A stretch of 64,000 bases of DNA from Flavobacteriaceae bacterium (GTDB lineage: Bacteria; Bacteroidota; Bacteroidia; Flavobacteriales; Flavobacteriaceae). Each line of letters starts with the position of its first letter. The first letter of the stretch is position 1. The notes under the pieces were generated by a model. That model had not been told where the DNA came from. It ran no database searches and saw only the letters and a program-made list of their open reading frames with translations. Shown one piece after another: positions 1-64,000 of the stretch. The position numbers and the translations under genes are program-made. The DNA lies in the NCBI GenBank assembly GCA_013215095.1, contig JABSPM010000116.1:1-64000 (forward strand). Reading direction: 5' to 3'.

Positions 1-1
1 A

Positions 2-127
2 TATAAATCTTTAGACGAATTAGAAGCAAAGCTAATACAGCTAATTAAAAACACAAATAAACATAAAGTTAAAAGCATTACTTCTTATCAGTATCTAGTA
101 AATGCTTATTGCGGTATTTTTAATTAA
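2..127 (+). CDS. 3' end of an unknown coding region (start outside window)
   Basis: An open frame enters from the left edge and ends at TAA 125-127. It gives about 41 residues, Lys/Leu/Asn rich, ending CGIFN. The fragment has a normal codon pattern for this genome. I do not recognise the family. It lies directly beside an IS4 transposase remnant, so it may be part of another mobile-element gene or the gene that the element entered. Too little is visible to assign a function. Confidence 0.4.
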   Translation, partial: YKSLDELEAKLIQLIKNTNKHKVKSITSYQYLVNAYCGIFN

Positions 128-156
128 GAAGTGGTATAAAAAAAGTAAAACCCTCT

Positions 157-1168
157 TTATCTAAGTAAATTCCATTTGGGATTGTCTACCCAATTTCCGC
201 GTATTTGCCTATTTGAGATACTTTTTAGTAAAATTCTTCATATCTTTAAAGAAATCGGTAAATTTAACGTAGGTAAAAAGTCTTTCTCCACTAGGCTAAT
301 AAAATTAGAAAACGAATACGTTTCTTTAAGTGTTTTCTTCATTATCGTTATTAACAACAAAGCTATTAGTGTTACCCATATCTGTATTTGTATGGCATTT
401 TTGTTTTGCCCATATAAGAAGGTATTGTAGAGGAAAGTTTTACTTGATTTTCTTGAACATTAACTCTATTTGCCAACGTATTTTATACAAGCTTGTAATA
501 TTTTGGGCAGGTTCATCAAACAAATTAGTTAGAAAATAATACGCTTTGTTCTTTTCTTGATGATAAAAGCTTACAAGCCTTAATATAACTTCCTTTTCAA
601 TCCCATCTTCTCTGTATTTTAAATACTACTTTGTCATCATTTATACAACATCAAGGTGTTACCAATCTAGGTGAGGTATTATTATTTGATAAAACTTACG
701 CTTTATTTGATAAGTGGAACAATAATGATATTTATTTTGTAACCCGTTTAAAGAACAACGCTAAAGAACGTTTTATATAAGAGTTTGATCTAGAAGAAGT
801 CACACCAGATATGATATTAAGAGATGAATCGTGTTCTTTAGCCTCGCTATGGTAAACTTTAACTGGAATACCTGCCTGCATATCTAGCTTTTGGTGACTT
901 TTTATACCGCCTTTTCGTTTGCCACTGCTTGGATTACGACTAACGCATTAAAAAATAGGCTGAAACAGGCTAATTTTAGTAGGGTCTATGCTACGTGATT
1001 TTTTATCCATAACTAATTGTTGGTGGCTGTCTGATAAATCTGGGTAATATGTTGTTACCAAATCGTAGTAGATAGCTTCAAATACTTTATAATCCCTTCT
1101 TTTGTTGGCATCAGATAGCGTACTTCTATCAGGTGTGTAATCAAATTTATAAGCTGACCAAAAAACGG
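157..1168 (-). pseudogene. IS4-family transposase, decayed and internally rearranged
   Basis: Read on the minus strand, 1168-828 encodes the N-terminal half of an IS4 DDE transposase. It shows RSTLSDANKRRD, then SIDPTKISLF with the first catalytic Asp, and GKRKGGIKSH. 640-157 encodes the C-terminal part, with RWQIELMFKKIK carrying the catalytic Glu, then QIWVTLIALLL in a shifted frame. The middle part, LGEVLLFDKTY and YFVTRLKNNA with the second Asp, lies on the plus strand at about 634-827, so it is inverted relative to both flanks. In-frame stops interrupt LFQPIF, KERFI and KKIK, and at least two frameshifts occur. The N-terminal roughly 100 residues are missing. The element is dead. No terminal repeats or target duplication could be assigned. 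Confidence 0.85.
634..827 (+). other. inverted internal segment of the IS4 pseudogene
   Basis: The segment begins with TCATC (634-638) and ends with GATGA (823-827), a 5-bp inverted repeat at the breakpoints. Turning it over restores one continuous reading on the minus strand. EAKEHDS joins in frame to SFIQHQGVTNLGEV on one side, and DMILRD joins DKVVFK on the other. The only remaining defects are the in-frame TAA (778-780) and a one-base slip just after the junction. The restored order is that of a normal IS4 transposase. The inversion is therefore read directly from the sequence; its mechanism is inferred. Confidence 0.8.
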
Positions 1169-1169
1169 T

Positions 1170-1214
1170 TGTCCGCTAAAAAAACCTCAATTATTGCGTT
1201 TTTTTTAGCGGACA
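1170..1214. repeat. 15-16 bp inverted repeat (hairpin) at the truncated end of the IS4 remnant
   Basis: The left arm TGTCCGCTAAAAAAAC (1170-1185) pairs with the right arm 1198-1214, which has eight T and then AGCGGACA. About 12 bases separate them. The arm abuts the point where transposase homology stops. It could be an IS terminal repeat, two abutting IS ends, a small MITE-like palindrome, or a bidirectional terminator; the T/A-rich arms fit the last option too. The remaining sequence to 1393 holds no convincing gene. Confidence 0.6.
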
Positions 1215-1393
1215 CTAATAATTGAAAAAATAAAAATTGAAAGTGCAATACATGTAAAATTTGGAATTGAATAATACGACACACATAAGCACAATTCTTA
1301 CACCACCAAGCTCTCGGATATGGTACTTTTCCCTTAAATGGTGATGCTTAGATAGTATATCTTTTAAGAATTGTATCTAATTATAAAATCCAC

Positions 1394-1423
1394 AAAAGCC
1401 TAGGATTTCATTCTTAGGCTTTT
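1394..1423 (-). terminator. intrinsic terminator downstream of rny
   Basis: AAAAGCCTA (1394-1402) pairs with TAGGCTTTT (1415-1423) around a 12-base loop, 25 bp after the rny stop codon at 1448. The run of T/A on both sides lets it work on either strand, but rny is the only real gene pointing at it. Confidence 0.7.
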
Positions 1424-1447
1424 CAGAATATACGATTTACCACTAGA

Positions 1448-3025
1448 TTATTTTGCAATATTAACGACTCTAGTTTCTCTAATTACGGTTACTTTTACTT
1501 GACCTGGGTAGGTCATATCTGTTTGTATTTTTTGAGAGATTTCAAAAGATAAATTTGCAGCTTTTTCATCGCTTACTTTTTCACTTTCCACAATAACTCT
1601 CAATTCTCTTCCCGCCTGGATAGCATAAGCTTTCTTTACCCCTGTAAATCCAAAAGCAATATCTTCTAAATCTTTTAATCTTTGAATATAGGAGTCTAAT
1701 ACTTGACGTCTTGCTCCAGGTCTTGCGCCTGAGATTGCATCACAAACTTGTATGACTGGTGCTAACAAATATTTCATCTCAATCTCATCATGATGGGCTC
1801 CAATAGAATTGCACACCTCTTTCTTTTCTCCAAACTTTTCCGCCCACTGCATCCCTAAAATTGCATGTGGTGTTTCCATATCCTTCTCCGCATCAGGAAC
1901 TTTACCAATATCATGAAGTAATCCTGCGCGCTTAGCTAATTTTGGATTTAACCCTAATTCCGCAGCCATAATTCCACATAATTTTGCAACCTCTCTAGAA
2001 TGCTGCAATAAATTTTGCCCGTAAGATGAGCGGTACTTCATACGACCTACCATCTTAATTAACTCTGGGTGCAAGCCATGAATTCCCAAATCAATAACCG
2101 TACGCTTACCTACTTCTATAATTTCTTGATCTATTTGCTTACTGGTCTTTTTAACAACTTCTTCAATACGCGCTGGATGGATACGACCATCTGTAACCAA
2201 TTTATGAAGTGACAACCTTGCAACTTCTCTTCTTACTGAATCGAAACACGATAATATGATTGCTTCTGGAGTATCATCTACAATTATCTCCACTCCTGTT
2301 GCTGCTTCTATAGCTCTGATGTTTCGTCCTTCTCTACCAATAATACGTCCCTTGATATCATCGGACTCTATATTAAATACAGACACACAGTTATCAACCG
2401 TTTCCTCAGTACCTATACGCTGAATTGTATTGATAATAATCTTCTTGGCTTCTTGCTGTGCTGTTAATTTAGCTTCTTCCATCTTATCTTGTACATAAGC
2501 CATGGCGTCATTCTTAGCTTCGCCTTTTAGAGATTCTACTAATTGAGCCTTTGCATCTTCTGCAGATAAGCCAGAAATAACTTCTAACTGCTGCACTTTA
2601 CTCTTGTGAAGCTTTTCAATTTCTTGTTTACGTTTATCTAAAAAATCTAATCGATAATTATAATCTTTTAGTTTCTCTGTTACTTCTTTATTTAACTTCT
2701 TATTTTTTGCTAATTCTGAAGATACTTGAGATTCTTTATCTCTCGTACGTTTCTCTGCTTCTGCAGTTTTTTTATCTCTAGAAAAGATAACTTTCTCATG
2801 TTCAGATTTTAATTCAATAAATTTTTCTTTTGCTTGTAAAATTTTATCTTTTTTTATCGTCTCTCCTTTATTTTTTGCATTTTTAAGAATAGTTTGAGCT
2901 TCTTTTTCTGCATTATCTATAATCTTTGAAGCACTGCTCTTTTCTAGAGCTTTTGCTATAATAAACCCAATCACTACGCCAGTAATCAGTCCACCTACAA
3001 TTAATAAAATTGTGTTCGTATCCAT
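1448..3025 (-). CDS. rny: ribonuclease Y
   Basis: A 525-residue, membrane-anchored endoribonuclease that starts mRNA decay in many bacteria lacking RNase E. Residues 5-26 form one N-terminal membrane segment. Residues 30-200 are a long charged coiled coil. A KH RNA-binding domain follows, with the GxxG-type motif at about 229-235 (IIGREGRN). The HD phosphohydrolase domain has its metal-binding His-Asp at 371-372 (LLHDIGK). Length and domain order match the family. The start ATG at 3025 gives the expected membrane anchor. It is preceded by the 6S RNA and zapA on the same strand and followed by a terminator. Confidence 0.95.
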
Positions 3026-3042
3026 CTTTTAGTTTTATTTAT

Positions 3043-3221
3043 AAAAAAAGCCTACATCGGTTGTGGTTTTGTATAAACTCCTTAAAAACAAGTTTAGGGC
3101 TAACAAGCTGATCAAGGATCTGCCCAAGTATTACTACTAGCAGCCTGCTTTTACAACTTCAACTCACCCTTTTTAAAGAATTAACGTTGAGTTTATCAAA
3201 AAAATAACCAATGTAGGCAGT
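3043..3221 (-). ncRNA. ssrS: 6S RNA (6S-Flavo type)
   Basis: A 180-base intergenic segment between zapA and rny folds as a long rod. The 5' end (minus strand, 3218-3206) GCCTACATTGGTT pairs over 13 bp with 3062-3050, with one G-U pair. Further in, ATAAACTC (around 3197-3190) pairs with GAGTTTAT (around 3079-3086), leaving an internal open region. The closing stem is followed by a T-run, so the RNA ends at its own terminator. Position next to zapA is a known location of 6S RNA genes, and a Flavobacteria-specific 6S family is described. 6S RNA binds the RNA polymerase holoenzyme and tunes transcription in stationary phase. The call rests on fold and synteny, not on a covariance-model hit. Confidence 0.75.
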
Positions 3222-3242
3222 AACCATACTTATTTAAAGAAC

Positions 3243-3536
3243 TTAAGAATCTAAATGCAACTTCAAAAGCTCATCCAACGCGACTAACTTCTGTTGAACT
3301 TCCTCATTCAAATTCTCTCTATCTATTGTTTTTTGTTCCAATTGAGACGCAAATTGCAAGGCACACATGGCCAATACATCTTGTTTGTCCCTCACGGAAT
3401 AATTTTGCTCAAATTGACGTATTGCTAAATCAATGCTTTGAGCCGCTTTTCGTAATCCTTGCTCTCGACTTGGTTCTGTAGTAATAGGATACACTCTATT
3501 TGCTATCGATAGCTTTATTTTTAGCTTTTCAGACAT
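3243..3536 (-). CDS. zapA: cell division protein ZapA
   Basis: A 97-residue protein starting MSEKLKIKLSIANRVYPI and followed by an Arg/Glu-rich helix, the pattern of ZapA. ZapA binds FtsZ at the division site and bundles its filaments. The N-terminal half is the small beta domain; the C-terminal half (about 45-95) is a coiled coil for dimer/tetramer formation. It lies 16 bp after the coiled-coil gene at 3553-3843, so the two are probably co-transcribed from the promoter at 3868-3898. The 6S RNA follows at once. Confidence 0.9.
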   Translation of the reverse strand: MSEKLKIKLSIANRVYPITTEPSREQGLRKAAQSIDLAIRQFEQNYSVRDKQDVLAMCALQFASQLEQKTIDRENLNEEVQQKLVALDELLKLHLDS

Positions 3537-3552
3537 TAATTACTACGTCATA

Positions 3553-3843
3553 TTATTCAGATAGTTGTGCTATACAATAATCCAACTCTCTAATTAATAC
3601 ATTTATTTTAAGCTTTGTTTCTTTCTTATTCTCGTCACTGCCTAATATTGAATTTGCAAGTTTAAGCGTTTCATATTTATCTTCCCATTCTGACACTGCT
3701 TTCGAAAGCCTATCATTCTCTTCTTGAGACTTTGACAAATCAGCGCTTAATCTAGAATTAGTTTGCTTTAAAACTTCAAATTTGTGTAGCAACTTACTAA
3801 TCCTATGCTCTAAAGAATCTACAACAGTCTCTATTATAATCAT
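3553..3843 (-). CDS. small coiled-coil protein upstream of zapA
   Basis: A 96-residue protein that is almost entirely one predicted coiled coil: heptad-like Leu/Ile spacing from about 8 to 60, and many Lys, Glu and Ser. ATG at 3843 is preferred over the in-frame TTG at 3849. No catalytic motif is visible. Placement directly before zapA, with 16 bp between them, suggests a role beside ZapA in cell division, comparable in shape to ZapB. That role is inference from position and coil structure only. Confidence 0.7.
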   Translation of the reverse strand: MIIIETVVDSLEHRISKLLHKFEVLKQTNSRLSADLSKSQEENDRLSKAVSEWEDKYETLKLANSILGSDENKKETKLKINVLIRELDYCIAQLSE

Positions 3844-3867
3844 TTGCAAACAACAATACTAATTATA

Positions 3868-3898
3868 CAAAGTTAACATACCCATAGCAAAATTACAA
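3868..3898 (-). promoter_or_regulatory. promoter of the coiled-coil/zapA/6S region
   Basis: On the minus strand, TTG (3898-3896) is followed after 20 bases by TAACTTTG (3875-3868). This matches the Bacteroidota -33/-7 consensus TTG and TAnnTTTG. Transcription should start near 3861, about 18 bases before the ATG at 3843. Confidence 0.6.
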
Positions 3899-4021
3899 TT
3901 GTTTTACTATAAAATTTAAAACAACTTAATTTTCAAACTGTTACATAACAGTAGGCAAGGTAATTGCTATCAAGTTTGTATATTAATTTCTATTTAATAA
4001 CTTAGCTCTAATATCTTGTAC

Positions 4022-5710
4022 ATGCGAATACTATTTTTATATTTCATATTATCTTGTCAATTACTGATTTCACAAAACCCGTATCCACAAGACTATTTTG
4101 GACATCCTCTTGATATTCCTTTGGTATTATCGGGAACCTTTGGTGAGTTGCGTTCCAATCACTTCCATGCAGGCCTTGACATAAAAACACAACAAACAAC
4201 AGGTTTAAAGGTTTTGGCAGCTGCTAATGGCTATGTTAGTAGAATTAAAATATCCCATTATGGTTATGGTAAAGCGCTATACATTACACATCCTAATGGC
4301 TATACTACGGTATATGCACATCTCAAAAAATTTAGTCCAGATATTGAAGCTTATATTAAAAAACGACAATATAAAGCAGCGCGCTTTGAGATAGAACTAT
4401 TCCCGAAGGCAGAAGAATTGTGCGTTTTAAAAGGTAATATCGTGGCATTTAGTGGAAACACAGGTTCTTCAGGCGGGCCACATCTCCATTTTGAAATCAG
4501 AGACAAACAAGAACGTCCGTTAAATCCAATGCTTTTTGGAATCATAGTAAAAGACACTCGGGCACCAATGATTTTAGCTGCATTTGCTTATCCTATTGGG
4601 AAAAATGCTCATATCAACAATTCTAGCACTCGCACTAAACTGAGACTTATACCTCAAAAAAACGGAAATTACAAAACAGAAAATATCGCAGCTTATGGGC
4701 AAATAGGTTTTGGTGTTGTATCTTATGATCGCCAAGATATGGCTACCAATAAAAACGGAGTAAACAATATTCAAGGAACTTATAATGGCAATACTACAAT
4801 AGAAATTGACTTTAAGCGCTTCTCCTTTGATGAAACCAAACACCTTAATCGTTTAATTGACTATGAATACTTTAAAAAGCACAAATCTAGAATCCAAAAA
4901 CTTTTTGTAGAACCCAACAATCCATTAAGCTTATTTAAAAATGTTGACAACCATGGTTATGTTATAGTTGAAGACAGTACTGCATCTATATACAAGGTAT
5001 GTATTAAAGATTTTAATGGAAATAAAAGTTGGTTAGAGATCCCTATAAACGGTATAAAAAATGACAGTCTTCGTCCCAAAAAAAGACAGGTTACAGACTA
5101 TTTTTTATACGCATCTCAAGCTACTGATCTTGAAAAAAACAACATCAAAGTTAGCATACCAAAAAACACATTTTACGATGATTTTTTTATAGATTTTGAT
5201 GTGAATAACGACACACTAACTTTACATACCCCAACAATTCCAGTCCAAAAGCGATTTACAATTGATTTTGATATCAGTCATTACTCTGGATCCGACAAAG
5301 ACAAACTCTATATTGCCTCCATTGGAAAATATAAAGACAAACTTTACTACACGAACACAATAAAAAAAGGAAATATTTTAAGTACTAGAACAAAAAATCT
5401 AGGCAAATACACCTTAGCCACTGACATCGATAAGCCCCAAATAAAACCTATAAACTTCTTTGATGGGAAATGGCTTAGTAAATTTCGATATCTGAAATTA
5501 AAAATAAACGATAAGACTTCTGGCATTAAGAGTTATCGTGCTACAGTTAATGGAAAATGGATTTTAATGGAGTATGACTATAAAAAAGGTATCTTAACAC
5601 ATGATTTCAATGATAATATCGTTAATGAAACAAAAAATAATTTAAAGGTAATTGTTACCGACAATGTTGGAAATAGTGCTATTTTTGAAGCAAGCTTTTT
5701 TAGAAAATAA
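4022..5710 (+). CDS. M23 family (LytM-type) peptidoglycan endopeptidase
   Basis: A 562-residue secreted protein. Residues 1-18 are a signal peptide. The peptidase domain at about 25-175 carries the zinc ligands of M23 enzymes: His49 and Asp53 in HFHAGLD, and His154/His156 in GPHLHFEI, plus His100. The family cleaves cross-links or glycine-type bonds in peptidoglycan. The roughly 380-residue C-terminal part is beta-rich, ends in an immunoglobulin-like fold by appearance, and has no motif I recognise. ATG at 4022 is chosen over an in-frame TTG at 4016 because it starts the signal peptide directly. It may be co-transcribed with the TonB receptor that follows. Confidence 0.88.
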   Translation: MRILFLYFILSCQLLISQNPYPQDYFGHPLDIPLVLSGTFGELRSNHFHAGLDIKTQQTTGLKVLAAANGYVSRIKISHYGYGKALYITHPNGYTTVYAHLKKFSPDIEAYIKKRQYKAARFEIELFPKAEELCVLKGNIVAFSGNTGSSGGPHLHFEIRDKQERPLNPMLFGIIVKDTRAPMILAAFAYPIGKNAHINNSSTRTKLRLIPQKNGNYKTENIAAYGQIGFGVVSYDRQDMATNKNGVNNIQGTYNGNTTIEIDFKRFSFDETKHLNRLIDYEYFKKHKSRIQKLFVEPNNPLSLFKNVDNHGYVIVEDSTASIYKVCIKDFNGNKSWLEIPINGIKNDSLRPKKRQVTDYFLYASQATDLEKNNIKVSIPKNTFYDDFFIDFDVNNDTLTLHTPTIPVQKRFTIDFDISHYSGSDKDKLYIASIGKYKDKLYYTNTIKKGNILSTRTKNLGKYTLATDIDKPQIKPINFFDGKWLSKFRYLKLKINDKTSGIKSYRATVNGKWILMEYDYKKGILTHDFNDNIVNETKNNLKVIVTDNVGNSAIFEASFFRK

Positions 5711-5723
5711 AATAATATTCCTC

Positions 5724-8186
5724 TTGAAATTAAAAACATCACTCTCGTTACTAATTTTTAATGCATTCTTTATAATTGGAATTGCGCAGACAGCAACACT
5801 TAAAGGTGTTATTTTAGACGAAACTAACACACCTATACCAAACGTTGGTATTAAAGCTGGAATTGATGGTACGACAAGCAATGAAAATGGTTTTTTTATT
5901 CTAAAAATCCCTGCTAACAAGGATGTTTCGGTAACCCTTAGTCATATTAACTTTAAAAAAATAATACAAAGTTTCAACCTAAAGAATGGTCAAGAACTTG
6001 AGTTCAATCCAGTAATGAAAATGGACATTGAACAGATTTCTGAAGTTGTAATTAAGGGGAGTAAACGAAAAGCTTTACAAGGTGTTACTACAATTGAGCC
6101 AGAACTTATACGAACCATCAAGGGCGCGCAACCAGGTGTTGAGAACTTACTTAAAACCCTGCCTGGTGTAAACATTACAAACGAATTGAGTACACAGTAT
6201 TCTGTAAGAGGGGGAAATTTTGATGAAAATTTAGTCTATGTTAATGAAATAGAAGTTTATAGACCATTTCTTATACGTTCTGGGCAGCAAGAAGGATTAA
6301 GCTTTGTAAATACAGACATGACACAAAATGTAGAATTCTCCGCAGGTGGGTTCCAAGCTAAATATGGAGACAAACTATCGTCTGTTTTAGATATCACCTA
6401 CAGAAACCCACAGAAATTTGGTATCAACGCAGATCTAAGTTTGCTCGGAGCAAGTCTTACTACTGAGGCTACCTCAAAAGATTCAAAACTTTCAGGTATA
6501 ATTGGTTTTAGGTATAGAGATAATAGCCTTTTAGTTTCGGCAAAAGAAACTGAAACCAATTATGATCCAAAATTTGTTGATGTGCAAAGTTATTTAACCT
6601 ATAAATTTTCTAGTAAATTTCATTTAAGTTTTTTAGGAAATGCATCCGTTAACAAATACAATTACCAACCACAGACGAGACAGACCAACTTTGGAACACT
6701 AGACAATCCATTAGCTTTATTAGTCTTTTATCAAGGTCAAGAAAAAGATGCGTATCAAACCTATTTTGGTGCTTTTAAAGGCACATATTTTGCAAATGAT
6801 AATCTAGAACTAAAACTTATTGCATCAACCTATCATACGACTGAAGAGGAATATTTTGATATTTTAGCGCAATACCGTCTTGGTGAGGTCAATAGCAACA
6901 TTGGTGATGAAAATCTTGGCGAAGTTGAGTATAGCGAAGGCATTGGTTCACAAATAAGTCATGCACGTAATGATTTGGATGCGTTAATCTCAACTGTTGA
7001 GCATAAAGGCTCTTATAAACTTAATGGACATATTTTAGAGTGGTCTGCAAAATACACCAAAGAAGATATTAGAGATCGTATTGTAGAATGGGAAGTTATT
7101 GATTCTGCTGGTTTTTCTATAAACCCACCTGATACTGGTAACTTTAACAATCAACCCTATACAGCATACGAGGGACCGCTGGTACCTTTTCAAAATATAA
7201 GAGCAACCAATAACACAACAATTGACCGAATACAAGCTTACGCACAATGGAGTAAACGCACAAATATTGAGGATAATGAATTCTTTTTTAATGCAGGTGT
7301 GCGTTTACATAATTGGAATGTGAAAGGTGAGGGAATAAAAAACACAAGGCAAACCGTGTTTAGTCCAAGAGTACAATTTGCTATTAAACCGAATTGGAAA
7401 AAAGACATGCTCTTTAGACTTAGTGGTGGATTATATTACCAACCTCCTTTTTATAGAGAATTGAGAGGTTCAGATGGTGCGGTTAATTCTGATGTAAAAG
7501 CACAGCAATCTTTTCATTTAGTGCTGGGAAATGACTACAGCTTTGAGATGTGGGAGCGCCCATTTAAACTCGTCTCAGAAGCTTATTATAAAATTATGTC
7601 TGATGTTAATCCCTATACAATCGAAAATGTAAGAATACGCTATGCTGCTAACAATAATGCTAAAGCACGTGCGTACGGATTGGACCTGAGAATTAATGGT
7701 GAATTTGTTCCTGGAACAGAATCTTGGTTTTCTTTTGGGTATTTAAAGACAGAAGAAAACATAGATGATCGTGGGTATATTGCTCGTCCTACAGATCAAC
7801 GTTTGAAATTTGGAATTCTATTTCAAGACTATATACCAACAATACCTAATTTAAAAATGTATTTGAACTTGGTGTACAATACAGGTGTTCCTGGCGGATC
7901 ACCTAGTTATGCAGATGTTTATCAATATCAAAACAGATTACCAGATTATAAAAGAGCAGATCTAGGAGTATCTTATGTGCTTGTAGATGCCAAAAAACAA
8001 TTTGACACAGGTTGGAAACGTGTATTCAAAGACCTTACTGTTGGTATTGAAATATTTAACATGTTTGATGTTCAAAACTCCATTACAAATACATGGGTTA
8101 GAGATGTGTACTCTAAAAGTCAGTATGCAATTCCAAACTATTTGACGCCTCGCGTTTTTAACCTAAGACTTGGAATGAGGTTTTAA
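5724..8186 (+). CDS. TonB-dependent receptor with carboxypeptidase-D-like N-terminal domain
   Basis: An 820-residue outer-membrane receptor. After a signal peptide (LKTSLSLLIFNAFF) comes a CarboxypepD_reg domain at about 25-105 (LKGVILDETNTPIPNVGIKA). A plug domain follows at about 115-220 (LLKTLPGVNITNE, YSVRGGNFDENLVYVN). A beta-barrel then runs to the C-terminus, ending in Phe (LRLGMRF) as expected for barrel assembly. The substrate is not evident; no SusD partner is nearby. An ATG at 5652 exists but would add about 24 residues ahead of the signal sequence and overlap the peptidase gene by 59 bp. TTG at 5724 gives a clean signal peptide and is preferred. Confidence 0.88.
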   Translation: MKLKTSLSLLIFNAFFIIGIAQTATLKGVILDETNTPIPNVGIKAGIDGTTSNENGFFILKIPANKDVSVTLSHINFKKIIQSFNLKNGQELEFNPVMKMDIEQISEVVIKGSKRKALQGVTTIEPELIRTIKGAQPGVENLLKTLPGVNITNELSTQYSVRGGNFDENLVYVNEIEVYRPFLIRSGQQEGLSFVNTDMTQNVEFSAGGFQAKYGDKLSSVLDITYRNPQKFGINADLSLLGASLTTEATSKDSKLSGIIGFRYRDNSLLVSAKETETNYDPKFVDVQSYLTYKFSSKFHLSFLGNASVNKYNYQPQTRQTNFGTLDNPLALLVFYQGQEKDAYQTYFGAFKGTYFANDNLELKLIASTYHTTEEEYFDILAQYRLGEVNSNIGDENLGEVEYSEGIGSQISHARNDLDALISTVEHKGSYKLNGHILEWSAKYTKEDIRDRIVEWEVIDSAGFSINPPDTGNFNNQPYTAYEGPLVPFQNIRATNNTTIDRIQAYAQWSKRTNIEDNEFFFNAGVRLHNWNVKGEGIKNTRQTVFSPRVQFAIKPNWKKDMLFRLSGGLYYQPPFYRELRGSDGAVNSDVKAQQSFHLVLGNDYSFEMWERPFKLVSEAYYKIMSDVNPYTIENVRIRYAANNNAKARAYGLDLRINGEFVPGTESWFSFGYLKTEENIDDRGYIARPTDQRLKFGILFQDYIPTIPNLKMYLNLVYNTGVPGGSPSYADVYQYQNRLPDYKRADLGVSYVLVDAKKQFDTGWKRVFKDLTVGIEIFNMFDVQNSITNTWVRDVYSKSQYAIPNYLTPRVFNLRLGMRF

Positions 8187-8236
8187 AAGTACATAGATTA
8201 TACTATAAAATAATAATTCTAACCTGAATTAGCTTC

Positions 8237-9388
8237 CTAGTCTGTTAACGTTTTCAATACTTTAACAACATAGTCAACCTCTTCAAGAGTATTATAAATA
8301 CTAAACGAAAAACGAATAGATGGTTTTTCTATGTCTTCCTGAGATAGAATTTCTGAAAGGACATGGGATCCTATAGAACCACCGCTTTGACAAGCACTTG
8401 CCTTTGAACACGCAATACCCTTTAGATCTAAATGAAACAACAACATTCCCGCTTTATCTGAACCTACCGGTATAGCGATATTGATTAGTGTATAGGTGCT
8501 TTTCTCTAAATCTCCAGAACAGCCATTGAATACAATATCAGGAATTTCTCTAGACACAGTTTCTATAAAATACTTTTTTAAACGTTTTATATACGCTTTA
8601 TCTTCTCTTAAATTAGCATAAGCCAATCGCAATGCCAGCTCCAAACCTACAATATTATGTATGCTTTCGGTTCCTGCTCTAAACCCTCGCTCCTGCAAAC
8701 CTCCAAAAATCAAAGGTTTTAAACCCGAATTTTTTCTTACAAATGCAAAACCAATACCTTTTGGACCGTGGAATTTATGAGCACTTACTGCCATAAAATC
8801 GACCTTAAGTTTAGACAAATCAAATTCATAGTGCCCAACAGATTGCACCATATCACAGTGAAACAATGCCTTATATGTTGTGCACAAGTCAGCAACAGCG
8901 TCAAGGTCTAATAGATTTCCAACTTCATTATTTACATGCATCAAACTCACTAGTGTTTTTGGATGCTGCTGTAATAAATAATCTAAATGCGTTAAATCAA
9001 TGTTCCCGTCGTCCAATATATTCACATAACTTACAGCAACATTATATTCAGTTTGTAATTGATTTAGAGTGCGTAAAACAGCGTGATGTTCTATCTTAGA
9101 CGAAATAAAATGTGTGATTTTTAAATCTCTTGCTGCGCTGCGTAACGCTAAATTATCGGCTTCTGTACCTCCTGAAGTAAAAATTATTTCTCCCGCCGAC
9201 ACATTAAAATGTGCTGCTATATCTTTTCTGCATCGCTCAATAACTGCTTTAGAGGCACGACCATAACTATGCAAGGACGATGGATTCCCATAATTACTTT
9301 TTAAAATTTCACTCATAGCATCTACAACCTCATCTCTCAATTGGGTTGTTGCTGCATTATCAAAGTAAACGGTTCTAGTTGTATTCAT
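8237..9388 (-). CDS. cysteine desulfurase (NifS/IscS-like)
   Basis: A 383-residue class V aminotransferase-fold enzyme using PLP to take sulfur from cysteine as a persulfide. Visible features are the N-terminal VYFDNAATT, the Schiff-base lysine near 205 in VSAHKFHGPKG, and the active-site Cys in the loop ACSKASACQSGG at about 325. RAGTESIHNIVGLE before that loop is also typical. ATG at 9388 is preferred over the in-frame TTG at 9397. It stands alone, convergent with the TonB gene, with no isc/suf genes beside it, so it may serve tRNA thiolation or general sulfur transfer rather than a dedicated Fe-S operon. Confidence 0.9.
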   Translation of the reverse strand: MNTTRTVYFDNAATTQLRDEVVDAMSEILKSNYGNPSSLHSYGRASKAVIERCRKDIAAHFNVSAGEIIFTSGGTEADNLALRSAARDLKITHFISSKIEHHAVLRTLNQLQTEYNVAVSYVNILDDGNIDLTHLDYLLQQHPKTLVSLMHVNNEVGNLLDLDAVADLCTTYKALFHCDMVQSVGHYEFDLSKLKVDFMAVSAHKFHGPKGIGFAFVRKNSGLKPLIFGGLQERGFRAGTESIHNIVGLELALRLAYANLREDKAYIKRLKKYFIETVSREIPDIVFNGCSGDLEKSTYTLINIAIPVGSDKAGMLLFHLDLKGIACSKASACQSGGSIGSHVLSEILSQEDIEKPSIRFSFSIYNTLEEVDYVVKVLKTLTD

Positions 9389-9568
9389 AGACAACAAAAT
9401 TGCTTCAAAAATACCATTTTATTTAAAATTAATTACAAAATAAAATGAGATTAAAGCGGTGTTCGATTGTAGAATATATGTGCTAAATTTCACCTTAATG
9501 CCTCTTTTGTTTAGGTTATAAATTCTAAAATTATTCATAATAGACTGCGTTATAAATTACAATTGACT

Positions 9569-9576
9569 TATTTTTG
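9569..9576 (+). promoter_or_regulatory. possible -7 element of the TSP3-repeat lipoprotein gene
   Basis: TATTTTTG at 9569-9576 matches TAnnTTTG and lies 19 bases before the ATG at 9596. No good -33 TTG is visible, so this is a weak call. Confidence 0.35.
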
Positions 9577-9595
9577 TTCAAAATTATATACTCAA

Positions 9596-10543
9596 ATGCG
9601 CAAAATATTATATCTATCAGTAATAGCAGTTTTAGGATTTGTTTCTTGTGATGATGGTGACTTGATTACAACCAATTTAACCTTAGATGATATAACCGAA
9701 TTTCAAAATTGCGGCGATCTTGTGTTTTATAAACTACAAGAAGTTCCTTTTGAGTCTTTATCCTTAAGCCTCTCAAGCCCAAGCAATAGCGTTTCTGATT
9801 TCATTGAGGGTGCTTTAGAAAATGAGAATGGTAATTATGAAGTAACTTATGAATTGACTAATTCTAGTAACACAATTCTATACCGATCTTACGCTGCGAC
9901 ATACACCGATGAACTTGCCGATGAATTATTTTGTAACGATGTTCCTGCTAATATTGTTATCACAAGTGAAAGTCAAAATGACCCTTCTCAAGGTACTATA
10001 AAAATTACAACAAGCTTTGATGACACTGATGGTGATGACAATGATGGCATTCCAGCTGAATTGGAAGATATCAATGAAGATGGAAATTATGACAATGATG
10101 ATACGGACCAAGATGGTATTCCAAATTATTTGGACGACGACGACGACGGTGACAATGTACCTACTACTGAAGAAAATCATAATTATTCTTCTACCAATGG
10201 ATTATCTAATGCTCAAGACACTGATAGCGATGGTACACCAGACTATTTAGATACCGATGATGATGGTGATAGTGTCCTAACACGAGATGAAGAAAATCAA
10301 TCTCAAGACCAAAACCCAATTAATGATGAAACAGAAGAAGGAACACCAGATTATTTAAATCCATCTGTACAATCAACGGTTGCTGCTACAGCCTATAGAG
10401 AACATACTATCGAACAAACGTTCACCATACATGTAGAAATTAGCAATTTTATTTTATATCCCTTATCGCAAGATTCCTTGGATTATGGAACTCTAACGCC
10501 TTCGCCAACAGAAGAACGCAAGATTACACCAGATTTCAACTAG
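9596..10543 (+). CDS. secreted lipoprotein with thrombospondin type 3-like Ca2+-binding repeats
   Basis: A 315-residue lipoprotein. ATG at 9596 starts a signal peptide ending in LGFVSC, whose Cys would be lipidated. Residues about 140-245 form an Asp/Asn/Gly-rich array with repeated DxDxDGxxD units (DTDQDGIPNYLDD, DTDSDGTPDYLDTDDDGD), typical of TSP3 calcium-binding repeats in Bacteroidota surface proteins. No catalytic domain or T9SS sorting domain is seen. The calcium repeats probably act as a rigid spacer at the cell surface. It converges on the Smr gene, with stop codons 2 bp apart. Confidence 0.8.
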   Translation: MRKILYLSVIAVLGFVSCDDGDLITTNLTLDDITEFQNCGDLVFYKLQEVPFESLSLSLSSPSNSVSDFIEGALENENGNYEVTYELTNSSNTILYRSYAATYTDELADELFCNDVPANIVITSESQNDPSQGTIKITTSFDDTDGDDNDGIPAELEDINEDGNYDNDDTDQDGIPNYLDDDDDGDNVPTTEENHNYSSTNGLSNAQDTDSDGTPDYLDTDDDGDSVLTRDEENQSQDQNPINDETEEGTPDYLNPSVQSTVAATAYREHTIEQTFTIHVEISNFILYPLSQDSLDYGTLTPSPTEERKITPDFN

Positions 10544-10545
10544 GC

Positions 10546-11094
10546 TCATTTTACATTCTGAGAAATATAAACTTCGGTTGCACCCAAACCATATTTTTGG
10601 TAGTTAGCGTCATAATACCTTACGTTATCATAACGGTTAAAAAGGTACTCTAATTCTAGTCGAAGCACACCTTCTCCCACGCCATGAATAAAAACCATCC
10701 GTTGTATATGCTTTTTAATTGCTAACTCCAGCTGACGCTTTGCTGTATCTAGCTGTAATGATAGTATATCATGTTTAGACATCCCTTTGGTTGATTTAAC
10801 CAAATGATGAATATGCAAATCCACTTCCATAGCAGGTTTTAAACGCTCTTTTTTCTTTAAAACCTTTGCCTTTTTTTGCTGTGCGTCTTTTTTGGAAATT
10901 GCCTTATAGATATCAACACTTGTGGTTTTGGATAATATAGAACCCTCAATAATAAGCTGTTCTGCATTATATTCTAACTCAAAACCATCACCTGTTTTAA
11001 TAATAACCTTATCACCTAATTGATTTACAACAACACCAGTAAAAGTGTCATCTACAACAGAAACATTAGTTCCTTTCTTAAATCGCTTCTTCAT
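10546..11094 (-). CDS. Smr (MutS2-type) domain protein
   Basis: A 182-residue protein. The N-terminal part (about 5-50) is a small beta domain beginning KRFKKGTNVSVVDD. A Lys-rich linker follows. The C-terminal Smr domain (about 90-180) has the diagnostic DLHIHHL and HGVGEGVL motifs. Smr domains bind or cleave nucleic acids, as in MutS2, where they act in recombination control or on collided ribosomes. The stand-alone form with this N-terminal domain is common in Bacteroidota and its exact job is not established. ATG at 11094 is chosen over TTG at 11112. It overlaps the membrane-protein gene upstream by 17 bp, so the two are coupled. Confidence 0.85.
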   Translation of the reverse strand: MKKRFKKGTNVSVVDDTFTGVVVNQLGDKVIIKTGDGFELEYNAEQLIIEGSILSKTTSVDIYKAISKKDAQQKKAKVLKKKERLKPAMEVDLHIHHLVKSTKGMSKHDILSLQLDTAKRQLELAIKKHIQRMVFIHGVGEGVLRLELEYLFNRYDNVRYYDANYQKYGLGATEVYISQNVK

Positions 11095-11287
11095 CTGTTT
11101 CGCTTTTAACAAAGGGGGCTTCTGGTTTTGTATTAGAGATACCTCGGGTTAATCGATACAAACCAAACATCAATAACATAATACCAATTATTAGAATATA
11201 ATCATCTTTTCTATCTTTTGCATCAGCAATAAAAATTGCAAAGCCACCTAGAAGAATAAAAACATAATTCAACCATTTTTTTTTCAT
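11078..11287 (-). CDS. small two-helix membrane protein
   Basis: A 69-residue protein with hydrophobic segments at about 6-21 (LNYVFILLGGFAIFIAD) and 30-47 (YILIIGIMLLMFGLYRL), separated by a charged turn (KDRKDD). The tail is acidic and ends in EEAI. No known family is recognised. Its 3' end overlaps the Smr gene by 17 bp in another frame, suggesting translational coupling. Confidence 0.7.
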   Translation of the reverse strand: MKKKWLNYVFILLGGFAIFIADAKDRKDDYILIIGIMLLMFGLYRLTRGISNTKPEAPFVKSETDEEAI

Positions 11288-11805
11288 AGTTCAAATTTAC
11301 ATGTTTTATTGAAAAAGGTAAAACAACATTTAATACCATTTGAAATGAATGGAATAAAACATCCTTTTTAGCTTACAGTACTTTCAAACGGAAAATGGTT
11401 AAGTCTTTAAAACTTAAAAGAGTTCGTATACTATTTTGCATATACTAATTCAAATCAATTGCATTAGAAACACTATTCTCAACACAATATAGCAGTAATG
11501 TGTTTACTTATTTATCTTGCAATACTTTATTAGTTTTTACGTGGCACGAAACACATTTGCCATTAAAAAACACCTAAAAACAAAAAGTTTAGACTTTACT
11601 TTCGTTTTTTTTTAGTTGAATTTTATTTGACAAAATCGCTTTGTATACCGCTAATGGATACATCCTGTAATCGCGCTATAGTTTGGAATAAAGATTTTAT
11701 GCAAATCATAAAAACTAAATTCCAATATTTTTAGCTAAATTTAACAAAAAAATAAAACGATTCATACACAAGCCATTGTAGCATATAAATAATGATAATA
11801 CCAAA
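11288..11805. other. gene-free region, 518 bp
   Basis: No open frame of note. It must hold the start signals of the minus-strand gene at 11287 and the plus-strand MBOAT gene at 11806. A segment around 11372-11410 (GTACTTTCAAACGG at 11378) resembles one at 29296-29333. See the findings. No clear TAnnTTTG promoter was picked out. Confidence 0.5.
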
Positions 11806-13227
11806 ATGATATTTAACTCCCTGGCATTTATTACTTTTTTTCCTACCTTTTTTATACTTTATTGGGGGCTCATAAACGATAATAAAAAATCTCAGAATAT
11901 ACTAGTTATAATAGCGAGTTATATCTTTTATGGCTGGTGGGATTGGCGTTTTTTATTTTTAATATTTTTTAGTTCAGTAGTTGATTACAGTATCGGTTTA
12001 GGCTTGTCGGCAACATCAAAAGTGTCTAAAAGAAAATTTCTTTTAGGTTTAAGCCTTTCTATTAATTTAGGCCTATTAGGCTTCTTCAAATACTTTAATT
12101 TTTTTATTGAAAACTTCAATACTGCTTTTGGTTCTGCTGGTATAAATACAAATATAAGTTCATTAAACATCATTTTACCTGTAGGTATTAGCTTTTATAC
12201 TTTTCAGACGATGAGCTATACCATAGACATCTATCGCAATAAAATAAAGCCAACAAAAGATATATTTGCCTTTATAGCCTTTATAAGCTTCTTTCCTCAA
12301 TTAGTTGCCGGACCTATTGAACGCGCCAGTCATTTACTGCCTCAATTTTTGAAGAATAGAAAATTCGATTATAAGAAAGCAGTCTCAGGAATAAAGCTCA
12401 TTGTTTTTGGTTTTTTTAAAAAAATAGTAATCGCTGATAATTCTGCTCAACTCGTTAATGAGATATTTCAAAATTATCCCAATGAATCCTATTTGTCTTT
12501 GATTATGGGAACCGTTTTATTTGCGTTTCAAATTTATTGTGACTTTAGCGGATACTCAGACATAGCTATTGGTTTGAGTCGCATTTTAGGATTTGATCTT
12601 ATGTATAACTTTAAATTCCCTTACCTTTCTAGTAATATTAGAGAATTTTGGAATAGATGGCACATATCATTATCTTCTTGGTTTAGGGATTACGTATACA
12701 TTCCTCTTGGAGGAAATAAAGTATCCCAACCAAGAGTATTATTCAATACTTTTTGTGTATTTATCATAAGTGGCTTTTGGCATGGCGCCAATTGGACTTT
12801 TGTGTTTTGGGGGGTTTTACATGCATTATTCTTTATGCCTATTATTCTATTTCGCGAAAAATTTCCGAAAGAAAACTTTCATTTCAGTCTTAAAAAACTC
12901 TTCTTTATTTTAGTTAATTTTGGTTTAGTTTGCCTTGCTTGGGTTTTTTTTAGAGCTGAAAATATTCAAGATGCACTTCTATATATAAGACAAATTTTTT
13001 CATTAGCTGAAGGGCAAAGTGCATTTATGAAAACAAACACTCATTTTCTTATGACTTTAATTACTGGAATTGGTATTTCCATTTTACTTACTCTAGAAAT
13101 GAAAACCTTATTAAAACAAAAAAAAGAAATTGAGTTTTCACCTCTTGGATTAGTTGCTGTCATTTTACTAACACTCTTTTTGGGCGCTTTTAAAAATCAG
13201 GCAGATTTCATCTATTTTCAATTTTAA
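11806..13227 (+). CDS. MBOAT family membrane-bound O-acyltransferase (AlgI/DltB-like)
   Basis: A 473-residue integral membrane protein with about ten hydrophobic segments. It carries the MBOAT signature: EFWNRWHISLSSWFRDYVYIPLGG spans about 280-303, and the catalytic histidine lies in SGFWHGANWTFVFWG at about 325. This class transfers acyl groups, usually acetyl, from the cytoplasm to exported polysaccharides. The next gene, 10 bp downstream, encodes an SGNH-like protein. That is the usual pairing of membrane carrier and extracytoplasmic transferase. No polysaccharide synthesis genes lie nearby, so the acceptor is unknown. Confidence 0.92.
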   Translation: MIFNSLAFITFFPTFFILYWGLINDNKKSQNILVIIASYIFYGWWDWRFLFLIFFSSVVDYSIGLGLSATSKVSKRKFLLGLSLSINLGLLGFFKYFNFFIENFNTAFGSAGINTNISSLNIILPVGISFYTFQTMSYTIDIYRNKIKPTKDIFAFIAFISFFPQLVAGPIERASHLLPQFLKNRKFDYKKAVSGIKLIVFGFFKKIVIADNSAQLVNEIFQNYPNESYLSLIMGTVLFAFQIYCDFSGYSDIAIGLSRILGFDLMYNFKFPYLSSNIREFWNRWHISLSSWFRDYVYIPLGGNKVSQPRVLFNTFCVFIISGFWHGANWTFVFWGVLHALFFMPIILFREKFPKENFHFSLKKLFFILVNFGLVCLAWVFFRAENIQDALLYIRQIFSLAEGQSAFMKTNTHFLMTLITGIGISILLTLEMKTLLKQKKEIEFSPLGLVAVILLTLFLGAFKNQADFIYFQF

Positions 13228-13237
13228 TTAGAGAGAC

Positions 13238-14131
13238 ATGAAAGCATTTATTTTAAAGCTCGTAAAGTACATTTTTATTGTTATTATAATAACTAATGTT
13301 TTTGGTTGGACAGGTGATTTTATCTTAAGAAAATCAAGTTTTTTCAAACCCTCATTTTTACTCAATAATTATAATAGATCTGAACAATTTGACTATTTTA
13401 TCTTAGGTTCAAGTAGAGGACTCACTACGCTAAATAGTGGTCAAATAGATGCTGAATTACAGACAAAAGGTGTTAACTTGTCTATGGATGATACCGACTT
13501 AAAAACACAGCTTTTAATGTTAAATCACTTTTTTAAAAATGGTTACAAAAGTAAATACTGTATCCTTGTTTTAGACGATATTACCGCTTCGCAATCCAAA
13601 CTTGGTGATAACGACTATAAGTTTTCACCATATATTAAGAAAGATTATGTAACAAACCACTTTAAAAGCTATGAAAATACACCATTAAAACCGCTTTATA
13701 ATTCAATATACTTGCCTTTTTTAAAATATTCCTATTACAACATACAAATGATCCCTCCTGTTTTGATTGCCTTAGTATATCCAAATAAAAGACATAGGTT
13801 TGACAAAAATGGCAATTATACTTACCCGAGTTTAATAAACTCCAAAAAGAATGAAAATAAAAGTGAAGTTACGACAAAAATAATAAACCCATTGGTAAAG
13901 GAAATCCAAACACTATGCAAAGCAAATAAAACAGAGTTAATCACATATATAGCGCCCTATCGTGATTTAGAAATTAGATTGCCGCAAAATGATAAAGTCA
14001 TTAATAACTCCGCTTCTATTAAAGAGTACGACCTGTTCTATGATGCGATACATGTTAATAGTGAAGGAAGAATAGTTGCGACTAACAAGTTTATAGCCTA
14101 TTTAAAACATAAGATATCGGGAACGAAGTAA
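13238..14131 (+). CDS. membrane-anchored SGNH-like protein paired with MBOAT
   Basis: A 297-residue protein with an N-terminal membrane anchor or signal (about 5-25, IFIVIIITNVFGW). After it, DYFILGSSRG at about 50 matches the serine block of SGNH hydrolases. Near the C-terminus, YDAIHVNSEGR at about 270 supplies the DxxH block. The middle has no firm family match. It directly follows the MBOAT gene, so by analogy with AlgI-AlgJ/AlgX systems it probably completes acyl transfer outside the membrane. That role is inferred from context and the two motifs. Confidence 0.7.
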   Translation: MKAFILKLVKYIFIVIIITNVFGWTGDFILRKSSFFKPSFLLNNYNRSEQFDYFILGSSRGLTTLNSGQIDAELQTKGVNLSMDDTDLKTQLLMLNHFFKNGYKSKYCILVLDDITASQSKLGDNDYKFSPYIKKDYVTNHFKSYENTPLKPLYNSIYLPFLKYSYYNIQMIPPVLIALVYPNKRHRFDKNGNYTYPSLINSKKNENKSEVTTKIINPLVKEIQTLCKANKTELITYIAPYRDLEIRLPQNDKVINNSASIKEYDLFYDAIHVNSEGRIVATNKFIAYLKHKISGTK

Positions 14132-14351
14132 ACAATTCAGCACTGTAAATGAGGAACTAACTACATAATTAATTACAATTAATCACTCACAGTCTAAAGA
14201 TTAAATAGTTTGTGACTGTCCGGTTTTTAAAGTTTAGAATACTTCATTTAAAAAAGACTAAAACTCATGGAAAATTTACTGTAAGATATATAACAAGTAC
14301 ATCTAAGGTGCTATAAAACCACTTTATAAAATTAGAAATAGATTAAAGTAA

Positions 14352-17300
14352 ATGGAACATATTATCACGAATTACATAAAAAAACATAGTAATTCAACCA
14401 TTCGCAATAGAGCGCAATATATTAACGTAAAATTAATGACCCTTGACACTAACAGTTACAGCTTTAGCTACAAAGGTTCTGAAAGGCAACCTTATACTAT
14501 AAATATTTCGACAGACTCGAATGGAATCATAAGCAGTTGCACTTGTCCTTATGACTATGAAGGCATTTGTAAACATGAAATAGCCGCATTATTATACATT
14601 AAAGACACCTTACTTAAACTACAACAAATGAACAAAAACTTATTTGGTGAAAATCTTAAAAAAACACACATAACGAAATTAAGTTAACCGACCATACTTT
14701 AACTGAAGATACAATTCATAGATTGGCCGAAAAAAACAACTGTAGTTTTATAAATTTTTATTATATAGAACTAGTATCTTTTTCAAAAAATAACATCAGT
14801 ACAACCTATAATGACTGGTCACTTTATAAGCAAAGTATTGTATATGACGACTCAAAACAGATAATCACTGCTACTTGTAGTTGTAAAGATTCTAAAAAAA
14901 AGCTATGCACACATGAGTTGTCCGCCTTAACTTATATCATCAAAAATTTTGGAGAAAATTATTTTTCACCAGAATATATTGAAAAAGAAAAAAATAAATT
15001 CTTAAAACCATATGGCTTATCAATTAATGATAATTATGATAAGTTTTTTGACTTTACGTTTGATGAAAACGGTTTACAGGTTAAAGAAAAAATAAAAAAC
15101 ATTATACCATCTGTTTCGATTGCTACCGATAATTTATTACCTAAGTTAGATTCAAAAGCAGAAAACGCACTTTATGTCATAAAAAACAACGAAACACAAC
15201 ATATCAATTATGGCATTGGATTCTGTTTTAACACCTACAAATCCTCAAACATAAATTTGTTTGAGTTTATCCCCTTTACCGGAAAATTCAAAAAGCACGT
15301 CAAAGAGTTGTCTTCATCATTTAAACAAATTGAAAGCTATGCTTTAAACACAATTTTTGAAAGAAATCTGCCAGAATCTGACAAACTTATCATTATAAAA
15401 CCCTTAGAGTTTTCGACACAATACGAGCATTTTTTAGAAGATTTTTCAATTGAAGAATACCGTTTGACTTTTATTAAATTTAAAGAAATTATAAATTTAA
15501 ATTCAAAATACCCTTTCTTTATCAAAGGAAACAGAGACACCTTAGTAAAAAAGAATATGAAGGAGTTGGTAATTTCAAATGAAATGCCTGTTCTCCGTTT
15601 TGTTGTTAGTGAAAATGATGATTTTTACAATTTAAAACCCAAGCTTGAACTCGGGGGAAAAGGCTATCAAATAAATTCAAAAAAATTAAAAATATATCCG
15701 TTTTTTTGCATACACGACCAGACCTTGTATCCCTTTAAAACACCTTACGAGTTTTTATATTTAAACCGCTTACAAGGCCGTCCTTATATTAACTTTTTCA
15801 AAGGGGATTACAATAAACTTTATCAAGAGTTTTTAAGACCTTTTGCCAAACATTTTGAAATTCAGTATGCACTAAAACCTAGTACCAAAAAGCCAAAAAT
15901 CTTGCGTGCTAACACCATGAATAAACAGGTGTTTTTATCAGATTATGAGGGTGAGTTTATCATATTTAAATTGGGAGTACAATATGATAATACTTTAGTG
16001 TACACACATTCTAAAGAAGACATCTATAACGATAAGACCAATAGTATAATTGAACGAAACCCAGCTTATGAAAATGAGTTTATAGAGCAGTTTAAGGAGT
16101 TGCACCCCGATTTTGACAATCAGGAAGACATATTTTTATTAACGCCCCTCCAATTAATAGAAAATCAATGGCTTTTAACGGCATCTCAAAAAATGGAGCA
16201 AATGGAAATGACCGTTTATGGCGCAAAAGAATTAAAATCATTTAAGTATAACCTTAATAAACCAAAGGTCTCATTAAGTATTTCATCACATACAGATTGG
16301 TTTGATCTAGAACTCACCGTAAAATATGGCAAAGAAATAGCTTCTTTAAAAGATATACGCAAAGCGATTCTAAAAAAAGAAAAATACATACAACTAAGTG
16401 ACGGAACCTTAGGTGCATTGCCTGAGGAATGGTTAAAGAAGTTTGACACCTATTTTAGATCTGGAGAGGTGAAAAATAATACAGTAAAGATTTCAAATTA
16501 TCAGTTCAATATTATTGATGAATTGTTTGAAAATATTGAAAGCACACCCGACTTTTTATTAGAGTTACAACGTAAAAAAGAGCAATTATGTAACCTAAAA
16601 GAAGTTTCAAATACGGTCATGCCAAAAGCATTAAAAGCCCAACTAAGATCTTATCAAGTTGATGGACTCAATTGGTTAGTATTCTTAGAAAAAATCAATT
16701 GGGCGGTATCCTTGCCGATGACATGGGGCTAGGTAAAACCTTGCAAGTTATTTCCTTTATCACCTATTTGAAAGAATATTATAAAAAAGCTACCCCTCAT
16801 CTAGTCGTTGTTCCTACATCATTGATATTTAATTGGGAAAATGAAATTAAAAAATTTAGCCCATCATTAAAAGTCCATAAATACGTAGGAATTGAAAGAA
16901 ACACAAAACACCTTTCAATACTAAAAGCGGATATCATACTTACAACCTATGGAACACTTATAAATGATATTGAAGTTTTAAAAGAAATTACCTACAATTG
17001 GATTATACTAGATGAAAGTCAAGCTATTAAAAATCCAAATTCAAAACGCTATAAGGCAGCACGATTACTTCAAGGCGAAAACCGACTAGCCTTAACAGGT
17101 ACGCCAATTGAAAATAACACCTTTGATCTGTATGCACAAATGAACTTTTTAAACCCTGGACTATTAGGCACTATGAGTCATTTCAAAAAAGAGTTCTCAG
17201 ATCCAATTGATAAAGATCGCAATAAAGAAGCATCAGAATTACTAAGTAAAATGATTCACCCGTTTTTACTTCGTAGAACAAAAAAACAAGTGGCCACAGA

Positions 17301-18024
17301 ACTCCCTGAAAAAAGCGAATCTATTTTGTATTGTGAAATGGGAGATAAACAGCGTAAAGTTTATGAGCATTTTAAAGAGAAGTATAAAAATTATTTATTG
17401 GAAAAAATTGATGAAAACGGTGCCGCTAGATCACAAATGTATGTTTTAGAAGGCTTAACGAAACTCCGACAAATATGCAATTGCCCAAGTTTACTCAATG
17501 AGGAAGAAGATTTTGGAAAGTCTTCAGTAAAATTGGATATTCTCATCGATAATATCAAACTAAAAACATCCCAACATAAAGTCTTAGTGTTCTCGCAATT
17601 TACATCGATGTTGCATCTTATCCAAGAGAGGTTAGATAATGAAAACATAGCGTATGAATACTTAGATGGCAAAACAAAAAATAGAGAAAAAAAGGTGTCT
17701 AATTTTCAAAACGACGATACATTAATGGTCTTCCTAATTAGTCTAAAGGCTGGTGGCACAGGACTAAATCTAACTAAGGCAGATTATGTGTTTTTAGTAG
17801 ACCCATGGTGGAACCCTGCAGTAGAAAGCCAAGCTATTGATAGGTCACACCGCATAGGGCAAACAAAACAAGTGATTGCTTATCGCATGATATGTAAAGA
17901 TACTATTGAAGAAAAAATAATGGCATTACAGAAAAACAAAAAGGAGGTTTCTAACTCAGTAATACAAGTAGATGCTATTAAAAAGTCATTTAATAAAACT
18001 GAAATAAAAGCACTTTTTGCATAA
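14352..18024 (+). pseudogene. SNF2-family helicase with two SWIM zinc fingers, broken by two frameshifts
   Basis: Three successive frames together encode a protein of about 1,224 residues. Part one (14352-14687) ends in a SWIM finger, CTCPYDYEGICKHE (CxC-x7-CxH). Part two (to 16732) opens with a second SWIM finger, CSCKDSKKKLCTHE, and carries a long, unassigned middle region. Part three (to 18024) is the SNF2 ATPase: GGILADDMGLGKT (Walker A), ILDESQ (Walker B), LTGTPIENN, and the C-terminal helicase block AGGTGLNL and QAIDRSHRIGQ. Both breaks lie in A-runs (A7 at 14658-14664, A6 at 16689-16694). One extra A in each restores the frame, giving LKKNTHNE and FLEKNQLGGILADD. SNF2 proteins remodel DNA-protein complexes; bacterial SWIM-SNF2 roles are poorly known. 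It is a true pseudogene, a slippage-corrected gene, or a sequencing artefact. Confidence 0.85.
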
Positions 18025-18082
18025 AACCCTTAGACATAGATTAAAATTATATTCTAAGCTACTACTATCGCGCACTTAGTAG

Positions 18083-18118
18083 AAATAAAAGCTATATTTT
18101 TTACAAGGGCTTTTATTT
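18083..18118. terminator. possible AT-rich terminator after the SNF2 gene
   Basis: AAATAAAAGC (18083-18092) pairs with GCTTTTATTT (18109-18118) around a 16-base loop, 59 bp after the helicase stop. The stem is AT-rich, so strength is uncertain. It may serve both strands, as the carboxylase operon converges here. Confidence 0.4.
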
Positions 18119-18204
18119 GCTATATAAACTCAAATTTTAATCTCATGCATAATATATTCATAAGCATCAAATCTATAATACGTTTAAAATAAGTCGCTTT
18201 TAAT

Positions 18205-19746
18205 TTACAAAGGCATATTTCCATGTTTTTTTTGTGGGAGTTTGGTATCCTTATTTTTTAGCATTGCAAAGGCTTTAATTAATTTTCGGCGTGTATCTTT
18301 TGGCAGTATAACTTCATCTACAAAACCACGCTCAGCTGCACTATATGGATTTGCGAAAAGTTCTGCATACTCTGCTTCCTTTTCTAGCCATTTTTCTTCA
18401 GGATTCTCAGCGGCTGCAATAGATTTTTTAAAGATAATTTCAGCAGCACCCTTAGCGCCCATTACAGCAATTTCTGCACATGGCCAAGCAAAATTCATAT
18501 CTGCACCAATATGCTTCGAATTCATAACATCATATGCACCACCATATGCTTTTCTTGTAATAACCGTGACTCTTGGAACAGTAGCTTCGCTAAAGGCATA
18601 CAATAGTTTTGCACCATGAACAATAATACCATTCCATTCTTGATCTGTTCCTGGCAAGAATCCGGGCACATCCTCTAACACCAATAACGGAATATTGAAA
18701 GCATCGCAGAAACGTACAAAACGTGCAGCTTTTGTTGAGCTATTTACATCTAAAACTCCTGCTAAATACATCGGTTGATTTGCTACAATACCAACACTCT
18801 CACCAGCTAAACGTGCAAAACCAACAATTATGTTTTCTGCAAAATCTTTATGGATTTCAAAGAAAGAGTCCTCATCTATAATCCCCTTAATAACCTCGTG
18901 CATATCATAAGGTTTATTGGAATTATCAGGAATAATAGCAGACAGATTATCTCTTAATTCTTCCCCAAGTTCATAGGGTAATGCCCTAGGTTTTTCTTTA
19001 TTATTTTGAGGCATATAGCTCAGCAGTTGTTTTACATCTTCTAAACTTGCAATATCATTAACAGATGTCACATGCGCCACACCTGATTTTGTAGAATGCG
19101 TACTTGCACCTCCAAGTTCTTCACTTGTAACTTCTTCGTTTGTAACTGTTTTTACAACATTTGGTCCAGTTACAAACATGTAACTTGTATCCTGCACCAT
19201 CATAGTAAAATCTGTCATGGCAGGAGAATATACAGCTCCTCCTGCACAAGGCCCCATTATAGCGGATATTTGAGGAATTACACCCGAGGCTTGAACATTT
19301 CTATAAAAAATATCTGCATAGCCACCCAAAGAACGCACACCTTCTTGAATACGTGCGCCTCCAGAATCATTTAAACCGATAATAGGCGCGCCAACTTTCA
19401 TTGCCAAATCCATAACCTTACATATTTTTTCGGCATGTGTTTCTGATAGAGAACCACCAAAAACTGTAAAATCTTGAGCAAACACATATATCAAACGACC
19501 AGCAATAGTACCATAACCTGTAATAACGCCATCCCCGTAATATTGTTGATTAGCCATACCGAAGTCCTTAGTTCTATGCGTCACTAAAACACCTATTTCT
19601 TCAAAAGAACCTTCATCTAGAAGGTAATTAACACGTTCTCTTGCTGTTAATTTTTTATTATTATGTTGTTTTTCAATACGCTTCTCTCCACCCCCTAAAT
19701 AGGCGTTTTGTAAACGTTCGTTTAATGCTTTTATCTTATCTTCCAT
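18205..19746 (-). CDS. acyl-CoA carboxylase carboxyltransferase subunit (propionyl-CoA carboxylase beta type)
   Basis: A 513-residue carboxyltransferase of the crotonase superfamily that moves carboxyl from biotin to an acyl-CoA. It is the fused-type subunit, with two homologous halves. The N-terminal half has [20 protein letters not shown] at about 120-140 and [12 protein letters not shown] at about 165. The C-terminal half has [15 protein letters not shown] at about 365 and [13 protein letters not shown] at about 400. Length fits propionyl-CoA carboxylase beta. It is the last gene of a three-gene operon, 3 bp after the biotin carboxylase gene. A methylmalonyl-CoA mutase subunit at 61.4 kb supports propionyl-CoA as substrate, but specificity cannot be read from motifs alone. 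Confidence 0.9.
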
Positions 19747-19749
19747 AGT

Positions 19750-21192
19750 CTATTGGATTGGTAGTCTTACTAATTTTTGGTCTTCTAAATATTGACTTAA
19801 AGCCGCTAAAGCTGCAATTTCTGCTTCTTGCTTACGCTGTGCTTCTAATGCTAATGGAGAATAGTGTTTTTTTACAAAATGAGTATCAAAATTCCCAGAA
19901 CGAAACGCATTATGTTCGCAAACAAAACGTCCAAAAGGTAAGGTAGTTTTAACCCCTTTTACGGTATATTTTTCAATAGCTTTAATCATGAGTTGTATAG
20001 CTTCTCTCCTAGTTTTACCATAAGTAATAAGTTTAGATAACATTGGGTCATAATAGATAGGGATATCCATACCTTCTTCGAATCCATTATCTACACGTAT
20101 ATTATCTCCAACGGGTAATTGATAGGTTTCTAAATGACCTACACTAGGCAAAAACTCATTTAAGGGATCTTCCGCATAAACTCTTAATTCTAAAGCATGA
20201 CCATTAATAGCTAAGTCACTTTGTATAATTCCCAAACGTTCACCACGTGCCACTTTAATTTGTAATTCTACTAAGTCAATTCCAGTGATTAATTCTGTAA
20301 CAGGATGCTCAACTTGTAATCTTGTATTCATTTCTAAGAAATAGAAATTATGTTCGCCATCCAACAAGAACTCTACTGTTCCTGCCCCTACATAATCGCA
20401 AGACTTAGCGACATCTACGGCAGCCTGCCCCATCTTAGCCCTTAATTCTGGTGTTAATACCACCGAAGGTGCTTCTTCAATGACTTTTTGGTGACGACGT
20501 TGAATACTGCATTCACGCTCAAATAAATGTACCACATTACCATGTATATCCGCCATTATTTGAATTTCAATATGACGTGGCGAAGTGACGTATTTTTCAA
20601 CAAAAACAGAACCGTCTCCAAACGCGGAAGTTGCTTCACTAATAGCACGTTCCATTTGTTCTATAACGTCTTTTTCTTCGTTAACTACACGCATTCCTTT
20701 TCCACCACCACCAGCGGCAGCTTTAATTAAAATCGGAAATCCAATAGTCTTTGCTATAGCTATAGCTTCTTCTGGATTTTTAATCGCATGGTCAACCCCT
20801 GGAACCATAGGTATATCATAAGCTTTAACAGCGTCCTTTGCAGCTAATTTGTCACCCATCATTTTAATAGCCTTAGATCGTGGTCCAATAAATGTAAGAT
20901 TTTGATTTTCAACCGCCTCGGCAAATTCTGCATTTTCGCTTAAAAACCCATATCCAGGATGTATTCCATCTGCATTCAAAGTCTTTGCGACTTCAATAAT
21001 TTTATCGCCTAATAAATAGGACTCATTTGAAGGAGCTTCTCCAATACAAACCGCTTCATCAGCATATTTTACATGAGGAGCTCTTCGGTCTGCTTTAGAA
21101 AATACGGCAACAGTTTTAATTCCCATTTTTTTTGCAGTGCGCATTACTCTAATTGCGATTTCACCTCTGTTTGCGACTAATATTTTCTTCAT
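19750..21192 (-). CDS. biotin carboxylase subunit of acyl-CoA carboxylase
   Basis: A 480-residue enzyme that carboxylates biotin using ATP and bicarbonate. It begins KKILVANRGEIAIRVMRTA, the family's usual N-terminus. The ATP-grasp domain has the glycine-rich KAAAGGGGKGMR at about 160-170. EMNTRLQVEHPVTE at about 290 contains catalytic residues, and the C-terminal domain includes LELRVYAEDP. ATG at 21192 is chosen over TTG at 21201. It is a stand-alone BC, without a fused biotin domain; the carrier is the next gene upstream, one base away. Confidence 0.92.
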   Translation of the reverse strand: MKKILVANRGEIAIRVMRTAKKMGIKTVAVFSKADRRAPHVKYADEAVCIGEAPSNESYLLGDKIIEVAKTLNADGIHPGYGFLSENAEFAEAVENQNLTFIGPRSKAIKMMGDKLAAKDAVKAYDIPMVPGVDHAIKNPEEAIAIAKTIGFPILIKAAAGGGGKGMRVVNEEKDVIEQMERAISEATSAFGDGSVFVEKYVTSPRHIEIQIMADIHGNVVHLFERECSIQRRHQKVIEEAPSVVLTPELRAKMGQAAVDVAKSCDYVGAGTVEFLLDGEHNFYFLEMNTRLQVEHPVTELITGIDLVELQIKVARGERLGIIQSDLAINGHALELRVYAEDPLNEFLPSVGHLETYQLPVGDNIRVDNGFEEGMDIPIYYDPMLSKLITYGKTRREAIQLMIKAIEKYTVKGVKTTLPFGRFVCEHNAFRSGNFDTHFVKKHYSPLALEAQRKQEAEIAALAALSQYLEDQKLVRLPIQ

Positions 21193-21193
21193 A

Positions 21194-21679
21194 TTATTCA
21201 AATTCGATTAATAATTGATTTTTATCTACAGCATCTCCTTGGGCTACAATAACGGATTTAATAACTCCATCTAGTGGCGATGTAATACTATTTTCCATTT
21301 TCATAGCTTCAAGAATTAAAAGTGTATCACCTTCCTTAACTTCTTTTCCAGCTTCTACATCAACACTTAAAATTAACCCTGGCATGGGAGCTTTGATAAC
21401 ATTGATATGTTTTGACGCCGATAGGGAGAATCCCATTTGGTTAATAAGTTGGTCCAATTCATTGGCAATGATAACCTCATAGGTATTACGATTGACTTTA
21501 ATTGTGTATGTTTTTTTATCAAAATCTTGTTGCAAGGTTTTAATTTGAAACGATTTATTATTTTGTAAAAGATGAGTACTAGCCTCAAAATTAGTGACCA
21601 TATCTAGCGAGTCAATCTCTTTTTTTGAGATTTCAAATTCGTGAGAATTATTAACCTTTACTTTAAATGTGTTACTCAT
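21194..21679 (-). CDS. biotin carboxyl carrier subunit (biotin/lipoyl attachment protein)
   Basis: A 161-residue protein. The C-terminal domain (about 88-160) is a biotinyl domain with the attachment lysine in LILEAMKMENSI at about 130. The N-terminal 80 residues are a small beta/alpha region of unclear fold, typical of Bacteroidota carriers in this operon. It is the first gene of the operon, so its start marks the leader of the carboxylase transcript. It carries the carboxybiotin between the two enzymes encoded downstream. Confidence 0.9.
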   Translation of the reverse strand: MSNTFKVKVNNSHEFEISKKEIDSLDMVTNFEASTHLLQNNKSFQIKTLQQDFDKKTYTIKVNRNTYEVIIANELDQLINQMGFSLSASKHINVIKAPMPGLILSVDVEAGKEVKEGDTLLILEAMKMENSITSPLDGVIKSVIVAQGDAVDKNQLLIEFE

Positions 21680-22290
21680 ATGAGTTAGATTTAAACGTTT
21701 ATATTCTTTTTATCATGTTAATGCCTTGCCTTATTAAATCAATGGATAAGAGTGCATAAGACCAACAAAGCCCAAAGTTACACCACAACAATTCCCTTAT
21801 ATACACCCAACTAATCGAAATCATATCTTACACCTTATGCTGACTCACGCAACACATTTATAGGATATTTATATAAAAATACAAGCCACAACGCCTTAGT
21901 TCTAATTAAGGTAGGTTTATTCATGTCGGAGTTATTTAAGTATTCTAAGGTTCTTATTTTATGATGCGCAACTAATATAGCATTTTTGACACATTAAGCA
22001 ATAGAAAATAATATCAGATTACTGTAATTGTGCCATCCAAATCTATTACAAAGTTTTAATACGCCTACTATTAAAAAAATGCAATCCAAACTCATTTTTC
22101 ATTAGAAATTACTTGAATAAAATGCCCTTTTATACTTTATATAAAGAAGAAAAACCATTTTTTATTTTACGATAATTTAATTTGGAAAATAGTATAAAAC
22201 ATCAATTTTATTTCTGGGCAGAATGCTAAACAAAACCCTCCATGACTAATTAACTTACCACTTCAGAATAGAAAACACCATCCTTAATGA
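21680..22290. other. gene-free region, 611 bp
   Basis: No coding frame or RNA-like fold stands out. It contains the promoter region of the carboxylase operon (minus strand, right of 21679) and the downstream end of the PrsW gene. No clear TAnnTTTG box or terminator hairpin was identified. Confidence 0.4.
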
Positions 22291-22968
22291 CTATACTTTA
22301 AAATTGGAGTTGACTTGATGTCTTTTGACTGCTTTTATAGAAAAAACAATCCCTACAATTAAGGAAATAAAAGCTCCTATATACATACCAGGGATAAAAT
22401 CTATAAACAAGAAGAAGTCATATGCACCATGAAAAATTATAGCCAAAGCAAGACCTTTAAGGTTCAATTTTGCGCGTTTATGTGTTTCAAATTTTGCTTT
22501 ACCCATAAAATACCCCATAAGAATACCGAAGGTTGCATGTGCAGGAACAGCAGTAAAGGCTCTAAGAAGGGCTACACTCAATCCGCCTTGCAAAACATAG
22601 GCAATATTTTCGACCGCTGCAAACCCCATAGAAACCATAACACAATAAATAATACCATCGTAAGGTTCGTTAAAATAGTCTTGACGCTGCGAATAGTATC
22701 TTACAATAAGATATTTACTAAATTCTTCTATTAGCGCCACTACCATAAAAGCTTTAACAAACTGAAATACAACATTTTCCTTATCTAATGTTGGTAGTAA
22801 CGTATCTGAAAGTATATATAAAATTGAAGTGATAATGATGCTAATTATTCCACCCACCACAAAGGTTACTACGAGAATACGTTTCGATTCCTTTTCATAT
22901 TTGTCCTTTATATAAATCCAAATAAGAATAACGATAACTGGCGCGAGTGCTTCTAAGATTAAGTTCAT
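22291..22968 (-). CDS. PrsW-family intramembrane metalloprotease
   Basis: A 225-residue polytopic protein with about seven hydrophobic segments. The family's glutamate motif is present as ALIEEFSKYL at about 75. MGFAAVENIAYV at about 112 and the histidine in PAHATFGILMGY at about 143 complete the expected metal site, with another His in FHGAYDF. PrsW-type proteases cleave membrane proteins such as anti-sigma factors. No sigma or anti-sigma gene lies nearby. ATG at 22968 is preferred over TTG at 22980. Confidence 0.85.
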   Translation of the reverse strand: MNLILEALAPVIVILIWIYIKDKYEKESKRILVVTFVVGGIISIIITSILYILSDTLLPTLDKENVVFQFVKAFMVVALIEEFSKYLIVRYYSQRQDYFNEPYDGIIYCVMVSMGFAAVENIAYVLQGGLSVALLRAFTAVPAHATFGILMGYFMGKAKFETHKRAKLNLKGLALAIIFHGAYDFFLFIDFIPGMYIGAFISLIVGIVFSIKAVKRHQVNSNFKV

Positions 22969-23019
22969 AACTAAAAACAAGTCAAATTAAACATTTATAA
23001 GGAGTTAAGGGTAATAGCA

Positions 23020-23601
23020 TTACTTAGGTTTTATCTTGGAGATCATCTTCACTACAGACATAATATATTTATAATAGTTCATATCACTTGGTACAATTTT
23101 AAAATTGGGGTGTGCTTCCTTAATGCAAAGTTCTAACTCCATTGGACTAAACAACCGGATAGCCTCCACCTCTTCCCTTTGAAGTACCAAGGTATCAATG
23201 TTAGCCTTAAGCTCTACGAGAAACACATGTTGAAATTCACAGTCTTTTATTCCGTTTGGATGAAGATTTACATTTTTCTGAATTTTTAAAAGCTTTATCT
23301 CATTTTTAGATATAAGCAGTCCTATTTCTTCTTCTACTTCTCTCAAAACAGCAGCTTCTATCGTTTCTCCAGAATGTACATGTCCAGCAACCGATACATC
23401 CCAAAGATTGGGATACGTTGCCTTCTTCGAACCGCGTTTTTGCATGAGAATTTGACCATCTGAAGTATAAAACCACACATGAACTGTTGCATGAAACCAA
23501 CCATTTTTATGCGCTTCATCTTTAGGGCAATCTTTACCTATTGGTTGCCCAGTAATGTTCAAAATATCTATACGCTCTTCCACAAAATAGCAGTTATCCA
23601 T
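23020..23601 (-). CDS. NUDIX hydrolase (IDI/YfcD-like)
   Basis: A 193-residue protein with a complete Nudix box from about 75: Gly, five residues, Glu, seven residues, then REVEEEIGL. The N-terminal part (FVEERIDILNITGQPIG) and WFHATVHVWFYTSDGQIL resemble isopentenyl-diphosphate isomerase-like Nudix proteins such as YfcD. The family hydrolyses nucleoside diphosphate-linked compounds; the substrate here is unknown. It is divergent from the penicillin acylase-like gene, with about 80 bp between starts. Confidence 0.85.
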   Translation of the reverse strand: MDNCYFVEERIDILNITGQPIGKDCPKDEAHKNGWFHATVHVWFYTSDGQILMQKRGSKKATYPNLWDVSVAGHVHSGETIEAAVLREVEEEIGLLISKNEIKLLKIQKNVNLHPNGIKDCEFQHVFLVELKANIDTLVLQREEVEAIRLFSPMELELCIKEAHPNFKIVPSDMNYYKYIMSVVKMISKIKPK

Positions 23602-23636
23602 TAAGACGTATTCAAAGGTACGTTATAATCCAATAG

Positions 23637-23663
23637 TTGTTTCAAAAAAGAATAGTATTTTTG
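23637..23663 (+). promoter_or_regulatory. probable promoter of the penicillin acylase-like gene
   Basis: TATTTTTG (23656-23663) matches the -7 consensus TAnnTTTG. A TTG at 23637-23639 could be the -33 element, though the 16-base spacing is short. The ATG follows at 23682. An in-frame TTG at 23637 would put the start inside the promoter, which argues for ATG 23682. Confidence 0.45.
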
Positions 23664-23681
23664 ATAAAATTCATTTTTATC

Positions 23682-26066
23682 ATGCGTTTACTAAAAAAAA
23701 TTATATTCATTTTGATCGGTGCTGTGGCATTAGTAGCAAGTATAGGTCTTGTTTATATCAATTCTTTAAAGCCTCAATATTCTGGAGTATTAGCTCTAAA
23801 ACATCTCAAATCAGATGTTCAAGCTTATACAGACGATTATGGTGTACCTCATATTTATGCCAAAACACAAGAAGATGCCTATCGTAGTTTAGGGTATTTA
23901 CATGCTCAAGAGCGGTTGTGGCAAATGGAATTGATGAAGCGCATTGCTCCAGGACGCTTATCGGAAATTTTAGGACCAGATTTACTGAAAACAGATCAGT
24001 TTTTTAACACACTTGGTATTGATGAAGCTTCAGAACAAACCCTTCAAAGCCTTGATAAAACCAAAGATTTTTACAAACTAAGTATGGCTTATATCGATGG
24101 TATCAATGAATTTATAGCATATGGCACCACCCCTATAGAATTTACTTTACTCGGTCTCAAGAAATCGCCGTATGAGTTAAAGGACATGTATAACATTTTT
24201 GGCTATATGGCATTTAGTTTTGCTATGGCGCAGAAAACAGACCCTATGTTATCTGCAATTCAGGATAAGTTAAGCTTAGAATACCTCAAAGACTTAGATA
24301 TAACATCCAGTAATATCGGTACTTTAATTAAGACTAATAAACCAAAAATTGATGCTATTGAGCATCTATCTACAACGATTGCTCAAATCACTAAAAAATT
24401 GCCAATCCCAGCATTTATAGGAAGTAATAGTTGGGTTGTAGGACCGAAAAAAACTACTACAGGAAAAGTATTGTTTGCCAATGACCCGCATATTGGTTAT
24501 GCACAACCCTCAGTATGGTATGAAGCCCATTTGGTAACTCCAGATTATGAAATGTATGGCTATCATTTGGCAGGTGTACCATTTCCTCTATTAGGTCATA
24601 ATCGAAATTATGCTTATGGAATAACCATGTTTGAAAATGATGATATTGACTTTTATAAAGAAACGAATAATCCTTCAAACCCTAATGAATATTTAACCCC
24701 AGAAGGCTTTAAAACATACGATATCAGGTCAAAAATCATAAAAATAAAGGACAAAGAAGCGGTTAATTTTGAAGTAAAAACATCGCGCCATGGTCCTATA
24801 ATGAATGCCGTTCAGGACGAAATAGTGGTTAAAACACCTATTGCGATGTCTTGGGTATACACACAACATAAAAATGAATTATTACAAGCCGTTTATGGTA
24901 TATCGCACGCAAAGAATATGGAAGATTTTAAAGCAGCAGTTGCTTTAATACACGCCCCGGGACTCAACATTATGTATGGAGATGCCAAAGACAATATTGG
25001 GTGGTGGGCAGCTGGCAAATTATATAAGCATAAGCCGCATGTAAATCCAAAGTTTGTTTTGGATGGTGCTAGTGGCGAAGATGATCCTGTCACATATTTA
25101 CCTTTCGAAGAAAATCCTATGGCAGAAAACCCAGATTGGCATTACGTATATTCTGCTAATAATCAACCCGATTCTATTGCTGGAATGTTATATCCGGGAT
25201 ATTATTTACCTGAAGATCGTGCGCGACGCATTGTAAATTTGTTAGCGCCCAAAAACGATTGGAATACAGAACGTTTTAAACACATGTTGCTAGACGTGAC
25301 ATCTCCTGTAGCAAAAACTATTGCATCAAATATGATAAATGCAATTGATGATAAGAACTTAATGGTTGTAGAAATTAAGGCTTTAGAGATATTAAAATAT
25401 TGGAAAGGAGAAAGTGATTACGGGAGTATAGCGCCAACCATTTATCAGCGCTTCATCTATCGTTATTTAGAAAATACATTTAAAGATGAACTTGGAGAAG
25501 TGTTGTATGAACAATTATTAAAAACACACCTTATAAAACGTTCTATCGCGAAACAATTTTCTAATACAGATTCTAAATGGTGGGATAACATTTCAACAGA
25601 TCAACTAGAATCTAAATCAGATATTGTGACTTTGTCATTTAAAGAAGCTATAGCGAGTTTAGAATTGCAATTAGGTAAAGATATGAACCAATGGCAGTGG
25701 CAAAAAGTACATACCCTTGAACACCCGCATGCGTTAGGAGCTGTGGCCCTTTTGCGTCCATATTTTAATGTTGGTCCATTTGAAGTTGGAGGTACAGAAG
25801 AAGTTATTGATAATAAGGCGTTTGATTTTAACAACGAGGGATTATACCCTACAACCTCTGGTCCATCTACACGTCGCATTATAGATTTTTCTGATGTAGA
25901 GAATAGTTGGAGTATATTACCAACAGGACAATCTGGAAACCCTTTCAGCATGCATTATGCTAATCAGGCAGACATGTATAATAAAGGCGAATTTAGAAAA
26001 ATGAAATTGAATAAAGATGAGATTGTAAAAAGCGGGACACTTATAACTATCTCCCCAAAAGATTAG
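23682..26066 (+). CDS. penicillin acylase family (Ntn-hydrolase) protein
   Basis: A 794-residue periplasmic amidase precursor. It starts with a signal/anchor (residues 5-25). The alpha-chain region follows, with VPHIYAKTQEDAYRSLGYLHAQER at about 60-83. The mature beta-chain nucleophile is the Ser of FIGSNSWVVGPKKT at about 250, where autocleavage makes the N-terminal serine. ANDPHIGY and later motifs agree with the family. These enzymes cleave acyl groups from amines, for example acyl-homoserine lactones or beta-lactams; substrate cannot be assigned. Size is typical of a full precursor. A strong terminator follows 20 bp after the stop. Confidence 0.9.
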   Translation: MRLLKKIIFILIGAVALVASIGLVYINSLKPQYSGVLALKHLKSDVQAYTDDYGVPHIYAKTQEDAYRSLGYLHAQERLWQMELMKRIAPGRLSEILGPDLLKTDQFFNTLGIDEASEQTLQSLDKTKDFYKLSMAYIDGINEFIAYGTTPIEFTLLGLKKSPYELKDMYNIFGYMAFSFAMAQKTDPMLSAIQDKLSLEYLKDLDITSSNIGTLIKTNKPKIDAIEHLSTTIAQITKKLPIPAFIGSNSWVVGPKKTTTGKVLFANDPHIGYAQPSVWYEAHLVTPDYEMYGYHLAGVPFPLLGHNRNYAYGITMFENDDIDFYKETNNPSNPNEYLTPEGFKTYDIRSKIIKIKDKEAVNFEVKTSRHGPIMNAVQDEIVVKTPIAMSWVYTQHKNELLQAVYGISHAKNMEDFKAAVALIHAPGLNIMYGDAKDNIGWWAAGKLYKHKPHVNPKFVLDGASGEDDPVTYLPFEENPMAENPDWHYVYSANNQPDSIAGMLYPGYYLPEDRARRIVNLLAPKNDWNTERFKHMLLDVTSPVAKTIASNMINAIDDKNLMVVEIKALEILKYWKGESDYGSIAPTIYQRFIYRYLENTFKDELGEVLYEQLLKTHLIKRSIAKQFSNTDSKWWDNISTDQLESKSDIVTLSFKEAIASLELQLGKDMNQWQWQKVHTLEHPHALGAVALLRPYFNVGPFEVGGTEEVIDNKAFDFNNEGLYPTTSGPSTRRIIDFSDVENSWSILPTGQSGNPFSMHYANQADMYNKGEFRKMKLNKDEIVKSGTLITISPKD

Positions 26067-26085
26067 AGACCATTATATCTCAAAA

Positions 26086-26111
26086 AAAGCCTTGAAAAAT
26101 ATCAAGGCTTT
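26086..26111. terminator. bidirectional intrinsic terminator
   Basis: AAAGCCTTGA (26086-26095) pairs perfectly with TCAAGGCTTT (26102-26111) around the loop AAAATA. A-run on the left and T-run on the right serve both the acylase gene (plus) and the convergent small membrane-protein genes (minus). Confidence 0.85.
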
Positions 26112-26136
26112 CTTATTTTGATATGACAAAATAGAA

Positions 26137-26472
26137 TTAATTGTTTTCCAAATAATCTCTCAGACGTTCTTGCATTAAATCTTGGTCTTGCATCGCCTCC
26201 AGCCCAAAAACAGTAATAATCCAAATTAAAAACACAATATAAATTACACTTAATACAATTCCGATAATCGCAAGAATTTTACCAATTTTCACATTTTGAT
26301 AATCGCTATATATTTCGGGATTCTGCGCATATATGGCGGTTGTATTATTTGCTAATACTAATGCTACAATACCTGCTATAAGTCCGATGATACCATAACA
26401 GCAACATGTGACAATTGACACGATACCTAATACAAGTATTAGTGTTGAATTTCTTAGTTTTTGTTGTTCCAT
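26137..26472 (-). CDS. CCC-motif small membrane protein (DUF4190-like)
   Basis: A 111-residue protein with two to three hydrophobic segments. The segment at about 10-40 contains VTCCCYGIIGLIAGIVAL, the CCC motif after which the family is named. A second segment is at about 65-90. It ends in a charged tail with RLRDYLEN. The role is unknown. It follows the DUF2752 gene by 12 bp on the same strand, a pairing common in Flavobacteriaceae, so the two probably form one transcript. Confidence 0.8.
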   Translation of the reverse strand: MEQQKLRNSTLILVLGIVSIVTCCCYGIIGLIAGIVALVLANNTTAIYAQNPEIYSDYQNVKIGKILAIIGIVLSVIYIVFLIWIITVFGLEAMQDQDLMQERLRDYLENN

Positions 26473-26483
26473 AAAAAATTGAA

Positions 26484-26771
26484 TTAATTAAAAAATATTT
26501 TAACAATAAAATTACCTACAATCAATAGGCCGTTAATTAGTCCCAATATCATGATTATTTTACTGTATGTTTGTTTAGTTTTAACCATATTTAATACAAT
26601 AAAAACAAACATTAAAATTAAGGTGTAAATTGCAGGATACATATAAAAAGCGGCCAAAAAATCTCCACTAAAAACCATAGCTAAAGCTCTTTGAGCACCA
26701 CAACCCATGCAGTCCAAACCTAATAGTTTCTTATTGAGACAGGGCAGCATATACTCTTCAGGCGATACCAT
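26484..26771 (-). CDS. DUF2752 family membrane protein
   Basis: A 95-residue protein. The N-terminal part has CLNKKLLGLDCMGCGAQRAL, close to the DUF2752 signature (Cys near the start, then Gly-x-Asp-Cys-x-Gly-Cys-Gly-x-x-Arg-Ala). Two hydrophobic segments follow (about 42-60 and 72-92). Function is not known. The cysteine pattern may bind metal or form disulfides; this is not shown. It is the first gene of a two-gene unit with the CCC-motif protein. Confidence 0.85.
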   Translation of the reverse strand: MVSPEEYMLPCLNKKLLGLDCMGCGAQRALAMVFSGDFLAAFYMYPAIYTLILMFVFIVLNMVKTKQTYSKIIMILGLINGLLIVGNFIVKIFFN

Positions 26772-26882
26772 AGGTTTAATTTCGTTTGCAGCAAATTTAG
26801 CTAAAATATTGAGTAATACTATTTAATATGACAATTATTAGAATTCCTGGTAGATGAGTTTGACATTTTTTTGGTCTTATAA

Positions 26883-26915
26883 AAAACGCCTTAGTGAAGA
26901 ACACTAAGGCGTTTT
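26883..26915. terminator. strong terminator after the T9SS protein gene
   Basis: A perfect 14-bp stem, AAAACGCCTTAGTG (26883-26896) with 26902-26915, and a 5-base loop, with T-run on each side. It lies 22 bp after the stop of the minus-strand gene at 26937. Confidence 0.9.
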
Positions 26916-26936
26916 ATTTTTACTCAATTAATTAAA

Positions 26937-28724
26937 CTAATTAATTATAATTTTCTTGGTAATCGTATGATTTTCTTTAGTTGTAATGGTACTCAAATAG
27001 ACTCCACTACTAATGTTTTTTGTAGAGTGCTTAATGATGGACTGATTACCTAATTCGTTAATAGTTAAGATTTCTTTTCCTGTAATATCATACAACTGTA
27101 GTAATTTTATATCCAGATTGTTTGGATTTTTAATAATCAACTCATTCGTGGTGTTATTTTGAAACACACTAAAATTATCAAAAACATAATCAGTAGAACT
27201 TAGCGCTTCTTTTTTCTTAAATCTAATACTAAAACGGTCTTCGTACGTTCCAGAAGACAGATTAATTTCAAAATTTTGCGTTCGCAAGTTTACATAACTA
27301 TCATTTTCATTGTCATAAATAAAAATTTCTTGAGCATCATCAAAACGTTGCACATCAAAAATACTAATTATGATTGGTTGTTGTTTTTCTATGTCTAAAA
27401 TTAGAGGTATTGTTAAATTTATATCAAATTTGTTTGCCTGTATTACAAATGGCTTATTATCTTGTGTCCAATATGCATCATTTGATAAAACTTTTGGGCT
27501 TTCCGCTTCTAAACCATAATCAAAACCTTCAGTTGCTGTGGCATGAAAATTTTGCATCAATTGACGTGTATAAGTTTCATTTAAAATGACATTTATTCTA
27601 AAACGTTTATAATCCTCAGAAACAATACTTAAACCATCTTCGCTATAGGCGGCGTCATTAACAGATTTATCTATTGTTTCTACTGTCTCATTTTCTGGAT
27701 TAAAGAAAAAACTATCCGAATTACTTTGCTTATAATACTCTCTATGTTCATTTTTTGTATGTACCATACCATTGGCAGTACCTACTACCATAAACCCCTG
27801 TCCTATTGGAATGTATCTTCCTGCCTGTTTTACACCATTTTCTGACTCTGGTAAATCTACATAATCTCCATTTCCATTAAATGCTGAAAAGGTAGCGGGT
27901 GTAAAACTTGGTGTTCCATCGGCAGAAATAGTATAGCTTGCATAGCCTCCAACAAAATCTTCTCCATAATGTGATGTTTGACTATTTTGTTGTTCCCAAT
28001 AATATAAGGCACCTGTAATATTTGAAGAATTTTGTGAATCATGAATAAAATCACGAGCATCTAAGGCAGAAGCATAAGGGTTCCCAACGAGTGTCCAGGA
28101 GCCAGACTCTACGGCGTTAGAAATAGTGCCATTATTTGGTTTTCCTCTAAAATCATAGAGTTGATTGTTACTAGAGCCACTAGTGCCTTTCATTGTGAAT
28201 CCAAGTCCAGGTGCTATATCACCATCACTACCGACATAAACCCAATTTCCATAACCATTGTTTGCTAGGTATATCCATAACCAAGCCGATGAAATGGTTA
28301 AAGGTGATGAACTGCCGTCATATTCAGTTGTAAAATTGGCGTCACTACTTGTTATTAAGCCCGTAGCTTCATCAATTAGATTTACTTTAAATGGGTTGTT
28401 TGTAGACGTATTGCTATCAATATTTCCTACAGGAGAGCACCAATAATTATAAAGATATTGATTGGAATTCCCGTTTTGTTGCGCACTAAGCTCCCCAACA
28501 CCAGAATTACCTGTCGTTCCAGAACCTTGCACCAATTGTGCTTCATTTCGCAAATAAATTTTACTTGCTGAATGCTCTAATTTAACATCGTCATTAACAT
28601 AAAGCACCTCATCATCAACAAAAATATAATTGTCATTTTTAACGGTTAATTGTGCCATAATACTATTACTGAACAGTAATGCAATCATAAGCAATAATAA
28701 GTTTTGTTGTTTTTTTAAATACAT
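26937..28724 (-). CDS. secreted protein with type IX secretion sorting domain
   Basis: A 595-residue protein. A signal peptide covers about 1-24 (LLLMIALLFSNSIMA). The C-terminal 80 residues form a T9SS type A sorting domain: LLQLYDITGKEIL, then SSGVYLSTITTKE and a Lys/Ile-rich end. That domain directs export across the outer membrane through PorSS/T9SS. The middle is Asn/Ser/Gly-rich and includes YLYNYWCSPVGN and WTLVGNPYAS, motifs common in flavobacterial surface proteins of unknown role. No catalytic domain is recognised. It is monocistronic by context, closed by a strong terminator. Confidence 0.85.
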   Translation of the reverse strand: MYLKKQQNLLLLMIALLFSNSIMAQLTVKNDNYIFVDDEVLYVNDDVKLEHSASKIYLRNEAQLVQGSGTTGNSGVGELSAQQNGNSNQYLYNYWCSPVGNIDSNTSTNNPFKVNLIDEATGLITSSDANFTTEYDGSSSPLTISSAWLWIYLANNGYGNWVYVGSDGDIAPGLGFTMKGTSGSSNNQLYDFRGKPNNGTISNAVESGSWTLVGNPYASALDARDFIHDSQNSSNITGALYYWEQQNSQTSHYGEDFVGGYASYTISADGTPSFTPATFSAFNGNGDYVDLPESENGVKQAGRYIPIGQGFMVVGTANGMVHTKNEHREYYKQSNSDSFFFNPENETVETIDKSVNDAAYSEDGLSIVSEDYKRFRINVILNETYTRQLMQNFHATATEGFDYGLEAESPKVLSNDAYWTQDNKPFVIQANKFDINLTIPLILDIEKQQPIIISIFDVQRFDDAQEIFIYDNENDSYVNLRTQNFEINLSSGTYEDRFSIRFKKKEALSSTDYVFDNFSVFQNNTTNELIIKNPNNLDIKLLQLYDITGKEILTINELGNQSIIKHSTKNISSGVYLSTITTKENHTITKKIIIN

Positions 28725-29496
28725 ATTTTTAGTGTTTTAATGCTTTTTAAAATAACACAACGTTAATTTGTTTTTTAATGAAGCATATAGTTTAACTTAA
28801 ACGTTCCGTTAAAAATAGATTAAAGATTAATTTTGTCTAGTTACTAGCGTAAAGATAATAAAATAGATGAAACCGACCTCTTAATTTGTCGATAAAATTC
28901 ATTTTTTTACGATAAAAAATCAAAAAAACATAATTTAACACGTATTTTTAACTTAATTTAGAAAGAATAAGCACACATAAATATTCTAATTCATATACAT
29001 TATTAGCTCTTAAGGATTTTAAAACAGGATTTTTTGAATACTAAATTCCTTAAAATCAGACTTATGAAAACTTCCGTATTTATAAATTAAGAGATCTTTC
29101 TGTATACAATAAGAAGCGTATCTGTTAAATTATGACATTTGTATTACATACATCTTTTGCCCCCTACATCAGTTAAATATACTAAATCACAGTATTTTAA
29201 GCCCTTTTCTCCTTTATGTTTCAGTTTAAAAAGAAATTGTAGTTAAGGCTATGCTTTCATGTTCTACTTTATTTAAAAAAAAATCATCTTTTTCTTTACG
29301 GTACTTTCAAATGGAATATGGTATGACTTTTAAAAGTTTCTTTATAGTCGCTTTTAATTCCAAAAAAGCAATCAGCACGTTTGCTAGGTCTTTTTTCCTT
29401 AAAATCACCTCAACACGCTATCGTACACTATTTATTTTTTTGTTAACTGAACTCAGAGTGTTTACGAGTAAAGCACTATGATTTGATTTCAAATGG
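28725..29496. other. gene-free region, about 770 bp
   Basis: Very AT-rich. It must hold the upstream region of the T9SS gene. One plus-strand frame (29251-29481) is open but has no recognisable features and is probably chance. The segment 29296-29333 shares about 30 of 37 bases with 11372-11408; see the findings. No RNA fold or promoter box is convincing. Confidence 0.4.
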
Positions 29497-29523
29497 AAAG
29501 CGCAGCTATAATTGCTGCGCTTT
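29497..29523 (-). terminator. terminator after the MBL-rhodanese gene
   Basis: AAAGCGCAGC (29497-29506) pairs perfectly with GCTGCGCTTT (29514-29523) around TATAATT. It closes the sulfur operon 23 bp after the stop at 29546. Confidence 0.85.
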
Positions 29524-29545
29524 TTCAAATTAATTTTTATTCGGT

Positions 29546-30967
29546 TTATAACAATGTTGTTGGACATACAAAATCTGTTAACGCTATCTTGGTTTCTTTA
29601 AGCGCTTTAAAACCGCCTCTAACGTCCGTGACTTGTTTTGCGCCATTTGCCATAAAAATAGATGAGGCTACTAAAGATCGATATCCACTAGCACAATGCA
29701 AAAAATACGCTTTATTGGTATCAATTTCAGAAAAATTTTGATGAATCCAATCTAATGGAAAGTTGCTAACACCTATGACGTGCTGAGAAAGATACTCCGA
29801 ATCTTTTCTAACATCCATTGGTACTTGCATTGATCCTTCTTCTAGGCGCTCTGCAAATTCAGTTGCAGACATAGAACCTATTTTATCTACACTGTACCCT
29901 TCAGCTTGCCAAGCTTCTAATCCTCCACTTAAATACCCCAAAGTATTGTCATAGCCCACACGAGAAAAACGTGTTACAACTTCATTTACACGTGCTTCGC
30001 TATCTGCCAAAAATATAATTTTTTGATTTATATCCTTTATTAAGGCCCCAACCCAAGGAGCGAAACCTCCATCAATACCAATATACCAGGCTCCAGGCAC
30101 GGTTCCTTGTTCTGTATAGGCTGCCTTGGAACGCGTATCTACAACCAAAATATCCTTTTGTTCACTCATGGCTTTAAAGGTGGCTGGTTCTAAAGGCGTT
30201 GTTCCATTATGTAATATATCATCAATACTGGTATTGATAGATTTATTCATTTTTACGTTATTCGGAAAATATTGTGGGGATGGTTTTAACCCTGTTGTTA
30301 CCTCTTCTATAAATTCTGCACGTGTCATATCTTCACGAAGTGCATAATTGGTTTTCTTTTGATTTCCTAAAGTATCAAAAGTTTCCTTACTCATATTCTT
30401 ACCACAGGCAGAACCAGCGCCATGGTTTGGATAAATTATAATATCGTCTGGTAAGGTCATAATCTTGTTACGTAATGAATCAAATAAATGACTTGCTAAA
30501 TCATGCTTTGTAATTGACCCTTGTTTCACCGCCAAATCTGGACGACCAACATCTCCAATAAACAAACAATCTCCAGTACATATATAAGGAGTCTTTCCTT
30601 CTTCATTCGTTATTAAATATGAAGACGATTCCATGGTATGTCCAGGGGTATGCAACAAGGTAATTTTACCACCTCCTAAAGCAAATTCTTCACCATCCGT
30701 ACCATTGTAAATTTCATATTCAGCCGTCGCATTTGGTCCAAATATAATTTTAGCCCCTGTCTTTTGCGCTAAGTCATATTGTCCAGAAACAAAATCGGCA
30801 TGAAAATGTGTTAAAAAGACATACTTAATTGTTGCCTTATCTGCTTCTGCCATTCTTAAATATGGTGCCGTTTCTCTTAAAGGATCAATCACTGCAGCTT
30901 CTCCATTCGATTCTACATAATATGCCATTTCCGCAAGGCAACCAGTAAATAATTGTTCTACTTTCAT
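29546..30967 (-). CDS. MBL-fold persulfide dioxygenase-like protein with two rhodanese domains
   Basis: A 473-residue fusion. The metallo-beta-lactamase domain (about 1-230) carries THFHADFVSG near 52-61, TPGHTMESS near 108, and TGDCLFIGDVGRPDL near 132. The 2-His-1-Asp iron site expected of ETHE1/CstB-type persulfide dioxygenases can be drawn from these. Two rhodanese domains follow (about 255-360 and 370-470). The second has an active-site Cys in FLHCASGYRS. The first has ADSEAR at that position and lacks the Cys, so it is probably inactive. The family oxidises glutathione or other low-molecular-weight persulfides. It is downstream of sulfur transporters, which supports that role. Confidence 0.88.
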   Translation of the reverse strand: MKVEQLFTGCLAEMAYYVESNGEAAVIDPLRETAPYLRMAEADKATIKYVFLTHFHADFVSGQYDLAQKTGAKIIFGPNATAEYEIYNGTDGEEFALGGGKITLLHTPGHTMESSSYLITNEEGKTPYICTGDCLFIGDVGRPDLAVKQGSITKHDLASHLFDSLRNKIMTLPDDIIIYPNHGAGSACGKNMSKETFDTLGNQKKTNYALREDMTRAEFIEEVTTGLKPSPQYFPNNVKMNKSINTSIDDILHNGTTPLEPATFKAMSEQKDILVVDTRSKAAYTEQGTVPGAWYIGIDGGFAPWVGALIKDINQKIIFLADSEARVNEVVTRFSRVGYDNTLGYLSGGLEAWQAEGYSVDKIGSMSATEFAERLEEGSMQVPMDVRKDSEYLSQHVIGVSNFPLDWIHQNFSEIDTNKAYFLHCASGYRSLVASSIFMANGAKQVTDVRGGFKALKETKIALTDFVCPTTLL

Positions 30968-31052
30968 TTAAATTCGTATTGATTCGTGTTCTGAGAGATA
31001 AAATTAAATAATTTCTACCTAGTTTTTGTAACAATCGTTACACAAGTTGAAC

Positions 31053-32777
31053 TTAATCGTTAGATTGATGCACATATTTCTCAAAAATAGGATTTTTCTT
31101 GCAGTCAGTTTCGAAATAATCTACAGCCTGTTGAATTCCCATAAAGAAATATTCGGAGCCTACAAGTTCCATTAGTCCAGATTTCACCATTTTATCTCTT
31201 ACAGGTCCTTTTAGACTTGTAAAAGCAATTTGTACATGTTTACTTTTATAATATTTATATACTTCTATCAAAGTAAAAATAGCAGTACTATCTACACTAT
31301 TTAAGCTTTCCCCATGAATAATTAGGACTTCCAAATCCTTACCTTTAAGCTTTGAAAAGTTTTCCAAAATCGATTTGAAATATGCGATATTAGCAAAATG
31401 TAATTGCGCATCAAATCTAACGATTAAAATATTTTGGCAGGTAATAACATCTTTAAATCGACCTACATTTCTATATAGTTCGGTTCCTGGAATATTCCCT
31501 AAAACTGCAACATGTGGTCTGGTGCTATTGTAGATGAGCATCACTAAGGATAAAATGACACCAACAATAATTCCTTCGGTTATACCAACCATTCCAGTCA
31601 CTATAAATGTTGCGTTTAGAATAATTAAATCGCGCTTAGCATACCTAAACAAATGCTTTGGAACTTTAAAATCAATCAAGCTAAGAACTGCCACCAAAAT
31701 AATGGCTCCTAAGATTGCTTTGGGTAAATAATAAAATATTGGCGTTAAAAATAACAAGGTTAAGCCTATAACAGAAGCTGCAATTAAAGAAGCTAAATGT
31801 GTTTTTGCTTTGGACTGATCGTTTACTGCTGTTCTAGAAAACCCTCCTGTTGCTGGATACGTTTGAAAAAATGACCCCACCATATTTGATAAGCCCAAGG
31901 CGACCAACTCTTGGTTGGGCACCATGTTATAATCATCATGATTTACTTCTACGACTCTAGACATCGAAACGGCTTCTAAAAATCCAACAAAAGCTAAGGT
32001 TAAAGCCACAGGATAAAGTTTTACAATAATCGTTCTATCAAAAACTGGCATTCTAAAGCTTGGTAATCCTTCTGGAACTTCCCCTACAAGTTGCACGCCA
32101 AAAGATTCTAGATGAAATAATTTTGCTGCTAAAAGTCCCAATACCACAACGACTAAAGCTGCTGGAACTTTAGGAAATTTAAATTTTAAAATATATAAAA
32201 TACCTATCGTAACTATTGCTATAATCGTAGTAACCAAATTACTTTGATTGACATGGGCAAACGTATCCATAACCAAATTTTGAATTTTATGGTCACGAGT
32301 AACATCAATTCCAAACAAATGTTTAAATTGATTGAAGGCAATAATTAAAGCTGCAGCCATTGTAAAACCACTAATAACAGGTTTTGACAAAAAATTAACC
32401 AAGAAGCCTAATCTAAAAACGCCGAACAAGAGCTGTAATACACCAACCATAAAGGCTAATAAAATAGAAAATTCTATAAAATTTTCTGTACCAATGTCGG
32501 CCAAAACGGCGACTCCAGATGCAACAATTAAAGAATCCATAGCTACAGGACCTACAGACAATTGTCTACAAGTTCCAAAAATAGCATAGATTATTTGTGG
32601 AATTAAGGCCGTGTATAATCCATATATTGGTGGCAAACCAGCAATCATAGCATATGCAATACCTTGAGGTATCAGCATCACTCCTACGGTTAGACCAGCG
32701 CTAATATCGCCTTTTAACCAAGCTTTGTTGTAATTTGGTAACCAATCTAAAATTGGAAATACAGACTTTATATTCAT
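31053..32777 (-). CDS. SulP-family anion permease (sulfate transporter-like)
   Basis: A 574-residue transporter. About 10-14 membrane segments run from about 20 to 430, beginning with the SulP core GLTVGVMLIPQGIAYAMIAG at about 27-46. A cytoplasmic STAS domain follows (about 450-560), with VLIIHGESLNSVDSTA near 505, where the Ser of DST is the usual phospho-site position. Family members carry sulfate, bicarbonate or other anions by proton or sodium symport. ATG at 32777 is chosen; the open frame extends further upstream into the neighbouring gene without a family match. Context favours sulfur-anion transport. Confidence 0.9.
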   Translation of the reverse strand: MNIKSVFPILDWLPNYNKAWLKGDISAGLTVGVMLIPQGIAYAMIAGLPPIYGLYTALIPQIIYAIFGTCRQLSVGPVAMDSLIVASGVAVLADIGTENFIEFSILLAFMVGVLQLLFGVFRLGFLVNFLSKPVISGFTMAAALIIAFNQFKHLFGIDVTRDHKIQNLVMDTFAHVNQSNLVTTIIAIVTIGILYILKFKFPKVPAALVVVVLGLLAAKLFHLESFGVQLVGEVPEGLPSFRMPVFDRTIIVKLYPVALTLAFVGFLEAVSMSRVVEVNHDDYNMVPNQELVALGLSNMVGSFFQTYPATGGFSRTAVNDQSKAKTHLASLIAASVIGLTLLFLTPIFYYLPKAILGAIILVAVLSLIDFKVPKHLFRYAKRDLIILNATFIVTGMVGITEGIIVGVILSLVMLIYNSTRPHVAVLGNIPGTELYRNVGRFKDVITCQNILIVRFDAQLHFANIAYFKSILENFSKLKGKDLEVLIIHGESLNSVDSTAIFTLIEVYKYYKSKHVQIAFTSLKGPVRDKMVKSGLMELVGSEYFFMGIQQAVDYFETDCKKNPIFEKYVHQSND

Positions 32778-32863
32778 GCTTCTTGTTTCCTTATAATAGC
32801 CATAAATGCAAAAAACTATCCTATGTTCGCACACAAGATAATTATTACTAGCAGTACTATAAT

Positions 32864-33277
32864 TTAATGAGGAAGTTTGTGCTTCACCAAATGATATACT
32901 AATGCGCCCAACAAACCACCAATAATGGCAATAAGAATAGTAAATACGCCTCGACCTATAAGTATAAACATAGGACCAGGGCATGCTCCAATAAGTCCCC
33001 AACCTAAACCAAAAATCACACCTCCTATAATGGTACGATACCAGCCCTTATTCTTTGGTTCAATTTGTATTTTATTTCCTTGATAATCCCTTATTAGGCC
33101 AGCATTAAACAATCTAAACAATATAATGCCTAAAATAACTGCAGAACCAATAACACCATACATGTGAAATGCCTGAAATTTAAACATTTCATAAATGCGA
33201 TACCAAGAAATAATTTCTGCTTTACTTAATACAATTCCGAATAGAATCCCTATCACTAAAAATTTTATATATTTCAT
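32864..33277 (-). CDS. YeeE/YedE-family transporter half (DUF6691-like)
   Basis: A 137-residue membrane protein with about four hydrophobic segments. The motif GLIGACPGPMFILIGRG at about 95-110 contains the conserved Cys of the YeeE/YedE family, which in TsuA-type transporters relays thiosulfate through cysteines. It lies 3 bp after the sister half at 33281-33838. The two together equal one full-length YeeE protein, so they probably form one thiosulfate or sulfur-anion channel. Specificity is inferred. Confidence 0.85.
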   Translation of the reverse strand: MKYIKFLVIGILFGIVLSKAEIISWYRIYEMFKFQAFHMYGVIGSAVILGIILFRLFNAGLIRDYQGNKIQIEPKNKGWYRTIIGGVIFGLGWGLIGACPGPMFILIGRGVFTILIAIIGGLLGALVYHLVKHKLPH

Positions 33278-33280
33278 AGT

Positions 33281-33838
33281 CTAAAATATTAAAGGGATTA
33301 AAACCCAAGTCATGATTAAACCTCCAACAAAAAATCCAATTACTGAAAGTAATGATGGTAATTCTAAATTACTTAATCCGGTAATAGCATGACCAGAGGT
33401 ACAACCTCCAGCATACCTCGCACCAAATCCAACCATAAATCCACCTCCAAGCAAAATTAAAATGCTTTTTAAAGAAAAAAGCGCTTCTACGCCAAACATT
33501 TCTTCTGGTAGAAATGTACGTCCAGCGTTATTAAACCCTAAAGCCTCTAATTCTTGAACTGTTTTTGGATTTAAGTCAATGACCTCACTTGGTGTTAACC
33601 ATTGAAAGGCAATAAAACCTCCAATAACAGTGCCTAGTATAAATACTAAATTCCAGCTATTTTTTCTCCAATTAAAGTTAAAGTGTTCGTGTATTTTTCC
33701 AAAACCTCCCATAGCACATAATGTTTCTAAGTTTGAAGACACTCCAAACTTCTTACCGTAGAAAAACAGAAGAAACATCACAAATGCTATAAGCGGTCCA
33801 GCCACGTACCATGGCCAAGGTTGCGTTATAAATTCCAT
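33281..33838 (-). CDS. YeeE/YedE-family transporter half (thiosulfate-type)
   Basis: A 185-residue membrane protein, first of the two YeeE/YedE halves. Four or five hydrophobic segments are visible. FGARYAGGCTSGHAITGLS at about 140-158 holds the conserved Cys-containing YeeE motif. An apparent periplasmic stretch (about 80-110) contains WLTPSEVIDLNPKTVQEL. The gene lies 42 bp downstream of the Crp/Fnr regulator. TACTTTTG (33879-33872 on the minus strand) resembles a -7 box within that gap, though no -33 element was found, so separate transcription is possible. Confidence 0.87.
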   Translation of the reverse strand: MEFITQPWPWYVAGPLIAFVMFLLFFYGKKFGVSSNLETLCAMGGFGKIHEHFNFNWRKNSWNLVFILGTVIGGFIAFQWLTPSEVIDLNPKTVQELEALGFNNAGRTFLPEEMFGVEALFSLKSILILLGGGFMVGFGARYAGGCTSGHAITGLSNLELPSLLSVIGFFVGGLIMTWVLIPLIF

Positions 33839-33880
33839 AGTTTTTTTATATTAGTTATTAATATACTTTGACAAAAGTAA

Positions 33881-34513
33881 TTATAAATCTAGTAGTTTTA
33901 TATTATTTCTTTGAAGTCGTATTTTATTTTCTTGTTCTAGTTTTTTTAGTAGTCTTGAAACTACGACTCTAGAGGTGTGTAAATCGTGTGCAATTTCTTG
34001 ATGGGTTGTATTAATTAAATCGTTTCTATTTACAATCGCTTTATCTCTAAGGTATTTAAATAGCCGCTCATCCATTCTTAAAAACGCAATAGAATCAATT
34101 GCTTCGAGAAGCTCTCTCATACGTTCATGATAGCTTTGCAAGATAAAACTCTGCCATGTTTTATACTTATGCATCCATGCTTGCATCTTTTGAACTGGAA
34201 TCATAAGCAACTTTGTAGGGGTTTCTGTAATCGCTCTAATTTCACTCTTTGCCTCTCCCATACAACAGGTTATAGTCATTGCACAAGTATCGCCTTGTTC
34301 TACAAAATAGAGCACTAAGTCATCCCCTTTTTCATCTTCTCTAATTACTTTTATGGCGCCACTTAATATCAAAGGCATATGTGTTATAGTATCTCCAATA
34401 TCCATAATTGTAAAACCTTCAGGTATAACTCTGTAGACGGCAATATCTTGAATTTCTTTTAACAATTCATCTTCAAATTGGTAACTATAATAACGTTCTA
34501 ACTCTTCAATCAT
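33881..34513 (-). CDS. Crp/Fnr-family transcriptional regulator
   Basis: A 210-residue regulator. A cyclic-nucleotide-type sensor domain (about 15-125) is followed by a winged helix-turn-helix (about 145-205) with TTHQEIAHDLHTSRVVVSRLL. The sensor domain has three cysteines, Cys77, Cys83 and Cys84 (DTCAMTITCCMGE), not the four-Cys N-terminal cluster of Fnr. These could react with oxidants or sulfur species; this is inference. It lies at the head of a sulfur-transport and persulfide-oxidation gene set and probably controls it. A palindrome directly upstream (34531-34542) could be its own operator. Confidence 0.88.
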   Translation of the reverse strand: MIEELERYYSYQFEDELLKEIQDIAVYRVIPEGFTIMDIGDTITHMPLILSGAIKVIREDEKGDDLVLYFVEQGDTCAMTITCCMGEAKSEIRAITETPTKLLMIPVQKMQAWMHKYKTWQSFILQSYHERMRELLEAIDSIAFLRMDERLFKYLRDKAIVNRNDLINTTHQEIAHDLHTSRVVVSRLLKKLEQENKIRLQRNNIKLLDL

Positions 34514-34530
34514 CTTTATTTTGTATTGTC

Positions 34531-34542
34531 GTAATGTATTAC
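34531..34542. promoter_or_regulatory. short palindrome upstream of the Crp/Fnr gene
   Basis: GTAATGTATTAC has 5-bp arms around a 2-base centre, 18 bases before the regulator's ATG. It overlaps the stop codon of the oxidoreductase gene (34539-34541). Size and placement suit an autoregulatory site, but a single instance is weak evidence. Confidence 0.3.
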
Positions 34543-37445
34543 ATTTTATTTACAAAAGCGTTATATAGGATCTCAATTGGATGTAGTGCTCTTACGTTAG
34601 TACCATCTTTTATTTGGTGCCTACAACTTGTTCCATTGGCAACTACAATTGTATTTTTTTTAGCTTCTTTTATTTTTGGAAACAACACCATGTTTCCTAT
34701 GGCGTTACTAAACTCATAATGCTCCTTTTCATATCCAAATGCTCCAGCCATTCCGCAGCATCCCGAAGGAATTTCAGAAACACTTGTACTAGCTATTGTA
34801 CGCAAAACTTCAATGGTATAACTCATACTTGACAAGGCTTTTTGATGGCAATGACCATGTACTATAATTTCCTTTTTCTCTTTAGAAAATTGGGATGCTG
34901 TTATTCGACCTTTTCGGATTTCTTGAGATAAAAATTCCTCAATTAAAAACACATGTTTGCTTAATTGCAAAGCTGCTGATTTTTCGTTTTTGTCTAGTAA
35001 TTTAATGTACTCGTCTCTAAAGCTTAAAATTGCCGATGGCTCTAGTCCTACAAGCGGTGTTTCTGCCGAAACCACATTTTTAAAAAGAGATACATTGTGC
35101 TTAGCTATTGCTTTTGCTTGGTCTAAAAATCCTTTAGAAATATAAGATCTTCCACTTTCTTTGTGCTCCAATATTATGACCTTATACCCCAAATAGTTAA
35201 GTAATTTAATTGCTTTTTTTCCAATAGGAACATCATAATAATTGGTGTATTCATCACAAAAAAAGTAGATTTTTTCAGTCTGTTTTTTTTGCTTAAAATT
35301 GGCAAACCATTGCTTTAAAGTCTGTTGATGTATTTTTGGTAAGCTGCGTTGCTTTTCAAAACCGATCATGGTTTTAAACCAAGCTTGACCTATTAAGAAA
35401 TTGTGTGCTTTTGGAAATTTGCTTGCTAGACCATTTAATGTGTTATTATACGCAATCATTTTATTACGAAATGGCACTTTATTACGCTTATAATACTGAT
35501 ATTGAAACTCTGATTTCAGCGTTGCCATATCTACATTTGAAGGACATTCAGATTTGCAACCTTTACAGGATATACATAAATCTAAAGCGTCTTTTATTTC
35601 GGGATGATTAAATGGGTCATCTTTAACGTTTTGAGTGAAAAATTCTCGTAATACATTGGCGCGTCCTCGTGTACTGTCTTTTTCGTTTCTACTTACTCTA
35701 TAACTTGGACACATAGTACCGCCAGCAAAATTAAGCTTCCTACAATCTCCAGAACCATTGCATTTTTCAACGGTTCTTAATAAACCTCCTGTATCCTCAA
35801 AATTGAAAGCTGTTTGAATCTCTGGTGTTTTAACATCTGGCTCATATCTCAAATTTGTATGCATTGGAAGTGCATTAACAATTTTACCTTTATTAAAAAT
35901 GGTATTAGGGTCCCAAACCTGTTTGATACGTTTTAAAAGTTCATAATTTTTTTCACCTAAAACTAAAGGTATAAATTCTGCCCTTACTCTTCCATCGCCA
36001 TGTTCGCCGCTAAGTGAGCCTCCATATCTTTTTACCAATAATGCAGATTGTTTACTAATTTCTCTAAATAACTTGACATCTTCAGATGTTTTTAAATCCA
36101 AAATTGGTCGTAAGTGCAATTCTCCTGCGCCGGCATGTGCATAATATACTGCCTCTTGTCCAAAATCATGCATTATTTGGGTAAACTCAGAAATATAGCT
36201 CGGCAAATCCGTAACTGCTACTGCAGTATCTTCGATACAAGCGACCGCTTTTTTGTCGCCTGGTATATTAGCCAAAAGACCCAATCCTGCTTTACGCAAG
36301 TCCCATACACGATTTGTTGCCTCCCCTTTTACGATTGGAAAAGCATAACCCAAACCTTCTTTTTCAAATGCTGCTATAAGTTGTTTTGCTTGACCTATTG
36401 CGCGCTCATCATCATCTGCCCGAAACTCAATCATAAGAATTGCTTGAGGGTCATCTTTTACAAAAAAACGATTACGTTGTTGTGCTATATTATCTTTGGT
36501 ACAATCCAGGATGGTTTTATCCATCAACTCACAAGCTGTTGGTTGATGCTTCATTGCTATAACTGTAGCTTTCAAGCTCTCTTCGATAGAACTAAAATGC
36601 GCATTTAACACAATATCTTTTGGTTTTGGTAAAGACACCAAATTCAATTTAATTTCTGTTGTAAATGCTAAAGTACCTTCAGAACCCGCCAATAATTGAC
36701 ACATATTAAAAGCTTCACCTTCTGCAGAAAACGGACGCATATCTAGCAAAGCATCCATTGCATAACCGGTATTTCGCCTAGAAATTGAAGCCTTTGGATA
36801 GTTGGCTTTTATTTCTTCTGCAATTTCAAATGTATCTAACTCCTTTTTGATCGTACTATAAATTTGTCCTTCGAGAGTATTGAGAACTAATTTCTGACGA
36901 AATGCTGCATCAGTTAAAGACTTAAAAGTTACTTCAGTCGTATCACTCAAAACAGTCTTTAGCTCTAAAACATGATCTCTAGTGCTACCGTAAACGATGG
37001 ACGTTGAACCACAAGAATTATTACCTACCATTCCTCCTATAGTACAACGATTTGCGGTAGAAGTATTTGGACCAAAATATAAACCATAAGGTTTTAAAAA
37101 CACATTAAGCTCATCTCTAACAATTCCTGGTTGCACTCGTATCCATCGCGCTTTGGGGTTAAACTCCAAAACCTCATTCATGTACTTCGAAATATCAACA
37201 ACAATGCCATTACCCACGCATTGCCCTGCTAAAGAGGTTCCAGCTGCTCTAGGAATAAGCGTTACAGCATGAACATTTGCAAACTGTACCAAGCGTCTGA
37301 TATCCCTGGTATGTTTTGGCAAAACAACAGCTAAAGGTAATGTCCTATAAACAGAAGCATCTGTAGCATACAGTGTTTTTGCCAATTGGCTATCATAGAA
37401 ATCGCCATCTATGGTTTTTGCTAATTGTTGGAGTTCTAGCTTCAA
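34539..37445 (-). CDS. FAD-linked oxidase / Fe-S (CCG domain) fusion, D-lactate or glycolate dehydrogenase-like
   Basis: A 968-residue fusion of two enzyme halves. The N-terminal part (about 1-520) is a PCMH-type FAD-binding oxidoreductase: PRAAGTSLAGQCVGNGIVVD at about 63-82, GGMVGNNSCGSTSIVYGST, and GSLSGEHGDGRVRAEF at about 470. The C-terminal part has two 4Fe-4S motifs, with Cys clusters at about 565-590 and in LCISCKGCKSECP at about 635. It then has cysteine-rich CCG domain elements, HGHCHQKALSS and GCCGMAGAFGYE. The arrangement is that of GlcD-GlcF-like or Dld2-type respiratory 2-hydroxyacid dehydrogenases. The substrate is not determined. The apparent start is TTG at 37445, as a stop codon precedes it in frame. 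Confidence 0.88.
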   Translation of the reverse strand: MKLELQQLAKTIDGDFYDSQLAKTLYATDASVYRTLPLAVVLPKHTRDIRRLVQFANVHAVTLIPRAAGTSLAGQCVGNGIVVDISKYMNEVLEFNPKARWIRVQPGIVRDELNVFLKPYGLYFGPNTSTANRCTIGGMVGNNSCGSTSIVYGSTRDHVLELKTVLSDTTEVTFKSLTDAAFRQKLVLNTLEGQIYSTIKKELDTFEIAEEIKANYPKASISRRNTGYAMDALLDMRPFSAEGEAFNMCQLLAGSEGTLAFTTEIKLNLVSLPKPKDIVLNAHFSSIEESLKATVIAMKHQPTACELMDKTILDCTKDNIAQQRNRFFVKDDPQAILMIEFRADDDERAIGQAKQLIAAFEKEGLGYAFPIVKGEATNRVWDLRKAGLGLLANIPGDKKAVACIEDTAVAVTDLPSYISEFTQIMHDFGQEAVYYAHAGAGELHLRPILDLKTSEDVKLFREISKQSALLVKRYGGSLSGEHGDGRVRAEFIPLVLGEKNYELLKRIKQVWDPNTIFNKGKIVNALPMHTNLRYEPDVKTPEIQTAFNFEDTGGLLRTVEKCNGSGDCRKLNFAGGTMCPSYRVSRNEKDSTRGRANVLREFFTQNVKDDPFNHPEIKDALDLCISCKGCKSECPSNVDMATLKSEFQYQYYKRNKVPFRNKMIAYNNTLNGLASKFPKAHNFLIGQAWFKTMIGFEKQRSLPKIHQQTLKQWFANFKQKKQTEKIYFFCDEYTNYYDVPIGKKAIKLLNYLGYKVIILEHKESGRSYISKGFLDQAKAIAKHNVSLFKNVVSAETPLVGLEPSAILSFRDEYIKLLDKNEKSAALQLSKHVFLIEEFLSQEIRKGRITASQFSKEKKEIIVHGHCHQKALSSMSYTIEVLRTIASTSVSEIPSGCCGMAGAFGYEKEHYEFSNAIGNMVLFPKIKEAKKNTIVVANGTSCRHQIKDGTNVRALHPIEILYNAFVNKM

Positions 37446-37769
37446 TATCGTTTAATTGTAAATTTTGAATTGTAAAATTATGGTTTTGAATTGGCTAAAC
37501 CAATATAGTTAATGTCTTTATTTCAAAACAAAGTCTGAGTGCTCAAGCGCTTTTAATTTAACCCTTTTTTGGATTCTATCGCTATATTTTATGCCTTGTA
37601 AAATTGTAATAGAAGCGCTTCCTTTTAATTAATTTGTTTTATTACGCATATCATCATTATTGCAATAGAATGCTTTTTGTTAAAACAATATTAAAATAGT
37701 TAAAGTATGCAAAATAGAAAAATTAGATTATTTTCGTTTCTATATCTTTAGCCCAAACAAATTAATTCA
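37446..37769. other. divergent intergenic region, 324 bp
   Basis: Separates the oxidoreductase gene (minus) from the secreted protein gene (plus). TATATCTTTA at 37741-37750 resembles a -7 box of the plus-strand gene, 20 bases before the ATG, but ends in A rather than G. No open frame or hairpin of note. Confidence 0.4.
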
Positions 37770-38429
37770 ATGATCTCTAAGTTTACATTTTCATACATTT
37801 TATTTTTGTTTTCTATTTCTATTGCCTGTGCACAATTGGATAGAGGAAGAGAAGGCTTTAGCATTAAACCCTCTGACAGCACTTTAAATGGCGAGTTTAA
37901 GTTATCCTACAAATTTGATCCACAAGTTGGTTTGTCTAATAAAAATGTTAAACTTCAGCTCAACATTCGTCCTATGAAAGATGCTTTTAAAAAAACGTCA
38001 GGTGTTGACATAACTGCCAAAAGTACTTTAGTGCAAAAGGAATGGGAAATTAAGCAAAAATTTAGTGAAGATAGTAATCATCGTTCTAAATATATGAGAG
38101 ACTACTTTTTGGGCGACCTAAAAACCTCATCTCCAATTGTAGTTATTATGTGTAGAGACCATGAATACGTTGATGGCGATCGCGTAAAGCTTATGCTAAA
38201 TAAAAGTATTATTCATCCTAACATTCATTTGAATGGCGATTTTTATGCTATTGATGTGGATTTAAAAGACGGTTTTAATACAATTAGTTTTACCGCTCTA
38301 AATGAAGGGTCATCTAGTCCTAATACAGCACAATTAAAAATTTTCGATAAAGACGGGAAATTATTAGCATCTAAAAACTGGAATATCACTACAGGCCACA
38401 AGGCTAGTCTTATGATATTAAAGGAATAA
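37770..38429 (+). CDS. secreted protein of unknown function
   Basis: A 219-residue protein with a clear signal peptide (about 1-22, ILFLFSISIACAQ). The mature part is mixed, with many Lys/Asp, and ends in a segment resembling a beta-sandwich (about 140-215, VKLMLNKSIIHPNIHLNGD, GFNTISFTALNEGSSSP). No family is recognised. It appears to be a single-gene unit, with a decayed region downstream. Confidence 0.75.
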   Translation: MISKFTFSYILFLFSISIACAQLDRGREGFSIKPSDSTLNGEFKLSYKFDPQVGLSNKNVKLQLNIRPMKDAFKKTSGVDITAKSTLVQKEWEIKQKFSEDSNHRSKYMRDYFLGDLKTSSPIVVIMCRDHEYVDGDRVKLMLNKSIIHPNIHLNGDFYAIDVDLKDGFNTISFTALNEGSSSPNTAQLKIFDKDGKLLASKNWNITTGHKASLMILKE

Positions 38430-38740
38430 TTACCATCACAAGATAAGTTCTTCATGGTTTTGTTAGATGAGAACAACCAAGGCTGATGAAATGCTATCTA
38501 AAACCATTTTTTCGATTAGTACATCTGTGGCAACTGCAGATAGAACAGAAAGAATCAACAGACTTAAAATATTAAAAATGAGATTTTATCACTACTTTTG
38601 AGTGAAGCATTATAATGCGAATACGCTTACTGGTGCGCATATCTGCTTGTTATATCCATTTTGTAAGGCAAAAATGAAAAACGAATATAGAAATAGCCCT
38701 CCTAGTGATCTGCTTTATGCTAAGTAACAATCTAAACACG
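38430..38740. other. region with no supported gene, 311 bp
   Basis: One 44-codon plus-strand frame starts at ATG 38467 (MRTTKADEMLSKTIF) and ends at a TGA about 135 bases later. It has no recognised match and may be a gene remnant like the neighbour downstream. No terminator hairpin was seen after the secreted-protein gene. Confidence 0.35.
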
Positions 38741-39134
38741 CAACATATATAGATTATTTTGACAATGGAAATAAAAAATCGGAAAGCTTAAAAAATAAAG
38801 AAGCGATGTATGGTAATTAGACTTTCTATAGAAAAGACAGTTCCATAGATGCAAAAGATAAACTTTGACAAAAACGGAACTCCCAAAGGGCCTTTTATTC
38901 TTTGCTATAACAATGGTCAAATTCAAACTAAAAGCAACTACTCGGGCAGAGGATTTTTTGAAATTCATGGGAATTTCGAAAGTTATCATAAAAATGGCCA
39001 ATTACGACTTGATGTTAGGTATAATGACATACGAAAACGGCCAATTGAAATCAAAAATCGAATATGATGACAATGGAAACATCACAAGTAAAGAATTTTA
39101 TACCAGAAAAGGCAATCGCATAAAAAAAGGATAA
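38741..39134 (+). pseudogene. decayed YwqK/MORN-type repeat protein
   Basis: Several frames carry pieces of a repeat typical of YwqK-family or MORN-variant proteins: YFDNGNKKSES, FILCYNNGQIQTKSNYSG, YHKNGQLRLDVRYND and YENGQLKSKIEYDDNGN. The frame changes near 39030 and two stops occur upstream (38817-38819 region and before 38870). No intact start or full set of repeats remains. YwqK proteins are annotated as antitoxin-like in some genomes, but the role is not established. The repeat pattern is read directly; the pseudogene status follows from the stops and shifts. Confidence 0.65.
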
Positions 39135-39279
39135 ATACAAAAATAACTAGTTTTCGCATTGCCGAAGTCCAAAATCTAAACATCCTGTTGACTAACGTTT
39201 TCGGTCCATTAAACAACATTTAAAGAAGTCCTCCCCTATCATCTTCAAAAATTACAACACAACTCCATAATTTACATTG

Positions 39280-39287
39280 TATCTTTG
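39280..39287 (+). promoter_or_regulatory. -7 promoter element of rlmF
   Basis: TATCTTTG matches TAnnTTTG and lies 23 bases before the rlmF start codon at 39311. No obvious TTG appears at the -33 position. Confidence 0.5.
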
Positions 39288-39310
39288 CTGTTCATAAAAT
39301 CTATACGCAT

Positions 39311-40153
39311 TTGCATCCTAAAAACCCTTTTAATACCGACTACGATTTTGATTTCTTAATAAAGCATTACCCAGCGTTAAAAGAATTTGTATTTAAAAAC
39401 AAATACGGTAACGTGACTATACAATTTTCTAGCAAAGAGGCTATTAATGCTTTAAATACTGCTCTTATAAAAAGTTATTATCAGATCGATTGGAATATTC
39501 CAAATGCCAATCTTTGTCCGCCAATCCCTGGCCGCTTAGATTACTTATTTCATATTGCAGATTTGATTCCAAAACAAACGCTTAAGCTTCTAGATATTGG
39601 CACTGGGGCTAATCTTATTTACCCTATTTTGGCTACATGCCATTTCAACTGGGATTGTACGGCTAGTGAAGTAGCACTTACTTCATTAGAGCATGCACAA
39701 GCTATCATTGACCAAAATACAGCATTACAAACCATTACTCTAAGGCACCAAAACTATAAAAATCATATTTTAGAACACATTATTCAACCCAAAGATAAAT
39801 TTGATGTTGTCGTTTGTAACCCTCCTTTTTTTAAAAGTCGTGCTGATGCACAAAAACGTAACCAACGCAAGGTCAAAAACTTAAAATTAAACGATAAAGA
39901 ACCACTCAATTTTGGAGGTCAATCTCATGAGCTTTGGTACAAAGGCGGTGAAGAAGCATTTATCAAAAAGATGGCAACAGAAAGTGCTCTTTTTAAAAGG
40001 CAAGTACAATGGTTTACGGCATTAGTATCTCAAAAAGATCACCTCAAAAATATTAAGCGTGCGATTAATAAAACCCAACCTACAGAAGTACGTATTATAG
40101 AAATGGCACAAGGCAATAAACAAAGTCGCTGTATTGCTTGGACTTTTGAATAA
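39311..40153 (+). CDS. rlmF: 23S rRNA (adenine-1618-N6)-methyltransferase RlmF
   Basis: A 280-residue SAM-dependent methyltransferase modifying A1618 of 23S rRNA. The N-terminal HPKNPFNTDYDFDFLIKHYP and WDIP-like WNIPNANLCPPIPGRLDYL follow the RlmF pattern. LLDIGTGANLIYP is the SAM-binding glycine loop at about 97-109, and VVCNPPFF at about 173 is the catalytic NPPF motif. The start is TTG at 39311 (LHPKNPF in other members); no in-frame ATG fits better. It is a single gene with its own -7 element. Confidence 0.92.
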   Translation: MHPKNPFNTDYDFDFLIKHYPALKEFVFKNKYGNVTIQFSSKEAINALNTALIKSYYQIDWNIPNANLCPPIPGRLDYLFHIADLIPKQTLKLLDIGTGANLIYPILATCHFNWDCTASEVALTSLEHAQAIIDQNTALQTITLRHQNYKNHILEHIIQPKDKFDVVVCNPPFFKSRADAQKRNQRKVKNLKLNDKEPLNFGGQSHELWYKGGEEAFIKKMATESALFKRQVQWFTALVSQKDHLKNIKRAINKTQPTEVRIIEMAQGNKQSRCIAWTFE

Positions 40154-40316
40154 ACAGTCCCTATTATGCCACTAGAAAATCAATTCTTTATAACCCATTT
40201 ATTTCAGCTAATAAATGCAGCAGTCACGTCTATGGGGTTGCACTATAGACATCTCATACGCGATTTAAATGCACATCAAATGGGATATTTTCCATATCTA
40301 TTACACAAAATACAAG

Positions 40317-40913
40317 TTAATACACACTTGGTAAGCTAATCTTGAATTTCACTGCTAATAGTCGCACGAGGATAACAACCAAACCTGCAAACATAAACAC
40401 AAAATCTCCCTCTATGGGGAGCATTTCAATTAAGAAATATCCTGCACCTCCAACAATGCATGCTGTAGCATAAATTTCTTTCCTAAAAATCACTGGAATT
40501 TCATTACATAAAATATCTCTAATCACACCACCAAAACATGCCGATATGGTTCCCAGTGCAATACAAATAATAGGATGTAATCCTGCTGAAATCCCTTTTT
40601 CTACACCTACTACCGTATAAAGTCCTATACCAATGGTGTCAAATAAAAACAATGAAGTTCTAAGATAATTGATGTTTTTTCTAAAAATAATTGCAAAAAT
40701 AGCAGAACCAATTATGGCATATGTATAGTTCATATCCTGCATCCAACCTACAGGAGTGTTGCCTATAATTACATCTCTTATTGTACCGCCACCAATTGCT
40801 GTAACAAAAGCAATAATCAAAATCCCAAAAAGATCCATCTTCTTATGCATCGCTACCAAAACTCCCGAAATAGCAAAAGCAATTGTACCTAATAGGTCTA
40901 TGGTGTAAAACAT
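40317..40913 (-). CDS. trimeric intracellular cation channel (TRIC/YadS) family protein
   Basis: A 198-residue membrane protein with seven hydrophobic segments, built as two repeats of three helices plus one. The repeated signature appears as AIGGGTIRDVIIGNTPVGW at about 40-58 and CFGGVIRDILCNEIPVIF at about 126-143. Bacterial TRIC homologues form trimeric potassium-permeable channels. Earlier annotations call this family UPF0126. It stands 55 bp beyond the RDD gene stop on the same strand and may be co-transcribed with it. Confidence 0.88.
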   Translation of the reverse strand: MFYTIDLLGTIAFAISGVLVAMHKKMDLFGILIIAFVTAIGGGTIRDVIIGNTPVGWMQDMNYTYAIIGSAIFAIIFRKNINYLRTSLFLFDTIGIGLYTVVGVEKGISAGLHPIICIALGTISACFGGVIRDILCNEIPVIFRKEIYATACIVGGAGYFLIEMLPIEGDFVFMFAGLVVILVRLLAVKFKISLPSVY

Positions 40914-40969
40914 CTGTTAGTATTTAATTTTAAAAGAAATTCAAAGATAATTGTGCCATTTCAATTGAC

Positions 40970-41689
40970 TTACATATGTTGTGTGTAGTAGTTATAATCT
41001 TTTAAAATGACAGCTATAAAATCAATATCTCTATTATGTTTAACATTCTTAATGTCTGCGACTTCAATGATTTTATTTCTAAGCTTAATCAAGGTTTTAT
41101 AGTCCTTGTTTTTTCTGGCAACAACAAATGTTTCTTTAATAATTCTAGCATCATTATCAGACAGCTTAATAACGCTATGATAGGTAGGTTTATAATCTGA
41201 TTTCAATTCTTCTAAAATTGTATGACTCATATTCACACGATCTTTAAGTAAAATTACAGAAGTGCCAGCTGCCATATCACCAAAGCGTTGTCCTTTTTTA
41301 GAGAATACAATTACAAAAAAGCCTAAAAACAAAACATAGATATCTACAATCCTAAAAAACCAACGTACCACATAATCCGAAAAAGAAGTTTGATACCCAT
41401 CAATTTTCACAACTTTAATAGACATCAACCGTTTGCCAATGGTTTGACCTCCCATTAAGGATTCTAGCGCCAAGGTATAAAAGATTACAGGCAAACTTAA
41501 TACTGTATTTAAGCCAATTTGAGACCATTGATCCATACTATCAAAAGCATTAAAAACCCTAGAAACTATATAAATATAACCAAACTTAATAATCGTATCA
41601 ATAATAAATCCTAATGCGCGCTCAGCTACTCCCGACGAAATGAAATTTATTTTTACATTTTGAGTAGTGTTAATTTGTATCTCTGACAT
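40970..41689 (-). CDS. RDD family membrane protein
   Basis: A 239-residue protein. The RDD domain (about 18-160) has ERALGFIIDTIIKFGYIY near the start, the family's Arg-Asp position (here with ERxxxFxxD), and GQTIGKRLMSIKVV at about 92-105, then RWFFRIVDIY. The C-terminal 70 residues are soluble and helical. RDD proteins have proposed transport roles, still poorly defined. ATG at 41689 is chosen because upstream residues show no match. It is divergent from the SpoIIM-domain gene, with 25 bp between start codons, and belongs by synteny to the MoxR set. Confidence 0.87.
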   Translation of the reverse strand: MSEIQINTTQNVKINFISSGVAERALGFIIDTIIKFGYIYIVSRVFNAFDSMDQWSQIGLNTVLSLPVIFYTLALESLMGGQTIGKRLMSIKVVKIDGYQTSFSDYVVRWFFRIVDIYVLFLGFFVIVFSKKGQRFGDMAAGTSVILLKDRVNMSHTILEELKSDYKPTYHSVIKLSDNDARIIKETFVVARKNKDYKTLIKLRNKIIEVADIKNVKHNRDIDFIAVILKDYNYYTQHM

Positions 41690-41714
41690 TTTATTTATTA
41701 TTTTTAACGACTGT

Positions 41715-42698
41715 ATGAGAGAAGTTGCTTTTATAAAACAAAATAAAGAAAAATGGTTAAGTTTTGAAAAAACAATTACAACTAATAAAACCAAAGACCC
41801 CGATGCATTAGCAACACAGTATATACAGCTTATAAACGATCTGTCTTACGCACAAACCTATTATCCAAAAAGTAAAATTACGGTATACCTCAATCAACTT
41901 GCTGTAAAACTATACAATAAGATTTATAAAAACAAAACCGAAGACACGCATCGTATCTTTTCCTTTTGGAAAACCGAAGTCCCAATTCTCACTTATAATT
42001 ACCGCAACTACATATATATTGCATTTGCTTTATTTACAATTTTTACATTTATAGGAGTCATTTCTGCGGCTAATAATGCTGAATTTTTAAGAACCATTGT
42101 TGGCGATAGCTACGTCAATCAAACTTTAGAAAATATCGAAAATGGAGATCCTGTCGCGATTTATAAAAGCGGAAGTAACTGGGGCAGTTTTATTGGAATT
42201 ACATACAATAACCTTAGAGTTGGGATTATGGCATTTGTTCTTGGTATATTTGGAGGCTTAGGAACTGTTTGGGTATTATTCAAAAACTGTATTATGCTTG
42301 GCTCCTTTCAGTATTTCTTCCATGAAAAAGATGTGCTTTGGGAAAGTATTCGCGGAATTTGGATTCATGGTGCTATGGAAATTTTTGCTATAATTATTGA
42401 AGCCGCTGCTGGTCTCATCTTAGGCACAAGTTTATTATTCCCTGGTACACATTCTAGATATGCCGCATTTAAAAAAGGCGCAAAAGTTGGTGTTAAAATA
42501 CTAATCAGCACATTTCCTTTTACATTTTTTGCTGGATTTTTAGAGGGCTTCATTACAAGATACTCCAACATCATGCCCAACCTGCTATCTGTAATTATTA
42601 TCTTGGGTACACTTGGATTTATTAGTTATTATTACCTCATATATCCTTTTAAAGTGCACCGTTTACAAACCGAAAAAGCAATCGCATTTCAACCTTAA
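41715..42698 (+). CDS. stage II sporulation protein M-like (SpoIIM/DUF95) membrane protein
   Basis: A 327-residue protein. An N-terminal soluble helical part (about 1-95) precedes a membrane domain with five or six segments, including SGSNWGSFIGITYNNLRVG at about 155-173 and GIWIHGAMEIFAIIIEAAAG at about 215-234, typical of the SpoIIM family. Sporulation is not implied; the family occurs widely beside MoxR and DUF58 genes. ATG at 41715 is preferred to 41667, which would overlap the divergent RDD gene. The stop TAA directly abuts the next ATG (42699). Confidence 0.86.
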   Translation: MREVAFIKQNKEKWLSFEKTITTNKTKDPDALATQYIQLINDLSYAQTYYPKSKITVYLNQLAVKLYNKIYKNKTEDTHRIFSFWKTEVPILTYNYRNYIYIAFALFTIFTFIGVISAANNAEFLRTIVGDSYVNQTLENIENGDPVAIYKSGSNWGSFIGITYNNLRVGIMAFVLGIFGGLGTVWVLFKNCIMLGSFQYFFHEKDVLWESIRGIWIHGAMEIFAIIIEAAAGLILGTSLLFPGTHSRYAAFKKGAKVGVKILISTFPFTFFAGFLEGFITRYSNIMPNLLSVIIILGTLGFISYYYLIYPFKVHRLQTEKAIAFQP

Positions 42699-43403
42699 AT
42701 GAGCCTATTAAACACAAATAACATACTCCGATATGTGGTTTTACTCTCTAGTATTTGCCTCCATTTACAAGCTCAAGAAATTATAGATCAAAAAACATTT
42801 GACAAGGATTTTAAAACACGATATGACAGTCATAAATTTGACTATAATGGCAAAAATATAACCAGTAAATCTACTCTAAATGAAGGGGATATTAGCTCGG
42901 ATTATAATGACGTTGTAGCACAAAACCATGAAGACACATATAGCATTTTTAGCGGCTACGGATACCTGTTTTTAATTCCCCTTGTGTTTGCAGTTGTTTA
43001 TCTCATTTACATTCTACTGCATGAAGGTAATGGCAGTTGGTTTCATAAAAACAGAAACAAATCTATAAAATCACATCAAAAACTCAACATAGAGACTGCA
43101 AGTTCAGATGCATTTGAGCAGCTCATTTCTAGAGCAGAAACCAATACCGATTATAGATTAGCCATACGCTATCAATATTTGCAAGTTTTAAAAGCACTAA
43201 GTCTTAAAAATCTTATTTCCATAGAAGATGACAAAACTAATGCAGAATATCTTAACGAAATACAAAATGTAAACCTTAACATTCAACTCTCTAAAATATT
43301 ATACATTTATGATTATACCTGGTATGGCGAATTTGAAATAAACAAAACCCAGTATGACATTGCCAAAACAAAGTTTCAATCTTTACTAAAATATATAGGC
43401 TAA
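42699..43403 (+). CDS. DUF4129 domain protein
   Basis: A 234-residue protein with a signal peptide (about 10-25), a short periplasmic part, one membrane segment at about 85-107 (YGYLFLIPLVFAVVYLIYILL), and a cytoplasmic DUF4129 domain ending YDYTWYGEFEINKTQYD. The domain recurs with MoxR, DUF58 and DUF4350. It starts one base after the SpoIIM stop, and its last base is the first of the DUF4350 start (ATG 43403), so translation is tightly coupled. Confidence 0.85.
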   Translation: MSLLNTNNILRYVVLLSSICLHLQAQEIIDQKTFDKDFKTRYDSHKFDYNGKNITSKSTLNEGDISSDYNDVVAQNHEDTYSIFSGYGYLFLIPLVFAVVYLIYILLHEGNGSWFHKNRNKSIKSHQKLNIETASSDAFEQLISRAETNTDYRLAIRYQYLQVLKALSLKNLISIEDDKTNAEYLNEIQNVNLNIQLSKILYIYDYTWYGEFEINKTQYDIAKTKFQSLLKYIG

Positions 43404-44620
43404 TGAAAAAGATAGGACTTGCCATAATTAGCATTATTATACTTGTTATTGTCTTAATACAATATTCTAATTTTGGTAAAACCAAAATTATAGATTGGGA
43501 AGAATCCTATGATGAAAAAAGCACACAACCTTATGGTACCTATGTACTTTATAAAGAACTTTCAAATCTCTTTGAAACTCAAAAAATAAGAACAGTTTAT
43601 TATGACCCAACCACCTATTTAACGGCTAACTCAGAAGATGGAAATGGCGAGCATATTGCCAAAGGGATATACCTGCTTATTGGAAATTCAAATTATTTAG
43701 ACAGCTATGACATTAAAACAATTCTGCGATTTACGAATGAAGGTAATACTTTGTTTATTTCTGATTATCATCTTCATCAAAAATTAGCCGACACCTTAGG
43801 GCTAGAAACACAATATTACGCTAATGGCACCGACAGTATTTCTACTTATACACTAAAAAACAAATTTCTTTTTAAAGAAGAAATTCAACTAGATAAGAAT
43901 GAAGGCGATATAGTTTTCAAAACCGATACTGCTCTTAAACAATACGAAATTTTGGGTTATGCCAAACAAAATGACACATTAAAACCCAATGTTATAAGAA
44001 TAGATCATGGTCTAGGTCAGATCATTTTACATTTAGAACCGAAAGTATTTACCAACTATCACTTGCTTAAGGAAAAGCGCTATAAATATGCCGAAGCTGT
44101 GCTAAGTTATTTACCAAATGACAATGTGTACTTTGATTCTTATGACAAAATTTATAATACGACATATGGTAATACCAAACAAGAATCAAACCTCAAGTGG
44201 TTTTTACAACAAAATGCCTTTAAATGGGCATGGTATCTTTCCCTTTTCTTTGCATTTATTTTCATACTATTTAATGCCAAACGACGTCAGCGTATTATTA
44301 AAATCATTAAACCTATTGAAAACACGACGGTTGGTTTTGTAAAAACAATTTCAAACTTATATTTTGAAACCCAAGACCATAAAAATATTATTACTAAAAA
44401 AATAACCTATTTTTTAGAAAAACTAAGAACAGATTACAACATAGATACTTCTGTTTTGGATGACGAATTTATTGAAAAGCTAACCGCAAAATCTGGTCAA
44501 AATAAAGATGTCGTTGCCAAAGTAATCAAGCATATTAATTGGCTCAATTCCAAAACTGATTTCTTTGAAGAAAATTTAGTTCATCTCAATAGATATATCG
44601 AAGCATTTTATTCTAAATAA
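43403..44620 (+). CDS. DUF4350 domain membrane protein
   Basis: A 405-residue protein. A membrane segment covers about 4-22, followed by DWEESYDEKSTQPYGTYVLYKEL, the start of the DUF4350 domain, then an alpha/beta domain (GIYLLIGNSNYLDSYD, NTLFISDYH). A second membrane segment lies at about 272-290 (WAWYLSLFFAFIFILFNAK). The C-terminal 110 residues are cytoplasmic and helical. Function is unknown, but the gene is a standard member of this cluster. It is 2 bp from the MoxR ATPase gene. Confidence 0.85.
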   Translation: MKKIGLAIISIIILVIVLIQYSNFGKTKIIDWEESYDEKSTQPYGTYVLYKELSNLFETQKIRTVYYDPTTYLTANSEDGNGEHIAKGIYLLIGNSNYLDSYDIKTILRFTNEGNTLFISDYHLHQKLADTLGLETQYYANGTDSISTYTLKNKFLFKEEIQLDKNEGDIVFKTDTALKQYEILGYAKQNDTLKPNVIRIDHGLGQIILHLEPKVFTNYHLLKEKRYKYAEAVLSYLPNDNVYFDSYDKIYNTTYGNTKQESNLKWFLQQNAFKWAWYLSLFFAFIFILFNAKRRQRIIKIIKPIENTTVGFVKTISNLYFETQDHKNIITKKITYFLEKLRTDYNIDTSVLDDEFIEKLTAKSGQNKDVVAKVIKHINWLNSKTDFFEENLVHLNRYIEAFYSK

Positions 44621-44622
44621 TT

Positions 44623-45681
44623 ATGGAAGCACACAACGAAGAACAACACCAAGAAACGACGTCGCAGCATACGTCAAAAATGGAAGAAACAGCAAGTAAT
44701 ACAACAGACACAGTAGCGTTTCAAAATCGTATAGACCTCGCAGAACTACAAGAAAATGTTCTGAAAATAAAACAAGAAATCGGAAAAGTTATTGTAGGTC
44801 AACACGATATGATAGACATGCTTATTGCTACTTTGCTCGCTAAAGGACATGCGCTAATTGAGGGTGTTCCTGGTGTAGCAAAAACCATTTCTGCAAAACT
44901 GCTATCCAAGGCATTGACTATAGATTTTAGCCGCATTCAATTTACGCCAGATTTAATGCCAAGCGATATCTTGGGGACTTCTGTTTTTAATTTAAAAACA
45001 AGCGGATTTGATTTTAAACATGGACCTATTTTCTCCAATATGATACTTATTGATGAAATTAATAGGGCGCCAGCAAAAACACAAGCTGCCTTGTTTGAAG
45101 TTATGGAAGAACAACAAATTACTATTGATAGTCATACCTATAAATTGGATACCCCATTTATGGTTTTAGCTACACAAAATCCTATAGAGCAAGAAGGGAC
45201 GTATCGTTTGCCAGAGGCCCAATTGGATCGTTTCTTGTTTAAAATAGATGTAACTTATCCCAATTTAGATGAAGAAATTACGATTATTACAAGAGAGCAT
45301 CAATTGCAAGACCAAAAGAAAACAGATACGATTACATCCTTTTTAACGGCTGATCAAATTAATACATATCAGAGCTTGGTAACGCAAGTTATTATCGAAG
45401 AACACCTCCTAAAATATATTGCTCAAATTATCATTTCAACTCGAAATAATCAATTCTTATATCTTGGTGCTTCGCCAAGAGCATCTATTGCTATTCTGAA
45501 AGCTAGCAAAGCTTTTGCTGCAATGCAAGGACGTGATTTTGTTTCACCAGAAGATATTAAACGTGCAGCCGTTCCAGTTTTACACCATAGAGTAATTGTA
45601 ACACCAGAACGCGAAATGGAAGGTCTAACCAGTAAAGATGTCATTCAGCAAATTATTGAAACTGTAGAAATTCCACGATAG
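44623..45681 (+). CDS. MoxR-family AAA+ ATPase
   Basis: A 352-residue cytoplasmic chaperone-like ATPase. A low-complexity, Gln/Thr/Glu-rich N-terminal 35 residues precede the AAA+ domain. Walker A is GVPGVAKT at about 85, Walker B LIDEINRAP at about 145, and sensor 1 ATQNPIEQEGTY at about 185. The C-terminal lid ends the protein. MoxR ATPases act on partner proteins, often together with DUF58 and von Willebrand-type proteins. Here DUF58 follows 34 bp downstream. The usual VWA gene is not present inside the window. Confidence 0.93.
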   Translation: MEAHNEEQHQETTSQHTSKMEETASNTTDTVAFQNRIDLAELQENVLKIKQEIGKVIVGQHDMIDMLIATLLAKGHALIEGVPGVAKTISAKLLSKALTIDFSRIQFTPDLMPSDILGTSVFNLKTSGFDFKHGPIFSNMILIDEINRAPAKTQAALFEVMEEQQITIDSHTYKLDTPFMVLATQNPIEQEGTYRLPEAQLDRFLFKIDVTYPNLDEEITIITREHQLQDQKKTDTITSFLTADQINTYQSLVTQVIIEEHLLKYIAQIIISTRNNQFLYLGASPRASIAILKASKAFAAMQGRDFVSPEDIKRAAVPVLHHRVIVTPEREMEGLTSKDVIQQIIETVEIPR

Positions 45682-45715
45682 CATAACATACTACAGAAAA
45701 CAACCATATACCATT

Positions 45716-47047
45716 ATGAAATTTCTAAAACCCTTTTATATAGAACCTAGATTTTTTCAAATCGTAATTGGAGTCATTTTCTTATTTGGTTTTAGTTATT
45801 TTATACCCGTATTATTTCCTTTAGCACAAATTTTACTGCTTCTTATCAGCATTGTTTTTACAATAGATTTTGCCATTGTTTTTATCGGAAAATCAAAACT
45901 TAAAGGACAGCGTGAAGTTCCTGATAAATTTTCTAATTGTGATCAAAATCAAATCACACTTTCTATCACCAATAACTATCCTTTTAAAATACATCTTACA
46001 ATTATTGATGAAATTCCTGAGCAGTTTCAAAAACGCAATTTTAAAATCAAACAAATTATAGCCCCACAAAACAAAGCAACAATCACCTATAACCTTAGAC
46101 CAATAGAGCGCGGTGAATATCATTTTGGAGCTTTAAATGTATATGCTTCATCAATCTTAGGGTTGGTAGCAAAACGTTTCACATTTGACAGTCATATGAT
46201 GGTGCCTACTTATCCTGGATTTAAACAATTGCGTAAATTTGAATTACTTAATATACATAAAAATTCTGCAGAATATGGTATCAAAAAAATCCGCCGTATT
46301 GGGCATACTATGGAGTTTGAACAAATAAAAGAATATGCACAAGGTGATGATATAAGGACCATTAACTGGAAGGCTACCGCAAAGAAAAACAGCTTAATGG
46401 TGAATCAATTTCAAGATGAAAAATCACAACCCGTGTATGCTATAATAGATCGGGGTCGTGTAATGCAAATGCCCTTTGACGGTATTAGTTTATTAGATTA
46501 CGCTATTAATTCTACTTTAGTCATTAGTAATGCAATACTCAAAAAACAAGACAAATCTGGTATGCTATCCTTTTCTAAAAAAGTAGAAAACGTTGTTATA
46601 GCACAACGTCGTAGCTCTCAGATGCAACTTATCCTAGAAGCCCTTTATAATGTTAAAACTGATTTCTTTGAAAGTGATTATGGCAAACTTTATAGTGCAG
46701 TAAAGCGCCATATTACGCAGCGTAGTTTGATCTTATTATATACCAATTTTGAAACCTTAGATAGCTTACATAGACAATTACCATATCTCAAAGCCATTGC
46801 CAAAAATCATCTATTGGTTGTAATTTTTTTCCAAAATACCGAACTCCAAAATTTAATTAAAAACGAAGCCGAAACGCTACAACATATATATGACAAGGCC
46901 ATTGCTGAAAAGTTTGCATTTGAAAAACGCTTAATTGTAAACGAACTTAAAAAATACGGTATCTATTCTATACTAACTACGCCACAAAACCTAACAATAG
47001 ACACACTTAATAAATATCTTGAAATAAAATCTCGAGGATTAATCTAA
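45716..47047 (+). CDS. DUF58 domain protein
   Basis: A 443-residue protein. Two membrane segments lie near the N-terminus (about 15-35 and 38-58). The DUF58 domain includes GDDIRTINWKATAKKNSLMV at about 212-231, with the conserved Arg-x-x-x-Trp core (IRTINWKATA), and then a von Willebrand-like fold (QPVYAIIDRGRVM). It is the usual partner of MoxR. It ends the operon; a terminator lies 150 bp further on at 47193-47221. Confidence 0.88.
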   Translation: MKFLKPFYIEPRFFQIVIGVIFLFGFSYFIPVLFPLAQILLLLISIVFTIDFAIVFIGKSKLKGQREVPDKFSNCDQNQITLSITNNYPFKIHLTIIDEIPEQFQKRNFKIKQIIAPQNKATITYNLRPIERGEYHFGALNVYASSILGLVAKRFTFDSHMMVPTYPGFKQLRKFELLNIHKNSAEYGIKKIRRIGHTMEFEQIKEYAQGDDIRTINWKATAKKNSLMVNQFQDEKSQPVYAIIDRGRVMQMPFDGISLLDYAINSTLVISNAILKKQDKSGMLSFSKKVENVVIAQRRSSQMQLILEALYNVKTDFFESDYGKLYSAVKRHITQRSLILLYTNFETLDSLHRQLPYLKAIAKNHLLVVIFFQNTELQNLIKNEAETLQHIYDKAIAEKFAFEKRLIVNELKKYGIYSILTTPQNLTIDTLNKYLEIKSRGLI

Positions 47048-47192
47048 AGCAGCTTTATATTACTTCGGTGTACTTTATACACAACTATCCTTAAAAACAC
47101 ATGCAGATTAAAAACATAAGCCACATGTAATTGGCGGTTACTCTTTATAATTAATACCATGCCAAACAGAGTAATCCAATGAGTATAAATGC

Positions 47193-47221
47193 AAAAAGCA
47201 TGTCTAAATAACATGCTTTTT
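47193..47221. terminator. bidirectional terminator between DUF58 and dps
   Basis: AAAAAGCATGT (47193-47203) pairs perfectly with ACATGCTTTTT (47211-47221) around a 7-base loop. It serves the convergent DUF58 operon and dps. Confidence 0.85.
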
Positions 47222-47251
47222 TATGAGTTCTGTTTTGAATACACTATTTGT

Positions 47252-47731
47252 TTAGACGGTTTCATTTAACCAAGCCTTCATCATCCAAACTGTTTTTTCT
47301 TGCTCTGTAATAAAATCACTCATCATAGCGCTTGTACCTTCATCATTAGCATCACCAGCCTTATCTAAAATAGAACGTTCCATCTTTAAAAGCTCTGTTA
47401 GTGCATCTACAATGAGACGAACAGCCTTCTCATCTTGAGAAATATTTTTTCCTACAGAAACTTTTGCTCTACTCACATAATCTTCAAAAGTGTGCAATGG
47501 AGTTGCTCCTAAAGTTAAAATACGCTCTGCGATTTCATCAACTTTAGTATTAGCATCATCGTATAATTCTTCAAATTTTAGATGTAAGTTAAAAAAATCT
47601 TTTCCTTTGATGTTCCAATGGATACCTCGCAAATTTTGATAATACAATTGAAAATTTGCTAACAATTCATTCAAATCTAAAGCCAATACTTCTGCTTGTG
47701 CCTTATCTAAACCAATACTATTTAAATTCAT
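47252..47731 (-). CDS. dps: DNA-binding ferritin-like protein Dps
   Basis: A 159-residue protein of the Dps family, which stores iron and protects DNA against peroxide. The ferroxidase motif appears as HWNIKGKDFFNLHLKFEELYDD at about 40-61, with the conserved His and Glu ligands. The family's helical length is normal. It is divergent from oxyR with 102 bp between starts. Bacteroidota OxyR is known to activate dps, so the arrangement points to peroxide control. CAAATTTA at 47753-47760 (TAAATTTG on the minus strand) is a candidate -7 box. Confidence 0.92.
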   Translation of the reverse strand: MNLNSIGLDKAQAEVLALDLNELLANFQLYYQNLRGIHWNIKGKDFFNLHLKFEELYDDANTKVDEIAERILTLGATPLHTFEDYVSRAKVSVGKNISQDEKAVRLIVDALTELLKMERSILDKAGDANDEGTSAMMSDFITEQEKTVWMMKAWLNETV

Positions 47732-47833
47732 TACGTTTGTTTTTTATTGCTACAAATTTAATCTATAATAAATCCCGTTTACTATAAGTATAATTGATAG
47801 ATTTTATATCTTTATAACCTAAATTGATTTAAA

Positions 47834-48784
47834 ATGACCATAACACAATTATTTTATGTCCTTGCAGTAGCTGAGCATCAAAACTTTACTAAGGCTGCAG
47901 AAAAATGCTTTGTAACGCAACCTACGCTTAGCATGCAAATTCAGAAACTAGAAGATCAGTTAGATGTTAAAATATTTGATCGCTCTAAAAAACCCATTGA
48001 ATTAACTGAAATCGGAAAAAAAATAGTGTCTCAAGCCAAAAATATCGTTAATGAAGCCGATCGTATTCAAGATATTGTTGATCAACAAAAGGGATTTATT
48101 GGAGGAGAATTTAAACTAGGCATTATTCCAACCGTTATGCCTACACTATTACCTATGTTCTTAAAAACATTTATTAAACGTTATCCTCAGGTCAAACTCA
48201 AAATCGAAGAATTAACTACAGAAGAGATTATACAACGTATAAACGATGGCAACTTAGATGCAGCAATAGCCGCAACACCTTTACAAAATGAAGACATTAA
48301 AGAACGTGTATTATATTTTGAACCCTTTGTTGCTTATATCCCAAAGCATCATAGGCTTCATAGTGATGCTAAAATAAACCTCAATGATTTGGATATTTCA
48401 GACATGCTGCTCTTAGAAGATGGCCATTGTTTAAGAGAAGGTGTAATTAATTTGTGTAAATCTCTAAAACAATCCGATGCTGATAAATTTCAGTTGGAAA
48501 GCGGCAGTATAGAAACCCTAGTAAAACTTTCTAATGATGGGCATGGCATGACCCTTTTGCCTTATTTACATACATTAGATATGAAGGAAGGGGAAAAACC
48601 AAACATACGTTATTTTGAAGCACCAGCTCCTGCAAGGGAGGTGAGTATTATTTATAATAAAAGTGAATTAAAAATGCAAATTATAGACGCTTTGCAAAAT
48701 GTAATTAGCGGTATTATTAGAGGAGCAATTGTATTTGAAAATGTAGAAATCATAAGTCCTTTACCTCATTTAACTAAAACGTAA
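47834..48784 (+). CDS. oxyR: hydrogen peroxide sensor OxyR (LysR family)
   Basis: A 316-residue LysR-type regulator. The N-terminal helix-turn-helix is at about 18-38 (FTKAAEKCFVTQPTLSMQI). The effector domain has the redox pair Cys-x8-Cys in GHCLREGVINLCKSL at about 198-207, the spacing of the disulfide switch in E. coli OxyR (Cys199-Cys208). This makes OxyR the safe identification among LysR proteins. Dps is divergent upstream. A strong terminator follows 19 bp after the stop. Confidence 0.93.
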   Translation: MTITQLFYVLAVAEHQNFTKAAEKCFVTQPTLSMQIQKLEDQLDVKIFDRSKKPIELTEIGKKIVSQAKNIVNEADRIQDIVDQQKGFIGGEFKLGIIPTVMPTLLPMFLKTFIKRYPQVKLKIEELTTEEIIQRINDGNLDAAIAATPLQNEDIKERVLYFEPFVAYIPKHHRLHSDAKINLNDLDISDMLLLEDGHCLREGVINLCKSLKQSDADKFQLESGSIETLVKLSNDGHGMTLLPYLHTLDMKEGEKPNIRYFEAPAPAREVSIIYNKSELKMQIIDALQNVISGIIRGAIVFENVEIISPLPHLTKT

Positions 48785-48803
48785 ATTATAATTCTTAAGA
48801 CCT

Positions 48804-48833
48804 AAAAAAAGCGACCAAGAGGTCGCTTTTTTT
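48804..48833 (+). terminator. terminator after oxyR, shared with the convergent gene
   Basis: A 13-bp stem (48804-48816 with 48821-48833): seven A plus GCGACC pair with GGTCGC and T-run. The loop is AAGA. It closes oxyR. Its last base touches the stop codon of the minus-strand 65-aa gene at 48833. Confidence 0.9.
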
Positions 48834-49030
48834 TATGGTTTTAAATAAATTAAACATTGATTCAATTCTGGATTTTGTCTTATCAGAGTAGCTACAAAAA
48901 TTTTTAATTCTTCTATCTCATAAGGCAACAAGCGACTCATCGCTTTATCAACCTCTTTACAGAATAAATTTACATCAAAACTCACTTTTTTTAGAACAGT
49001 TTTGGTGTACTCAAACATTGCTCGAGCCAT
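48833..49030 (-). CDS. conserved 65-aa orphan protein of Flavobacteriaceae
   Basis: A 65-residue protein, MARAMFEYTKTVLKKVSFDV at the start, basic and helical, with LLPYEIEELKIFVATLI in the second half. I recall similar small proteins in other flavobacteria but know of no function. Good coding look, an own start, and a terminator on its downstream side support a real gene. No motif suggests activity. Confidence 0.75.
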   Translation of the reverse strand: MARAMFEYTKTVLKKVSFDVNLFCKEVDKAMSRLLPYEIEELKIFVATLIRQNPELNQCLIYLKP

Positions 49031-49190
49031 AAGTTAAACTAGGTTTTAATATTAGAAATAAAAAAAAAGTAAATATGTTCTATAAGCGTAAATATTTTTT
49101 ATTTTTCTAAGCGTAAAATTACTAAAAAAAACTAAGTGATTTTAAATTTAGGCAAAAATTTAACAGATAAGCATAAGCTTTTAACGCTAT

Positions 49191-49991
49191 CTAAAATCTG
49201 TTATCTCCATCAAGAAAATCTCCCAAACCTCCTAAGATACTACCTTCTCCTCTATCACTACCTCCTGCTCTTGGCGCACTCGCTAAGACACGTCCTGCCA
49301 ATCTACTAAATGGTAAGGATTGGATATAAACCGTTCCAGGGCCTTCAAGTTTTGCAAAGTATAATCCCTCACCTCCAAAAATTGTATTTTTAATACCACC
49401 AACAAATTCGATGTCATAATCGACGTTTTGCGTAAATCCTACAATACATCCTGTATCTACGCGCATCACTTCACCTGGCTGCAATACTTTTTTTGCCATA
49501 GTTCCACCAGCATGCACAAATGCCATACCATCACCTTCTAACTTTTGCATAATAAAGCCTTCGCCACCAAAAAGCCCTCTTCCTATTTTTTTTGAGAACT
49601 CTATGCCTATGTTTACACCTTTAGCTGCGCAAAGAAATGCATCCTTTTGACAGACAAATTTCTCGCCATATTCCGTCAAATCTATTGGTATAATCTTTCC
49701 AGGATAAGGCGAAGCAAAAGACACATTCCGCTTTCCTATGGCGCCATTATAAAAAGCCGTCATAAATAAGCTTTCTCCAGTTAATATTCGCTTACCCGCT
49801 CCTAATATCTTCCCCAAAAATCCTTTATCATTTTGAGAACCATCTCCAAAAATAGTTTCCATTTGTATTCCATCATCCATCATCATAAAGCTGCCAGATT
49901 CAGCAACAACTACTTCTTGAGGATCTAGTTCTATTTCTACATATTGCATTTCTTCACCGTAAATGCGATAATCTATTTCGTGTGCTGTCAT
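49191..49991 (-). CDS. AIM24 / TIGR00266 family protein
   Basis: A 266-residue protein that is almost all beta, with repeated GGEG-type turns ([14 protein letters not shown] at about 143-156, [16 protein letters not shown] at about 205-220), the pattern of TIGR00266/AIM24 proteins. The N-terminal part ([19 protein letters not shown]) also fits. The C-terminal tail is Gly/Asp-rich ([14 protein letters not shown]). The family's role is not settled in bacteria. It is monocistronic by spacing. Confidence 0.88.
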
Positions 49992-50080
49992 TAATTATTT
50001 CATTTAAATTCGCCTATTAGTTGATGAGAGATTAAGAATGTTACATATTATTTTATTAACAACGGATATTTTACCAACAT

Positions 50081-50536
50081 CTAAGGTTTCAATTTTATAC
50101 TCCATTCAAAATTAAAACTAGAGACCTCATCCCCTTTTTCGTCAATACCTTTGGCATGTAACCATAGCGTTTGCCCTTCTCCAGTAGCAATGGCTTTGTC
50201 TATTGCTCCATCAATTAAATGCCCTTCATCACATTGAAAAGTAATTTTTCCTGTTGCTTTTTTTGAAAAACTTGCCTTATTGTTAGCGACGAGCATAGAT
50301 ATGTTTTGTTTGCTTTTTTTTATTTTTAAAAGCATTAATGCTCCAGTAGATAATTCAGCCGCCATACCTTGTACTGCCCAAAACATAGACTTAAAAGGGT
50401 TTTGATTTATCCAACGGTGCCTTACCTTTACGATACATTTACTTTCATCTAAATGTGTTGCACGCACTCCTGAAAAATAGGCTGCTGGAAGTTTTAACAT
50501 TAAAAATAAATTGAGTTTCCTAGGACTTATTTTCAT
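50081..50536 (-). CDS. DUF4442 (hotdog-fold) protein
   Basis: A 151-residue protein that starts MKISPRKLNLFLMLKLPAAY. MFWAVQGMAAELSTGALMLL at about 52-71 is the long central helix of a hotdog fold, as in DUF4442, a family near PaaI/acyl-CoA thioesterases. No clear catalytic Asp/Glu could be placed, so activity is not asserted. It sits 89 bp downstream of nothing in particular and may be single. Confidence 0.8.
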   Translation of the reverse strand: MKISPRKLNLFLMLKLPAAYFSGVRATHLDESKCIVKVRHRWINQNPFKSMFWAVQGMAAELSTGALMLLKIKKSKQNISMLVANNKASFSKKATGKITFQCDEGHLIDGAIDKAIATGEGQTLWLHAKGIDEKGDEVSSFNFEWSIKLKP

Positions 50537-50674
50537 TAAAGTATAATTATAAAATTAAGGTGAAGAAGTTAAGCATTTATCTATAATAATGATAAATTTA
50601 TACGATAAAACTATACCATTTAAAACAAGATTATGCAATAGTAAAACCTTTATGAAAGATTATTTATATGGGAA

Positions 50675-52102
50675 TTACTCTTTATTTCTTCCAAAAATAA
50701 AATTAACTCCAAGCTGGAATGAAGCACTTCGCGCTTTTGCTAAATTTTGATATTCCAACAAATTATCTGCTAAAACAAACATTTGCAATGCTCCAATATT
50801 TGTAGATAAACCAAATCCTATATTTTTTGCTGAAAACGTATCTATAGTATAAGTCGCTTTGACATTTAAGCCTTGAAAAAGACGTCTATAATAAAACGCC
50901 GTTAATCCTAACTGTGGTAGTTTTGGACGCCCTATTACGTACAATTGCCCACCTATCATACTACTGTATCCTCCATCTTTTGAAAAACAATCACAATCTT
51001 CAGTACTTTTTTTTCCAAATTTGTATCGTATTGCAGCATTAATTTTTAGAGGTCGCCATGTTGTATATTTAGTATGTGTTGTATCTACTTCAAATAATTC
51101 TTCAAACTTGTTAGCAACTATATTCCAATATTCTTCAGCACTCTGATCATCTGTGATTTCTGGAAAAAAAGGATTTATACCCTCATATACATACGTGTCG
51201 TTTATACTATAGTTTTGGATATCTTTAGTATGTCTTATAAATCCAATATCTACTAGACTCGCTTCATAGGTCAATCTATCCGAAGCTTCATAAGTAAGCC
51301 CTAAATCTATTCCAAGACCCAGATTTCCGCCAAAAAACATACGATTTCTAAGAGTTCGTATATAGTCTGACACCTCTGAAGTCTCTGCATCAACAAGACT
51401 CTTAATACCGGACGTATTTACTGAAAGATCTAAATCAAAAGTATGCCTCAAAAAATTATTTTGTCCTTCTTCTGTAATAAATGATCCTGAATTATTTGTT
51501 GATCGGACATTAAATAAACTCGAATAAATTTTAGCTCTTGCCCCAAAGGTTAATTTTTTATTTATAGGTTTGGTAACGCCTACATGAAACACAGAAACGA
51601 CCTCTCCTTGTGCATTTAAATCACTAAGATCAAAATAACGATTTAGATGAGGTGCATTTCCTTCAAATGCCAAAATCGCATAATCTTTAGGGTAATAAGC
51701 GATAACATCAGTTTCTAAATACATACCAAAAGTCAGATATCTATCTTTTTTCACACCACTCCCAAAAGCAAACCCTCCAGAGAATATATCTAATTGCTGG
51801 GTTACAGTATAAAAGTCATTATCTTCGAGTCTTGACACAAGATGCTGCAATTTTGTATTAAAATCTGTACCATCATCTGCAAAGAGATCAAAAGCACTCA
51901 TTCCTGAGGATCCAACATTTGCGTGTATGTGAGAAAGTAAAGGAAAACCAACATACCAGTCGTTATCTAAAGTTGTACTGGGATTTATCATTACAGATTG
52001 TGGAATATCTTTAAATCCAAATAATAATTGCTTATTCTGCCCAAAAGCAAATATAGACAACAATAGCGTAACAACCATTAACGGTATAGACCCCTTAATC
52101 AT
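50675..52102 (-). CDS. DUF5723 family outer-membrane-type protein
   Basis: A 475-residue protein with a signal peptide (about 5-22, PLMVVTLLLSIFAFGQ). The mature part is rich in alternating beta strands and aromatic residues and ends LGVNFIFGRNKE, as outer-membrane barrel proteins of the DUF5723 type do in Bacteroidota. CDCFSKDGG at about 370 is a small Cys cluster. The function is unknown. Its ATG overlaps the stop of the upstream lipoprotein gene by 4 bp (ATGA at 52102-52099), so the two are co-translated. Confidence 0.8.
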   Translation of the reverse strand: MIKGSIPLMVVTLLLSIFAFGQNKQLLFGFKDIPQSVMINPSTTLDNDWYVGFPLLSHIHANVGSSGMSAFDLFADDGTDFNTKLQHLVSRLEDNDFYTVTQQLDIFSGGFAFGSGVKKDRYLTFGMYLETDVIAYYPKDYAILAFEGNAPHLNRYFDLSDLNAQGEVVSVFHVGVTKPINKKLTFGARAKIYSSLFNVRSTNNSGSFITEEGQNNFLRHTFDLDLSVNTSGIKSLVDAETSEVSDYIRTLRNRMFFGGNLGLGIDLGLTYEASDRLTYEASLVDIGFIRHTKDIQNYSINDTYVYEGINPFFPEITDDQSAEEYWNIVANKFEELFEVDTTHTKYTTWRPLKINAAIRYKFGKKSTEDCDCFSKDGGYSSMIGGQLYVIGRPKLPQLGLTAFYYRRLFQGLNVKATYTIDTFSAKNIGFGLSTNIGALQMFVLADNLLEYQNLAKARSASFQLGVNFIFGRNKE

Positions 52103-52665
52103 AGACTTATATTTAAGTAAAAATTACCTCTAGATTTGACAACAATGCGACCTGTTGAATTCTCATCCAATGTACTACCATCAGTGCTCGAATGAAGATT
52201 GAATGTCATTCTCATGTGCCTCGTCGCTTTTAAAGCCTCCAAACTTTCATTTTCAAAAAGCTCGGTATGTTCAGTTATGAAATCATTTCCTGAAACTGAA
52301 GGAGCTGTATTAAATGAAAATGTATGCAATGTTTCATCTGACTCACTTAAAAAATCGACTTGAATGTCGAAGCTACGATTAATAGAATTAACACTTCCAA
52401 AAATCAACTCTGCCTTCACCAAATTCTCCAACACAACATCATCTGTAAAAACGGTTATATCTCTAATAGCATCTGTAACAGATTCTGACTCTAATTCTTC
52501 GTCATTATCGTAAAAGCGTGATACATCTATATTCGAGTAAATAACACTAGCGGAAGCCACTGGTGTTAAAGCAAAATCTTCTACTTGATCAAAATCAACA
52601 TCTTTAATACAAGATACTAATACGAATATTAATAGCCATAATAGAGTTTGTTTTATTATTTTCAT
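52099..52665 (-). CDS. lipoprotein of unknown function, coupled to the DUF5723 gene
   Basis: A 188-residue protein. ATG at 52665 begins a lipoprotein signal (LLWLLIFVLVSC), with the lipidated Cys at about 18. The mature part is acidic and beta-rich, with no recognised family. An upstream frame start at 52731 would add residues with no signal character. The 4-bp overlap with the next gene suggests that lipoprotein and barrel protein work together at the outer membrane. Confidence 0.75.
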   Translation of the reverse strand: MKIIKQTLLWLLIFVLVSCIKDVDFDQVEDFALTPVASASVIYSNIDVSRFYDNDEELESESVTDAIRDITVFTDDVVLENLVKAELIFGSVNSINRSFDIQVDFLSESDETLHTFSFNTAPSVSGNDFITEHTELFENESLEALKATRHMRMTFNLHSSTDGSTLDENSTGRIVVKSRGNFYLNISL

Positions 52666-53112
52666 ACTGAATATTTTACAGGCATTTATCTTCAAAAACG
52701 ACAGGCTTATACTATTTATTGCGATGCGCATTAATACCTTATAATAGTAAAGTATAAGTGAAAAAAACCGCGTCTAATTGAAGCACTTAAAATCATATTC
52801 TTTATACAATGATACAAATAAAAACGATAGCTTATATCTTACAGCATTAAAAACTTCAATTCTGAAAACCTCTCTACTAAGATGGAGACCTCAACAAAAC
52901 GATGAAATGTTAATCTTACATCTTATGATCTTTAAAATACTACTATAATACAGGAACTACATATCAAACAAACCAGCATGTATTGGCAAACAAAAACAAC
53001 ACAGATCCGCATTATAATTGTTAATTTTTTGTTAAAATTAAGTACTATGTTTTGCATAATACCTTTTTTTAAACATATATTTGCATAAGAAATTACTTTA
53101 CGTTTTAAAATA
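52666..53112. other. divergent intergenic region, 447 bp
   Basis: Separates the lipoprotein gene (minus) from the DUF4870 gene (plus). The only clear signal is the promoter at 53051-53083. No open frame or stable hairpin was seen. Confidence 0.45.
53051..53083 (+). promoter_or_regulatory. promoter of the DUF4870-PadR-PspC-GIN operon
   Basis: TTTG (53051-53054) and TATATTTG (53076-53083) are separated by 21 bases, close to the Bacteroidota -33/-7 arrangement. The ATG of the DUF4870 gene follows at 53113. Confidence 0.6.
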
Positions 53113-53571
53113 ATGCAATCTAACCATCACAAAAATATCGCAGCAATTATTCATTTATCGGCACTTTCTAAGTTCATTTTCCCCCTTGGAAATTTTATTA
53201 TGCCTTTACTATTTTGGACTTTGAACAAGGACAAATCCGAATTTATAGATGCCCACGGTAAACAAATTATAAATTTTCAAATTAGTATTTTTCTGTATAC
53301 AATAATCATTGGAGCAATTTCAATTCCGTTATTAATATTAGGTATATTAGACCATGTCCTTTTACCAGAGATATGGCATAGTTTTCCTTATGGCTTTAAA
53401 TTGGAAATGTATGATTTTCATGGCATTAAAATAGCACTATTCATTTGTATATTACTAGTACTAGTTGTTATTACCATGCTATTTGAAATTGTATTTATCA
53501 TCTTAGCAACATCAAAAGCTAACGACGGTAAATATTTTAAGTATCCTATTACCATCAGCTTTTTAAAATAA
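53113..53571 (+). CDS. DUF4870 family membrane protein
   Basis: A 152-residue protein with three or four hydrophobic segments. HLSALSKFIFPLGNFIMPLL at about 14-33 and the following DAHGKQIINFQISI fit DUF4870 (Tic20-like). The role is unknown; it recurs beside PadR and PspC genes. It lies 63 bp before the PadR gene on the same strand and is probably the first gene of the unit. Confidence 0.85.
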   Translation: MQSNHHKNIAAIIHLSALSKFIFPLGNFIMPLLFWTLNKDKSEFIDAHGKQIINFQISIFLYTIIIGAISIPLLILGILDHVLLPEIWHSFPYGFKLEMYDFHGIKIALFICILLVLVVITMLFEIVFIILATSKANDGKYFKYPITISFLK

Positions 53572-53634
53572 AATCATCAATCAATCAATCAATTAAAAAA
53601 TGAACAGTTATTACGAACTTAAATTCTATCCTTT

Positions 53635-53970
53635 ATGAAAATAGAAAACACAAAAGCACAAATGCGCAAAGGGGTTCTAGAATACTGCATCTTATCAATT
53701 CTAAAAGATCATGATGCCTATGTTGCAGAGATTCTAAGCACTTTAAAAGACGCTAAAATGCTAGTGGTAGAAGGTACCATTTATCCACTGCTTACGCGAT
53801 TAAAAAATGCTGGTCTTCTCAATTACCGTTGGGAAGAATCGACTTCTGGTCCTCCACGTAAATATTATGGACTCACAGAAACAGGACAACTTTTTTTAAC
53901 CGAATTGAATACTACTTGGAACGAATTACAAAACGCGGTTAACCTAGTAACTCGCCAAAAACAACACTAA
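53635..53970 (+). CDS. PadR-family transcriptional regulator
   Basis: A 111-residue winged-helix regulator. QMRKGVLEYCILSILKDHDAY at about 9-29 and VVEGTIYPLLTRLKNAGLL at about 44-62 are the PadR core, with SGPPRKYYGLTETGQ as the wing. Short PadR proteins of this length sense ligands or act with membrane partners. One base separates its stop from the PspC gene start, a tight operon. It probably controls its own operon. Confidence 0.9.
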   Translation: MKIENTKAQMRKGVLEYCILSILKDHDAYVAEILSTLKDAKMLVVEGTIYPLLTRLKNAGLLNYRWEESTSGPPRKYYGLTETGQLFLTELNTTWNELQNAVNLVTRQKQH

Positions 53971-53971
53971 A

Positions 53972-55762
53972 ATGAATAAAACAGTTAATATAAATTTAGC
54001 AGGTATATTTTTTCATATAGATGAAGATGCCTACAAAAAGTTACAACACTACCTAGAGGCCATTAAACGTTCATTTAAAGATCCTCAAGGCAGGAATGAA
54101 ATCATTGCCGACATCGAAGCGCGTATTGCTGAACTCTTTAATGAGCGTGTACAAAACAATAACCAGGTTGTATCTATAAAAGAAGTCGATGATATTATTA
54201 CCATTATGGGACAGCCAGAAGACTATATAGTTGACGAGGAAATTTTTGAAGACGAGTCAAGCCCCTCCAATACGAACAAAACAACTTCTGGAACATACCG
54301 CAAATTATTTAGAGATGTAGATAATTCATACATTGGTGGAGTTTCCGCAGGTTTAAGTCATTATTTTGGCATTGATGCTTTATGGATTAGACTTATTTGG
54401 ACCGCACTATTTTTTGGTGCAGGTACTGGAATTCTAGTTTATATTATACTTTGGGTGTTAATGCCTGCAGCAGAAACTACCGCAGATAAATTAGCCATGT
54501 CGGGAAAGCAGATTAACATTACTAATATAGAAGAAAAAGTTAAAGAAGGGTTTAGTAGTGTTAAGGACAGTATTGAAGGTGTTGCCGACAAAGTAAAAAA
54601 TGGAGATTATCATACTGCTGGTAATCATATAAAAACGACATCACGTTCCTTTTTTGATGCCCTTGGAAACCTTGTGATGTTCTTCTTTAAAATAATTGCT
54701 AAATTTATTGGTATTATTTTAATCATGACATCTGCTATGATCTTAGTTGGATTAATTATAGGACTATTATCTGTTGGGGTTTCCGAAATGTTTCACTTTC
54801 CAGGCTTAGATTTTGAGGCCCTTATTAACGCTACGAATTTGCCAATTTGGACAGTATCATTACTTGTATTATTTGCCGTTGGTATTCCATTCTTTTTCCT
54901 ATTTATTTTAGGAATTAAAATACTAGTTAACAACTCAAAATCTTTAGGCAAAGTTGCAAATTTTGCACTTATTGGACTTTGGATTGCCTCGGTTATAACA
55001 CTTAGTGTTTTTGCAGCGAGAGAAGCTATTGAGTACAAACGCGTAGCAAGTGTTACCAATAAATCTGAACTTAATATCAAAGCCAACGACACTTTATATG
55101 TGACTATGGTAGGTAACAACATGTACTCAAAAAACATTAATAGAGATTATGATTTTGACATTGTATATGACGAGAATGATACTAAAAAGATCTATTCTTC
55201 TAATCTGCGTCTTATTGTAAGATCTACGAAAGAACCTTTGGCTTATCTAAGTATAGAGAAAAGTGCAAGAGGTAGTACTTATCAAAATGCAAAACACAGA
55301 GCTGATGACATCGCTTATAATTACACGCTAGAAAAGAACACCTTACAATTAGACGCATATTTCTTAACAGATTACTCAAACAAATATAGAGACCAAGACA
55401 TAGAAGTTATATTGTATCTTCCGGAAAAGAGTATTCTATATGCTCACGAAAACACCTATTCATTTCATAGAAATTCATCAAGTTATCGCGATATTCTAGA
55501 CAACGAATTTGAAGGACATTTTATGAAAGTTATCCACAATGATCTCCTGTGCTTAGATTGCCAAAAGGACAAAAACTATAAACTTGACATCAATATTAAA
55601 AAAGAGGATACTGCGTTTAAGATAGATGAAAACAGCATTGATATCAAAGGCAGAGATGGACAATTAAAACTAGATAAAAATGGGTTTTATAGCGAAAGTG
55701 AAAGTATCATCACAAAAATTGATTCTTCAGGCGTAAGCATAAAATCTAAAGATAATAACTAA
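53972..55762 (+). CDS. PspC-domain membrane protein
   Basis: A 596-residue protein. An N-terminal cytoplasmic domain (about 1-95, ADIEARIAELFNERVQ) is a HAAS/PspC-associated region. The PspC domain at about 106-170 has RKLFRDVDNSYIGGVSAGLS and then DALWIRLIWTALFF. Three more membrane segments follow at about 230-345. The C-terminal 220 residues are a soluble, probably periplasmic beta domain resembling the GIN/DUF2807 type but not called as such. PspC proteins respond to envelope stress; here the gene is coupled to PadR. Confidence 0.87.
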   Translation: MNKTVNINLAGIFFHIDEDAYKKLQHYLEAIKRSFKDPQGRNEIIADIEARIAELFNERVQNNNQVVSIKEVDDIITIMGQPEDYIVDEEIFEDESSPSNTNKTTSGTYRKLFRDVDNSYIGGVSAGLSHYFGIDALWIRLIWTALFFGAGTGILVYIILWVLMPAAETTADKLAMSGKQINITNIEEKVKEGFSSVKDSIEGVADKVKNGDYHTAGNHIKTTSRSFFDALGNLVMFFFKIIAKFIGIILIMTSAMILVGLIIGLLSVGVSEMFHFPGLDFEALINATNLPIWTVSLLVLFAVGIPFFFLFILGIKILVNNSKSLGKVANFALIGLWIASVITLSVFAAREAIEYKRVASVTNKSELNIKANDTLYVTMVGNNMYSKNINRDYDFDIVYDENDTKKIYSSNLRLIVRSTKEPLAYLSIEKSARGSTYQNAKHRADDIAYNYTLEKNTLQLDAYFLTDYSNKYRDQDIEVILYLPEKSILYAHENTYSFHRNSSSYRDILDNEFEGHFMKVIHNDLLCLDCQKDKNYKLDINIKKEDTAFKIDENSIDIKGRDGQLKLDKNGFYSESESIITKIDSSGVSIKSKDNN

Positions 55763-55859
55763 TATTTGTGCCCAGCCCCTGCATTATTTATGACCACTTA
55801 CTAAATCATTTAAAAATTTCAATACTCAAATTTAAACATCAATCAAAAATCGAATTTTT

Positions 55860-56588
55860 ATGACAACCCTCACAAAATTTATAGCAGCTGCCATTTTAAG
55901 CTTATTTCTGTTGTCCTGTAGTTTTAATTCTGACTTCTCCTTCGGAGTCAGAGGTAATGGCAATGTAAAAACAGAAGAACGCTCTATTTCGGGGTATTTT
56001 GACAGCATTGAAATCAGCAGAGGTTTAGACGTCTATTTAACACAAAGTGACCATGAGAGTTTAAAAGTGCAAGCCGATGAAAATTTACACGATATTATTA
56101 CAACTAAAGTAGAAAACAATACGTTGAAAATTTTTGCAGATAAAAACATCATAAATGCTTCTGCACAAAAAGTTATGCTAAGTTTTAAAAATATAGAAAA
56201 AATAAGTACTCATAGCGGTAGTGATGTTTACACGACCAATAAAATATTAGGAGATGCTATGGAAATCAATGCTAGCAGCGGGAGTGATATTGAACTGGAA
56301 GTTCAAGCAGATATTATTGAGTGCAAAAGTACTAGTGGTAGCATCATAAGGATATCAGGTGCCGCGGTAAAATTCTATGCTAATGCATCTAGCGGAAGTA
56401 CTATCAAGGCAAAAAATCTAAAAGTAGAGTTTAGTGAAGCTAAAGCATCAAGTGGTGCCGAAATTACTGTAAATCCCGCTTATGAATTAATTGCTAAGGC
56501 GTCTAGTGGAGGTAACATCAATTATTATGGAAGTCCAGAAAAAATAACCAAAAGTGCTGGTGTTTCTGGAAACATAAGAAAACAATAA
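55860..56588 (+). CDS. head GIN domain (DUF2807) lipoprotein
   Basis: A 242-residue protein with a signal and lipobox (ILSLFLLSCSF). The mature part is a repetitive right-handed beta structure: GSDVYTTNKILG, SSGSDIELEVQADI, SSGSTIKAKNLKVEF and similar strands. This is the GIN/DUF2807 auto-transporter adhesin-like domain found widely in Bacteroidota envelopes. It is 98 bp after the PspC gene. Its exact role is unknown. Confidence 0.87.
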   Translation: MTTLTKFIAAAILSLFLLSCSFNSDFSFGVRGNGNVKTEERSISGYFDSIEISRGLDVYLTQSDHESLKVQADENLHDIITTKVENNTLKIFADKNIINASAQKVMLSFKNIEKISTHSGSDVYTTNKILGDAMEINASSGSDIELEVQADIIECKSTSGSIIRISGAAVKFYANASSGSTIKAKNLKVEFSEAKASSGAEITVNPAYELIAKASSGGNINYYGSPEKITKSAGVSGNIRKQ

Positions 56589-56623
56589 ACATCCTCAATG
56601 TCATATTATAAATACCCGAAATA

Positions 56624-56755
56624 ATGCAAATCATAAGTGGATTTTGGCAATATTGGAAACCAATAATCCAAATAGTAAATGGAGTTTATGATTACGATTA
56701 TCATGTTTACAAAACTAAAAATTTTGAAATTGTTTCCATAGCCAATGAATTTTAA
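56624..56755 (+). CDS. possible small ORF (43 aa) followed by a terminator
   Basis: ATG at 56624 opens a 43-residue frame starting MQIISGFWQYWKPIIQIV and ending SIANEF. It is rich in Trp/Tyr and hydrophobic residues in its first half. A terminator-like hairpin follows within 20 bases. No family is recognised. It may be a real small membrane-associated peptide or chance; the confidence is low. Confidence 0.3.
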   Translation: MQIISGFWQYWKPIIQIVNGVYDYDYHVYKTKNFEIVSIANEF

Positions 56756-56771
56756 TAGATAATACAGGTTT

Positions 56772-56801
56772 AACCATTCCAAATTCAATTTTGGGATGGT
56801 T
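56772..56801 (+). terminator. intrinsic terminator between the two GIN genes
   Basis: AACCATTCCAAA (56772-56783) pairs with TTTGGGATGGTT (56790-56801) over 12 bp with one G-U pair. T-run follows. It would end transcripts from the operon upstream, so the second GIN gene likely has its own promoter. Confidence 0.65.
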
Positions 56802-56807
56802 TTTGTA

Positions 56808-56815
56808 TATATTTG
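56808..56815 (+). promoter_or_regulatory. candidate -7 element of the second GIN gene
   Basis: TATATTTG matches TAnnTTTG and lies 19 bases before ATG 56835. A second box, TACTTTTG (56822-56829), is too close to the start to be useful unless the mRNA is almost leaderless. No clear -33 TTG at the right spacing was seen. Confidence 0.4.
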
Positions 56816-56834
56816 TATATATACTTTTGTAATC

Positions 56835-57674
56835 ATGATAAGATACTTCATAATAATATGTTTGACTTTTGGCTGTATCTCAGTAATACAGGCTCAAAAA
56901 AAGGAAAAAATCAAAGGCAACAGAAATGTAACGACTAAAGAAACTATAGTTGATGCATTCCATAAAATTAGCCTTACCGATAAATTTAAAATTGATATTA
57001 TAGAGGGTATCACTTCTAAAGTTTTTATTGAAGCCGATGATAACCTACATGACGTCATTAAAATTTCAGTTATTGATAGTGTCTTGCGTTTTGATACCAC
57101 AAAAAAAATCACTTCAAGTAAGGCAATGCACATCAAGGTTACCTACTCCGATGCATTGCGATACATTGAGGTTCAAGACAATGCAGAAGTTAGCTCTCTA
57201 ACCTCTATAAATTTGCCCGAGATGACAGTATCAAATTCAGGCAATTCTAAATCATTTTTGAATATTAAAACTGATAAGTTTAAATACATAAACTCAGACA
57301 AATCTCTTGTAAAATTAAATTTAGAGGCAAAAATTGTCACTTTAGAATTAAGCGAAAACGCATCGCTAGAAGCGTTAATCAATGCAGACAGTATGCAAGT
57401 AGATATGTATCAACGCGCGGAAGCTAAAATTGAAGGTGATGTTTTAAGTTTAGATATTAGAGCGGACAATTCTTCAAGTTTCATAGGAAAAAATTTAACT
57501 GCACAAACCTGTAATGCTGTTGCTGGATTACAAACAGAGATGTATTTACAAGTTAACAAAGCGCTCACTATAGATGCCTCTGGAAATACTGAAATATTTA
57601 TTTATGACGAACCCAAACTCACAGTTAATAATTTTAGTGGTACAGCGAAACTCCATAAGAAAGAAATGAAATAA
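56835..57674 (+). CDS. second GIN (DUF2807)-type secreted protein
   Basis: A 279-residue protein. ATG at 56835 begins a signal peptide (MIRYFIIICLTFGCISVIQA). The mature part repeats the same pattern as the first GIN protein: EADDNLHDVIKISV is close to the other's QADENLHDIITTKV. Residues 60-270 form the beta-helix. The two are likely paralogues. A terminator hairpin overlaps its stop codon. Confidence 0.83.
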   Translation: MIRYFIIICLTFGCISVIQAQKKEKIKGNRNVTTKETIVDAFHKISLTDKFKIDIIEGITSKVFIEADDNLHDVIKISVIDSVLRFDTTKKITSSKAMHIKVTYSDALRYIEVQDNAEVSSLTSINLPEMTVSNSGNSKSFLNIKTDKFKYINSDKSLVKLNLEAKIVTLELSENASLEALINADSMQVDMYQRAEAKIEGDVLSLDIRADNSSSFIGKNLTAQTCNAVAGLQTEMYLQVNKALTIDASGNTEIFIYDEPKLTVNNFSGTAKLHKKEMK

Positions 57675-57703
57675 AGCCGAAAATATTAATCTTCGGCTTT
57701 TTT
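57673..57703 (+). terminator. terminator between the second GIN gene and trxB
   Basis: AAAGCCGAA (57673-57681) pairs with TTCGGCTTT (57692-57700), followed by TTT. The first two stem bases overlap the end of the GIN gene stop codon. It serves both convergent genes. Confidence 0.8.
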
Positions 57704-57756
57704 GTTTAAATTTTCATTGCATTAATTATGAGCCCTTAGTCTCTAATATTATTGTT

Positions 57757-58701
57757 TTATTTTGCTGCTAAATAACGTTCAGCATCTAATGCTGCCATAC
57801 ATCCAGTTCCTGCGGCAGTAATAGCCTGTCTATATACATGATCTGCAGCGTCACCACTTACAAAAACACCTTCTACATTGGTTTTAGATGAACCTGGAGT
57901 ATTAATAATATATCCAGTTTCATCCATTTTTATATAGTCTTTGAAAATATCTGTATTTGGCTTATGACCAATCGCAACAAAAAATCCAGTAGCTGGAATT
58001 TCATGCTTTTCATTGGTCTTATTATTAAATACACGTACGCCTGTTACCACTTGTCCATCGCCCAATACCTCATCCGTTTCTGTGTTGTAAAGAATTTCAA
58101 TATTTTCGGTATTTTTTACACGCTCAGCCATAATTTTAGAAGCTCTAAATTCATCACGTCTAACGAGCATCGTTACTTTGGTACATAGTTTAGATAAGTA
58201 ATGTGCTTCTTCACAAGCAGAATCTCCAGCCCCAACAATAATGACTTCTTGATTTCTATAAAAGAATCCATCACAAACTGCACAGGCAGAGACACCACCT
58301 CCTAATTTAAGATATTTTTGTTCTGAATCTAACCCTAAGTATTTTGCAGAAGCTCCTGTAGATATAATTACAGTATCGGCATGAATCTCTTTGGTATCGT
58401 TAACCCATACTTTATGGACATCTTCTGAAAAATCAACCTTTGTTACCCAACCGTCTCTTACATCAGCCTCAAAACGCTGCGCTTGAGCTTGTAATTGCAA
58501 CATCATTTCTGGTCCTGTGACACCTTCTGGATATCCAGGGAAATTCTCGACTTCATTAGTCGTTGTTAATTGTCCTCCCGGTTGTGTACCTTGGTACAAC
58601 ACTGGATTCATATTTGCTCTAGCAGCATAAATTGCAGCAGTATAGCCTGCAGGTCCCGATCCAATAATCAGACACTTTACGTTTTCTATGTTCTCAGCCA
58701 T
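57757..58701 (-). CDS. trxB: thioredoxin-disulfide reductase
   Basis: A 314-residue flavoprotein that reduces thioredoxin with NADPH. It has the N-terminal FAD site IGSGPAGYTAAIYAAR at about 13-28, the redox-active CAVCDG at about 138-143, and the NADPH site IIVGAGDSACEEAHYL at about 153-168. The C-terminal FAD block is GVFVSGDAAD. ATG at 58701 starts MAENIENVKC; a longer frame upstream has no match. TAAATTTG (58730-58723, minus strand) is a candidate -7 box 22 bases ahead. Confidence 0.95.
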   Translation of the reverse strand: MAENIENVKCLIIGSGPAGYTAAIYAARANMNPVLYQGTQPGGQLTTTNEVENFPGYPEGVTGPEMMLQLQAQAQRFEADVRDGWVTKVDFSEDVHKVWVNDTKEIHADTVIISTGASAKYLGLDSEQKYLKLGGGVSACAVCDGFFYRNQEVIIVGAGDSACEEAHYLSKLCTKVTMLVRRDEFRASKIMAERVKNTENIEILYNTETDEVLGDGQVVTGVRVFNNKTNEKHEIPATGFFVAIGHKPNTDIFKDYIKMDETGYIINTPGSSKTNVEGVFVSGDAADHVYRQAITAAGTGCMAALDAERYLAAK

Positions 58702-58929
58702 GTTATTTTGTTTTTGTGCAAACAAATTTAGTTTTTTTGTTGTGATACGCTCATATAAGTTATCAACAGTTCTTATAAAAACATAAATGTTCTTTATACA
58801 TCTTATAACACACTGATATACATCACTTATATACAAAAAACACCTATTACTTCATTCTAACGAAAGGGCATTATTAACTATGAATTTAAAAATAAGTACT
58901 TATCCTTATCGCAGCGTATGTACAATATT

Positions 58930-59442
58930 CTATTCTACAATGAATTTTCCTTTCATCATTGCATAATGCCCTGGGAAACTGCATAAGAAATCATAAGTTC
59001 CTTTCTCAGGAGCATCAAACGTAATGCTTACACGCTCTCCTCCACCTATTATTTTTGTATAAGCCAAGACATCTTTACTCCCTAGAGGCACATAATTATG
59101 GTCTTGTGCACTAAGTGCCTTTTGCGCAAATTTTACTAAGTCAACACCTTTGTTTAACAATACAAAATTATGTCCCATAACGATCTTTGACATCATACCT
59201 TTATGTCGTAGTGTTAAAGTTACTTTATGACCAGATTTAACCCTAATTTCCGTCTTGTCAAATTGCATTTGATCATTTGAGCTCACAAATACCTCATTAA
59301 CACCCTTAACTTTTATATCTGTTGGTTTAGTTACTTCGTTAGTCATAATTTTTGTTGTGTTCTCCGCTTCTGGTGTTTTGTTAGCAGTGTTGCAACCAAA
59401 TGCAACTATGACCAAGACTATTAGTACTCTAAATATTTTCAT
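58930..59442 (-). CDS. azurin-like blue copper lipoprotein
   Basis: A 170-residue protein. A lipoprotein signal (IVAFGC) is followed by a short linker, then an azurin/plastocyanin domain (about 45-170). Type 1 copper ligands are visible: His in VMGHNFVL at about 98, and Cys, His and Met in FLCSFPGHYAMMKGKF at about 152-166. These proteins shuttle electrons in the periplasm. ATG at 59442 is preferred over 59484. No oxidase genes are adjacent, so the redox partner is unknown. Confidence 0.9.
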   Translation of the reverse strand: MKIFRVLIVLVIVAFGCNTANKTPEAENTTKIMTNEVTKPTDIKVKGVNEVFVSSNDQMQFDKTEIRVKSGHKVTLTLRHKGMMSKIVMGHNFVLLNKGVDLVKFAQKALSAQDHNYVPLGSKDVLAYTKIIGGGERVSITFDAPEKGTYDFLCSFPGHYAMMKGKFIVE

Positions 59443-59752
59443 TTTGTTAAGTTTATATCTTGTGTTTGTAATGTTTCTCATCAATTAAAAAAACAAGATC
59501 CTATTAATAACCTACTTCCTGCTCTTAATGAATTATACGACTTCCTTAAAAAGCGAAGTAAACCTGAGCTACTATCTAAGACTGTCTTCATAAAATTATC
59601 AAGACCAAGCATTAATTTTCAGTTTGTAACATCACGTTTTCTAACAATTCTTATGTTAATTTAGAATTATTCTAAACAAAAATAAGACTTCTAAAAATAT
59701 CATTCTATAGTTTTCGAAAAAAATCATTTTTTTTGAAGAGTATTTAATAAAA
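59443..59752. other. region without supported gene, 310 bp
   Basis: Upstream region of the azurin gene. One plus-strand frame without a start codon (about 59475-59665) reads coding-like (DPINNLLPALNELYDFLKKR) but has no ATG/GTG/TTG in a sensible place. It may be a gene remnant or chance. No promoter was assigned. Confidence 0.35.
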
Positions 59753-59781
59753 AAAAGTCAGTTGAAATTCAACTGACTTTT
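59753..59781 (-). terminator. terminator of tRNA-Pro
   Basis: AAAAGTCAGTTGA (59753-59765) pairs perfectly with TCAACTGACTTTT (59769-59781), 5 bp after the tRNA 3' end on the minus strand. A further A-run on the left becomes U-run in the transcript. Confidence 0.85.
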
Positions 59782-59785
59782 GTCG

Positions 59786-59860
59786 TCGGGGTGGCAGGAT
59801 TCGAACCTGCGACCTCCGCGTCCCAAACGCGGCGCGATAACCGGGCTACGCTACACCCCG
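59786..59860 (-). tRNA. tRNA-Pro (anticodon TGG)
   Basis: 75 bases on the minus strand fold as a full cloverleaf. Acceptor CGGGGTG pairs with CACCCCG; the anticodon arm CCGCG/CGCGG holds the loop TTTGGGA, anticodon TGG; the T-arm has GTTCGAATC. The discriminator is A. CCA is not encoded. Its terminator follows immediately. Confidence 0.97.
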
Positions 59861-60465
59861 TACATTTGTTATCATTTTTTAGCGATTGCAAATATAGACT
59901 TTTATTATAATTACAAACAAATTTTATTAATAATTTCAATAAAAAAACAAAATCTATGATTACGACTTGAAATAAGACCTTAACATAAAGCTCTATATGA
60001 ATTCTTATGCCAAGTATATCACAAAATAGAATACAAACTCAAAAAAAAAAATTGCAATTTATTATGTTATTCTGCATTATGGCGCCTTAATTTTAAAATT
60101 ATCCTAAAGCCTACGGTATTTAAGCTTTATACTCTGTAAAAAATTAGGAACTATAGTAATAACACGACGTTTAGTTAAACTTACGAAATAACATTATAAA
60201 TTATAATAAGTTCACATTTACACAATTGCATATGTTATTTATTTTAACCCCAATTCGAAAGCAAAGGTTTTGTTATAGCTAGAAATTAAACGATATACAT
60301 TAATGCTATAATATGCTAAAAAACAAAGGTCGCACTTTGGTTCACACAAGCGGTATTTTGATAGAACCTTTTTACTATCTGTACATGGGTTTATAAAATC
60401 TTGTAATGGTAAAATTGTTTCCAAATAAATAATAGTAACTTTGCAGTCAACTCAAAACATTTTAG
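59861..60465. other. gene-free region, 605 bp, with the udk promoter
   Basis: The tRNA promoter should lie just right of 59860 on the minus strand, not clearly seen. The one real signal is the udk promoter at 60415-60443. A minus-strand open frame at 60239-60424 would begin inside that promoter and is not supported. Confidence 0.45.
60415..60443 (+). promoter_or_regulatory. promoter of the udk operon
   Basis: TTG (60415-60417), 18 bases, then TAACTTTG (60436-60443). This is a good match to the Bacteroidota -33/-7 consensus, with the udk ATG at 60466. Confidence 0.7.
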
Positions 60466-61071
60466 ATGCTTATTATTGGTATTGGTGGTGGCACAGGCTG
60501 TGGAAAAACAACGGTTGTAAATGAGATATTAAATGAACTTCCAGCTGGTGAAGTTGGTATTATTTCTCAAGATTCATATTATAAAGACACGTCTCATTTA
60601 ACTTATGATGAACGTGTTAAAATTAACTTTGACCATCCTAGGTCTATAGATTTTGAACTCTTAGAAAGTCATTTAAAATCCTTAAAAAAGGGCAACACTA
60701 TTTCACAACCTGTTTATTCTTTTGTACAACACAATAGAACTGGAGATACCATTATTACGCACCCTAGAAAAGTAATGATTGTAGAAGGCATTCTGATTTT
60801 AACTAATCCAGAATTAAGAAGCATGTTTGACATCAAAATCTTCGTACATGCAGATAGTGATGAACGCCTTATCAGACGTCTGAAGCGTGATATAAAAGAA
60901 CGTGGTAGAGATATTGACGAAGTCTTATCGCGTTACCAATCCACGCTAAAACCTATGCACCAGCAATTTATTGAACCTATGAAAGAATACGCAGATATTA
61001 TTATACCAAACAATAAATACAATACAGTTGCCATTGATATCGTAAAAACAATTATCAACGAACGTTTGTAA
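60466..61071 (+). CDS. udk: uridine kinase
   Basis: A 201-residue pyrimidine salvage enzyme that phosphorylates uridine and cytidine to UMP and CMP. The Walker A motif GGGTGCGKTT is at about 7-16. SQDSYYKDTSHL at about 39-50 and INFDHPRSIDFELL at about 58-71 are family motifs, and RRLKRDIKERGRD at about 130 is the lid. Length is normal. Its last base is the first of the next ATG (61071), so the genes are translationally coupled. Confidence 0.93.
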   Translation: MLIIGIGGGTGCGKTTVVNEILNELPAGEVGIISQDSYYKDTSHLTYDERVKINFDHPRSIDFELLESHLKSLKKGNTISQPVYSFVQHNRTGDTIITHPRKVMIVEGILILTNPELRSMFDIKIFVHADSDERLIRRLKRDIKERGRDIDEVLSRYQSTLKPMHQQFIEPMKEYADIIIPNNKYNTVAIDIVKTIINERL

Positions 61072-61403
61072 TGGCTAAGTCAAGTAAAACATATCATCGC
61101 TATTTAAAACCATTTAAAAATATATTTTTAGTAACGCTTATTGTGTTTACAATATGGATGTTGTTTTTTGACACACACTCTTGGTTTCTTCATAATGAAT
61201 TGAATAAAGAAATAGAGAAACTGAAAAACGAAAAAAGGTATTACAGCAATGAAATTAAGAAGGATAAAAAAGACATCAAAAAACTAAGTAGCAATAAAGG
61301 TATTGAAACCTACGGTAGAGAGCATTACAAAATGAAAAAAGAAAATGAAGACATCTATCTAGTTGAATATGAAGATAGTTTAAAAACACAAACAAATGAG
61401 TAA
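61071..61403 (+). CDS. FtsB/DivIC-family septum formation protein
   Basis: A 110-residue single-span protein. The membrane segment is at about 17-35 (NIFLVTLIVFTIWMLFF). A periplasmic coiled coil follows (about 40-80, LNKEIEKLKNEKRYYSNEI), then ETYGREHYKMKKENEDIYLVE, typical of DivIC/FtsB. These proteins form a complex with FtsL and FtsQ at the division site. It overlaps udk by 1 base and the mutase gene by 8 bases. Confidence 0.9.
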   Translation: MAKSSKTYHRYLKPFKNIFLVTLIVFTIWMLFFDTHSWFLHNELNKEIEKLKNEKRYYSNEIKKDKKDIKKLSSNKGIETYGREHYKMKKENEDIYLVEYEDSLKTQTNE

Positions 61404-62760
61404 GGCTTTATTTAATGATTTTAATGAAGTTTCCGCAAAGAAGTGGAAACAAAAAATACAATCAGATTTAAAAGGTGCCGACTATAACGACACGCTAATA
61501 ACGAGAACCCTAGAAGGTATTGATATTAAACCTTTTTATCATGCTGATGACACCAAAACTGAGTATGCAACACGTTCTGACGCTACACAATGGCGTATCT
61601 GTCAGACCATTGAAGTTGAAGATGTTAAAACTGCAAATCAATTTGCATTAGACAGTATAAGTCGCGGAGCAGAGAGCATTAAATTTGTTCTAAACACCCC
61701 TGTTAACACCAATTTATTACTAAAACAAATAGACCTTAAAAATATTCCTATTTGTTTCCAAACCAATTTTATAAGTGAAAATTTCGTTACCGAATTGTCA
61801 CAATTTGCATCAGATTCTAAATTTTATTTGGAGCATGATATCATAGGGAATTTAGCAAAATCTGGGAATTGGTTTACCGACCTAAAAACAGACTATACGA
61901 CCTTAGATTACATTATTAAGCAAAATTCTAAATTTAAAAGTCTTTTATCTATAGACGCTAGCTTGTACCAAAATGCTGGTGCCAATAGTATTCAACAATT
62001 GGCTTATGCCCTAGCCCATGCCAATGAATATCTAAATCACTTTGATAAAAACAACGTTGGACCATACGCCTTCCAATTTTCTGTAGGCACCAATTACTTC
62101 ATAGAAATTGCAAAATTGAAGGCGTTTCGATTACTTTGGAGCAGCTTAACTAAAGTATATACCGAAAAGGATATTCAACCGATTATTTTTACCAGACCTA
62201 CTCTTCGCAATAAAACCATTTATGACTACAACACCAACATGTTGCGAACAACGACCGAGTGCATGAGTGCAATACTTGGAGGCTCCGATTATGTAAGTAA
62301 TAGCCCTTATGATTATATTTTCCATAATTCTAATGAATTTGGAGAACGTATTAGTAGAAATCAATTATTAGTCCTTAAAAATGAAAGTTATTTTGATAAG
62401 GTAAGTAACCCTACCGAAGGCGCCTACTACATTGAAACCTTAACCCAGCAATTGGCAGAGAAGGCTTTAGACCTATTTAAATCTATTGAAGACAATGGAG
62501 GATTCTTACACCAATTAAAAGAAGGCACAATTCAAAGGAAGATAAAGGCTTCTGCTGCAAAAGAGCAGGAAAGATTTGACAATGGCAAAGACATCTTATT
62601 GGGCACCAATAAACATCCCAATACCAAAGATCAAATGAGACACAATTTAGAAAAATTGCCTTTCTTAAAACAAAATAAAAGAAAAACACTAATTGAACCT
62701 ATTATTCAAAGACGTCTTGCAGAAGGATTGGAGCAAGAGCGTTTAAATGCTGAAAACTAA
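61396..62760 (+). CDS. mutA: methylmalonyl-CoA mutase small subunit
   Basis: A 454-residue protein matching the small (beta, non-catalytic) subunit of methylmalonyl-CoA mutase, starting SKALFNDFNEVSAKKWKQKI. It keeps the TIM-barrel part, with TRPTLRNKTIYDYNTNMLRT at about 257-276 and GGSDYVSNSPYDY. No cobalamin-binding DxHxxG motif is present, as expected for this subunit. The catalytic subunit should follow; the next genes are two secreted proteins and a probable gene starting at 63997. With the carboxylase at 18-21 kb this supports the propionate/succinate route. Confidence 0.9.
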   Translation: MSKALFNDFNEVSAKKWKQKIQSDLKGADYNDTLITRTLEGIDIKPFYHADDTKTEYATRSDATQWRICQTIEVEDVKTANQFALDSISRGAESIKFVLNTPVNTNLLLKQIDLKNIPICFQTNFISENFVTELSQFASDSKFYLEHDIIGNLAKSGNWFTDLKTDYTTLDYIIKQNSKFKSLLSIDASLYQNAGANSIQQLAYALAHANEYLNHFDKNNVGPYAFQFSVGTNYFIEIAKLKAFRLLWSSLTKVYTEKDIQPIIFTRPTLRNKTIYDYNTNMLRTTTECMSAILGGSDYVSNSPYDYIFHNSNEFGERISRNQLLVLKNESYFDKVSNPTEGAYYIETLTQQLAEKALDLFKSIEDNGGFLHQLKEGTIQRKIKASAAKEQERFDNGKDILLGTNKHPNTKDQMRHNLEKLPFLKQNKRKTLIEPIIQRRLAEGLEQERLNAEN

Positions 62761-62763
62761 CTT

Positions 62764-63336
62764 ATGAAAACATCTATTTTATTTTTAATACTGTCCATAA
62801 GCCTTATGTTTTCATGTAAGGATAAAAATTTACAACTAGACTACCAGTTTACTAATAAACCAGATTTGTTTTCTTGTACAGATGTAAATATGGATTTAAT
62901 TAAAGAAGCTGTTTACGCCTTTGAAAAAGATATCATACCATACCTAGAAAGTAGAGGTGGTGGCATGCTTCCAAGGGCTTATAATATTATCGTAAATCTA
63001 TCAATTATTAAAAACTTGGACGTAAATGACATTGCTTCTGACCATACTAAAGCTATATTTAAAGCCTTAGAAGCTCAACCAGAATTATGGACTGCTTCAG
63101 AACCAAAATATACGCTAAACTATAACTCTTCTTTTGCTGATTGTGTCATAGACAATTTTTTAAATAATGATTTCAAGACAACAACAAAAGCCTTGATAAG
63201 TGTCAATGCAATGAATGACAAAAATTTTAATGAACCTTTGCTTCAACATTATAAAAATATAAATAACGACAATGGTTTAAGAGTATTTTTAGCGTTTAAC
63301 TATTTCTATGCGCATTTTTTCAAAACTAAAAAGTAA
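62764..63336 (+). CDS. lipoprotein of unknown function
   Basis: A 190-residue protein with a signal and lipobox (ILSISLMFSC). The mature part is mixed alpha/beta, including CTDVNMDLIKEAVYAFEKDI and a segment with SRGGGMLPRAYNII. No family is recognised. It begins 3 bp after mutA and is presumably in the same transcript; similar small proteins sit between the two mutase genes in related genomes, by my recollection. Confidence 0.75.
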   Translation: MKTSILFLILSISLMFSCKDKNLQLDYQFTNKPDLFSCTDVNMDLIKEAVYAFEKDIIPYLESRGGGMLPRAYNIIVNLSIIKNLDVNDIASDHTKAIFKALEAQPELWTASEPKYTLNYNSSFADCVIDNFLNNDFKTTTKALISVNAMNDKNFNEPLLQHYKNINNDNGLRVFLAFNYFYAHFFKTKK

Positions 63337-63343
63337 TATCAGT

Positions 63344-63997
63344 ATGTTTTTAAAATATTTAAAGGCTATCAAAGTAGCAAGTTTATTATTACTCATAGGT
63401 ATGGGCACTGCATCGTGTGGTGAACTGGAAAAAGAAATTACACACTGGTTTGCATCCGAAAACACGCCTGATCTCCCGGGAAATTACCACTTTTTAAGCG
63501 ATAAAGGTATTAAAGTATATTTACCTGAAGATTTCAAAAAATATAGCTTAGCAAGCTACCAAGAGCTTTTAAAGAAAAATACCCCTAAAAACAATTATAA
63601 TTATGCTCTTGAACGTTTAAGTATGCTCAAAAAAATGGAAGGTAGTTTTTATATTTTCTACGATGAAAATTCAGGATCAACGTTTACCGTTAACACTATA
63701 GCACATTTTAAATTCTCACGAGAAGATGCAAGTCAATTATTAGGGTATATAAAACTTACTAACGCTCAAAAAGAAGGAGAAAAAAAATTGAATATCAAAA
63801 AGTTAACTGCTAAATACACAGGGAACTCAAACCAACAAATTTTTAAGTCTATCCATAGTATAGAAAACTTAAAATCCAAAACTAATAGTTATAATACAGC
63901 ATATATTATATCATCAAATAACAACACAGTAATCATGCAATTATTGACCCCTATGGAGGTCGCGTTTGATGCTTATATTCAAAAACTTAAAATGTAA
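63344..63997 (+). CDS. membrane-anchored secreted protein of unknown function
   Basis: A 217-residue protein. ATG at 63344 starts a lipoprotein-like signal (LLLLIGMGTASCGEL). The mature part has no recognised domain; it contains many Lys/Asn/Thr and a probable beta-sandwich. An upstream in-frame start at 63308 would overlap the previous gene by 29 bp and add no signal character. Its stop TAA overlaps the ATG of a gene that begins at 63997 and runs out of the window. Confidence 0.75.
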   Translation: MFLKYLKAIKVASLLLLIGMGTASCGELEKEITHWFASENTPDLPGNYHFLSDKGIKVYLPEDFKKYSLASYQELLKKNTPKNNYNYALERLSMLKKMEGSFYIFYDENSGSTFTVNTIAHFKFSREDASQLLGYIKLTNAQKEGEKKLNIKKLTAKYTGNSNQQIFKSIHSIENLKSKTNSYNTAYIISSNNNTVIMQLLTPMEVAFDAYIQKLKM

Positions 63998-64000
63998 TGA

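Follow-up and report, generated by a model that had tools for sequence, protein, structure and literature searches.

The window, a 64,000-nt stretch of DNA from a Flavobacteriaceae bacterium, is the start of contig C20 in the source genome (G000; 3.07 Mb in 118 contigs, 99.8% complete). A multicopy element occupies its first 139 bases and is followed by a decayed insertion sequence (IS) at 140-1220. Beyond the decayed IS lies an intact 525-aa gene, from 1448, which we recognise as ribonuclease Y. The features of the locus are listed here, with L025, L026 and L027 denoting three relatives of the IS that are described below.

1-139, plus strand: end of a multicopy element, where the contig stops; the IS4 copy is truncated by it at its 3' end
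140-633, minus strand: C-terminal part of the transposase pseudogene and following sequence, with a frameshift, stops and the Y-R-E-K motif YKIRWQIELMFKKIK; tblastn frames -1 and -2, alignments to L025, L026 and L027 (444-611)
634-827, plus strand: the 194 bp that are inverted; they encode FDK, which contains the second catalytic Asp, and IYFVTR
634-638, strandless: left arm TCATC of the inverted repeat (TCTTT in L025, L026 and L027)
691-708, plus strand: scar of a 9-bp in-frame deletion, between 699 and 700 (a gap relative to L027, L025 and L026)
778-780, plus strand: in-frame stop TAA inside the inverted segment (from the sequence and tblastn)
823-827, strandless: right arm GATGA of the inverted repeat (GATGC in L025, L026 and L027; GATGA in 39 of 55 relatives)
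828-1149, minus strand: N-terminal-half part of the transposase (RSTLSDANKRR to AKEHD), with the first catalytic Asp and an in-frame stop
1140-1149, minus strand: site where 184 bp were deleted between direct repeats of 10 bp, TAAATTTGAT, whose arms lie at 2301 and 2485 in L027
1150-1181, minus strand: stub of N-terminal coding sequence (FSGQPFFGQL), its start codon lost in a ~58-bp deletion
1182-1220, minus strand: left IS end, with terminal repeat TTAGTGTCCG and a hairpin with A and T tracts (86% identity to L027 2156-2214)

We assign the decayed element at 140-1220 to the IS4 family (NCBIfam NF033592, transpos_IS4_1) because a 279-aa read-through of the window pieces, set in the order of the relatives, scores 152.3 bits to NF033592 and exceeds the curated cut-off of 115. 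The intact relative L025 encodes a 408-aa protein that scores 215.3 bits to the same model, with DUF4372, DDE_Tnp_1 and NF033592 all above their cut-offs. By eye, the DDE triad of the window copy reads as ID in the N-part, FDK in the inverted segment and YKIRWQIELMFKKIK in the C-part; the last holds the Y-(2)-R-(3)-E-(6)-K motif typical of IS4 transposases. Pfam searches with six short window pieces returned one sub-threshold DDE match, and DUF4372 had no match in G000; most of that domain falls in the stretch lost by the window copy. The terminal repeat is kept at the left IS end and the right end was removed by another IS at ~139. Similar terminal repeats are present in the relatives L020, L022 and L023 and are not among the longest pairs of L019. 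Overall, the window copy resembles the IS4 family (mostly Bacteroidota; DUF4372, DDE_Tnp_1, NF033592) in all kept transposase pieces, the left terminal repeat and the left-end hairpin, and departs from it in being middle-inverted, deleted, frameshifted and truncated.

The multicopy sequence at 1-139 recurs with 99-100% identity at 8 other places in the assembly, each at a contig end or no more than ~45 bases from one. A relative on C45 (77% identity) carries two ORFs, one for an HTH part and one for a DDE part, that we read by eye as IS630-type. We found no intact IS4 copy in the G000 assembly. C112 carries a 219-bp IS4 remnant, and weaker protein matches lie on C112 and C49. The remnant (C112:498-716, in locus L002 1-720) derives from the 3' part of this IS4 element and shares 90% identity with window 139-358; read by eye, it follows directly on the C-terminal part of an apparently different DDE transposase gene. 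At the DNA level, a search of 60 near genomes gave four matches, i.e., G000 itself and three of only ~40 bases; at the protein level, the middle piece matched in 7 of 397 genomes of Flavobacteriaceae, G000 counted.

Relatives found via the middle piece in other family genomes include L019, L020, L022 and L023. A scan of a genome collection, with an alignment that included the window read-through protein, confirmed 412 loci, and the best 80 were used. The three closest of these 80 serve as references: L025, on a MAG contig binned as Paraglaciecola, with 71% protein identity over 279 residues; L026, from a Maribacter MAG, with 70%; and L027, from Tenacibaculum sp. MAR_2009_124, with 80% over 170 residues, which is itself broken by another insertion. 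That interruption (3046-4117, ~1 kb) encodes a 170-aa zinc-ribbon transposase-like ORF, by eye IS1595-type. L025, the closest intact relative among them, sits on a 3.3-kb contig; Paraglaciecola is a gammaproteobacterium, yet most listed loci are named Bacteroidota, possibly reflecting a binning error.

The initial annotation had read 634-827 as an in-place inversion of the middle of the transposase, and the relatives bear this out: against L025, L026 and L027, the flanks align on the minus strand and the middle on the plus strand. Since lenient blastn matches on the minus strand extend across the middle at low identity, the pieces were aligned separately. The plus-strand blastn match of the middle covers 634-826 in L027 (78.7% over 202 columns, E 1.3e-43) and in L025 (71.9%, E 1.7e-30) and 634-799 in L026 (69.1%, E 1.6e-22). 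Placed in the opposite orientation, the middle yields weak local matches only, with scores of 14-18 versus 69-118. Similarly, L019 and L020 proteins match the window by tblastn in frame -3 up to AKEHD, in frame +1 for the middle (E 2e-10 and 1e-8, respectively) and in frames -1 and -2 for the rest.

A search of related genomes for an intact copy, as the annotation had advised, recovered L025. The annotation had also placed the second catalytic Asp in the inverted part; FDK indeed lies in 634-827, and the un-inverted order is present in 85 of 85 relatives tested. Three pieces of the L025 protein are collinear on one strand by tblastn in each of these relatives and mixed only in the window (1 of 86), a tally in which collinear loci are favoured, the 80 loci having been picked with their pieces in natural order. 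The 85 relatives comprise the best 80 of the 412 loci and L019-L023; the decayed matches L018 and L024, in G016, stand outside them. Several copies per genome are included among the 80, such as 11 from Polaribacter filamentus and 4 from Gelidibacter algens.

Aligned nucleotide by nucleotide, a further check that had been proposed, the pieces have continuous subject coordinates, and in L025, where both junctions are readable, the net length is unchanged. The left junction is exact in L026 and L027, where subject 2806 (window 828) is the last base of the N-part and subject 2807 (window 634) the first of the middle, and in L025, where it falls at subject 1331/1332. At the right junction of L025, the last aligned base of the middle is subject 1533 (window 826) and the first of the C-part is subject 1536 (window 632), with two bases unaligned on each side; for L027 and L026, the right junction was followed by eye in the sequence. 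As assembled, the sequence does contain the flip.

The inverted segment and its flanks resemble each relative to about the same degree, which argues that the segment belongs to the same copy. Piecewise identities of the N-part, middle and C-part are 85.1, 82.4 and 83.9% for L027, 74.1, 76.0 and 69.6% for L025, and 72.9, 72.9 and 72.5% for L026, where the L026 middle stops at window 799 and the C-part covers 444-611 for L027 and starts at 594 for L026.

The inverted repeat reported at the breakpoints is present, TCATC at 634-638 and GATGA at 823-827, with five pairs and a match that stops outward. The corresponding ends pair at 5 of 5 positions in the window and at 2 of 5 in each of L025, L026 and L027 (TCTTT/GATGC). 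Across the wider set, both ends were located in 55 of 85 relatives, of which 11, 42 and 2 have 0, 1 and 2 of 5 positions paired; ends were found by a simple pattern that left 14 of the 85 unlocated and 16 more without a right end, and that missed L027, which was read by hand. TCATC is absent from the listed left 5-mers of these 55 relatives, and GATGA is the right 5-mer in 39 of them. From these sequences, the right arm may be old and the left arm new. The 0-2 of 5 pairing in all 55 relatives with both ends located makes it possible that the repeat is a product of the event. In the distant relative L081, SS follows HD as in the window, written in other codons (AGCAG).

By itself, the 5-bp repeat does little to support any one mechanism. 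With breakpoints drawn at random 150-250 bp from each other, such a repeat would occur by chance in 0.6-1.0% of cases if they are known exactly and in 6-10% if known to 2 bases, and inverted repeats of 5 bp spaced 100-400 bp apart number 510 pairs in this 1.1 kb. Longer imperfect repeats sought at the ends of L025, L026 and L027 were no better than random, with 90-100% of random pairs reaching an equal score, which weighs against the template switch proposed below.

The inversion is one of several lesions; truncation, a frameshift, in-frame stops and the loss of other pieces also mark the copy. The direct repeat bounding the 184-bp deletion is 10 bp long in L027 and 8 bp in L025, and, relative to L027, ~58 bp were lost around the start codon between T-rich stretches. 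Random deletions simulated in the L027 element were bounded by a direct repeat of at least 10 bp at a frequency of ~0.0002; the figure for at least 8 bp is the same, so the simulated draws probably all landed on that same repeat.

Differences from L025 at codon positions 1, 2 and 3 number 8, 10 and 28 in the middle and 17, 9 and 56 in the N-part, and those between the intact pair L025 and L026 number 62, 30 and 176. The third-position excess in these counts suggests that most of the divergence is older than the decay. Second-position changes are somewhat more numerous in the middle, and one C-terminal piece compared with L026 (13, 10, 13) lacks a third-position excess; the counts are too few for dating the inversion.

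We propose that the locus holds a dead, 3'-truncated IS4-family copy, the central 194 bp of which were probably inverted in place during decay by template-switch replication misalignment. Replication through the copy would switch template to the opposite strand ~190 bp away, copy back across the segment and then return, guided by few paired bases. The right end (GATGA) could have been copied onto the left in the process, leaving a perfect 5-bp inverted repeat; alternatively, substitutions might have made the repeat beforehand. The 184-bp, near-start and 9-bp deletions would fit the same family of copying slips. The largest deletion is well accounted for by slips at short repeats, and a slip onto the opposite strand would be a natural companion for the inversion. 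The segment is presumably functionless now, and no recombinase would have been needed.

A more specific version, which we offer tentatively and regard as doubtful, is that a single ~200-bp bacterial template switch both inverted the segment and copied GATGA leftward, thus making the repeat that looks causal. The template-switch mechanism is weakened because five base pairs carry it, at the 6-10% chance level that applies with 2-bp uncertainty. Homogenisation is weakened because the extra pairing comes down to three differences, and with relatives 15-30% diverged, earlier substitutions would suffice for these. A gain of five bases and a loss of five at one end, with length unchanged, is itself a coincidence for homogenisation. 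Most likely, this is a copying accident in the ordinary decay of a mobile element, with the 5-bp repeat as either cause or product.

The initial annotation had considered a microhomology or template-switch event at the repeat. The template switch stays preferred, and a pre-existing 5-bp repeat as its substrate goes unsupported by the relatives, at most two of five pairs being present in 55 of 55. Such a substrate may nevertheless have existed, given that the closest relatives are 15-30% diverged and GATGA is common further away (39 of 55). In a rival reading, the repeat would be the cause, made in the lineage by earlier substitutions and used in a simple inversion by illegitimate recombination or end joining. 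The unchanged length and the fully matched 5-bp repeat agree with this reading, as does the abundance of substrates (the 510 pairs in 1.1 kb) and of the right arm; the three of ten bases at which L025, L026 and L027 differ, and the poor pairing throughout the relatives, speak against it and leave it rather unlikely. An artefact of assembly or amplification, in which a chimeric read or contig error produced the inverted piece, is improbable. Strand-displacement amplification can yield inverted chimeras, and the contig ends 634 bp away inside a multicopy IS; however, the assembly contains the inverted segment only once, neither un-inverted junction was found there with up to 3 mismatches allowed, and a 5-bp repeat is short relative to assembly word lengths. 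Nothing observed favours either misassembly or a flipping population, though a minor flipped one is conceivable.

Intragenic invertons have reportedly been described in bacteria by Chanin et al. in 2024, and the window likewise has an inversion within a bacterial coding sequence. Unlike those elements, it has a repeat of 5 bp, shows no sign of reversibility in the assembly, where un-inverted junctions were not recovered, and contains a gene that is dead either way. A regulated, recombinase-driven switch is therefore very unlikely, as the other lesions keep the gene dead in both orientations, and its repeat is absent from the 55 relatives with both ends located. More remote still is an origin of the middle from a second, oppositely oriented IS copy. 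A related fragment does exist elsewhere in the genome (C112:498-716), but the middle fills the gap without overlap and matches each relative about as well as the flanks do.

Our preferred reading, template switching during decay, has a parallel in yeast genes, where template switching between imperfect inverted repeats homogenises the arms and inverts the spacers (Abraham and Hazkani-Covo 2021, PMC8604942). The spacers inverted there are 2-5 bp long and lie between arms of more than 9 bp, and in REG2, one of ten such inversions, an arm was changed as well (PMC8604942). As in those cases, a segment between short inverted repeats has flipped in the window, with arms that are perfect here and imperfect in relatives; unlike them, the window has 5-bp arms, a 184-bp spacer and a bacterial host, far from the yeast dimensions. 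Among the top literature matches listed, none dealt with a microinversion of an IS4 pseudogene.

The locus concerns a single decayed element, with no visible change to host biology. Here a dead mobile gene has undergone a clean microinversion, and its relatives are near enough for the ends to be compared before and after. Collections of such cases could show whether breakpoint repeats are causes or products. If template-switch homogenisation were true and general, the short repeats at bacterial pseudogene microinversions would often be scars, not substrates.

Finally, the IS4 left end (TGTCCG and the hairpin; window 1170-1214) also occurs on C114 as a near-perfect ~50-bp palindrome with the terminal repeat on both sides (L013 1510-1556; G000:C114:62612-62658) and, less well kept, on C47 (L014 1501-1545). 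An exact pattern search returned the window site and C114 only. The C114 and C47 palindromes resemble a minimal MITE with a terminator-like hairpin.
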